Shown piece after piece: positions 1-35,469 of a stretch of DNA of 35,469 bases. Each line of letters begins with the position of its first letter. Positions within the stretch are counted from its first letter, which is position 1. The stretch is from Bdellovibrionales bacterium. Lineage in GTDB: Bacteria; Bdellovibrionota; Bdellovibrionia; Bdellovibrionales; UBA1609. A program made the position numbers and the translations under genes. The notes under the pieces are model-generated. The model ran no database searches and was not told the origin of the DNA. It saw only the letters and a program-made list of their open reading frames with translations. The stretch lies in NCBI GenBank assembly GCA_020435005.1, contig JAGRAE010000011.1, forward strand, positions 1-35,469, read 5' to 3'.

Positions 1-2
1 AA

Positions 3-383
3 GACAGGCTCGTAGCAGAGTTAAGGCTTGAAGGTATTGGCTCCATGACCGGCGCCAATCAGTACTTAAAGAATGTTTATTTACCTCAGTATAATATAAA
101 GTTTATGGTCAAAGCAGAAAACCATGTCAGTGCCTTTAAAGCAGCTCCTGCTGAAGCGGATCTTGATGAAGTGTTTTGTATGAAAGAGCATAGGATCGTT
201 GGCAGGGACCACACTGTGAGTATTAAGGGTGAGAAGTGGCTTATTGTAGACGACCTCAAATACAGCATCGCAAAAGCCCGTATAGAGCTTCGTTTTAATA
301 AATGGGGTGATTGGCAGTCATATTTTGCAAATAAGCCTATAAAGTTGGTCAAAATAAAAAAAGCTAAGAAATTAGCCGGCTAA
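3..383 (+). CDS. C-terminal part of an ISNCY/IS1202-type transposase, cut by the window edge
   Basis: The reading frame is open from the first bases of the window and ends at a TAA at 381-383, so the ATG at 45 is internal and the N-terminal DDE catalytic core lies to the left of the window. The visible part begins DRLVAELRLEGIG and continues with a block around DEVFCMKEHRIVGRDHTVS. These match the C-terminal region of ISNCY/IS1202-like transposases, which typically read DRLVAELRxxGI, then NxxF, then a CxKxxRxVxRDNTVS block. The last residues are lysine rich. Whether the element is intact cannot be judged because the left half is missing. The family assignment rests on recognised motifs, not on a search. 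Confidence 0.72.
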   Translation, partial: DRLVAELRLEGIGSMTGANQYLKNVYLPQYNIKFMVKAENHVSAFKAAPAEADLDEVFCMKEHRIVGRDHTVSIKGEKWLIVDDLKYSIAKARIELRFNKWGDWQSYFANKPIKLVKIKKAKKLAG

Positions 384-403
384 AACCGATGCGGTCATAA
401 TCG

Positions 404-437
404 CTGAAAATTAAACTGGCCAGGTTCCCTGAAAATT
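404..437. repeat. Short direct repeat downstream of the transposase, possible IS end
   Basis: The 9-mer CTGAAAATT occurs at 404-412 and again at 429-437, just after the transposase stop. Subterminal repeats of this sort can mark the right end of an insertion sequence, but the left end is outside the window and no target duplication can be checked. The rest of 384-524 holds no gene. Confidence 0.25.
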
Positions 438-524
438 TTCAAAAATTGCACCAAAATGAGATTTTTTTGAATAAACCTTTACTTAGTACTTTATTTTAAT
501 TTTATTTACTACTAACATAGACTT

Positions 525-1061
525 ATGAGTGAAGTTGATTGGACATATATCGTTTTAAAAGATGGTTCTAAAGTCAAAATTAGTAAAAAAGACCTCAAAA
601 AAGTTAAAAAACACACTTGGCGTGTCTTAAGAAGAAAAAACAGCAACAGACCCTCAGTTGTAGCTACAATTTCCACAACAGACGGTCCTCGCCAAATTAC
701 TCTTGGTAAATATTTATTAAATCCACCTAAAGGGAAGTTGGTTTATCCCCGCAGAGGTGACCTCGATTACCGCAGAAATAATTTAATTGTATGCACCATG
801 GCCGAACGCCAACAAATGTTACCCAAAAGAGTTCAGCAAGAATCCAGCTCCCAATACAAAGGAGTTTTTTGGGACAATACGCGCAGAAAATGGCGCGCTG
901 ATATTTATATTGATGGCAAGTGCCATTTAGTCGGTTTATTTGGTTCAGAGGACAAAGCCGCATTAGCTTATAATAAAGCCGCAAAAGAAAACTTTGGCAA
1001 CATGGCCTATCAAAACCAAGTTGGCCGAAAAAATACCCGCCGAAGAGCAGATAGAAAATAA
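525..1061 (+). CDS. AP2-domain DNA-binding protein with degenerate HNH-like region
   Basis: The product has 178 residues. Residues about 109-162 form an AP2/ERF DNA-binding domain: YKGVFWDNTRRKW, an IYIDGK strand, then GLFGSEDKAALAYNKAA. Residues about 57-96 align with the HNH part of AP2-HNH homing endonucleases (KYLLNPPKGK, then DYRRNNLIVCT). The usual catalytic VDHxNGD stretch is replaced by VYPRRGD (V73 onward), so the catalytic histidine is gone. Both ends are very basic. It may therefore bind DNA without cutting it. No Shine-Dalgarno sequence is seen before the ATG; a weak TAACAT box at 513-518 would give a nearly leaderless message. The neighbouring transposase suggests a mobile origin. 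It converges with the next gene, one base apart. Confidence 0.75.
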   Translation: MSEVDWTYIVLKDGSKVKISKKDLKKVKKHTWRVLRRKNSNRPSVVATISTTDGPRQITLGKYLLNPPKGKLVYPRRGDLDYRRNNLIVCTMAERQQMLPKRVQQESSSQYKGVFWDNTRRKWRADIYIDGKCHLVGLFGSEDKAALAYNKAAKENFGNMAYQNQVGRKNTRRRADRK

Positions 1062-1062
1062 A

Positions 1063-3297
1063 TTATTGAACTTTTTTGTTACTTTTATTTTCCCTAATTG
1101 AGTTACTATTTCCAGGTGATACAAAACCATAATCCTTGCATTCATCAGTATAATTCAAACAACAACTTTTTAAATTTGTATGTGAAAGTTTATTTAGCCT
1201 CATCTGTGTAGTTGCCAATGCTGCTTTGTAAGCTCTTGACCCTTCTTTTAACTTATTCCAGTCAAAAATACTGCTACCTTCTTCTAAAAGTTTATTGGGA
1301 TCTAATTGATAATATAATTTAGAATCGTTCAAAGCTAGTGCTTGATACCGTTTGCGCTTCATAGACATTATCGGAGTTTTGGACAATCGTATCTTTATTG
1401 GCTCTCCACTCTCACCCAATAAAGCCTTCCATGCACTATTAGGAATATTACTTGAACTAGTTTTTGAAAGGGAATAAACAGTCATTGCACCACCTGGTGC
1501 CTCAGAAGTCACAGACCAATTTAGCTTTACATCACGCTTATCTCTTTGCTCAGCTTCATAACCAATAAGCTCACCAATATCATTTTTATTACATTTTTTA
1601 ATTTGCCAACGTTGTGGCCCTGTAAGAGGTAAATTCTTCTTTAAAACATCACAAACTACGGGATAGTCCTTACAATGCTGAATAATTTCATCGACAGATG
1701 AATCCAGTAAGGCATCTATTCCTTCCGTAAAATCTGTTGTTGGTGAACAGCTTTCATCCAAATTTACATAAGGTGAAGTAATGATATCGTGTTGGCATTG
1801 TTCGGGGTCAAAATTATTACCAGGAGTCACTATAAATTCAAGAGCTTTGGCTGGAGCTGCCAGCACACTTTTTACGCTTGTAAGCCCCAAAACAGCTATA
1901 CTAGCTGACTTCTGTCCCACTTTACCCAAACCCAAGCCTAATAGATTTCTGTAATTATTTTTTGAAAACAACTCATTTAATTCTTGAGTATTAACAGCCG
2001 TTCCATTTAATTGCTTTAATTGAGATCCTCTTAAACCACTAGCAACATTTCCAAGAGATTTTAGTTTGCCAACATCTTGACCTAAACTGCTCGCGACTTG
2101 TTTAAAGTCGTTAAAAATAAAGTATTTTTGGTCTACATTTTCACTCAAACGCATCAATAGTTCGCGAGCTTGTTCAACAGAAAGTCTCGGCCCCAATCGT
2201 CTAATATCTTCAACAACAGAAGATAAGTGGGCATGCCTAATCTTTAAAACGTTTGCTTTGCGACTGGATTGAATAATATCTTGAGATGTTTGTTTATAAC
2301 TTTTAATTTGTGATTTTAGTTCTGAGTTACATTTCTTTTCATTTCTTATACACCATGTTTCTAATTCAGAAATGGACTTATTCTTATCGACAGAATTTCT
2401 TTCTAGGTTATCTAATAACTCTAAATGTTTATTACTACTCTTTTGTAATTCTTTAAATTCTTCACGCCAGCTCATTCCCCCTACTCTTTCCAATTCATCT
2501 TCAGGGAAATTAGTAACTATAAACTCACGAATTTCAATGGCTGCCATATTTATCTTTTGAGGATTTGATTTAGCTTGTAAAAATTCCTCTCTTAAACGAG
2601 CCGCCTTTTCTTTTAAATAAGGATTCCAGCCGCCACGTGCTGAACCACTTTCTCTATCTAACATCTCTTGAATTTTTCCAAGACCCATACGATCCACGCT
2701 TCTATTGGCTGTAGTCATATCCAGATTGGGAAATTTTTTTTCAATATTATTTAATTCCGCTACAATTCTTTCTTGTGCTTGTTTTAATTTAATATCATGT
2801 TCATTATATACTTTCGTAGCCTGCTCTAAATCAGGAATTAAATCATTGGCCATACGACTGGCCATGAAGTTCATTTTATGTCTTGTGCTGGGATCTAACT
2901 GACATAAATTGCTTGCAGCATTTGCTATATTCCAACCAATAAATTTAAAAAAAACATTAAAATACTTATTGTTCTTTAAGTAAGTTGCTGTTTGACAAGA
3001 AATTAAAGGTTTTCGTTGAGTATCCAAAAATGTTTTTCTTGCACGATGGGCAGCTACCGTAGCTGCCACAGCTGTTGTGCCTGCTATTAATGAACAATCA
3101 TGTTCAGTTAACCACTGACAAGATTTTTGCAATTTATAGTTATTAACCATTTTTTTAAATAATGGATAGTTTTGAGTTTCTGTACACCAAGAATCATTTA
3201 TTGCTAAATTATTCGATGTTGACGATTGAGAGTCACGTCCCCAAGAAACGTTACACATAAAATAAATAGTTATCAGTAAAATATAGTTTACAACCAC
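1063..3297 (-). CDS. Large secreted protein of unknown function
   Basis: The product has 744 residues and starts at GTG, with a hydrophobic N-terminal signal peptide (residues 1 to about 20, ending near SWG). The mature part carries scattered cysteines near both ends (for example SCQWLTEHDC, then a CC pair near the C terminus). A long charged helical, probably coiled-coil, middle spans about 140-400. A glycine/leucine-rich, more hydrophobic stretch lies around 435-480. I recognise no domain. The start overlaps the stop of the upstream lipoprotein gene by 10 nt, so the two are probably co-translated and exported together. An alternative start further in would destroy the signal peptide. Function unknown; large helical exported proteins like this are common in predatory Bdellovibrionota. 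Confidence 0.72.
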   Translation of the reverse strand: MVVNYILLITIYFMCNVSWGRDSQSSTSNNLAINDSWCTETQNYPLFKKMVNNYKLQKSCQWLTEHDCSLIAGTTAVAATVAAHRARKTFLDTQRKPLISCQTATYLKNNKYFNVFFKFIGWNIANAASNLCQLDPSTRHKMNFMASRMANDLIPDLEQATKVYNEHDIKLKQAQERIVAELNNIEKKFPNLDMTTANRSVDRMGLGKIQEMLDRESGSARGGWNPYLKEKAARLREEFLQAKSNPQKINMAAIEIREFIVTNFPEDELERVGGMSWREEFKELQKSSNKHLELLDNLERNSVDKNKSISELETWCIRNEKKCNSELKSQIKSYKQTSQDIIQSSRKANVLKIRHAHLSSVVEDIRRLGPRLSVEQARELLMRLSENVDQKYFIFNDFKQVASSLGQDVGKLKSLGNVASGLRGSQLKQLNGTAVNTQELNELFSKNNYRNLLGLGLGKVGQKSASIAVLGLTSVKSVLAAPAKALEFIVTPGNNFDPEQCQHDIITSPYVNLDESCSPTTDFTEGIDALLDSSVDEIIQHCKDYPVVCDVLKKNLPLTGPQRWQIKKCNKNDIGELIGYEAEQRDKRDVKLNWSVTSEAPGGAMTVYSLSKTSSSNIPNSAWKALLGESGEPIKIRLSKTPIMSMKRKRYQALALNDSKLYYQLDPNKLLEEGSSIFDWNKLKEGSRAYKAALATTQMRLNKLSHTNLKSCCLNYTDECKDYGFVSPGNSNSIRENKSNKKVQ

Positions 3298-3701
3298 AAT
3301 CTGACATCCTTACACTTTTGGCTATTTATTTTATAGGCTGTAACTTCTTTATCCATTTTATTACCAACACATCGGCCAATTCTTGAAAAATATATCAAAG
3401 CTTCATCTTCACTTTTAAATACCTTTTTTGATAATTGTTGTGCTTTACAATATTGAAAACTTTTTTTACTCATTTGTTTACACTTATTTTCTGTCCAGTT
3501 AAAACAGCTAGAAAAGTATTCATTTTTCCGGCAGTTTGTATTTGCAAAGTTTTTTTCAACAGCAATTATAGTTTTTTGGAAAGGTAAGGTAACTGTTCTA
3601 TTTTTTTTTATTTTTATTTTTTTAGGTTTGTAATTAAAAGCACCACAGGCTATTGATAAAAAAGAAGATTGAATAATAATAATTATCAAAAATTTTTTCA
3701 T
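3288..3701 (-). CDS. Small putative lipoprotein of unknown function
   Basis: The frame is open upstream to a TTG at 3776, but the ATG at 3701 gives a proper lipoprotein signal: MKKF followed by an isoleucine-rich core and LSIAC, with the modified cysteine at about residue 19. The mature part (about 119 residues) is lysine rich and has several cysteines (for example NCRKNEYFSSCFNW, NKCKQM), which could form disulfides in the periplasm. There is no convincing Shine-Dalgarno sequence. The stop overlaps the GTG start of the 744-residue secreted protein, so the two form a pair. I recognise no family. Confidence 0.62.
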   Translation of the reverse strand: MKKFLIIIIIQSSFLSIACGAFNYKPKKIKIKKNRTVTLPFQKTIIAVEKNFANTNCRKNEYFSSCFNWTENKCKQMSKKSFQYCKAQQLSKKVFKSEDEALIYFSRIGRCVGNKMDKEVTAYKINSQKCKDVRLWL

Positions 3702-3726
3702 AATTATTATTTTAAATATATTTAAG

Positions 3727-3750
3727 AAAAAAGGCTCTAGACTATAAGCC
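3727..3750 (-). terminator. Weak candidate terminator after the mevalonate operon
   Basis: Read on the minus strand, a short stem GGCT(T)/(G)AGCC with about 8 loop bases (3733-3750) is followed by six T (3727-3732), 36 nt after the mevalonate kinase stop. The stem is only four to five base pairs long. The same stretch also contains a promoter-like TTGTTT-16-TATAGT, so the assignment is uncertain. Confidence 0.3.
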
Positions 3751-3786
3751 AGAAATGGCAAAAAACAATAAACCAATTTGTAAACA

Positions 3787-4686
3787 TTAGACCATATCTA
3801 GAGGAATAAAACTTTTATCGGCCAATGATTGAGCTTCACCCCATAAACTAAGAATGTAACCACCACGACCAGATCCCGTAGGCTTTATAGCACTGGCTCC
3901 CATAGATTTTAATCGATTCATTTCCTCACGCATTTGTGAATCAATTAACCCCCATTCTTCAAAACAGGAATTAGCAATATCTAAAGAAGTTTTTAATTGT
4001 TGAAAACCTAGCCTTTCACCTAGACCTAAACTTCTTGTCGCCATTTCCACAGATTCCTGCATTTTACCATCTAATTCACGTGCTCTTTCTGGCTTTTCTA
4101 GAATGAAATTTTTGACCTGTTCTACACATTCAGAAGTTAAACCCTTATGACCACTGTAACTTAAATAAAGATGAGGGTTCCAACACACTTCTAACTTTTG
4201 TGGAGATTCATTTCTCGCGAATTGAATAGGTTGCTTATTCATAGAAGCAGCAATGTCCACCCCACTGCTCTCCCCATGAAACAAATCTTCTAATTCTTGA
4301 GAGAACTTATAAACTTCAGACTCTTTCAAACAAGCGATGGAAACAAAATATCTAGCTATAGTCACACAGATGGCGGCAGAAGCTCCAAGGCCACCACCTA
4401 ATTGAATTTCATTTTCTAAGCGCCATTTCCCCTTTAGTTTGTTTCGCTTAATCCCTAAGTTTTTGCAGGCTTGATCTAAAGCACCACCAAAAATAAGTGA
4501 GAGCTCACGGCCATACTTTCCTGAAAATTCTAACTCTAATGATTTATCATCGAGAGACCAATGAGCCTTTAAGGCACGAGATTTTACTGGAACTACGAGA
4601 GCTGAGTGCCCTCTCAATACAGAATGCTCCCCAGCAATTATACACTTTGCATAAGACTCTGATTTAAACTCATTCATTGCCAACAA
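3787..4686 (-). CDS. mvaK1: Mevalonate kinase (GHMP kinase family)
   Basis: Phosphorylates mevalonate to 5-phosphomevalonate in the cytoplasm. GHMP kinase motifs appear in order: AKCIIAGEHSVLRG (residues 13-26), the ATP-binding GGGLGASAA (97-105), HGESSGVD with the likely catalytic Asp144 (137-144), and motif 3 KPTGSGRGG near the C terminus. The HGxxSGxD pattern is typical of mevalonate kinase rather than phosphomevalonate kinase. The length (about 299 residues) fits bacterial enzymes. The start is ambiguous. TTG at 4686 lies six bases after AAGG; ATG at 4677 would remove three residues. Either start overlaps the end of mvaD. It is the last mevalonate gene of the operon. Confidence 0.9.
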   Translation of the reverse strand: MLAMNEFKSESYAKCIIAGEHSVLRGHSALVVPVKSRALKAHWSLDDKSLELEFSGKYGRELSLIFGGALDQACKNLGIKRNKLKGKWRLENEIQLGGGLGASAAICVTIARYFVSIACLKESEVYKFSQELEDLFHGESSGVDIAASMNKQPIQFARNESPQKLEVCWNPHLYLSYSGHKGLTSECVEQVKNFILEKPERARELDGKMQESVEMATRSLGLGERLGFQQLKTSLDIANSCFEEWGLIDSQMREEMNRLKSMGASAIKPTGSGRGGYILSLWGEAQSLADKSFIPLDMV

Positions 4687-5635
4687 TCACCTTATAATTA
4701 CTTTTCTCCAATTCAGCTTTGAAGGCTAATGCAATAGAGTGTTGATCCTGACGCCAAATAAAGTGTATATTAGGACCCGCATCCATCGTTACTATGGGCC
4801 CATCTTTAAAGGTTTGCCATAAATTTCTTGTCAAATTTAACACTTCTATACTACCGGTAGTTAAATATCCAAAAGGCGGCTGAGAAGTTTCAAACAATGC
4901 ATGCATGTCCCAAAACTCTTGCCAACACACTTCATAAAGTTTTTCCCATGAACTTAAACTTTTTTCATTGAGTAAGTTCTTAACAAGTTCGAGTCTATGA
5001 TTGGCTCGTTCTGGTCGTCCTTTAAACAAATCACTAGTAACAACTAACTTATGTGCATCACTAGAGCTTACTTTCTTTTTTTCTCCATTAACTATAACGA
5101 CAAAATGGAATAAATTTTCATATGCGCTATAAAATTTGCTAATTGAATCCGACCAAACACAGAAAGGTTCAAAAAATGAACGGCAGGAAGAACCTGAGGC
5201 TTCTCGACTTAATTCAGCCAATTTAACTTTATTAATATCTAAATTTTGACTACCTTTATCTTGAGCCACATTAAAGGCGGCCATAGTTAAAGCTGCAAAG
5301 CTAGAAGCTGAACTGGCGATACCGCAATCTGCTGGGAAATTGCTTGCCGATTGAATTAAATAATTTCCTTCAATTTGGAAGTATTGCTTTAAGCGCAACC
5401 AATTACTTAAAAATCTTTTCTCACCCTTTTCACTCAATTCTATTTTAAAAGTATTTTCTTTCTGTAAAGGTAGCCACTGATCTTTATCATCTTCTGTTAT
5501 ATGAACATAAGTTAAGAGCTTATTTAAAGTTAATGAAATGGATGAATTTGTAGGTAAATTTTGTGTGGAGTCAACTTTCCCCATATACTTTATAAGCGCT
5601 ATATTAGATGGGGCTGATGCTTGCCAAGATTTCAT
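4670..5635 (-). CDS. mvaD: Diphosphomevalonate decarboxylase
   Basis: Converts mevalonate 5-diphosphate to isopentenyl diphosphate with ATP. The N terminus has ASAPSNIALIKYMGK (residues 6-20) and LPTNSSISLTL, matching the family APxNIAxIKYWGK signature with Met in place of Trp. The phosphate loop is NFPADCGIASSAS (99-111), followed by SGSSCRS (147-153). TMDAGPN (283-289) carries the expected catalytic aspartate, Asp285. At 321 residues it has normal family length. Its ATG overlaps the stop of the phosphomevalonate kinase gene as ATGA. A mevalonate-3-kinase or phosphomevalonate decarboxylase role is possible in this superfamily, but the complete classical gene set makes MvaD most likely. Confidence 0.9.
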   Translation of the reverse strand: MKSWQASAPSNIALIKYMGKVDSTQNLPTNSSISLTLNKLLTYVHITEDDKDQWLPLQKENTFKIELSEKGEKRFLSNWLRLKQYFQIEGNYLIQSASNFPADCGIASSASSFAALTMAAFNVAQDKGSQNLDINKVKLAELSREASGSSCRSFFEPFCVWSDSISKFYSAYENLFHFVVIVNGEKKKVSSSDAHKLVVTSDLFKGRPERANHRLELVKNLLNEKSLSSWEKLYEVCWQEFWDMHALFETSQPPFGYLTTGSIEVLNLTRNLWQTFKDGPIVTMDAGPNIHFIWRQDQHSIALAFKAELEKSNYKVIVGNE

Positions 5636-6615
5636 AATTCTCGATCTCCAAAAGTTGCTTCCATCTCCTCATTAAAATTTGTAAATTTAAATTCACTATT
5701 AGTAGATTTTAATTTGTTTATAGCTTCAAAGCCAAATCCACGAGACAGATTCATTTTGTCCGCCACATACTCTAAACCTAAACCTCTACATTTCTCCTTC
5801 AGCCCAATACTCAAAGAATCATCACACAATAACACAATAGTATCTGCCCCTTGTGCACCACAACCTTTAACTACTTCCACTTCTGGCCAGGACTTTATTT
5901 GATTAATGAGTTCAATGGACTTTTCACAGGTCCACTTATTTACAATTAATTGTTGTTGATAACTTTTAATGCTTTCAACAAAAGCACTCCATTCGGCATT
6001 CTGAAACAAAAACTGACTTTTTTTACTGATCTCAATCAAAGGTAATAAGTTTTCATCATGAATATCACTTAAATGTTCGTGAGATTTGACTTTGTAACCT
6101 GTTTTAAAAATTAAAAAATTTTTGAAGGTAAATGGCCAACTAATTGCCACTGACTTTGTACGATCTTCATTAATTGCACTCACACCCCCCAAGTATTGAG
6201 AGATTAGATCAACACCGCTAGGAAGAAAGCCCGATTCATTGTCGTAAAGAGAGTGAAAATCTGAAATTAATTGATGAATATACCTTTCAGAATCAGCAAA
6301 TGGAGCTTGTCCGTTTAACAAGCTCGAAAGGGCATGCATAAATAAAAATTGAGCACTAGAGGCACCATAACCTCCTCGTTCTTGCCATGGATCGATAAAT
6401 TCAATTTTCAAACCTTTAAAAAAAACGGCCCGTGATCTCAACCATTTTCCTGCAGGGCTTAAAGGATGAATGCCTTTGCAATCGTTTTCAACACTGGCTG
6501 AAACACTCATCTGAAATAAGGGATCTGTATTTAAAACGAGAGCGGTCCCACCTTTTAGAACAGCATACTCTCCAACTAAAAAAGTTTTTGAAGGAGCTTT
6601 AAAAAGATAGTCCAT
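5632..6615 (-). CDS. mvaK2: Phosphomevalonate kinase (GHMP kinase family)
   Basis: Converts 5-phosphomevalonate to 5-diphosphomevalonate. The sequence opens with KAPSKTFLVGEYAVLKGG (residues 6-23), the GHMP substrate motif in its phosphomevalonate kinase form (GEYAV). It then has the nucleotide loop GGYGASSAQ (81-89), PSGVDL (132-137) and a motif-3-like GCGAQGADT near residue 255. Length is 327 residues. Specificity is inferred from the GEYAV form and from the operon, which already contains one clear mevalonate kinase and one decarboxylase. The start ATG shares a base with the mvaA stop (TAATG), and the stop overlaps the mvaD start, indicating translational coupling. Confidence 0.86.
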   Translation of the reverse strand: MDYLFKAPSKTFLVGEYAVLKGGTALVLNTDPLFQMSVSASVENDCKGIHPLSPAGKWLRSRAVFFKGLKIEFIDPWQERGGYGASSAQFLFMHALSSLLNGQAPFADSERYIHQLISDFHSLYDNESGFLPSGVDLISQYLGGVSAINEDRTKSVAISWPFTFKNFLIFKTGYKVKSHEHLSDIHDENLLPLIEISKKSQFLFQNAEWSAFVESIKSYQQQLIVNKWTCEKSIELINQIKSWPEVEVVKGCGAQGADTIVLLCDDSLSIGLKEKCRGLGLEYVADKMNLSRGFGFEAINKLKSTNSEFKFTNFNEEMEATFGDREL

Positions 6616-7979
6616 TAGACCTGTGTTTCCTGAGGAGAACTTGCCCCTTTGGAGTCTCTTAATTCACGTAAAACTTCAATGGCATTGTGCAGAGAAATTC
6701 TTTTTGTCATCAGTAAAATTTCTTCTAATTTTTTCTGTACAATAGGAATTTCTTTCTCTTTGGCTCCAGCCCCTATTGTTAAATTCTTGATATGAAGTTT
6801 CATGTGCCCCTCAATTATGCCAACTGTTGTAAGTGCTTTTATGGCTCCTAAATTGGTGGCCAATCCCACGGCAGCACAGACTCTCGATAATTCGCTAGCC
6901 GTTTCTATGCCCATCATACGCAAGCTCATTCGCGCAATAGGATGTAATTTAGTCACTCCACCCACAACACCTAAAATAACTGGAGCTTCAAATAATCCCA
7001 CTAAATTTTTGCCATCTCTTTTCCAGCGTGTAATCGATCTATATTGCCCGTCTCGGGCTGCATAAGCATGAATTCCAGCTTCCACGGCTCGCCAATCATT
7101 ACCTGTTGCAATTAATATTGGGTCAATTCCATTTAAGACCCCTTTATTATTAGTGGCAGCACGGTATGGGTCTAATTCTGCAAACAAAGAACCTTCTTCT
7201 ATTTTTTCAGCCAATTCAGGTTCAACATCTCTAACAATAATTTTGGCGCGAGTCACTTTTGTATCAACCAAATTTGAAAGTATACACATTGTTACTTTTT
7301 CATTAGTTAACTCTTCAATTTTAGGTTTTAAGTATTCACATATTTGGTTCATGATGTTCGCACCCATGGCATCACAAGGGTTAGCCCTAACATGAACAAC
7401 AGCCATATCTTTTCCGTCGGGTCTTTTTAAATGACGAACTTCTATATCATTAACCCCACCACCTCGACGTACTAATCCTTTTCCAACTTCCATATTAGCT
7501 AATTCAATGAGTTTTTCTTTGTGCAATAAAATCTTACTTTTGAAGGCTAAAAAATCCTTAACAACAGCTAATTGAATTTGCCCAAGTATATCTTGGCCAA
7601 ATATTTCTGTTTTTATTTCACCTTTTTCACGCAACCATTTAGCCGTTTTACTAGCTGCTGCAATTATTGAAGTTTCTTCGACAGCCATGGGAATAACGTA
7701 GGGCTTTTTATCGATAATAAAGTTTGTAGCCACACCGATAGACATAGGGAAGTAGCCAATAACATTTTCAATAAATTTTTCTGCAAGTTCAATATCAATA
7801 GGTGAACCCGCTTTTAAGAACTCGACATCTTCACCTGTTAATGAACCTAATTTAATCAAACTTTTTAAACGCTCATCTCTGTCTAATTTTGAAAACCCTT
7901 GAAATACCTCATTATATTTCTCAATGAGTTTTAAACTAGTATTGGTGTTATTAGTTTCATTATTCAATGTTGTTTCCAT
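6615..7979 (-). CDS. mvaA: Hydroxymethylglutaryl-CoA reductase, class II
   Basis: Interconverts HMG-CoA and mevalonate with a nicotinamide cofactor. Class II hallmarks are visible: ENVIGYFPM (71-79), VEETSIIAAASK (100-111, catalytic Glu), PCDAMGANIMNQ (201-212), and ATNNKGVLNGI with Lys279. GNDWRA follows with Asp295, then HMKLH with His392, which correspond to the known catalytic Lys, Asp and His. The frame is open to a TTG at 8030, but ATG at 7979 follows GAAAGGTG with a nine-base spacer and yields a normal 454-residue protein. It overlaps the end of fni by 16 nt. Class II enzymes usually work in bacterial isoprenoid synthesis, which matches the surrounding genes. Confidence 0.95.
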   Translation of the reverse strand: METTLNNETNNTNTSLKLIEKYNEVFQGFSKLDRDERLKSLIKLGSLTGEDVEFLKAGSPIDIELAEKFIENVIGYFPMSIGVATNFIIDKKPYVIPMAVEETSIIAAASKTAKWLREKGEIKTEIFGQDILGQIQLAVVKDFLAFKSKILLHKEKLIELANMEVGKGLVRRGGGVNDIEVRHLKRPDGKDMAVVHVRANPCDAMGANIMNQICEYLKPKIEELTNEKVTMCILSNLVDTKVTRAKIIVRDVEPELAEKIEEGSLFAELDPYRAATNNKGVLNGIDPILIATGNDWRAVEAGIHAYAARDGQYRSITRWKRDGKNLVGLFEAPVILGVVGGVTKLHPIARMSLRMMGIETASELSRVCAAVGLATNLGAIKALTTVGIIEGHMKLHIKNLTIGAGAKEKEIPIVQKKLEEILLMTKRISLHNAIEVLRELRDSKGASSPQETQV

Positions 7980-9037
7980 GTCCAAACACCTTTCTGATAG
8001 AGGTTTTGCAAACTGACACAGCCTGTGCAAAACATGGCAATTTTTAATTCGTACTCGACCTGTTCCATAAATTGGTTCAAAGCCTCTTCACTTTCCATGG
8101 CTGCTTTAATAATTGGCTGGGCAAAACCTACAACTTTAGCTCCCATGGCTAAGTATTTAGCGGCATCTATACCTGTACGAACACCCCCGGAAGCCCATAT
8201 TTCAAATTCACCTTTTACTTCCTTGGCATTGATTAAAGATTGTAAAGTGGAAATACCCCAGTTTGCAAAATTTGCTCCGGCTCGCTCTTGCAAAGAATCT
8301 TGACCCGCACGAGAAGCTTCAATGCGCCCCCAATGAGTTCCACCCAATCCACTCACATCTACCACATCAACACCCGCTTCACGAACTTGCTTTAAAGTTC
8401 TTTGTGAAAATCCACAGCCGGTTTCTTTTAGAATAACGGGAACACTGAGCTGTTTAACTAATTGCTCAAGAGCTTTTAACCCGCCTTTAAAATACGGAGT
8501 TCCCTCTACTTGAAGTGCTTCTTGTAAAGGGTTGGTATGAACAATCATGGCTTTTGCTTCTAGTGAGTCCACAAGTTTTTCAATTTTATCTACAGATGTG
8601 TATATGAGTTGAGATATTCCAATATTTCCCAATAATTCGGCTTGTGGGGCCTGGGCTCGCACCCGACGCCATTCCTCAGCCGCTTTTTCATCTCCTAGTT
8701 CTCTTCTCTGTGAACCAACTCCCATTAACCAACCTTTTTCGCTGGCAGCTTTTGCCAATAAGGCATTTAAACGTGAGGAATCATTGTGACCGGCAGTCAT
8801 AGAAGAAATAAGAAAAGGTGTTTTACCCTCATCTCCCAAACGTTGTTGAGAGATGTGGATTTCTTCGAAATTAATTTCAGGTAGAGCTTCATGAATCAAT
8901 TCCACTTTATCTATTTCTGATTGCCCCTGAGTTTGATGGCTATCATCTAATGATAAACGGATATGATCTTGTTTACGTTGTGTAAACAGCTCCAATTTTT
9001 CGTGATGGCCTGTGTGAGTGTTATTAATATCACTCAA
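7964..9037 (-). CDS. fni: Isopentenyl-diphosphate delta-isomerase, type 2
   Basis: FMN-dependent isomerase of IPP and DMAPP, the last step that supplies both C5 units. Signatures are RKQDHI (21-26), SSMTAGH (78-84), GVGSQR, GNIGISQL, the HTNPLQE block with GTPYFKGG, KETGCGFS, the SGLGGTHWGRIE loop, and the C-terminal phosphate-binding WASGGVRTGIDAAKYLAMGA. At 357 residues it has the normal length. The start is TTG, preceded by TGGAGAG at good spacing, and there is no ATG alternative nearby. It lies only 19 bp after rplT with no terminator between, so it is probably transcribed from the rpmI promoter. Confidence 0.93.
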   Translation of the reverse strand: MSDINNTHTGHHEKLELFTQRKQDHIRLSLDDSHQTQGQSEIDKVELIHEALPEINFEEIHISQQRLGDEGKTPFLISSMTAGHNDSSRLNALLAKAASEKGWLMGVGSQRRELGDEKAAEEWRRVRAQAPQAELLGNIGISQLIYTSVDKIEKLVDSLEAKAMIVHTNPLQEALQVEGTPYFKGGLKALEQLVKQLSVPVILKETGCGFSQRTLKQVREAGVDVVDVSGLGGTHWGRIEASRAGQDSLQERAGANFANWGISTLQSLINAKEVKGEFEIWASGGVRTGIDAAKYLAMGAKVVGFAQPIIKAAMESEEALNQFMEQVEYELKIAMFCTGCVSLQNLYQKGVWTWKQH

Positions 9038-9056
9038 AATGCTCTCCAGTCCCGAC

Positions 9057-9407
9057 TTAGGCAGATGGAAGAACTTTTTGAACTAATGCTGTAAAACCAG
9101 CCGCATCGTTAACAGCCATATCTGCTAAAATTTTGCGATCTAGCTCCACATTGGCTTTCTTTAAAGCACAAATCAAACGAGAGTAGTTCGTACCGTTTAA
9201 ACGAGCCGCAGCATTAATTCTTTGCGTCCATAACTGTCTGAACTCACGTTTTTTAACACGTCGATCGCGGTAAGCATAAACAAGAGCACGATCATTCTTT
9301 TCTTTTGCTACAGAAAATAATCTCGAATTCGCGCCATAATAACCACTGGCTCTTTCCAATACCTTATTTCTTCTTCTACGAGCTTTTATTCCTCTTTTAA
9401 CACGCAT
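9057..9407 (-). CDS. rplT: 50S ribosomal protein L20
   Basis: The 116-residue product is highly basic and starts [13 protein letters not shown]. It contains the family blocks [30 protein letters not shown] and GTNYSRLI. It binds 23S rRNA early in 50S assembly and, in several bacteria, represses its own operon through an mRNA leader. It starts at ATG, 12 nt after rpmI. The mevalonate gene fni follows closely. The length and sequence are ordinary for L20. Confidence 0.98.
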
Positions 9408-9419
9408 CTCAGTCTCTCC

Positions 9420-9611
9420 TTATATCACTAACTGTCTTTTCACTTGATACTCATTGGCCGAATCAACATAAGCCGTAGTACCGAGGTGACGTTTACGCTT
9501 TGAAGACATGTGCGAAAGTAAGTGACGCATGCCAGGTTTTTTTCTTTTGATTTTACCACCAGGTTTTACGCGGAAACGCTTTTTGGCTCCACTGTGGGTT
9601 TTTTGCTTCAT
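9420..9611 (-). CDS. rpmI: 50S ribosomal protein L35
   Basis: The 63-residue basic protein starts MKQKTHSGAKKRFRVKPGGK and contains HLLSHMSSKRKRHL, characteristic of L35. The ATG follows GGAAGGAGCACAAA, a strong ribosome-binding site. It is the first gene of the ribosomal/mevalonate operon. The usual upstream partner infC (IF-3) is absent; a divergent strand switch and a J-domain gene lie there instead. Confidence 0.98.
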   Translation of the reverse strand: MKQKTHSGAKKRFRVKPGGKIKRKKPGMRHLLSHMSSKRKRHLGTTAYVDSANEYQVKRQLVI

Positions 9612-9624
9612 TTTGTGCTCCTTC

Positions 9625-9662
9625 CTGAGAGGGCGGCGGACTCGCTCTTAAGCCGTTCTCAG
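9625..9662 (-). promoter_or_regulatory. Hairpin in the rpmI leader, candidate L20 autoregulatory element
   Basis: The leader between the promoter and rpmI can fold with arms CTGAGA (9657-9662 on the plus strand) and TCTCAG (9625-9630), plus inner GGC/GCC pairs. This puts the 3' arm immediately before the GGAAGGAG ribosome-binding site. rpmI-rplT leaders in other bacteria bind L20 and block translation. This fold is compatible with that role, but similarity to a known L20 leader family has not been shown. Confidence 0.5.
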
Positions 9663-9681
9663 CAATTATTATTTGTTAATG

Positions 9682-9710
9682 TGTATACTCTGTTTGCAGG
9701 GTTGTGACAA
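9682..9710 (-). promoter_or_regulatory. Sigma70-like promoter of the rpmI-rplT-mevalonate operon
   Basis: On the minus strand TTGTCA (9705-9710) and TATACA (9682-9687) are separated by exactly 17 bp. Both hexamers match the consensus at five of six bases. Transcription would begin near 9675 and include the hairpin leader. It is the best promoter in the window. Confidence 0.75.
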
Positions 9711-9718
9711 GCGCTTTT

Positions 9719-10054
9719 TCAAGGCTGTAGCTGCTTGTAAGCCCATGTAATCTCTTGTGTTTTTTTCATAGCCAAAGCTTGGAGGTCGGCCCCTAAATGA
9801 GCCACCTTATCCGGGTGGTATTGAGACATCAATTTTTTATAGGCTAATTTTATCTGTTCTTTGCTAGCTCCTCTAGAAATTTCTAATATTTCATAGGGAC
9901 TTTTCTTTTCGTGGTATTGATTTTTTCTATTTTCAGAATTTTGTGAACCTCGTGGTCCATTTTTAGCTGTCGAATAAGAGAAAAGTACTTTTAAACGACG
10001 AAATAAAAAATAGAATATAGAAATTAAAATTATATAACGAAGTATTATTAACAC
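9719..10054 (-). CDS. Membrane-anchored J-domain protein
   Basis: The 111-residue product has an N-terminal transmembrane segment (about 1-18) followed by basic residues, a short polar linker, and a J-domain at about 52-109 (SPYEILEI, then YKKLMSQYHPDK with the HPD motif at 80-82, then a final helix). J-domains stimulate Hsp70/DnaK ATPase. The anchor suggests it recruits DnaK to the inner membrane, as DjlA-like proteins do. It lacks the zinc-finger and substrate-binding parts of DnaJ. The start is GTG at 10054, the only in-frame candidate that includes the membrane helix, with a poor ribosome-binding site. It is divergent from hflK, with which it may share membrane quality-control roles. Confidence 0.85.
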   Translation of the reverse strand: MLIILRYIILISIFYFLFRRLKVLFSYSTAKNGPRGSQNSENRKNQYHEKKSPYEILEISRGASKEQIKLAYKKLMSQYHPDKVAHLGADLQALAMKKTQEITWAYKQLQP

Positions 10055-10210
10055 ATTTTTTATCTATCTTATTTGCTGCTTGAGGTCAATATATGTCTAA
10101 GACTTGCATCACAACTCAAGAAATAATTTATTGTCCAAAGAAAAAAGTATTTAAGAAAAATTATTTTTCGACCCAATTTAATAAATGTTATTTAAAAACA
10201 TGAGGTCACT

Positions 10211-11203
10211 ATGAATGTTTACAATCAATACCCACGCAATGATGTTGAAAAATTAATTCAAGATCTACAAAAAAATAAAAAATATATTTTTTCAGTAGTG
10301 GGTTTAATTTTATTATTTTGGGTCGGCTATAGCTCTTTCTACACTGTCCAACCCGACGAAGAAGCCGTACTTTTACGCTTTGGTAAGTATGTAAAAACAA
10401 GTCCTCCAGGACTTCACATTAAATTTCCCTTTGGCATAGACAACGCGATTAAAGTTAAAACTAAACTTATACTTCAAGAGGAATTTGGATTTCGTACCCG
10501 TAGTGTTAGTGGCAAGCGAACTTCTTATGATCAAAAGGGCTTCGATGAAGAATCTCTGATGCTTTCTGGTGATTTGAATGTGGCTGATGTGGAGTGGATT
10601 ACCCAATTTCAAATTGCTGAACCCAAAAAGTTTTTATTTCATATTCGTGACCCAATTCAAAATATTAGAGATATTTCTGAAGCGATCATGAGGCGAGTTG
10701 TTGGCGATCGTTTGGTAAATGATGTTTTAACTGTTGGTCGAACAGAAATAGCCGATGAAGCTAAACAGTTAACTCAAGATATTTTAGATAATTATGATAT
10801 GGGGGTTAAAGTCGTCTCTATTAAACTACAAGACGTAAATCCTCCAGAGCCCGTCAAACCTTCATTTAACGAAGTTAACGAAGCTAAACAAGAACAAGAG
10901 CAAGCCATCAATCAAGCGGAAAAACATTATAATACTCTTATTCCCGAAGCTCGTGGAAAAGCAGAAAAAAATATTGCCAATGCTGAGGGTTTTGCCGAAG
11001 CCGTACTTAATCGTGCAAAAGGTGACGCAGAAAGATTTCGCGCGCTACTACTGGCTTATAGAAAAGCACCACAAATCACCCGAGACCGCATGTATATTGA
11101 GAGTATAGAAAAGGCTTTAAAACGTATAGAAAATGTCACAGTCGTAGACCCTGAAGTTAAGGGATTACTTCCCGTTTATGGAGGATTAAAAGATGGCAAG
11201 TAA
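10211..11203 (+). CDS. hflK: HflK, membrane SPFH-family subunit of the HflKC complex
   Basis: HflK and HflC form a large inner-membrane cage that surrounds and modulates the FtsH protease. The 330-residue product has one N-terminal transmembrane helix (about 24-42). The SPFH/band-7 domain starts at YTVQPDEEAVLLRFGKYVKT and contains PGLHIKFPFGID. A long charged helix with NPPEPVKPSFNEVNEAKQ and an alanine/glutamate-rich coiled coil then follows. The Gly/Pro-rich N-terminal extension of the E. coli protein is absent. GAGGTCACT precedes the ATG. The end overlaps hflC. ftsH is not in the window. Confidence 0.94.
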   Translation: MNVYNQYPRNDVEKLIQDLQKNKKYIFSVVGLILLFWVGYSSFYTVQPDEEAVLLRFGKYVKTSPPGLHIKFPFGIDNAIKVKTKLILQEEFGFRTRSVSGKRTSYDQKGFDEESLMLSGDLNVADVEWITQFQIAEPKKFLFHIRDPIQNIRDISEAIMRRVVGDRLVNDVLTVGRTEIADEAKQLTQDILDNYDMGVKVVSIKLQDVNPPEPVKPSFNEVNEAKQEQEQAINQAEKHYNTLIPEARGKAEKNIANAEGFAEAVLNRAKGDAERFRALLLAYRKAPQITRDRMYIESIEKALKRIENVTVVDPEVKGLLPVYGGLKDGK

Positions 11204-12182
11204 TTTACAAAATAAAATTTTTATTATAGTGGCTATCGCTATAGCACTCGTCATTTTGAGCTTTGCCTCCACATTTGTCATCCCTGAAGGACGTCAAGCA
11301 GTAATTACTCAGTTTGGTAAACCCATTCGCAGCGTCAATGAAGCCGGTTTGCATTTTAAACTGCCGTTTATTCAAGAGGTACGTAGAATTGATTTAAGAA
11401 TTTTAAGTTGGGATGGTTTTCCCAATCAAATTCCCACTAAAGATAAAAAGTATATTGAAGTCGACACTACTGCTCGCTGGAAAATTGTTGACCCGTTAAA
11501 ATTTATCCAAACAGTTCAGGATGAGCGAGGTGCAAGATCACGTCTAGATGCTATACTTGATGGGATCACTCGCGATGTTATTTCTAATCACAATCTTGTA
11601 GAGGCCGTTCGCAACAGTAACCAGATTCTTGAAATTATTGAAAATCGTAATAAAGCCACCAAAGCTGCGCAACAAGAAGGGGTTTTCAATGAACAAGAAG
11701 AATTTATTGGTGAAATTGAAAGCATTCAAATTGGTCGAGAAAAACTAAGTGAATTGATTATTGAAAAAGCACGTCAAGAACTAGTCCCATTGGGCATTCA
11801 ACTTATTGACGTGCAACTAAAACGCATTTCATACGAAGACAGCGTCCAACAAAAAGTTTACGGACGTATGATTTCAGAGAGAGAGCGGATTGCAGAGCGG
11901 ATTCGTTCCTATGGTAAGGGTGAAAAGGCAAAGATTGAGGGTAAAACGCAAAAAGATCTTCAAACCATTGAGTCTGAGGCATATAGAAAGGTTCAACAGG
12001 TTCGAGGTAATGCGGAAGCCGAAGCGATATCTGTTTATGCCAAAGCTTTGAGCCAAGACCCTAGCTTTTATAGGTTTATTCGCAGTCTAGAGGCCTATGA
12101 TAAATTACCAAAGGATACTAAGCTATTGCTTTCATCTGAGTCCAAATTTTGGAAGGTGTTTAAGTCAGGAAACTCAAACTAA
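11193..12182 (+). CDS. hflC: HflC, membrane SPFH-family subunit of the HflKC complex
   Basis: Partner of HflK. The 329-residue product has a transmembrane helix at about 9-28 and an SPFH domain beginning with FVIPEGRQAVITQFGKPI. The HflC-typical GLHFKLPFIQEVRRID and LRILSWDG(F)P follow, then TTARWKIVDP. A long coiled-coil region rich in Arg/Glu (MISERERIAERIRSYGKGEK) ends in a C-terminal part with SFYRFIRSLEAYDK. The start overlaps the hflK stop by 11 nt and follows GGAGG at 11179-11183, so the two are coupled. The next gene converges 11 bp away, with no terminator visible between them. Confidence 0.94.
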   Translation: MASNLQNKIFIIVAIAIALVILSFASTFVIPEGRQAVITQFGKPIRSVNEAGLHFKLPFIQEVRRIDLRILSWDGFPNQIPTKDKKYIEVDTTARWKIVDPLKFIQTVQDERGARSRLDAILDGITRDVISNHNLVEAVRNSNQILEIIENRNKATKAAQQEGVFNEQEEFIGEIESIQIGREKLSELIIEKARQELVPLGIQLIDVQLKRISYEDSVQQKVYGRMISERERIAERIRSYGKGEKAKIEGKTQKDLQTIESEAYRKVQQVRGNAEAEAISVYAKALSQDPSFYRFIRSLEAYDKLPKDTKLLLSSESKFWKVFKSGNSN

Positions 12183-12193
12183 AAACTGTTCTG

Positions 12194-13477
12194 TTACAAT
12201 TTTATTGCTTTTGTATTTGGCCCAGTTTCCACTGCGATTCCAGTAACTGAAAAATCTAAATTATTTTTATTTTTAATTTCTAATACTGGAGGTAAAAGTG
12301 TTACAGAGTTTTCGGCAGCATCGTAATACCAATCTTTTCCATACTCTAATATTTGCTCGCCCAGTTTAACTTTGATTTGTGGAACAAAAATATATTTATT
12401 TGAATCTTTATCAGTAACTTCTTTAGTTTCAGGTATAAAATTCAAATAAATTGGTCTCATAATTGTTTCCTTACTAATAGCTTCACCAATGCTGGCTAAC
12501 TTTTCACCCCAATCATCAGAGTGTAAATTCAAAATTCTAAGAGACTCGAGCATTTTGTCAGCTTGAGTGGCATCTTTCACTCGCGCTTGCAATGAGGCTC
12601 TTCTTTTGTCATGAACTATATTAATAAATGATCTTATTTTTTCTGCATCATGCTCTATTCCTTTATTCTGACATTCTGAATCACCAATATTACATAACAC
12701 ACCATAGGCCAAAAGATTTGCCGCTTTTCCGCTCTTAAATGTAAACAATTGATTATATAAGTCCATAGGAGAAATATTTTCTACAGTATTAATTAGATCA
12801 GGTTGTGATTTTTGTTTATTTAATGGGATATCACCCGTTTCAGCATCTGTAACAAAAACAATAACTAACAATGCGTCTTCACGAAAAAAACCATTATTTT
12901 CTGTATTATTTTGAGTGGCTGCGACTAGAGGACTAAACATTTCCTCTATTTCAGGTCCTATGGGAAATTCTTGCTTTTTATCATTCTTAACTGCGATAAA
13001 TGGCACTTCAATATTAAAATATTCAGGTAAAATATTTAAATCTTTTTTTGTTAGAAATCTTTTACTTTTATTTTGATTCAAAAATACAAGCTCGCCTTTA
13101 TCAAAAAACTGGAGACGTCCATTTAATGGATGAAACTTTAAAACACTACGAGAATTATTAGGATCATTTGTGTATCGGCTAGAATCAAAAGTATAGATTA
13201 CGCCAATATGTGGGTCCACTTGTGGAAACTTTTTTAGGTTATCTGTAAATTTATGTGCATTTTCCTTAATCTTTTCGATTTCATTTTTCATGCTATTAGA
13301 GTTATCAAGCATAAATATTATGTCTACTTTGGTTTTCATTTTCTGAATCGGCGGCAATGCCTTTGTTTCGACAACTTTTACCTCTTTAGGTGGATCCATT
13401 AATAAAGGGGTTTCAGTTTCAGAACAAGCAATTATAGTCAACATACTAAAAAAGTATATAATTATTTTTTGGCCCAT
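12194..13477 (-). CDS. von Willebrand factor A domain lipoprotein, last gene of the Glt/Agl-like operon
   Basis: The frame extends to a TTG at 13504, but ATG at 13477 follows AAGGAAG at good spacing and begins a lipoprotein signal (MGQK, hydrophobic core, IIAC with Cys18). The mature protein carries a vWA domain: VDIIFMLDNSNSM has the metal-site DxSxS pattern (Asp58, Ser60, Ser62), and FVTDAETGD about 150 residues on provides further metal-site residues. vWA domains bind protein partners through Mg2+. A C-terminal region (about 320-427) is beta rich (IPETKEV..., LEYGKDWYYD...). It overlaps the upstream TPR gene by 16 nt. I do not recall vWA proteins among the established Myxococcus Glt components, so its role here is unknown; surface or periplasmic adhesion or scaffolding is a guess. 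Confidence 0.85.
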   Translation of the reverse strand: MGQKIIIYFFSMLTIIACSETETPLLMDPPKEVKVVETKALPPIQKMKTKVDIIFMLDNSNSMKNEIEKIKENAHKFTDNLKKFPQVDPHIGVIYTFDSSRYTNDPNNSRSVLKFHPLNGRLQFFDKGELVFLNQNKSKRFLTKKDLNILPEYFNIEVPFIAVKNDKKQEFPIGPEIEEMFSPLVAATQNNTENNGFFREDALLVIVFVTDAETGDIPLNKQKSQPDLINTVENISPMDLYNQLFTFKSGKAANLLAYGVLCNIGDSECQNKGIEHDAEKIRSFINIVHDKRRASLQARVKDATQADKMLESLRILNLHSDDWGEKLASIGEAISKETIMRPIYLNFIPETKEVTDKDSNKYIFVPQIKVKLGEQILEYGKDWYYDAAENSVTLLPPVLEIKNKNNLDFSVTGIAVETGPNTKAIKL

Positions 13478-14451
13478 TTTTTTCTTCCTTCGAGTTTTGG
13501 ACAATCTTTAACTTGAACATGAAATTTATCAATTTCATCTATCCAAATTTCCTCACCTTGACTTGGGAATTTTAACCATTCAGACCCACCAAAATTTGCA
13601 TGATTTCTAAATTTATTATTTGGTTCATAAGCAATATGAACTCTTTGAATTGCTTCTGCCTCAATTAAATGAAGTAACTTTAAATTTTTTCTAATTTCTT
13701 GCAAATCTCTTTGGGCCAAGTATTTTAACCGTTTAAAGATACTTATCTCAGCACTTTTTGACTTCCTTTTTAGTTCCTCAAAATATCTTTGCAAATACTT
13801 ATCTCTATGAAACATAAATGGAAATGCCTCTAATTTTTTAGTTAGTAAATCAAAAGATAGGTTGCCATTTTTACCCATAGTTATTAATTGAATAGATTCA
13901 CTATGTTTTCCATTATTTTTTACTAAATTCTCTAAATTTAGAATTCTATCTTTATATCTTTTTTTAAAATGATCCGTTGTTTTAAACACACCTATATAAT
14001 CACAAATTTTAAGATGAGCGAAAGCTTTTAAAAAATAAGGTTCAGGGCCAATAACCTGATCAAAAATAGGTGTCATTAATGATTGCAATTTTGCCAATGC
14101 CATTTCTTCTTTACCTAATGCAACATAGGCCCAAGCCATTTCTTCAACAGCTAAAGGCCAAAAATCTGATGATTTAGTTATATTTTGATAATTTTTAATT
14201 GATTCAACGTAATTTTCTAATTGGTAAAAAGCTCTTCCTAAAGTCAGGTAAACTTGATTTTTATCTATATCAGATGAAAGATCACTTTTTCTTAAAAGTG
14301 AATTTAAAACTGATATGGCTTGAATAGGCTTATTACTTAGTATCAACTTTCTAGCAAGTTGCCAATTGTAATCATCCTTATTAGTAGCATGTGAATAATT
14401 AATTGAAATGGCAGCAGCTAAAAAGCACAGCGCAATAAGTACTTTTCTCAC
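13462..14451 (-). CDS. Periplasmic TPR protein of the Glt/Agl-like operon
   Basis: The 329-residue product starts at GTG (GTGA overlap with the barrel gene's stop) and has a signal peptide of about 22 residues ending near SHA. Helical repeats of TPR type occupy about 30-170 (LARKLILSNKPIQAISVLNSLL, YLTLGRAFYQLENYVESI, EEMAWAYVALGKEEMALAKL). The rest is helical (about 210-270), with a C-terminal segment GSEWLKFPSQGEEIWIDEID. I associate a similar ending with TPR proteins of gliding-motility clusters, but cannot name the exact orthologue. It probably acts as a periplasmic adaptor between the outer-membrane barrel and the motor subunits. Confidence 0.78.
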   Translation of the reverse strand: MRKVLIALCFLAAAISINYSHATNKDDYNWQLARKLILSNKPIQAISVLNSLLRKSDLSSDIDKNQVYLTLGRAFYQLENYVESIKNYQNITKSSDFWPLAVEEMAWAYVALGKEEMALAKLQSLMTPIFDQVIGPEPYFLKAFAHLKICDYIGVFKTTDHFKKRYKDRILNLENLVKNNGKHSESIQLITMGKNGNLSFDLLTKKLEAFPFMFHRDKYLQRYFEELKRKSKSAEISIFKRLKYLAQRDLQEIRKNLKLLHLIEAEAIQRVHIAYEPNNKFRNHANFGGSEWLKFPSQGEEIWIDEIDKFHVQVKDCPKLEGRKKWAKK

Positions 14452-15149
14452 AACAATACCCCTATTGCTAGTGAAACAAAAGTCATATCCATATTTCTAG
14501 AACCTGTAGTTACTTGATCTTGATAGCTCATTTGTCTGACTTCAAATCTTGATGATAAATGTTGGCTCAACCAAACACCAATCCCTCCACCAACTGTCCA
14601 ACTTGTGCTTGATCCAGATTTTAAATTAACTTGTCCATATCCTCCCAATAAATAAATATCAAATTGTGAGATTCCAAGATCTAACATATTCATTTTGCCA
14701 TATATAGGGTACCAACTAAGCACGCCATGTGTTGAATTGAAGGGACTATCAATTTCTGGCACAATGCTGTCTTTTGTATAAGGATTTTTTTCAGCAATTT
14801 CATATCTGTTTTCTGCTTCACTGTTTAACTTATTATCAAAATTGGCATACCTAACGCCCAATGAAAATTTTGGAGAAATGTGTAATTCTGCAATTCCACC
14901 TACTGCTGAACTATTTAAGAATGGGTTACCACCTTCAACCATTGAATAGTTGGCACCAAACTCAACACGCCAATTCCTATTAACTTTCCTTTTTTGAACT
15001 ACACGAAGTCTATTCTTAGGATCCAATGCCCTAGCTCGTTTTAAAATGGCCTTGTCTGCTCCTAAAGAATCCAAATCCTTGCTTAAATCACTAGCATAAG
15101 TAGCCTGAAACATATAAAAAATAATAAATACCACTAATGCCAATTTCAT
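14448..15149 (-). CDS. Outer-membrane beta-barrel protein of the Glt/Agl-like operon
   Basis: The 233-residue product has a signal peptide (1-19, ending TYA), a short charged linker with LDPKNRLRVVQKR, and then alternating amphipathic beta strands from about 58 to the end. It finishes with FVSLAIGVLL, the hydrophobic terminal strand expected of an outer-membrane barrel. Glycine-rich strands such as VGGIAELHISPKFSLGVRYA, YLLGGYGQVNL and WTVGGGIGVWL suggest a small barrel of the type shared by myxobacteria and Bdellovibrio. AGGAGTG precedes the ATG, which overlaps the lipoprotein stop (ATGA). In Myxococcus gliding clusters comparable barrels form the outer-membrane part of the machine. Confidence 0.8.
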   Translation of the reverse strand: MKLALVVFIIFYMFQATYASDLSKDLDSLGADKAILKRARALDPKNRLRVVQKRKVNRNWRVEFGANYSMVEGGNPFLNSSAVGGIAELHISPKFSLGVRYANFDNKLNSEAENRYEIAEKNPYTKDSIVPEIDSPFNSTHGVLSWYPIYGKMNMLDLGISQFDIYLLGGYGQVNLKSGSSTSWTVGGGIGVWLSQHLSSRFEVRQMSYQDQVTTGSRNMDMTFVSLAIGVLL

Positions 15150-15670
15150 TTTTCACTCCTATTTTTCTTAATTCCAATACTAACTAAATGTGAATTTTGG
15201 CTTTGATAAAACTTTAACAATTCAATAGTACGTGCACTCGTTTTCTCTTTATTGTATGACAGTAAAAATTCAATCTCATACTCACTGACATTATTTTCTT
15301 CATTGACTCTATTTTCTGGATTGCCTGATAAGATATATTCATACTGACTGTTTTTTTGACTATCTAAACTAAAAGTCATCCATTTAGGTATTTCAGAGTT
15401 TTTACCAACTTTTACCTTTATTACTGGATCAACCAATTCAACCAATTTAATATTTAAAATTACTTTAATTTTATTTATTTTTCCGATTTCCCACTGGGGC
15501 TGACTTTCTACGCTTAGTTTTATCGCATCATTAGGCAAATATTTTTGTTCTACTATGTTTTTTTCTTTGAGTGGAACATATTTGTTCGCATCATATTTTG
15601 AAGTGGGATCATTTTCTGGTGCGCAAGCATATAAGCCAAATGATAAAAATAAAATTAAGATTTTATTCAT
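15146..15670 (-). CDS. Lipoprotein of unknown function in the Glt/Agl-like operon
   Basis: The 174-residue product has a lipoprotein signal: MNKILILFLSFGLYAC, with Cys16 as the modified residue and Ala-Pro-Glu following it. The mature domain looks all-beta (IKLSVESQPQWEIGKINKIK, PVIKVKVG, YEIEFLLSYNKEK), similar to an immunoglobulin-like fold, but no family is recognised. AAGAGGT lies upstream of the ATG. Both ends overlap neighbours by the ATGA pattern. Its place between the TonB-like protein and the barrel suggests it helps attach the machine to the outer membrane. Confidence 0.75.
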   Translation of the reverse strand: MNKILILFLSFGLYACAPENDPTSKYDANKYVPLKEKNIVEQKYLPNDAIKLSVESQPQWEIGKINKIKVILNIKLVELVDPVIKVKVGKNSEIPKWMTFSLDSQKNSQYEYILSGNPENRVNEENNVSEYEIEFLLSYNKEKTSARTIELLKFYQSQNSHLVSIGIKKNRSEK

Positions 15671-16884
15671 AATGACCTCTTGCTAATATGTGTAGCACCA
15701 AGCCTTCTCAGGCTGAATGGATAGGTTACTTTTACGTTAACTTGACCATATGGCTTGGGAAATTTCCATGTTTTAAGCTTTGAAACAATACATGATTCAA
15801 CTGGTTTAGACCTTAAACTTGTACTATGAACTTTGGCAAAACTAACTTTTCCAGAAGCAGCTATTATAAATCTTACTGCTACACGTCCTGAGAGATCTGG
15901 CTCTTTTTGTAATCCCTTTTCATAGCAATAAATAACTTGACCAAGGTTTCTTTTTACAACGGCATCTATCTGTGATTTATCCAATCCCCCTTCGATAAAA
16001 GCTTCTTCTCTCAACGGGGCAGTATAGTACTTTGCGGAACCACTTATAGATATTCTTCCATAGCCATTGTTTCCACCACCCTGGCCTTTAGTTTTAAATC
16101 CTTCAACAGCCCCAATATTAGCACCAGAACCAACTTGTGAGGCAACCAAACCCTTTCCAATAACTACTCTTTGATGTCCGCCAACTTTTCCAGTGTTTAT
16201 AACTTTTGCTTTTTTTCCATTGATAGATCCAAGATCTAAATTACTCTTAGCGGCTCCTGAATGCAATCCATTTAAAGCAGCCAATAGACTATTATCTGAA
16301 ACTTTGTTATTGCCTTTATTTTTAATTCTTTTATTTCTTTTTATACTTTTACTTACAACACCAATTTTAGTTAACTTACGCTTTTTGTTGTACTTATACT
16401 TTTTCTTTTTAATTATTTTATTTTTACTTACTTTGACAACTTTATTATTTACATTATTTCTATTTTGTTTAAAAACTTTAACTACTACAGCTTCGTTTGG
16501 CTTTGGTTCTTTATAGAAATATCCAACAAGAAGTAAAACCAACAACGCGAGCATATGTCCAAGTGTTGTCCATCTTAAAATATTATTGTAATTATCAGAT
16601 TCTTCTTTAACGTATACAGACGGAATATAGCCATGATTGTCTCTAACTTGTACTAATTTTATTTTACTATTAATTTTAAGAGGTTTGCTTTTGATTTGAG
16701 CTTTCGTAACTTTAGAAACAATATCATATGTATCTTTATCTAAAAGAAGTAAACTTGTTTCAGATACAAGTTCAATTCTATTAGATCCAACCACACGAAT
16801 TATTACGGCACTAGAACCCTGCCATATAATATTCCTTACTATTTTGTTATCTGAATTAAGAAAAGCATATCTTTCGTGATTCAT
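15667..16884 (-). CDS. TonB-like protein with AgmX/PglI C-terminal domain (GltG/GltJ-like)
   Basis: The 405-residue product has no signal peptide. Residues 1-100 form a cytoplasmic, beta-rich domain (possibly FHA-like, not proven). There is a single transmembrane helix at about 107-123. An extremely Lys/Arg/Asn-rich stretch follows at about 140-195, then a glycine-rich linker (LLAALNGLHSG onward). A C-terminal TonB-like tail occupies about 300-395: AVVKRNLGQVIYCYEKGLQ, GRVAVRFIIAASGKV, CIVSKLKTWKFPKP, VTYPFSLRRL. This tail matches the AgmX/PglI C-terminal domain with its two conserved cysteines (Cys320, Cys365). It probably transmits motion or force from the ExbB/ExbD motor across the periplasm, as GltG/GltJ are thought to do in Myxococcus. 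Both ends overlap neighbours (ATGA). Confidence 0.85.
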   Translation of the reverse strand: MNHERYAFLNSDNKIVRNIIWQGSSAVIIRVVGSNRIELVSETSLLLLDKDTYDIVSKVTKAQIKSKPLKINSKIKLVQVRDNHGYIPSVYVKEESDNYNNILRWTTLGHMLALLVLLLVGYFYKEPKPNEAVVVKVFKQNRNNVNNKVVKVSKNKIIKKKKYKYNKKRKLTKIGVVSKSIKRNKRIKNKGNNKVSDNSLLAALNGLHSGAAKSNLDLGSINGKKAKVINTGKVGGHQRVVIGKGLVASQVGSGANIGAVEGFKTKGQGGGNNGYGRISISGSAKYYTAPLREEAFIEGGLDKSQIDAVVKRNLGQVIYCYEKGLQKEPDLSGRVAVRFIIAASGKVSFAKVHSTSLRSKPVESCIVSKLKTWKFPKPYGQVNVKVTYPFSLRRLGATHISKRSL

Positions 16885-17120
16885 TTTTGGACCCTTAGGT
16901 TTGTTTTAACTCTATCTTTAAAATTTTTTCTAAGCGCTAATAAATCTAAAATGGACTTTTCATCTTCAACAATTGACAATCCTTCACCTGACGTATTGTA
17001 TCTACCATTCACATCAGCTTCAGAAAACTCAAAGTTAGTTCCTAAACTTGATTTTTTATTCTTCGAGTCTGCAAAGCAATTAGAAGAAAAAAATATTAAT
17101 ACAATCAACAAGCTCTTCAT
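16881..17120 (-). CDS. Small periplasmic protein of the Glt/Agl-like operon
   Basis: The 79-residue product has a signal peptide (MKSLLIVLIFFSSNCFA) and a short mature part with FSEADVNGRYNTSGEGLSIV, then EDEKSILDLLALRKNFKDR. The frame runs upstream to a TTG, but ATG at 17120 has TTGGAG before it and shares ATGA with the end of the large TPR gene. The ILDLLALRKNFKDRV segment resembles ends of small proteins linked to myxobacterial gliding clusters. This is recollection, so function is inferred only from position next to the TonB-like gene. Confidence 0.72.
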   Translation of the reverse strand: MKSLLIVLIFFSSNCFADSKNKKSSLGTNFEFSEADVNGRYNTSGEGLSIVEDEKSILDLLALRKNFKDRVKTNLRVQK

Positions 17121-20092
17121 TTTAAACTCCAATTGTCTAGTTTTGCCAATCTAATATCCAAGTAAGCTACAATAGTATGTGAATTGTTTCTTTCTTCTAA
17201 TTCTTTTAAATGTAACAAAACATTACTATCGAGAGGATTATTTTTTAAATCCTGCCAGGCTTTTCTTAAGTCACTATTATTAACGTATTTATTAGTTTTA
17301 ATTTTACTTATATTACTCAGTTTATTTTTCATGCTGTTAGGTGCTAGCTCTAATAATAACTTAAGCTCATTTTTTAATAACTCACTAACTTTGATAGAGG
17401 TTGACTTAATATCTTCTTCTAAACTTGTAAACAAAGCATTGTTATCCCAAAATGACTGTGTTTTTTTGTCAATACTTTGTGCTTTTACTATAAAGGGCTT
17501 TGCTTTTTCATTTAATGCCCTTACAAATTCATTGGCTTGAATTTTATTTATGTTTTTAGGTACAGGTAGAGACGTGATCTCGTTAGCAATTCTCAGATTT
17601 TCCTGCTTTAAATTCTCAAGAGAATATAATTGTGAAAGCCAATCTTGTGAAAAGATGGCTTCATTGGCCTTCTTTTCTAAGAGTTTTAATAAATTTAATC
17701 TCTTATTTAGTGATTTCTTAAGCAAATATTGGCTTTGTGAATGTATTTTGTGATTCTTAACCTCATTTAATAATTTCATATACTCATTTAAATAAAGTTC
17801 TCTCATAATTATTCTTGCTGAATTTGTTTTTTTAATACTAGTAGTTTTTATTATCGTTTTGACTTTTTTCTGTTCTTTAGAATTTGCATACAATTCCAAA
17901 GCTAAATCACTTAGTATATCTGGGGTGAATTTTAATTTATTATAGTTTTTACTTAATAGTTGCCATGGCTTTTTTGATTCCAAAATGAATTTCGCTCTGA
18001 TTGAATTAGCTTGTTTTCTACTATTAGTATATCTAATAAAATCATTATAATACTTTTCATAAGGCATTTTAGCTAGCTCGGCTAGCATACCTAGCCAGAT
18101 TGAATGCTCCGTTTTATTCATGCTAGTATTCTTAATTTTACGTGCATACAAGTATGACTTTTTAAAATTTGATTTTAGCTCATTACCCCAAACCAAATAA
18201 TTAAGTGCAAAATCATTATCATGTACAGATAGTTTAGGAATTTTATATAACCCTGTGGCTGCAGCAATTAAATTACTGATGTCATTAAGTCTCTCAGCGA
18301 TTACTATTTTTGCTTTATAAATTTGTATTTTTTCTTTTTTATCTGATCCAATTAAAGAAATACCAGATAATCTTTGAAATGCTTTCTCATTAATTTCTCG
18401 AGTTGCATTCTTATCGTCAACTATGTTTAAGGCTAAAATTAAACTTGCTTTGCGTGCGTGTGATTTAAATTCTTTTTCCTTACTTTTAAATAATTTTGAA
18501 AATTCAATCGCAACCTTCTCCAATTTTTCATAATTTTTAGCTAATACAAGATTGTCTATCACCAACTCTGCTGCTTTTTTCTTCAATCCCTTATATTTTG
18601 AGGTTTTTCTGGTTGCAACGAAGTAAAAACTGTCAGCTGCTTTTAAATATTCTTTTTTCGAAGAAAACAAATGAGCCATTTGATAATTTACTTCAATCGC
18701 TTTTGGTCCTTTTGCATTAACTTCTAAATAATATTCATAAGCTTCTTTCTTTGAATTATTATTATTAGAGGATTCTGCAGCCTCTATTTCTCCAACTAAC
18801 GCAGCTTCAAATGCCGGACCTTTTTTAGCTCTATCGATGGCTCTATGGGAAGCCAATCTGAACAATTCTTGAGATTTTTTAAATTGATTTAATGATTTAG
18901 CAATAGTTGCAGCCCTTAAAATCATTTCATAGTCATCATCAAATAAAGAAATATACGCAATATATGTATTTAATAAATTTTCTGATATTTTTTTTCCTCT
19001 TTGCTTGTGCCAGTTTATAACATGGTTTTTTGCTCGAATTCGCAAGGCTTCACAGTCTACCTTGTCTTTACATCCATTTTTTTTCCAAAAATTAATGGCC
19101 TCAACAAATGAAGCTACTGATTTATTATACTTAGCTGCAATTAAATGTAACTCAGCTAGTCGAATCAATACCTCTAATTTCTGATCATTAGTAATTTCTT
19201 TACTATTTAAAACATTTTCCCAAACCAATAATGCGCTGGAATAAGTACCTAGTCTGCTTAATTCTTGTCCAAGATAAAATAAATTATCATAAGCTTTTCC
19301 TGTTGGACTGATTTCTAATAATTCTTTAATATCTTTATTTGTAACTTTACCACGAGCATAAAATACAGAAAGATCTCTAGCAATATCTTGTTGAAAAGAT
19401 ATATCAAGCTCAAACCCCTCTTTTGTTTCAAGTGAAATAAGCCTTGGTGTTTTTAATAATTTTACTAAAGTATTTTTAGCCTCTGAGTGTTTACCAACAT
19501 TCAATAAACACCAAGCTTTTCTATATACTATTAATCCAGGCGATTTTAACTGATCAATTTTCAAGGCTTGGTTGGCATGGTTTAATGCTTTGTGAAACAA
19601 GCCCCTAGCATAATAAATCTCAACTAAACCAGCATGTGCTTCTGCAATAATTTTGGGATTAGTTATAGTTTTTTTATTAATGATGTTTTCAAATAAATTT
19701 TCAGCTCGCTTATCCTGTCCAGTCATTCTATATAGATGTGCCATCTGGAAAATAGCTATGTGTTGGACTTTAGAATTTTTTGATAAACTTAATAACTTTT
19801 TATACAAACTTATAGCTTTAATTCTATCTTCTTTACTCTTTAAGCAGTTTTTGCAGTTTTCATCAATTTCTTTTATAAATTTTTTTCTAGCTCTTTCTGA
19901 GTACAAATCTGCTATTCTACCTATTAATGCTTCCCCTTTAACTGAATCTTCTTTAACAAGAGGCAGTGCTTTCTCTAATTTAAAAATTACGTTATTTAAC
20001 GAATCCATATCCATGGCTTCAATTGCAAGAACGTTTCTAAAAAAGAAAATTAATGCAATAGTTATAAAAATGTGAAGTGTAAAATCCTTCAC
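17117..20092 (-). CDS. Large TPR-repeat protein of the Glt/Agl-like operon
   Basis: The 991-residue product starts at GTG (GTGA overlap with the ExbD gene), preceded by AGGAGAAG. It has a signal peptide (1 to about 23, ending VLA), so it acts in the periplasm. TPR-like helical pairs recur through the first two thirds (for example AIFQMAHLYRMTGQDKRAE, EAHAGLVEIYYARGLFHKAL, EVLIRLAELHLIAAKYNKS, IEVNYQMAHLFSSKKEYLKA). The last third is lysine-rich helix. Large TPR proteins such as AgmU/GltD in Myxococcus gliding complexes occupy a similar place, but one-to-one orthology cannot be shown from sequence reading alone. A likely role is a scaffold linking inner- and outer-membrane parts. Confidence 0.82.
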   Translation of the reverse strand: MKDFTLHIFITIALIFFFRNVLAIEAMDMDSLNNVIFKLEKALPLVKEDSVKGEALIGRIADLYSERARKKFIKEIDENCKNCLKSKEDRIKAISLYKKLLSLSKNSKVQHIAIFQMAHLYRMTGQDKRAENLFENIINKKTITNPKIIAEAHAGLVEIYYARGLFHKALNHANQALKIDQLKSPGLIVYRKAWCLLNVGKHSEAKNTLVKLLKTPRLISLETKEGFELDISFQQDIARDLSVFYARGKVTNKDIKELLEISPTGKAYDNLFYLGQELSRLGTYSSALLVWENVLNSKEITNDQKLEVLIRLAELHLIAAKYNKSVASFVEAINFWKKNGCKDKVDCEALRIRAKNHVINWHKQRGKKISENLLNTYIAYISLFDDDYEMILRAATIAKSLNQFKKSQELFRLASHRAIDRAKKGPAFEAALVGEIEAAESSNNNNSKKEAYEYYLEVNAKGPKAIEVNYQMAHLFSSKKEYLKAADSFYFVATRKTSKYKGLKKKAAELVIDNLVLAKNYEKLEKVAIEFSKLFKSKEKEFKSHARKASLILALNIVDDKNATREINEKAFQRLSGISLIGSDKKEKIQIYKAKIVIAERLNDISNLIAAATGLYKIPKLSVHDNDFALNYLVWGNELKSNFKKSYLYARKIKNTSMNKTEHSIWLGMLAELAKMPYEKYYNDFIRYTNSRKQANSIRAKFILESKKPWQLLSKNYNKLKFTPDILSDLALELYANSKEQKKVKTIIKTTSIKKTNSARIIMRELYLNEYMKLLNEVKNHKIHSQSQYLLKKSLNKRLNLLKLLEKKANEAIFSQDWLSQLYSLENLKQENLRIANEITSLPVPKNINKIQANEFVRALNEKAKPFIVKAQSIDKKTQSFWDNNALFTSLEEDIKSTSIKVSELLKNELKLLLELAPNSMKNKLSNISKIKTNKYVNNSDLRKAWQDLKNNPLDSNVLLHLKELEERNNSHTIVAYLDIRLAKLDNWSLK

Positions 20093-20577
20093 TTAACTTC
20101 TCCTTGGACTACGGCTAGCTTTATTTTCTCAAACCCCACATTTGAACTTGCTAACATTATGGGACTTAATTTTTCAAATTCTGATTCCTTGTCAGCTTCA
20201 ACAATAAGATAGGGGACTTTTTGAGGATCTTGTTTTGCCATGATGGCTCTAAGTGCATTAGTAAGATTTGTCGCTGACACTATTTTTTCTTGAATAACAA
20301 AGTGTCCGTTCTTAATTTTAACTATCACTCCGCTTTCAATATTCTTTGTGCTTGAGGCTGTTGGTAAGCTGATTGTATCATCAATTTTTACTTCATGTTG
20401 AGTGGCTGTTGAGTTAACTAACAAGTAAATAACTAAGATAGCAAATGCATCAACAAGTGGAGTTAAAATTAAAGGAACAGCAAGAGACTTAGATTCAATA
20501 GTTTTATTATAGTTTAATATCGAAGAATTTTTTAAAGGAGAATCTAAAATTTTTGTTTTACCAATTTCATTATCCAT
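20089..20577 (-). CDS. ExbD/TolR-like motor protein with the conserved aspartate
   Basis: The 162-residue product has one transmembrane helix at about 33-55 in which PLILTPLVDAFAILVIYLLV contains Asp43, the proton-binding aspartate of ExbD/TolR/MotB-type subunits. A periplasmic ExbD-like domain follows (IDDTISLPTAS, YLIVEADKESEFEKLSPIMLASSNVGFEKIKLAVV). Such subunits sit in an ExbB/TolQ pentamer and couple proton flow to movement. AGAGGTTCAT precedes the ATG. It is the second of two ExbD-like genes here and seems to be the one carrying the proton site. It resembles AglS/AglQ of Myxococcus. Confidence 0.88.
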   Translation of the reverse strand: MDNEIGKTKILDSPLKNSSILNYNKTIESKSLAVPLILTPLVDAFAILVIYLLVNSTATQHEVKIDDTISLPTASSTKNIESGVIVKIKNGHFVIQEKIVSATNLTNALRAIMAKQDPQKVPYLIVEADKESEFEKLSPIMLASSNVGFEKIKLAVVQGEVK

Positions 20578-20585
20578 ATGAACCT

Positions 20586-21005
20586 CTATAAGGGGGCTAT
20601 TCCAACATCTATTATGCCTCTAGCTTTAAATACATCTATTAGTCGAACAATATCTTGATACTTAGAAGCACCTGCAGGAAGAATCATAGCAATTTTTATA
20701 CGTGGATCTTTTTTAACAAGATAATTAGAGTACGACTCAATTTCTTTCCAATCATTAATAGATAAGCTACGCTTACCTTTAGATATAACAGTACTATCTT
20801 TTACTTCAAATTTAATGTTAGAGCCTTCAAAACTTGCTGAAAGTGTGGGCTCTACTTTCCTATCTGAATCGGTGCCTAGAGCTTGTGATATTTCAAGAGA
20901 ACTTATATGTATCCATACTGACGTCAGCAATAAGAAGCTAATAATAACTGCTAATAAGGATATGACAGGCATTAAATCTAATTCAAAACTTTGTTTATCA
21001 CTCAC
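20586..21005 (-). CDS. ExbD/TolR-like protein lacking the conserved aspartate
   Basis: The 139-residue product has the ExbD layout: a short N terminus, one transmembrane helix (about 12-33), then a periplasmic domain ending with KIAMILPAGASKYQDIVRLIDVFKARGI, which matches the ExbD C-terminal pattern. The TPLID-type motif at the start of the helix reads MPVIS: Ser16 stands where the proton-binding Asp normally sits. GTG is the start, with TTTGGAGT upstream. It may pair with the aspartate-bearing paralogue encoded 8 bp downstream to form a heterodimer inside the ExbB ring. Confidence 0.84.
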   Translation of the reverse strand: MSDKQSFELDLMPVISLLAVIISFLLLTSVWIHISSLEISQALGTDSDRKVEPTLSASFEGSNIKFEVKDSTVISKGKRSLSINDWKEIESYSNYLVKKDPRIKIAMILPAGASKYQDIVRLIDVFKARGIIDVGIAPL

Positions 21006-21020
21006 TTAACAACTCCAAAC

Positions 21021-21710
21021 TTAAACAGATTTTTTACGCACTTTCGAAGTAGGAACACCTGTAAAGTTAAAACTTAACCAATTAGCCGCTTTTTGTGCTG
21101 CCTGTTTTAAATCTTCATTAAGTGTTTTAGTTCGTCCTTGTAAAACCGCAAATCCAACTAGTGCAGGTATTGCCATAATCAAGCCATAAGCTGTTGTATT
21201 CATAGCCATTGATATACCATGGGTTAGAGCGGCTGCTTTCTCAACGGGATTTACATTGTTGGCAACGGATGAAAAGGCTTGAATAAGACCTACTATCGTA
21301 CCTAATAACCCTAACAATGTACCAACATTGCCTAGCATAGGAAGATAGCCTGTTCTTTTATCTAATTTTTCTGATTCACTAAGCAAAACTTCATCCATTT
21401 TTGCTTGAATCTCTTCTCTACCACCCAAACTATCCGCAGCAATTGCTCCTGCTCTAACAACATTATAAATTGGATTTCGACCAGTTGTAGAATTTGCGTT
21501 TAATGAACTTTTTAAATTTCCAGATTTAATGTCTTTTTCAAATCTTAGTACAATATTCTTTTGCACGGGGGTTCTCAATATATAGAGACTAAATGCTCTT
21601 TCTATAATTATTGCTATCGACACAACTTGTGCTGCTAAAATAGCCCACATCCAAATTCCACCGGCCGTAAAAGCTTGTGAAATGGCATTCATAGTATCCA
21701 ATGTTCCCAT
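21021..21710 (-). CDS. ExbB/TolQ/MotA-like proton-channel protein (AglR-like)
   Basis: The 229-residue product has three transmembrane helices at about 18-38, 122-145 and 165-190, with a cytoplasmic loop between the first two. The conserved core is LPMLGNVGTLLGLLGTIVGLIQAFSSV, continuing with GISMAMNTTAYGLIMAIPAL, as in MotA/TolQ/ExbB proteins. The frame opens at an ATG at 21770, but ATG at 21710 follows GAGGAGTG with ideal spacing and gives the normal N terminus. It is the first gene of the operon, 15 bp ahead of the first ExbD-like gene. With the ExbD-like partners it should form the proton-driven motor. Confidence 0.92.
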   Translation of the reverse strand: MGTLDTMNAISQAFTAGGIWMWAILAAQVVSIAIIIERAFSLYILRTPVQKNIVLRFEKDIKSGNLKSSLNANSTTGRNPIYNVVRAGAIAADSLGGREEIQAKMDEVLLSESEKLDKRTGYLPMLGNVGTLLGLLGTIVGLIQAFSSVANNVNPVEKAAALTHGISMAMNTTAYGLIMAIPALVGFAVLQGRTKTLNEDLKQAAQKAANWLSFNFTGVPTSKVRKKSV

Positions 21711-21832
21711 ATTACACTCCTCATTGGTTAAGTTAGGAAACGTTCTAGTAAATACCCACGCAAGCTCCATTCCATTATTTTTACCTATTTAAATGTATGT
21801 AGAAGAAATATTCTGGGTAAATTATTCACTAA

Positions 21833-21862
21833 GTGACAAATATCGGCGTCACATGATATTTT
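21833..21862 (+). promoter_or_regulatory. Candidate promoter of the DCC-family gene, leaderless layout
   Basis: GTGACA (21833-21838) and TATTTT (21857-21862) are 18 bp apart, and only six bases separate the -10 box from the ATG at 21869. No ribosome-binding site precedes the ATG, so transcription could start at the start codon. The -10 match is four of six. Confidence 0.4.
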
Positions 21863-21868
21863 TTAAGT

Positions 21869-22279
21869 ATGAATATTAAATCTGATTTGAATCAGCCTAT
21901 ACTATTTTATGATGGCGTCTGTGGACTATGTAATAGGTTTGTTATTTTCTTGCTCTGGATTGATAAAAAAAGCGTATTCAAAATATCACCCTTACAAGGA
22001 CATACAGCTAAAAAGATTTTACCTAAAAATGTCGTAAGCAACTTAAATAGCATCATTGTGATAGATCAAGGTGAAATGTTTGAAAAATCAGATGCCATCT
22101 TCAATGTTTTTAAAAATATCGGTGGTGCATGGAAAGCCTTACTTTTATTTAAAATACTCCCACTTGTATTAAGAGATTACTTGTATGATATAGTCTCGAG
22201 CAATAGATATAGAGTTTTTGGCAAGTACGATGCTTGTAAACTTCCTGATGATAGCTTCCGAAACAGACTATTGCCTTAA
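21869..22279 (+). CDS. DCC-family (DUF393) thioredoxin-like protein
   Basis: The 136-residue product begins with LFYDGVCGLCNRFVIFLL, the DxxCxxC signature that gives the DCC family its name. It continues with the family's FKISPLQGHTAK, the SIIVIDQGEMFEKSDAI strand-helix and a C-terminal YDIVSSNRYRVFGKYD. The two cysteines are placed like a thioredoxin-type active site, and a thiol-disulfide role has been proposed, but the true reaction is unknown. It is transcribed away from the Glt/Agl-like operon. No functional link to that operon is evident. Confidence 0.88.
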   Translation: MNIKSDLNQPILFYDGVCGLCNRFVIFLLWIDKKSVFKISPLQGHTAKKILPKNVVSNLNSIIVIDQGEMFEKSDAIFNVFKNIGGAWKALLLFKILPLVLRDYLYDIVSSNRYRVFGKYDACKLPDDSFRNRLLP

Positions 22280-22394
22280 GTTTATAACTTTATTCTCATA
22301 ATGAGACATATGATTTGTATATACATTTATTTAACTAGTTCATAGAGTTTTGTTTAAACACTAAACACTATAAATAAAATAAACGCTATAAGAG

Positions 22395-22422
22395 TTGGCT
22401 CTCCATTTTGCATTAGTATTGT
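22395..22422 (+). promoter_or_regulatory. Candidate promoter for the two-TM protein gene
   Basis: TTGGCT (22395-22400) and TATTGT (22417-22422) are separated by 16 bp, followed 23 bp later by the ATG with AGAGGGGAA between. The hexamer match is moderate. Confidence 0.35.
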
Positions 22423-22445
22423 TCTAAGATAGAGGGGAATTAATT

Positions 22446-22886
22446 ATGAATTTAATGAGAAGAATAAAAAAGTATTTTACGGTGAATATAATGATAGGGA
22501 TGCTGTCGGCAGCCTATATAGCACTTGCCGCTGCAGTAAGTCTATTATTAATAAATTTTCACGATATTATCCTTAACTATGCAGCACTGGGATTAAATAA
22601 TACAGATCAAGTAAATATGATTCCTCTTGTAGAAAATGTTATTTTAATTTGCATAGCTAGCGTTTTATTAATAACAGTATCATCACCTATATTTATGTTG
22701 TTTTTAATTAAACATTTCAAAAGCCAACTTGTACCTTTAAATGAACAAATACAAAAATTTATAGACGGTCAATTTACTTACCGTAGACATATGAGAGCAT
22801 CAGATGAATTTTTACCATTTATGAACAAAGTCCATTTATTAGGACATAAACTACAAAATGATATTGATTCAAAATTAAACAACTAA
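22446..22886 (+). CDS. Two-TM membrane protein with HAMP-like C terminus
   Basis: The 146-residue product has hydrophobic helices at about 14-36 and 61-88, joined by a short periplasmic loop (about 37-60). A cytoplasmic stretch LVPLNEQIQKFIDGQFTYRR, then ASDEFLPFMNKVHLLGHKL, follows. The geometry of the second helix plus the amphipathic helix with a PLN turn resembles a HAMP linker, but no kinase or methyl-accepting domain follows. GAGGGG before the ATG is a good ribosome-binding site. A strong terminator follows, so it is a single-gene unit. No function is assigned. Confidence 0.68.
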   Translation: MNLMRRIKKYFTVNIMIGMLSAAYIALAAAVSLLLINFHDIILNYAALGLNNTDQVNMIPLVENVILICIASVLLITVSSPIFMLFLIKHFKSQLVPLNEQIQKFIDGQFTYRRHMRASDEFLPFMNKVHLLGHKLQNDIDSKLNN

Positions 22887-22939
22887 TCATATTATAAGTA
22901 TATAATACAAGTCTTAACAAAATGTTTAAATTTTATCTT

Positions 22940-22974
22940 AAGTGACAATATACGTAATATTGTCACTTTTTTTT
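22940..22974 (+). terminator. Rho-independent terminator
   Basis: The 12-bp perfect stem AAGTGACAATAT (22940-22951) pairs with 22957-22968 around a five-base loop, and an eight-T run covers 22967-22974. It ends transcription of the two-TM protein gene and isolates it from the secreted-protein gene downstream. Confidence 0.88.
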
Positions 22975-23112
22975 AATAAATGTAAGTTAATAAAAAAGAA
23001 AAAGTTCATAAATTCACAAATTTTTAACTTAAATAGCAAAAATTACTAGATGTATAGACTTGGTGTTAGCTTTGCATTAGATTTTCGTGATTTAAGGTCA
23101 AAAGGAGAAGAT

Positions 23113-24021
23113 ATGTGCTTTAGGTTGTTGTTAACAGGTTTGTTTTTTTTATTTAGCATGACTATGCCGTCCCACGCTGAGTATCCTCAAAACACACCGT
23201 TTGACTATTCAAGTCTAATTAAAAAAAACAAACCTGTTTTAGCCATTGATGCCTTAATACCTGTAATCAACTCCTATAAGAATCTTTTTGGCAGTGAAAA
23301 TGTATGCCAATCCTGTACTTCCACCTCGGCTCTTATTCAGTTACAGGCAAATATGTACACATTAATACTCGATGAAGTTAATAATCTAGCACAGAATTTA
23401 AAAATACATATCGATCAAACAGAAGTAAAAGATATTGATGCAAGACATGAAGTTAAAGTCTCTTTAAATTATTTAATGAATCCTAGCTCGGAACTTTATG
23501 AAGATGCTGCTGATATGCGTTCTTACTTAGTATCTAATTCTGTGAATGCAACGCTCCTTATTGTTCACCTGAGTCGTATTAAAAATTTTCTGGAGAAATT
23601 CCATAAAGAAAATAAACATATTTCAGATAACTTGGTACTTCAAATGTTGAGAATACGTAATTTAGCCAAACTTACTCAATTAGAAACCTTTTTAAATTCT
23701 AAATCCTTTGATCCTTTAAGCCTTCAGGCTTTAAAAAACAAAGTTTTTAATTTAACAAAATCGTTTTCAAAAATTAGAAATTCTTCTCGCGTTACTAAGG
23801 CCTTAATCGGTAGCCATTCAATTTACTCAGATGCAGCCCAAGGAATAAGTAACTATTTAGATTTAGTTTACAAACTTAGGAATCATTATCCTGAAAAAAA
23901 TAAAGACGAACTATCAAATTTTCAGTTTTTAAAAGAGCTGAGTAAATTATCTAAAAAACATATAATTTTACTAGAGGGTGATTTAATTCTGTTGAGTAAT
24001 ACTTGTCAAATCAACCTATAG
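23113..24021 (+). CDS. Secreted helical protein of unknown function
   Basis: The frame is open to 23050, but ATG at 23113 follows AAAGGAGAAG and begins a clear signal peptide (MCFRLLLTGLFFLFSM, cleavage near SHA). The 302-residue product is mostly alpha-helical after cleavage, with a VCQSC pair at about residue 63 that may form a disulfide and a final cysteine near the C terminus. It is rich in Leu, Lys and Asn, with no recognised domain. It converges on the persulfide dioxygenase gene across a 32-bp palindrome. Function unknown. Confidence 0.72.
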   Translation: MCFRLLLTGLFFLFSMTMPSHAEYPQNTPFDYSSLIKKNKPVLAIDALIPVINSYKNLFGSENVCQSCTSTSALIQLQANMYTLILDEVNNLAQNLKIHIDQTEVKDIDARHEVKVSLNYLMNPSSELYEDAADMRSYLVSNSVNATLLIVHLSRIKNFLEKFHKENKHISDNLVLQMLRIRNLAKLTQLETFLNSKSFDPLSLQALKNKVFNLTKSFSKIRNSSRVTKALIGSHSIYSDAAQGISNYLDLVYKLRNHYPEKNKDELSNFQFLKELSKLSKKHIILLEGDLILLSNTCQINL

Positions 24022-24068
24022 CTAAAAATATGTCCTTAAACATTTTATTGCGCCCTACTTTCGACGGC

Positions 24069-24100
24069 AATCCTTTTTAGTGTGCACACTAAAAAGGATT
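24069..24100. repeat. Perfect 32-bp palindrome between convergent genes
   Basis: The left half AATCCTTTTTAGTGTG (24069-24084) is followed directly by its exact reverse complement (24085-24100), with no spacer. Symmetry ends at C on both sides. It lies between the stops of two convergent genes but has no T run on either side, so a classical terminator is not evident. It could be a bidirectional transcript end, a protein-binding site or a cruciform. Confidence 0.8.
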
Positions 24101-24196
24101 CACCAACGAGTGACATAGCTTCTTAAAATTATTGAACTTATCGAGACGGTAGAAGTAATTAATTCATGAGTTATCAACAGGAAAGTAGGTTAGCCC

Positions 24197-24892
24197 TTAA
24201 ACATTTCCGCAAACTAAATTTGCTGGCACCGCCTCATGAATTTTCTTAGGATCTGGCAAATTGAGACCATTCATTGTTTTAACAAATTGATCCAATGTTA
24301 CAGTTTCATTGATTCTTGGATTAAACTTTTTTTCTTCTTCAACTGTACTAAAAGAATGTCCTTTGTAATCATGAGCTGGATAAATTATAGTTTCATCAGG
24401 AAGGGAATATATTTTTTGAGTTATACTCTCAAAAAGTCTTTCAGGTGAACCTTGTTGAAAATCGGTTCTCCCATTACCCCGAACAAACAATGCATCGCCT
24501 GTAAATAAACTGCCACTCACATAATAACTCATACAACCATCTGTATGTCCAGGTGTAGATATACACTTTACAATATACGGTCCAAACTCTAATGTATCTC
24601 CATCATCGACTAGAATATCTGCACACACAGCACCAGATTGTTTACCAGCTACCTTTTTTGCACCAGTAGCTGCACTTATTTTGGCAGCGCCTGTTATATG
24701 ATCAGCGTGTGTATGTGTTTCAATGGTATATTTTAGTTTTAAATCAAGTTCTCTGATTAAAGTTAAATCTCTTTCCGCCTTTTCATAAACGGGGTCTATC
24801 ATTATTGCCTCTTTAGTTAAAGGGTCCGCCAAAAGATAAGTAAAAGTCCAACTGTCTTGATCGAAAAGTTGTCTAAATATCATATTTTTCAT
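24197..24892 (-). CDS. Persulfide dioxygenase (ETHE1-like, metallo-beta-lactamase fold)
   Basis: Probably oxidises glutathione persulfide or a similar low-molecular-weight persulfide to sulfite with Fe(II) and O2. The 231-residue product has the MBL motif HTHADH (60-65), PGHTDG with His116, TGDALF with Asp133, and YPAHDY with His174. His60, His116 and Asp133 would be the iron ligands of ETHE1-type enzymes. The ETHE1-family GRTDFQ signature is present as GNGRTDFQQG. ATG at 24892 follows TTGGAGTG; an upstream open frame to 25000 is discarded. It lies 25 bp after the rhodanese gene in one operon, under the divergent repressor. Confidence 0.88.
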   Translation of the reverse strand: MKNMIFRQLFDQDSWTFTYLLADPLTKEAIMIDPVYEKAERDLTLIRELDLKLKYTIETHTHADHITGAAKISAATGAKKVAGKQSGAVCADILVDDGDTLEFGPYIVKCISTPGHTDGCMSYYVSGSLFTGDALFVRGNGRTDFQQGSPERLFESITQKIYSLPDETIIYPAHDYKGHSFSTVEEEKKFNPRINETVTLDQFVKTMNGLNLPDPKKIHEAVPANLVCGNV

Positions 24893-24917
24893 TTTAAACA
24901 CTCCAATATAGTTAAAT

Positions 24918-25463
24918 TTAGTTAGAGCAATTTGAAGTTCCGGTCCCAGCAATACAAGCTTCTTTTTTAATTTCAGGAATGCTTTTATTCCAAGGTGCAA
25001 AAGCTAAAAAATTAGATAGTAAACAATTTCCTGTGGCACCGGCGAAGGTCATCCCTAAACCCACAAAGCCAGATAAAGCAAAAAACCCATTATGAACAGT
25101 GTATCCTAGCAAAACGCCAACAAAGGCCATCATTCCCGCAATAAGATGAGTTTGTCTTAATAGAGGTAAATGCCCTTTTTTCTGAGCTATTGTTTCTTTA
25201 CCTTCACTTTTCCATTTAATTATTCCACCTTCATAAATGCTGTAGCCCGCATCAGGGCTAAAACCGAGTTGAAGGGCCTGTTGCTTTGCCATCTTGGCAC
25301 GATTTCCACTTCTACACATAATCACAACTTTTCTATCCATGAATTGAGTTAAAATTCCAGGTGCTTGAGAGCTAAAAGTAGATAAAGGGACATTAATTGA
25401 ATTTTTAATATGCTCAGCATCAAACTCATCCCGCTCCCTAACATCAATTATAACCTCACCCAT
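24918..25463 (-). CDS. Membrane rhodanese (sulfurtransferase with DUF2892 transmembrane domain)
   Basis: The 181-residue product starts with a rhodanese domain (about 1-95) with DVRERDEFDAEHI and the active-site loop CRSGNRA (Cys50). It continues into a DUF2892-type region with two transmembrane helices (about 103-150) and a typical TGNCLLSNFLAFAPWN. The layout is that of YgaP. It should move sulfane sulfur at the inner membrane, feeding or receiving persulfide from the dioxygenase encoded 25 bp downstream. The ATG follows GAGGAGGATTGA, one of the best ribosome-binding sites in the window. The cysteine-containing tail IAGTGTSNCSN is of unknown role. Confidence 0.9.
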   Translation of the reverse strand: MGEVIIDVRERDEFDAEHIKNSINVPLSTFSSQAPGILTQFMDRKVVIMCRSGNRAKMAKQQALQLGFSPDAGYSIYEGGIIKWKSEGKETIAQKKGHLPLLRQTHLIAGMMAFVGVLLGYTVHNGFFALSGFVGLGMTFAGATGNCLLSNFLAFAPWNKSIPEIKKEACIAGTGTSNCSN

Positions 25464-25518
25464 TCAATCCTCCTCGCCTTTAAATGCTTCAAATTAATAC
25501 GTATTTTTAAAATACATA

Positions 25519-25542
25519 TATTAATTACATTATGAATTAATA
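25519..25542. promoter_or_regulatory. Palindromic candidate operator of the persulfide module
   Basis: Inverted arms TATTAATT (25519-25526) and AATTAATA (25535-25542) flank eight bases. The site lies between the -35 and -10 boxes of the minus-strand promoter for the rhodanese gene and overlaps the -10 box, where an ArsR/SqrR-type repressor would block RNA polymerase. The repressor gene is divergent, about 100 bp away. Confidence 0.5.
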
Positions 25543-25551
25543 ATATGTCAA
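25522..25551 (-). promoter_or_regulatory. Candidate promoter of the rhodanese-persulfide dioxygenase operon
   Basis: On the minus strand TTGACA (25546-25551, a perfect -35) and TAATTA (25522-25527) are 18 bp apart. The 7-8 bp inverted repeat sits over the spacer and -10 box. Confidence 0.5.
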
Positions 25552-25600
25552 TAAAATAAGGAGTTACAAAGCAGTTTTATAATTTTAGGATTTCTTTATC

Positions 25601-25630
25601 TGGACATAAGCCCTTTGATTTACATATAAT
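25601..25630 (+). promoter_or_regulatory. Promoter of the SqrR/BigR-like gene, leaderless layout
   Basis: TGGACA (25601-25606) and a perfect TATAAT (25625-25630) are 18 bp apart. The ATG begins six bases after the -10 box at 25637 and has no Shine-Dalgarno sequence, so the transcript probably starts at the A of the start codon. Confidence 0.62.
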
Positions 25631-25636
25631 TAAACT

Positions 25637-25936
25637 ATGGAACAAAGTCAGATACCAACACCAGAAAAGTGTGAACTTGTCGCCGATATTTTGAAGGTGC
25701 TTTCGCACCCTCAACGCTTACTTATTCTTTGCCAGTTATCAGACCAACCAAAGTCTGTTGGCGAACTTGAAAAGCTTAGTGGGGCTTCACAATCTGCCGT
25801 ATCTCAGTTTTTGGGGAAAATGAAAGCTCAAGGCTTAGTAAAAGCTCAAAAACAAAATCAATTTACTTATTATGAGATTGCAGACCCCAATATTAAAAAG
25901 CTTATACAATCATTGTATACTATCTATTGTGTATAA
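25637..25936 (+). CDS. ArsR-family repressor of SqrR/BigR type (persulfide sensor)
   Basis: The 99-residue winged-helix protein begins with EKCELVADILKVLSHPQRLLILCQL and has the recognition helix SQSAVSQFLGKMKAQGLV and the wing KQNQFTYYEI. Cys32 in ILCQL and Cys98 near the C terminus (IYCV) match the two cysteines that SqrR/BigR-type sensors use to form a polysulfide link and leave DNA. It diverges from the rhodanese-persulfide dioxygenase operon, which it very probably controls. A third cysteine (Cys12) is not part of the known pair. The next gene begins 12 bp downstream. Confidence 0.87.
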   Translation: MEQSQIPTPEKCELVADILKVLSHPQRLLILCQLSDQPKSVGELEKLSGASQSAVSQFLGKMKAQGLVKAQKQNQFTYYEIADPNIKKLIQSLYTIYCV

Positions 25937-25948
25937 TATTGTTAAATA

Positions 25949-26461
25949 ATGAATGGTTGGCTTCACGATAAATTTAGACAAATTAGTCTTCAGGCTGATA
26001 AACGGATTTCTGCAACATGGAAAGTTAAAAGTTTTGGCCTATTTAAAATTCCACTTATTTTTATAGTTAATCCTAAAGTCATTCTCCTCACCGATAAAGA
26101 ATGTAAAATTAAAATACCCTTAAGTAGAATTACTAAAAACCATGCCAATTGTATGTATTTTGGTGCACTAGCTATTGGAGCTGACTTAGCTGGAGGCTTA
26201 TTAGCTATGCAAGCTTTTAAAAACAAACCTATTCACTTTTTATTTAAAGATGTTAAAGGTGATTTTTTAAAACGCTGTGAAAGTGATGCTATTTTTTATT
26301 GTTCAGATGGTGAATCTATATCTAAGGCTGTTGATCAAGCCATTCAAACCAAGGAACGTGTTAACATTCCAATGAATATTAAAGTTTTTGTGCCAGACAA
26401 ACTTGGTGAAGAAACTTGTGCTCTATTTACTCTCACTTTATCTATAAAATATAAATTATGA
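25949..26461 (+). CDS. DUF4442 protein (hotdog-fold, thioesterase-like)
   Basis: The 170-residue product contains the DUF4442 core IPLSRITKNHANCMYFGALAIGADLAGGLLAM, followed by IHFLFKDVKGDFLKRCESDAIFYC and a beta-rich end. The family has a hotdog fold like acyl-CoA thioesterases, but activity is unproven. It starts 12 bp after the ArsR-type gene and may be co-transcribed with it. A TATAAT lies at 25932-25937, so its own short-leader promoter is also possible. It ends four bases from the convergent SHOCT gene. Confidence 0.82.
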   Translation: MNGWLHDKFRQISLQADKRISATWKVKSFGLFKIPLIFIVNPKVILLTDKECKIKIPLSRITKNHANCMYFGALAIGADLAGGLLAMQAFKNKPIHFLFKDVKGDFLKRCESDAIFYCSDGESISKAVDQAIQTKERVNIPMNIKVFVPDKLGEETCALFTLTLSIKYKL

Positions 26462-26465
26462 GTCT

Positions 26466-26678
26466 TTAATTTTGAGTAAGCATATTTTTTAAAGCTCTAT
26501 ACTCGTCTTTATTGATTTCGCCTCGTGCTAGTCTTTTTTTTAAAATATCTTCTGCTGATACTTTTTGTGTATAATCTCTTTCAGCACGAGAGACCAAATA
26601 AATAACTACAGCTATACCAATAGCCATTGCTAGCCAACCAACCCATAAATTTATTCCGTATGTATTCGCGTTCATCAT
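26466..26678 (-). CDS. Small membrane protein with SHOCT domain
   Basis: The 70-residue product has one transmembrane helix at about 10-30 and a C-terminal SHOCT motif (EDILKKRLARGEINKDEYRALKNML). SHOCT segments are thought to mediate oligomerisation in membrane or secreted proteins. Two adjacent ATG codons are possible starts. It is divergent from the MscS-type channel gene across a 208-bp control region. Confidence 0.8.
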   Translation of the reverse strand: MMNANTYGINLWVGWLAMAIGIAVVIYLVSRAERDYTQKVSAEDILKKRLARGEINKDEYRALKNMLTQN

Positions 26679-26777
26679 AATGTTTGCTACATTATCAGAA
26701 CGAAACGATTAAACTCATTAAGACCGTAATTTATTAATTTGGTTATTTCTAAACATATTCCATCATCTTTTATTTAG

Positions 26778-26801
26778 ATTTATAAACAGATGTTTATAAA
26801 T
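26778..26801. promoter_or_regulatory. Inverted repeat in the SHOCT/mscS divergent region, candidate operator
   Basis: Perfect 10-bp arms ATTTATAAAC (26778-26787) and GTTTATAAAT (26792-26801) flank AGAT. The site lies about 40 bp upstream of the mscS -35 box and about 100 bp upstream of the SHOCT start. No T run follows, so an operator is more likely than a terminator. Confidence 0.45.
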
Positions 26802-26841
26802 TTAGAAAAGATTTCTTATACCTTTTAACAGAACCTAGATG

Positions 26842-26870
26842 TTGTTGAATAATTAAAGTAACTTTAAATA
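26842..26870 (+). promoter_or_regulatory. Candidate promoter of the MscS-family gene
   Basis: TTGTTG (26842-26847) and TAAATA (26865-26870) are 17 bp apart, ahead of AAAGGA and the ATG at 26887. Confidence 0.45.
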
Positions 26871-26886
26871 TTTTTTAAAGGAAAAC

Positions 26887-27807
26887 ATGGACTCACAAAT
26901 ACTTGATGGTATTAATAATGCAATTAAAACTTATGGCAACTGGTTATTAACTGGTGGATTAAGAATTCTGTTTATTATAATTTTAGCTTTTACATCCATT
27001 AAAATAATAAACGTCTTTATTGATCGTTTTCTAAAACAACGTGCAAAGTCAGATATTAACAATTCACGATTGACCACCTTAACCGACATTTTAAAAATGG
27101 CATCAAAACTTATCATAGGTATATTAGCTACCATGCTTGTACTCGGTGAGTTTGGAATAGAATTAGGTCCAATTATTGCCACTGCAGGAGTTGTTGGCTT
27201 AGCCGTTGGTTTTGGCGCACAAGAACTTGTCAAAGACACAATAAGTGGTTTCTTTATTCTATTAGAAGACCAGGTAAGAGTGGGTGATATTGTTGATTTA
27301 GATGGTCATGCTGGACTTGTTGAAAATATTAACTTAAGAACAATTACTCTCAGGGACCTATCAGCAAAAGTTCATTTTGTGAGGAATGGCAATATTAACA
27401 CCGTAACTAACATGACCAGAGATTATTCCTCATATGTATTTGATATTGGTGTTAGTTATAATACTGATATAGACTTTGCAATTTCAATTATAAAAGAAGT
27501 AGCAGATAAACTTTATAAAGAATCAGAATTTAAAAATAAAATATTGGAGCCAATAGAAATTTTTGGACTAGATAATTTGGCTGAATCTTCACTAATTATA
27601 AAAGCTCGTTTTAAAACAAAACCACTTGAACAATGGGCTGTAGGTAGAGAGTTTAATCGACGAATTAAACTTGCATTTGATGAAAAAAACATCGAAATTC
27701 CTTTTCCGCATAGAACACTTTATGTAAGGGCTGAAGAACCCTCACAAGAGTGGTTTAAGCAAATTCCTTCTGAAATTGAAACTATTTTTAAGAAGCTACA
27801 AAAATGA
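26887..27807 (+). CDS. Small-conductance mechanosensitive channel, MscS family
   Basis: The 306-residue product has three transmembrane helices (about 24-44, 70-88 and 93-121). The third is the pore helix with the Gly/Ala pattern IATAGVVGLAVGFGAQELVKD, followed by ISGFFILLEDQVRVGDIVDLDG, the family signature. The cytoplasmic vestibule contains VENINLRTITLRD, RNGNI and a C-terminal alpha/beta part ending with IEIPFPHRTLYV. Opens under membrane tension to release solutes during osmotic downshock. Length and layout match canonical MscS. AAAGGA precedes the ATG. It converges on the thioredoxin gene. Confidence 0.93.
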   Translation: MDSQILDGINNAIKTYGNWLLTGGLRILFIIILAFTSIKIINVFIDRFLKQRAKSDINNSRLTTLTDILKMASKLIIGILATMLVLGEFGIELGPIIATAGVVGLAVGFGAQELVKDTISGFFILLEDQVRVGDIVDLDGHAGLVENINLRTITLRDLSAKVHFVRNGNINTVTNMTRDYSSYVFDIGVSYNTDIDFAISIIKEVADKLYKESEFKNKILEPIEIFGLDNLAESSLIIKARFKTKPLEQWAVGREFNRRIKLAFDEKNIEIPFPHRTLYVRAEEPSQEWFKQIPSEIETIFKKLQK

Positions 27808-27822
27808 GATCGAAGAAAAAAA

Positions 27823-28185
27823 CTAGTCTTCTTCTTGCTCAATTTGCTTACGAACTTCATTCATGTCTGCACTCTTAACCTGCTCAATAATTCGCACCAA
27901 ATCCTGCTCACCTATTACACCTGAGTGACGGAAAACTTCTAATTGTTCACGAATTATTATTATTGTCGGAATACTGCGTATTCCAAAATAAGAGGAAAGT
28001 TTTTGTTGAACTTCAGTTTCAACTTTTCCAAAAATTATCTCAGGATACTTTTTAGAAACTTCTTCAAAAATTGGTGTAAACTGGTGGCATGGACCACACC
28101 AAACTGCCCAAAAATCTAAAATTACAATGTCGTTATCCTGATAAACACCCCTAAAGCTTTCATCATTAATATCTATAGTCGCCAT
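27823..28185 (-). CDS. Thioredoxin
   Basis: The 120-residue product has FWAVWCGPC (active-site Cys30 and Cys33) and the cis-proline loop RSIPTI (Pro73), with the standard thioredoxin fold in between. It lacks a signal peptide, so it acts in the cytoplasm as a disulfide reductant. The C terminus has an acidic helical extension (MNEVRKQIEQEED) of about 15 residues beyond ordinary thioredoxins. It is the third gene of a minus-strand run after the cytochrome c peroxidase and the aminotransferase. The ribosome-binding site is weak. Confidence 0.92.
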   Translation of the reverse strand: MATIDINDESFRGVYQDNDIVILDFWAVWCGPCHQFTPIFEEVSKKYPEIIFGKVETEVQQKLSSYFGIRSIPTIIIIREQLEVFRHSGVIGEQDLVRIIEQVKSADMNEVRKQIEQEED

Positions 28186-28201
28186 TTTGTGTCCACATAC
28201 T

Positions 28202-29038
28202 CTAAATTAAAAAATCAATTTTTCTTTTTTGAAAATTCTCATGTAGCTTTAACCATAAGCTTTTGTCTCTGTTAAAATTTATTTTACTTCCATCAAGTTC
28301 CTCAACCGGTAACACATCTTTTGTTGAGCTACTCAGCCAAATCTCATCAGCTGTTAAAAGTTCCTGTTTTGTTAGAGTAGATTCTTCACATGTAATACCC
28401 ATACTTATCAGAGTCTCTAAACAAAATTTTCGTGTTACACCAGGAAGAATATTTTCTCTTAAAGGAGGTGTAATCACTTTGTTCTGTTTAATCATATATA
28501 CATTTGTGCTTGAACCTTCATTAATAAAGCCACTCTCATTTATCAATAGTGCCTCATCACTAGCCCTGACCGCTGCTTCTTCACGAGCTAAGACATTAGC
28601 TAATAATGAGTTACTTTTTATATCACATCTTTGCCATCGCAAATCGGGATAAGTAATTACCTTTAAATTTTTATACAAATTAGGAGGACTCGCTTGCACA
28701 AAAGCTACTACAAATGGTTTTATGTTTTGACCGTACCAAAAGTGACTACGATTTTCTTGGCGTCCCCTGGTAACTTGAATGTATATTCCACCATATACAA
28801 TCTCTTGATCTTTTAATAAGTTTCTACAAATTTGCAAGAAATCAACAGCAGGGATTGGAATATTCAACTCTTTCAAACTTCGGTGCAATCTCTCTATATG
28901 TTCATTAAAAAGAAACAATTTATTATTACAAACCTGAATAACTTCATAGACACTATCAGAAAATAAAAAGCCACGGTCAAATATAGATACCGTGGCTTTA
29001 TCATGATCAACTAATTTACCATCTAAATAAACTTTCAC
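28202..29038 (-). CDS. Aminotransferase class IV, D-amino-acid-transaminase-like
   Basis: The 278-residue PLP enzyme of fold type IV begins MKVYLDGKLVDHDKATVSIFDRGF. It has the catalytic lysine Lys141 in CDIKSNSLLANVLA and the cofactor phosphate-binding INEGSSTNVYMI, followed by TPPLRENILPGVTRKF. The DIKS-N-LLANVLA form points to D-amino-acid transaminase rather than branched-chain transaminase, though 4-amino-4-deoxychorismate lyase is a relative. Product D-alanine or D-glutamate would feed peptidoglycan. The start is GTG with AAGG six bases upstream. It lies 8 bp after the cytochrome gene. Confidence 0.87.
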   Translation of the reverse strand: MKVYLDGKLVDHDKATVSIFDRGFLFSDSVYEVIQVCNNKLFLFNEHIERLHRSLKELNIPIPAVDFLQICRNLLKDQEIVYGGIYIQVTRGRQENRSHFWYGQNIKPFVVAFVQASPPNLYKNLKVITYPDLRWQRCDIKSNSLLANVLAREEAAVRASDEALLINESGFINEGSSTNVYMIKQNKVITPPLRENILPGVTRKFCLETLISMGITCEESTLTKQELLTADEIWLSSSTKDVLPVEELDGSKINFNRDKSLWLKLHENFQKRKIDFLI

Positions 29039-29046
29039 AGGAAACC

Positions 29047-30072
29047 TTAATTGACTGTAAATCCAACAGTTGGAGGCAATACTGGAGCTATTTGTGTAGG
29101 AATACTTCCCGTTAAGGAATTTAAAAATGCCACAATGCTTTTTACTTCCTCTTCATTTAAATCTTTATTTAATTGTGTTTTTCCCATTACCTTTACAGCT
29201 TCATCTAAAGTGCTAACGGCTCCATTGTGAAAATAAGGCGCTGTTAAAGCTACATTTCTCAATGTGGGCACTCTAAACATATGCATATCAGATTTACTTT
29301 TAGTTACATCATAGCGCCCTTTATCTTTTGAAAACTTATATTTTTTGTCATAGGAAGTATTAGGAATAAGTGGAAACTTCATGTAAAAACCTTGTCCCTC
29401 AGCCAATTGTGGACCAGCAAAATGATCGCCACTATGACAAGTGGTGCAACCAACCGTTTTAAATGTTTCCCAACCCTTCTTTTCTAATTCACTAAGGGCG
29501 GTCTCATCACCAGCATTGAACTTATCAAATGGACTATTTAGAGTTGTCAAAGTCTTTTCATAAGCCGCAATAGCCGTAGCTAAGTTTTCTATATTTAAAG
29601 GCTCATTACCCGGATATACTGTTTTAAAAGCTTGAACATAGCCAGGTATTTTCTTTACACGATTTATTACTTCATCATGATTTTTATTGCCCATTTCAAC
29701 TGGATTTATAAGTGGACCCTTTGCTTGTTCCTTCAAATTGGGTTCACGACCATCCCAAAATTGAACTGATAAAAATACGGCGTTTAATACGGTTGGAGAG
29801 TTTCTCCCGCCCAATTGTCCCTTTACCCCTGCTGAAAATGATCGGTTATCGGTTCCGCCATTCATAACATTATGACACGAATTACAGGAAACTGTACCGT
29901 CACTTGATAAGCGAGGATCAAAATAAAGCATTTTTCCAAGTTCTACTTCAGTGATTGTATCAACTACATTATCAAAGTCAGCATATTGAGGCTCTTTAGT
30001 GCCCGATTGACAAGCAACAATTAAACCAGCAGTTAGGCTCAACAAAACAGAAATTAGGTGTTTGCGCTTCAC
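29047..30072 (-). CDS. Di-heme cytochrome c peroxidase (MauG/CcpA family) lipoprotein
   Basis: Reduces hydrogen peroxide in the periplasm using electrons from cytochrome c or quinol. The 341-residue product starts at GTG (30072) with GGAGG five bases upstream; a TTG at 30084 is less likely. The signal peptide ends in IVAC, so Cys21 is lipidated. Two heme c sites are CNSCH (63-67) and CTTCH (209-213). Family features include RNSPTVLNAVF, FWDGRE, NPVEMGN, and FRVPTLRNVALTAPYFHNG before the C terminus. The last 20 residues are Pro/Thr rich. It is the first gene of an apparent run with the transaminase and thioredoxin, with mostly short gaps. Confidence 0.92.
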   Translation of the reverse strand: MKRKHLISVLLSLTAGLIVACQSGTKEPQYADFDNVVDTITEVELGKMLYFDPRLSSDGTVSCNSCHNVMNGGTDNRSFSAGVKGQLGGRNSPTVLNAVFLSVQFWDGREPNLKEQAKGPLINPVEMGNKNHDEVINRVKKIPGYVQAFKTVYPGNEPLNIENLATAIAAYEKTLTTLNSPFDKFNAGDETALSELEKKGWETFKTVGCTTCHSGDHFAGPQLAEGQGFYMKFPLIPNTSYDKKYKFSKDKGRYDVTKSKSDMHMFRVPTLRNVALTAPYFHNGAVSTLDEAVKVMGKTQLNKDLNEEEVKSIVAFLNSLTGSIPTQIAPVLPPTVGFTVN

Positions 30073-30198
30073 ACTTACCTCCAATTTAGAAATTTTTTAT
30101 ATAATTTCGATATTTATACCTTTTGTAAAGTACAACTAAAAACACTAATGCACAGCAACCAGAATTATAGACAGCAAACATTTGAAATCTTAAAAACC

Positions 30199-30226
30199 TT
30201 GATAGCCATAAATTTTACAATAGAAT
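30199..30226 (+). promoter_or_regulatory. Candidate promoter of the FecR-like/barrel gene, near-leaderless
   Basis: TTGATA (30199-30204) and TAGAAT (30221-30226) are 16 bp apart. The ATG at 30235 follows eight bases after the -10 box and has no Shine-Dalgarno sequence, so the 5' leader would be only a few bases. Confidence 0.42.
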
Positions 30227-30234
30227 AATAAATA

Positions 30235-31539
30235 ATGAATAAGATTAATCAATTTTTATTTTTACTTACACTCTGCTTTTCTTTTAATGCTTGGGCACAA
30301 AACGAAAAGCCCCTACAAACTCCAGATAATTCAGATTTTATCGGTTTAGTTCAATTTATCAAAGGTCAAGTTGAGTGGGAAAAACGTCCCAATCGCGACA
30401 AAAATGAAAAAATACTTTTTAAGTCTTTTTTGCATTTATCTGATGTTATTTCAATATCTCCGAAAAGCTATATTAAAATTATAAGCTTTCAACGCTGCGT
30501 AGGGGTCGTGTATGGACCAGCAAAACTTATCATGCCAGTCGAAGTTGACCGACCTCGATGGTATGTTGAAGGGGGAAGTGCTCGATGGATTTGCCCTGAT
30601 GATCAAACACAAAAAGTTTTTTTTGATGGTTATGAATTTGATATAACCCAAGGTGAAGTTTTTTATTACAGAAACAAATTATTGGTAAAAAAAGCACAAG
30701 TCTCCACACAGAATGTAGAATTAAAAATTAATACTTTGTACGAACTAAAAAACAAGTTATGGCAACCTCAAAAAAACAAAAGCATAGAAGTCTGGAATTT
30801 TGAACAAAAACGACCTAGACCAAAAGAATCGTTAGTGATGAACAAACCCGAGAAATTAAAACCACACCATGACAAGAGTCGATGGCTCTTCTCGCACACA
30901 GAAAGTTTAGAATGGAGTATGTCACATAGTGAAAAAACATTAGAAATGGACACTGGCCCTGTCGACTTTGAAGGCGAAAGTTTAATGTTTCATTGGGAAC
31001 TAAAAAACGATAAATCCTTAATTGGACTTTTACGTTACAGCGAAACAAATAATAGAAATGGAAATAATTTCTGTAATTACGATCCCGTTACAGATACAGA
31101 AATATGCCCACCTGATTTTGACCCTAATGCGAGCAATAATTTAGAATTATTGGGTGCCGATATTGGCTTGCGAAGTCGACATAAAAGAAACTGGTCCACT
31201 TATTATTTGCTAGGGCTTCACGAAGTGAGCTATGGTATTCACAGTCAGTTTATAAATGAAAATGTATTTTTAAACCGTAAAGAAAAATATTTAGGACTCT
31301 CCGTTTCCTTGGGAATTGATTATCTACTCGAATTTGGTGGATGGTTTGATTGGTTAGGTTTGTATTTTTCACTTGAGGGTCGCGCAATAAGAACAATCAG
31401 TCATACAGGAACCGAATTTGAATCTTGTAACTATCCAGGAAATGGCGGCTGTGAAAGCAACCCCAACAACAAACCAACTGATGACAGCTTCATGGCCTTA
31501 GGATTTTTTGTTAATTTTGGTCCTTTTATTAGATTTTAA
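30235..31539 (+). CDS. Exported protein with FecR-like N-terminal part and barrel-like C-terminal part
   Basis: The 434-residue product has a signal peptide (1-22, ending AWA). Residues about 35-165 are beta rich and resemble a FecR-type domain (VQFIKGQVEWEKR, then LHLSDVISISPKSYIKI). A charged linker follows (about 180-240). The C-terminal part from about 240 has alternating strands with aromatic residues (for example LGADIGLRSRHKRNWSTYYLLG, LGLSVSLGIDYLLEFGG). It ends FVNFGPFIRF, a terminal phenylalanine typical of outer-membrane barrels. The combination suggests an outer-membrane protein with a periplasmic domain; no family name is firm. Its end overlaps the convergent Sua5-type gene by 11 bp. 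Confidence 0.7.
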   Translation: MNKINQFLFLLTLCFSFNAWAQNEKPLQTPDNSDFIGLVQFIKGQVEWEKRPNRDKNEKILFKSFLHLSDVISISPKSYIKIISFQRCVGVVYGPAKLIMPVEVDRPRWYVEGGSARWICPDDQTQKVFFDGYEFDITQGEVFYYRNKLLVKKAQVSTQNVELKINTLYELKNKLWQPQKNKSIEVWNFEQKRPRPKESLVMNKPEKLKPHHDKSRWLFSHTESLEWSMSHSEKTLEMDTGPVDFEGESLMFHWELKNDKSLIGLLRYSETNNRNGNNFCNYDPVTDTEICPPDFDPNASNNLELLGADIGLRSRHKRNWSTYYLLGLHEVSYGIHSQFINENVFLNRKEKYLGLSVSLGIDYLLEFGGWFDWLGLYFSLEGRAIRTISHTGTEFESCNYPGNGGCESNPNNKPTDDSFMALGFFVNFGPFIRF

Positions 31540-32470
31540 AGGTAGAGGCCTTAGTTATACGATCCATAATCGGCAACCAGTCTTCATTTTTCATGTATTC
31601 TTCAACCTGAAAATAAATAGCATCGCTCTGACTTTGACTCAATTTTCTAAGTTGAGCATACAATTCTCTCGCGGCAATGACAGCTTCTTTCGATAAAATA
31701 AGCTCGACAAAATTATTAAATTCTTTTTTATAAATTTCTTTAATTTTGAATTTTAACTCTGATTTAGCAACTTGAGTTTCGACTAAAACTAAAGGTAATT
31801 CAGGCATGTAATGATCTTCTAAATTTCCCGGGGCCATAATTTTTTTATTTGAATCAATAAACTCAACTTGAAAACCACTCAATGCTTCCTTAATTTGAGT
31901 CCATTGAATCATGCCCGGCCGCAAAAGTTGTACTTTAACTGAGCTTCCATTTTGTATAGATACTATGGTTGACTCTATTCCTACCTTGCAATCTCCACCA
32001 TCTAAAATTTCAACTTCTGGTAAACTTTCTTTTACATGTTGAGCCGTGGTAGGACTAGTTTTACCAAACTTATTTGCACTGGGGGCTGCCAAGGGCACAC
32101 CAATTTTATTAATCAAACTTAAAGTGAGTAGATGTTGGGGATATCGCAAACCCACACTATCTAAACCGGAAGTGATGACTGTAGAGACTTTATCGTTTTT
32201 GGATACGACCAAGGTTAATGGACCAGGCCAAAACTGAGAAGCAAGTTTTTGATGAATCTCTGTCCACTCATTAGCATACAATTTAGCTTGTTCGATACTA
32301 CTGACATGAACAATCAATGGATCAAAACTAGGTCGTTCTTTAATACGAAATATTTTTTCAATAGCCTCTGGACGATCAATGCGTGCTGCCAATCCGTAAA
32401 CTGTCTCAGTAGGAATAGCAACGACGTCAGATTGTTCTAATAAGAGGGCGGCTTGATCTTCAGTTAACAT
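31529..32470 (-). CDS. L-threonylcarbamoyladenylate synthase (Sua5/YwlC type)
   Basis: Makes threonylcarbamoyl-AMP from threonine, bicarbonate and ATP for the universal t6A37 modification of ANN-reading tRNAs. The 313-residue product has the YrdC core (VVAIPTETVYGLAAR, FRIKERPSFDPLIVHV, WPGPLTLVV, VGLRYP, PLAAPSANKFGKTSPTTA, IESTIV, LRPGMI). It also has a Sua5 C-terminal domain after the linker MAPGNLEDHYMPELPLVLV. The long form distinguishes it from short TsaC. ATG at 32470 is chosen over an upstream TTG; it overlaps the DUF454-parvulin gene by 11 nt and has a weak ribosome-binding site. Confidence 0.93.
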   Translation of the reverse strand: MLTEDQAALLLEQSDVVAIPTETVYGLAARIDRPEAIEKIFRIKERPSFDPLIVHVSSIEQAKLYANEWTEIHQKLASQFWPGPLTLVVSKNDKVSTVITSGLDSVGLRYPQHLLTLSLINKIGVPLAAPSANKFGKTSPTTAQHVKESLPEVEILDGGDCKVGIESTIVSIQNGSSVKVQLLRPGMIQWTQIKEALSGFQVEFIDSNKKIMAPGNLEDHYMPELPLVLVETQVAKSELKFKIKEIYKKEFNNFVELILSKEAVIAARELYAQLRKLSQSQSDAIYFQVEEYMKNEDWLPIMDRITKASTFKI

Positions 32471-33116
32471 CCAGTCGCTCAATAATATGATAACCAAACT
32501 GAGTTTGCACAGGTTGCGAAACTTGTCCAACTTCTAGACCTTTTACTGCCTCTTCAAAAGGAGCGACCATTTGACCTAAGCGGAAATTTCCAAGATCGCC
32601 ACCCATTTGACCAGAAGGACATTTAGAAAATTTAGAAGCTAATTCTGAAAATTCTTTTCCATCATTTAAATGACGAATAATATCTTCAGCTTCGTGTTTA
32701 TTTTCAACAAGAATATGTCTAGCTCTAAACTCCATATTAACTCCTCTTCTAATATTTGATTTTTGCAACCAAATATATGTTAAAACCGAACTACAAACGG
32801 TCAACATAATGGCTTTCACATAAATTGCAACTACTGAGTATATTCCCACATAGGCCATGGCTAAAATTATTAAAACTGTTGCAATTATTTTCGCTTTTAA
32901 ACTTATAACTTTGTAATCATACCAATTTTTAACAGCCGGTCCCATATAAGGTAGATTTAATAACCAGTCGTGAAACTTCTTTGAAGATTTTGAGAAGCAC
33001 CAAGCTGCCAAAATAATAAAAGGGGTTGTTGGCAGAAGGGGTACAAAAACTCCTATGACTCCTAACAAAAAAGACAACCATCCAAAGGTAAACAGCAAAA
33101 TTTTCATATTTTTCAC
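32460..33116 (-). CDS. DUF454 (YbaN-like) membrane domain fused to a parvulin peptidyl-prolyl isomerase
   Basis: The 218-residue frame joins two proteins that are normally separate. Residues 1-120 are a DUF454/YbaN inner-membrane domain (GWLSFLLGVIGVFVPLLPTTPFIILAAWCFSKSS, then DWLLNLP, then two more membrane helices). Residues 128-218 are a parvulin domain like E. coli PpiC (RARHILVENKHEAED, FSKCPSGQMGGDLGNFRLGQMV, QFGYHIIERL). The codons run through without a stop. A strong ribosome-binding site and ATG at 32735 lie at the junction, so a free 91-residue parvulin may also be made. The start is GTG at 33116, or ATG at 33107. Parvulin would face the cytoplasm if the topology follows DUF454. 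Confidence 0.85.
   Translation of the reverse strand: MKNMKILLFTFGWLSFLLGVIGVFVPLLPTTPFIILAAWCFSKSSKKFHDWLLNLPYMGPAVKNWYDYKVISLKAKIIATVLIILAMAYVGIYSVVAIYVKAIMLTVCSSVLTYIWLQKSNIRRGVNMEFRARHILVENKHEAEDIIRHLNDGKEFSELASKFSKCPSGQMGGDLGNFRLGQMVAPFEEAVKGLEVGQVSQPVQTQFGYHIIERLDVN
32733..32747 (-). promoter_or_regulatory. Internal ribosome-binding site and ATG before the parvulin domain
   Basis: On the minus strand AGAGGAG (32741-32747) lies five bases before ATG (32733-32735), in frame with the fusion, at the exact start of the parvulin domain. It is a better initiation site than that of the fusion itself and could start an independent PpiC-like protein. Confidence 0.65.
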
Positions 33117-33267
33117 AAACAGCCTACATTGCTTTGCGGCAATTGATCAATAATAATCGACAAATTTTTAAAAATTAACCTCCACTTCTGCATAAAGACT
33201 TGCACGTAACCACTTAAAAATTTAGCTTTTTTGTGTTTAACAGCCTGGATTATTTTGGAGGAACTGG

Positions 33268-34920
33268 ATGGCTAAAAATTTTCGACCATTGGATTATCAA
33301 GCGAAATTAGATTTAAGTAAAATCATCGTTAAAAACCCACCTAGACACGACGATCAAGTTCCCATGGATGTGTTATTTGTTGGAGCCGGCCCAGCGGGTT
33401 TGGCTGGTGCTATCGAGCTAGCTAAATTAGTTAAAGAAGATAATGAAAAGGGTGGAAATATTGGCGATGTTGAAATTGGTGTACTAGAAAAGGCTGAAAG
33501 TTTAGGCGGACACAACTTGTCAGGAGCAGTTATTAACCCAAGAGCTCTTAAGGAACTATTTCCAAGTTTAAATGAAAAAGACTTTCCTTTTCGAGGCCAA
33601 GTCAAAGGTGATCGCTTTTATAAATTGGGTGAACAGGGAATGATGAGAATGCCTGCCCCTCCGACTATGAATAATCATGGTAACTACGTAGCTTCTATTT
33701 GTGAAGTAGTTCGCTGGATGGGTGAAAAAGCCGAAGAAATGGGTGTAAACATTTTTACTTCTTTTCCCGCTGATACATTAATGATGGAAAATGATCATGT
33801 TATTGGAGTTCGCACAGCTCCAATGGGTTTAAACCGCGACGGCTCACAAGGTGAACAATTTATGCCCGGTACAGAAGTCACTGCCAATGTAACTGTTCTT
33901 ACCGAAGGTACACGTGGTTTATTAACCCAAGCTTATTTACAAGAAAGTAAAATATCCTCTAAGTACCCACAAATATATGCTTTGGGAGTAAAAGAAGTAT
34001 GGAAAGTTAAAAAAGCTCCCGAATATGTCACTCATACTTTAGGATGGCCACTCCCCGACTCTGCTTTTGGTGGAAGTTGGATGTACCCCATGGGTGAGGA
34101 TATGATTTCGCTAGGTTTGGTCGTGGGCCTCGATTACAAAGAACACAATTTAGATGTTCACAAACTCCTACAAAAAATGAAACAACATCCACTTTTTAGT
34201 GAATATCTAGAGGGAGGTGAATGTTTGGAGTGGGGAGCTAAAACAATTCCAGAAGGCGGATTAAACGCTCTTCCAGAAACTTTGCATGGCAATGGTCTGC
34301 TCATTGCGGGAGACTGTGCCGGATTTGTAAATGTACCGGCATTAAAAGGCATACACTATGCTATGCAAACAGGAATCTATGCCGCTCGTACAGCTTTTAA
34401 AGCATTAAAAGAAAAAAATTATAATGCTGGTATTTTAAGTCACTATGATAAGTTAGTGAAAGAAAGTTATGTTTGGTCTGATTTAAAAAAGGTGCGCAAT
34501 ATGCGCCAAGCTTTCAAGGCGGGTTTTGTTGCTGGTGGTATAAAAGCTGGCTTAATGACTTTAACAGGTGGCGCTTTTCCTGGTGATAGTCAGGGCTATG
34601 AAGAAGATGCCGCTGAGGAAAAAACTGTAAATTCAACGGCTTTAGTTGAAGATACCGGATTATCTAAAGTCGATGCTGTTTATATGTCCTCCAATAAAAC
34701 ACGTGATGACATTCCTTCTCACTTAACAATTGGTACGGATATTCCACCAGAGGTCGCTGAGTTTTATGTTAATATGTGTCCCGCCGGTGTTTACGAAAAA
34801 CAAGGTGATAAGTTAGTTGTCAATGCACCCAATTGCATTGACTGTAAAGCAACAGATGTTTTAGGGCCAAGATGGCAGCCTAGAGAAGGTGGTGCTGGAC
34901 CAAGTTACAGATTGATGTAG
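33268..34920 (+). CDS. Electron transfer flavoprotein-ubiquinone oxidoreductase (ETF-QO)
   Basis: Passes electrons from reduced ETF to the quinone pool at the inner membrane, linking fatty-acid and amino-acid oxidation to respiration. The 550-residue product has the FAD-binding DVLFVGAGPAGLAGAIELAK near residue 34. Family motifs follow, such as LGGHNLSGAVINPRAL, GGSWMYPMGEDMISLGLVVGLDY, KTIPEGGLNALPE and GLLIAGDCAGFVNVPALKGIHYAM. The C-terminal iron-sulfur region has CPAGVYE (Cys504) and NCIDCKATD (Cys523, Cys526), but Thr529 stands where the fourth cysteine is expected. GGAGGAACTGG precedes the ATG. It is a single gene; the ETF subunits are not in the window. Confidence 0.93.
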   Translation: MAKNFRPLDYQAKLDLSKIIVKNPPRHDDQVPMDVLFVGAGPAGLAGAIELAKLVKEDNEKGGNIGDVEIGVLEKAESLGGHNLSGAVINPRALKELFPSLNEKDFPFRGQVKGDRFYKLGEQGMMRMPAPPTMNNHGNYVASICEVVRWMGEKAEEMGVNIFTSFPADTLMMENDHVIGVRTAPMGLNRDGSQGEQFMPGTEVTANVTVLTEGTRGLLTQAYLQESKISSKYPQIYALGVKEVWKVKKAPEYVTHTLGWPLPDSAFGGSWMYPMGEDMISLGLVVGLDYKEHNLDVHKLLQKMKQHPLFSEYLEGGECLEWGAKTIPEGGLNALPETLHGNGLLIAGDCAGFVNVPALKGIHYAMQTGIYAARTAFKALKEKNYNAGILSHYDKLVKESYVWSDLKKVRNMRQAFKAGFVAGGIKAGLMTLTGGAFPGDSQGYEEDAAEEKTVNSTALVEDTGLSKVDAVYMSSNKTRDDIPSHLTIGTDIPPEVAEFYVNMCPAGVYEKQGDKLVVNAPNCIDCKATDVLGPRWQPREGGAGPSYRLM

Positions 34921-35085
34921 TCAATTATAAGGTTCTAAATGACTATGAGTGAAACAAAAAGATTTACTAATTACTCCCGTTAATTGCGGATGTATCTTGC
35001 TATTAGGCTAGATATGTTAGGTTAAGATGTATCTTTGTCGGCAATGAGTGAGTAGGCACTTCATGCAAGACCATTTAAGTGACAG

Positions 35086-35197
35086 TTTTAGGTTTTAGGT
35101 TTTAGGTTTTAGGTTTTAGGTTTTAAGTTTTAAGTTTTAAGTTTTAAGTTTTAAGTTTTAAGTTTTAAGTTTTAAATTTTAAATTTTAAATTTTAAA
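35086..35197. repeat. Tandem heptanucleotide array with three unit variants
   Basis: Sixteen exact 7-bp units in tandem, in three homogeneous blocks: five TTTTAGG (35086-35120), seven TTTTAAG (35121-35169) and four TTTTAAA (35170-35197). Each block differs from the next by one G-to-A change. The first unit type resembles eukaryotic telomere repeats such as TTTAGGG. It is probably a slippage-prone minisatellite, since no chromosome end is expected here. Confidence 0.95.
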
Positions 35198-35369
35198 TTT
35201 TCTTATTTTGAGATTACAAATGAAAACATGCATATTAATTAATCTGAATGGCAATTAAAGATGCTGTTTATGTTTTCAGTTGTTAAATTTTTAATCAATT
35301 ATAGGTTGTAATTTTATACAACAATGCGCTCCTCCTTAATTTACTCCTTAGTACAGCTTAAAAATAGTT

Positions 35370-35400
35370 TTGGCATAGAATTGCAAGGCCTATTTATAAT
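35370..35400 (+). promoter_or_regulatory. Candidate promoter of the truncated right-edge gene
   Basis: TTGGCA (35370-35375) and a perfect TATAAT (35395-35400) are 19 bp apart, slightly longer than ideal. Transcription would start near 35407, about 27 bp ahead of the ATG. Confidence 0.5.
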
Positions 35401-35433
35401 ACTTTTGTAATGCATTAGTTGAAGGGAAAACAA

Positions 35434-35469
35434 ATGAAATCAAATTTTTTTATTATTATATTATTTTCT
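35434..35469 (+). CDS. Start of an exported protein gene, cut by the window edge
   Basis: Only 12 codons are visible: ATG followed by Lys-Ser-Asn and a run of Phe/Ile/Leu, the beginning of a signal peptide. AAGGGA lies seven to eight bases upstream and a TATAAT-type promoter lies before it. Nothing more can be said about the product. Confidence 0.55.
   Translation, partial: MKSNFFIIILFS

Follow-up and report, generated by a model that had tools for sequence, protein, structure and literature searches.

In Myxococcus, gliding involves two vWA lipoproteins, CglB and CglD (PMC4488436, PMC13104615), GltC, GltA and GltB interact pairwise (PMC4488436), and gltF occupies the place just before gltG, whose product carries an FHA domain (PMC3169522, Table 1 for gltF). 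Bdellovibrio also has a vWA lipoprotein encoded in a gliding operon, Bd1483 (PMC2277423, PMC2797640, PMC11003981), while the motor, the adhesin and the force path used by this bacterium have been described as a major open challenge (PMC13104615). Expression of the agl operon Bd0412-0420 is 4-7 fold higher by 30 min of predation (PMC2797640), and its proteins peak at 45-60 min (PMC12546842); these were the only two papers on this operon found in the literature searched for Bd0408-Bd0420 genes.

Here, we analysed a 35,469-nucleotide stretch of a Bdellovibrionales genome (the window) containing an operon that probably encodes a trans-envelope force machine of the Agl/Glt family, the one behind gliding in myxobacteria and predatory Bdellovibrio. 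This machine, hereafter type A of the Bdellovibrionales, is encoded whole in one operon; it would be provided with a vWA adhesive end and most likely serves in Bdellovibrio for prey entry or movement inside the prey. Its ten open reading frames are all present between 12194 and 21710:

21021..21710, minus strand: AglR-like ExbB/TolQ proton channel, 229 aa (PF01618, MotA_ExbB, 8.2e-25), with a Shine-Dalgarno GAGGAG ahead of the gene
20586..21005, minus strand: first ExbD stator (AglQ/AglS position), 139 aa (PF02472, 2.2e-7)
20089..20577, minus strand: second ExbD stator (AglS/AglQ position), 162 aa (PF02472, 8e-16)
17117..20092, minus strand: large periplasmic TPR protein in the GltD position, 991 aa (TPR families)
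16881..17120, minus strand: small exported protein, CglF/GltF homolog just before GltG, 79 aa (family A5, by alignment and position)
15667..16884, minus strand: GltG-like TonB-type transducer, 405 aa (NF033760 GltG, 1.7e-36; NF033768, myxo_SS_tail, 108 bits for a cut-off of 40)
15146..15670, minus strand: slot-7 lipoprotein, all-beta, 174 aa (lipidated Cys)
14448..15149, minus strand: GltA/GltB-like outer-membrane beta-barrel, 233 aa (TIGR04565, OMP_myx_plus, 90 bits for a cut-off of 60; PF13505, 2e-7; family A4)
13462..14451, minus strand: GltC-like periplasmic TPR protein, 329 aa (NF033756 GltC, 2.9e-13)
12194..13477, minus strand: vWA/MIDAS lipoprotein, predicted integrin-like surface adhesin, 427 aa (vWA, 1.6e-4; lipobox IIAC)

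The first gene starts at 21710, preceded by GAGGAGTGTAATATG, and the junctions are, in operon order, +15, +8, six 4-nt overlaps (GTGA or ATGA) and finally an overlap of 16 nt with the vWA gene; this re-measurement agrees with an earlier note, made from the letters of the window, which had counted ten minus-strand genes with 4-nt overlaps at six of nine junctions. The best start of the vWA gene, the ATG at 13477, makes the lipobox Cys residue 18. A scan for promoters and terminators returned sites no more numerous than in shuffled sequence. The ten-slot order recurs across the Bdellovibrionales, identical in dozens of genomes representing many of its families, and the arrangement is therefore not a product of chance. 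B. bacteriovorus HD100 contains two such operons, at 388-399 kb and at 2.272-2.283 Mb, which correspond, by position and order rather than by annotation, to the agl operons Bd0412-0420 (type A) and Bd2368-2377 (type B).

The inner membrane part has the composition of an AglRQS-type motor, with one ExbB gene next to two ExbD genes. The channel Thr/Glu positions of ExbB are conserved across A/B-type copies, and the second ExbD keeps the membrane Asp found in 45/45 A/B-type copies compared; the first ExbD of the window has a Ser in place of this residue ('LMPVISLL' vs 'LPILDILS' in Bdellovibrio). GltG combines a cytosolic N-terminal part, a single transmembrane helix with a conserved His, a Gly/Lys-rich linker and an AgmX/PglI C-terminal domain. 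The His, present in 35 A/B-type copies, belongs to a TonB/TolA-like S/T-x3-H pattern, and judged by its residues (ExbB Thr, second-ExbD Asp and the S/T-x3-H of the GltG membrane helix) the motor is complete, as expected from the complete proton-driven machine first proposed for this locus.

The periplasmic and outer-membrane components were assigned at the level of families, and no window protein reaches the equivalog cut-off for a Glt protein. The large TPR protein has a homolog in all the clusters compared; it gave no match to the GltD model and its assignment comes from gene order. GltE found no match in type A or B, and the homolog in the Bd0828 type has a GltE-like tail. The window copy of the small exported protein has no NF033764 (CglF) match of its own and was assigned by alignment and position, nine of the 18 members of its family matching this model (best 2.6e-7). 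GltC is matched by 20/20 family members (best 2.3e-17), the window protein remaining under the NF033756 equivalog cut-off of 450 bits, and the barrel belongs with GltA/GltB, through TIGR04565, at the level of the barrel family. The slot-7 lipoprotein had no family match in profile searches; its lipidated Cys and a Pro are invariant over 20 positional homologs, its length varies between genomes (about 150-550 aa in other copies) and its AF2 model is all-beta (pLDDT 72). Matches to PTR2 and TraP fell below cut-off and were discarded.

These scores uphold the earlier domain calls (ExbB, two ExbD, TPR, AgmX/PglI tail, barrel and vWA) and, through the GltG, GltC, CglF/GltF and OMP profile matches, the Glt/Agl assignment itself. 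They also bear on a reading that the earlier note had named as a possible refutation, ordinary Tol-Pal or TonB-dependent transport, and on the related idea of an Nfs-like mover of surface polysaccharide, both of which we consider very improbable: the operon does combine ExbB/ExbD with a TonB-like C-terminal domain (tonB_Cterm 1.3e-4, below cut-off), and Nfs uses the same families (PMC3169522), but the scores for the TolQ equivalog (70 of 221 bits) and the ExbB equivalog (56 of 206 bits) fall well short of the cut-offs, on which grounds a Tol-Pal or TonB identity was rejected; TolB, Pal and a TonB-dependent receptor are all absent from the operon; the transducer fits GltG (126 bits, under the NF033760 equivalog cut-off) far better than TonB_C; and homologs of CglF/GltF and GltC are present.

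The vWA gene was followed in a census of loci anchored on GltG, chosen for the scan of genome contigs because the vWA alignment is too divergent. A vWA-family gene lies 2.2-4.7 kb downstream of GltG at 111 of the 141 related loci, where 0.3 would be expected by chance, which rules out a chance neighbour; most loci without one are contig ends, and nearly every intact copy of the operon has the gene. Two genomes of one genus (G024 and G034) might be taken for losses; in fact a different vWA lipoprotein occupies the same position, and we thus argue that selection is for a vWA tip as such. In one genus (G020, G032) the operon lacks a vWA gene altogether. Synteny is conserved, vWA gene included, contrary to the second refutation named in the earlier note, and from the sequences compared this gene can be regarded as an established, regular and conserved core component of the operon type. 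The earlier suggestion that it was not known as a Glt component and might be lineage-specific does not survive comparison with CglB, CglD and Bd1483 and its near-universal presence in intact operons.

Is this protein an adhesin? It has the lipobox and DxSxS MIDAS expected of the CglD/MIDAS-adhesin group, and the DxSxS core and the TDA Asp are invariant in all 32 aligned family members. The family weakly matches the MIDAS adhesin model NF052240 (27/32 members, best 7e-11) and CglD (NF033765; 21/32, best 9e-11), as a relative rather than an equivalog; the window protein itself lies far under the NF052240 cut-off (16 of 700 bits) and has no CglD match of its own, and no CglB-named model was among the NCBIfam matches of the family. 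Its predicted fold (AF2, pTM 0.81) resembles integrin vWA domains, integrins being the best structural matches in the PDB, where no relative was found at the sequence level. The protein could instead be a periplasm-facing adaptor coupling the TPR proteins to the barrel, since its gene directly follows GltC, inner-membrane-tethered vWA force transducers have been proposed beside ExbBD motors (PMC12204202) and CglC, another Myxococcus outer-membrane lipoprotein, faces the periplasm (PMC4488436). We think this unlikely: the invariant MIDAS core and the integrin-like predicted fold argue against it, as do the presence of the related Bd0875 and Bd1483 in a surface secretome study and the localization of Bd0875-mCherry to the predator-prey interface (PMC11003981).

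The gene set and its order, the matches to known families, the patterns of residues, the predicted fold and the phyletic distribution are what the analysis shows; we infer the assembly, the direction of force, surface display, the ligand and the role in the window's organism. Proton flow through an ExbB pentamer would turn or shift the ExbD pair in the inner membrane, and GltG, held by its membrane helix like TonB or TolA, may pass this movement to the periplasm via the large TPR and CglF/GltF-like proteins. GltC, the barrel and the slot-7 lipoprotein would form an outer-membrane platform, and the vWA lipoprotein its adhesive end, lipid-anchored and either displayed or held by the GltC/barrel platform, its metal-dependent MIDAS site binding prey or substrate while the motor drags the protein along. 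In Bdellovibrio, type A would most likely drive prey entry or movement inside prey, besides surface gliding.

The alternative that the operon is a plain surface-gliding engine, its vWA lipoprotein a focal adhesion like CglB or CglD, is possible but doubtful. Kinship with the Agl/Glt families, the involvement of vWA lipoproteins in Myxococcus gliding and transposon hits in Bd1481 (aglR) and Bd1483 that lower biofilm predation (PMC2277423) speak for it. However, Luciano 2011 considered a different Bdellovibrio operon, Bd0828-0838, to be the nearest to aglRQS and the strongest candidate for gliding (PMC3169522), and this type is kept by the epibiotic P. exovorus JSS, which lacks types A and B. 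Invasion or in-prey movement thus appears at least as likely a role as gliding, since the HD100 operon of type A is induced on prey entry; against our preferred reading, deletion of bd1483, the vWA gene of another gliding operon, caused no prey-invasion defect (PMC11003981). The window's type was found on 10/10 of the complete chromosomes sampled from intraperiplasmic Bdellovibrio (matched against Table 1 of PMC11656739), and types A and B are absent from both sequenced epibiotic relatives, JSS and Ca. B. qaytius. This distribution is suggestive of a tie with intraperiplasmic life in one lineage, and it may reflect descent only because a single lineage split separates the two groups. It is tempting to speculate, tentatively, that type A is a motor dedicated to entering prey or working inside it, separate from the surface-gliding engine and equipped with an integrin-like adhesin of its own, in which case many bacteria of the window's uncultured family would be intraperiplasmic predators.

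The operon itself belongs to a known kind of machine, with the vWA gene as a core component. The four known HD100 agl/gliding operons are now sorted into types. Two of these operons have the ten slots, with a vWA lipoprotein in last place, and published expression ties them to opposite phases of predation (entry vs exit), so that what was loosely called a 'gliding cluster' can be approached through targeted deletions.

Compared with Myxococcus xanthus AglRQS-Glt and CglB/CglD/CglF, the window shares the motor, GltG, GltC, GltF/CglF, outer-membrane barrels and a vWA lipoprotein, in one operon rather than over three clusters and separate cgl loci. The window operon yielded no GltE, GltH, GltI, GltJ or GltK, and its GltG no FHA domain (PF00498 profile search), a domain we do not treat as defining for the Bdellovibrio form. 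The MIDAS-family adhesins Bd1483 and Bd0875 combine, like the window protein, a lipobox, a MIDAS domain and a beta-rich module, and Bd1483 is likewise part of a gliding operon; in the Bd1473-1483 type (L212, L216), however, the vWA gene precedes ExbB, whereas it follows GltC in the window. The Bd2368-2377 operon, the exit-phase gliding cluster, has the same ten slots and is also present in the window's genome, split over three contigs (C159, C146 and C313), but in a tree of the large TPR protein it forms its own supported clade (99/95), outside of which the window operon groups, and it has a shorter GltG and vWA protein, a longer GltC-like protein and no transmembrane His in GltG. Bd0412-0420 (Bd0411-0421, 'agl/gliding cluster') has the ten slots in the order of the window; both operons belong to the A/B clade, supported at 100/100, but not to the type B clade, and among type A copies that of the window is placed as far as its two nearest relatives. 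The two differ in the first ExbD, which keeps its membrane Asp in HD100 and has Ser in the window, and in the slot-7 lipoprotein, much shorter in the window.

The sequence evidence makes the ten-gene operon a further example of the expanded Agl/Glt core already known from Bdellovibrio. The frames, strands and coordinates described in the earlier note were all borne out on re-reading of the sequence, as were its six 4-nt overlaps at nine junctions. In operon order the full series is +15, +8, these six overlaps and, at the vWA gene, one of 16 nt. The parts concerned are:

12194-21710, minus strand: operon of ExbB, ExbD, ExbD, large TPR protein (GltD position), small CglF/GltF-like protein, GltG, slot-7 lipoprotein, barrel, GltC-like protein and vWA lipoprotein
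20586-21005, minus strand: first ExbD
15146-15670, minus strand: slot-7 lipoprotein
12194-13477, minus strand: vWA lipoprotein

The channel (ExbB) gene starts at 21710 with a good ribosome site upstream, and the best start of the vWA gene is ATG 13477. The neighbouring genes, two convergent Band_7 (HflK/HflC-like) genes on the 3' side and a divergent DCC1-like oxidoreductase gene on the 5' side, are unrelated to the operon.

Pfam and NCBIfam searches matched MotA_ExbB, the two ExbD and TPR, and confirmed the suspected kinship with Glt families: the GltG-like protein matched myxo_SS_tail (108 bits, cut-off 40) and the GltG model (1.7e-36), the barrel OMP_myx_plus (90 bits, cut-off 60) and the GltC-like protein the GltC model (2.9e-13), while the vWA protein gave a weak vWA/MIDAS match. 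These assignments are made firmer by scanning whole family alignments, beyond single window proteins, against the models: 27/27 GltG relatives matched GltG, 20/20 GltC relatives matched GltC and 9/18 relatives of the small protein matched CglF (best 2.6e-7). Since the window proteins lie under the equivalog cut-offs, they are homologs of unproven equivalence, and the 991-residue TPR protein is GltD by position only.

When frames from the window's genome and its relatives were matched to profiles made from the window genes, the ten-slot order, vWA gene included, recurred across Bdellovibrionales, so that the synteny expected in the earlier note is real. Slot 7 holds a lipoprotein of about 150-550 residues, depending on the locus, that forms no sequence family but keeps an invariant lipidated Cys and a conserved Pro shortly after; neither the window copy nor those of other loci matched Pfam or NCBIfam, and the window copy is predicted to be all-beta.

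Judged from its residues, the motor looks functional. The channel Thr and Glu positions are kept, and the second ExbD carries the membrane Asp in 45/45 type A or B copies compared. The first ExbD has Ser at this position in the window and 22 other sampled copies (L107, L137 and L132 among them) and Asp in 19; Bdellovibrio proper has Asp in both subunits. The Ser-bearing form suggests motors with a single active Asp per ExbD pair. The GltG membrane helix holds a conserved His, usually with Ser/Thr four residues ahead, in most type A copies. TonB and TolA show the same Ser/Thr-to-His pattern. A related 'SHLS' motif has been described (PMC12204202). The window's own genome (3.4 Mb), with 17 MotA/ExbB-family matches and 9 AgmX/PglI-tail hits, is by these counts rich in putative proton-driven envelope machines.

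B. bacteriovorus HD100 has two full ten-slot operons, at 388-399 kb (type A, like the window operon) and 2.272-2.283 Mb (type B). Going by location, order and number of genes rather than by annotation, they are probably Bd0412-0420 and Bd2368-2377, which are among the four listed agl operons (PMC2797640). A phylogeny built on the large TPR protein unites types A and B in a clade (100/100) that excludes the Bd0828-like and Bd1473-like types. Type B is supported (99/95) and holds HD100's second operon and the second operon copy carried by the window's genome; the window copy lies outside it, with two same-family copies (100/98), and type A as a whole forms no supported clade in this tree. The second ten-slot operon of the window's genome is apparently split over contigs C159, C146 and C313 (L042, L029, L035). 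At 30 min of predation the first HD100 operon is up 4-7 fold (PMC2797640). Its proteins reach their maximum at 45-60 min, and those of Bd2368-2377 increase at exit (PMC12546842).

We infer a role of the operon in prey entry. The type A pair is present in 10/10 complete chromosomes of intraperiplasmic Bdellovibrio (HD100, Tiberius, kdesi, SSB218315, LBG001, KM01, NC01, SKB1291214, W and ZAP7, identified with Table 1 of PMC11656739), 4/10 of which also have type B. A GltG search of the epibiotic P. exovorus JSS and Ca. B. qaytius found none of type A or B; both retain a Bd0828-like GltG (662-682 residues), and qaytius also a Bd1473-like one. As these two form a single lineage in the published tree (PMC11656739), the contrast between epibiotic and intraperiplasmic predators counts once. 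Outside Bdellovibrionales only three sampled genomes of the phylum gave a match, which makes a general requirement of the type for intraperiplasmic predation unlikely.

The vWA lipoprotein would have an adhesive function. Its family keeps the D-S-S core of DxSxS and a later Asp in 32/32 aligned members, with a lipobox in nearly all; 27/32 match a Bdellovibrio MIDAS adhesin model and 21/32 the Myxococcus CglD model, each up to 1e-10. In the AF2 model (pLDDT 79, pTM 0.81) a vWA domain precedes a beta-rich C-terminal region. Within the PDB the model comes closest to integrin beta headpieces and alpha2 I domains; the TM-score is about 0.35 over the full length and 0.6-0.7 with normalisation to the I domain, which limits this likeness to the vWA core and the overall arrangement. 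Many vWA proteins (window, L132, L123, L137, L134) share a short peptide such as SPxLMAPP just after the lipidated Cys, which may be a motif for docking to the outer-membrane platform.

Of 39 named, GltG-selected Bdellovibrionales loci, 33 show the gene that follows GltC, and in 30/33 it belongs to the vWA family. The 141 genomes of the order that were surveyed yield 141 GltG loci of type A or B; in 111 of these a same-strand vWA-family gene follows 2.2-4.7 kb downstream, against an expectation of 0.3. Contig ends account for the position of most of the remaining 30 loci; the real exceptions are G020 and G032, of one genus, with no vWA gene in the operon, and G024 and G034, of another, with a different vWA lipoprotein there that has DVTGS for DxSxS and Pfam VWA support (above cut-off in G024 only). 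The longer DVTGS lipoproteins at L124:13369-14916, also weakly matching an integrin-beta-like vWA family, and L120:13762-15360 may be non-orthologous replacements of the tip protein. At L142:13516-16010 (G014), two vWA-family genes stand in tandem after GltC.

In Myxococcus, gltF encodes an 89-residue exported protein immediately before gltG (PMC3169522), and the small-protein gene of the window is likewise directly ahead of gltG. A surface secretome study detected Bd0875 and Bd1483, in which a lipobox is described together with a MIDAS domain and a beta-rich module (PMC11003981). In Bd1473-1483-type clusters (L212:4605-5690, L216:9100-10200) the vWA gene precedes ExbB, at the end opposite to that in types A and B. 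The earlier note did not know the vWA lipoprotein as a Glt component and thought it might be the surface adhesin or a lineage-specific adaptor; with a family member at 111/141 loci it is not lineage-specific, and the protein is a regular component of the operon, with precedent in CglB/CglD and Bd1483.
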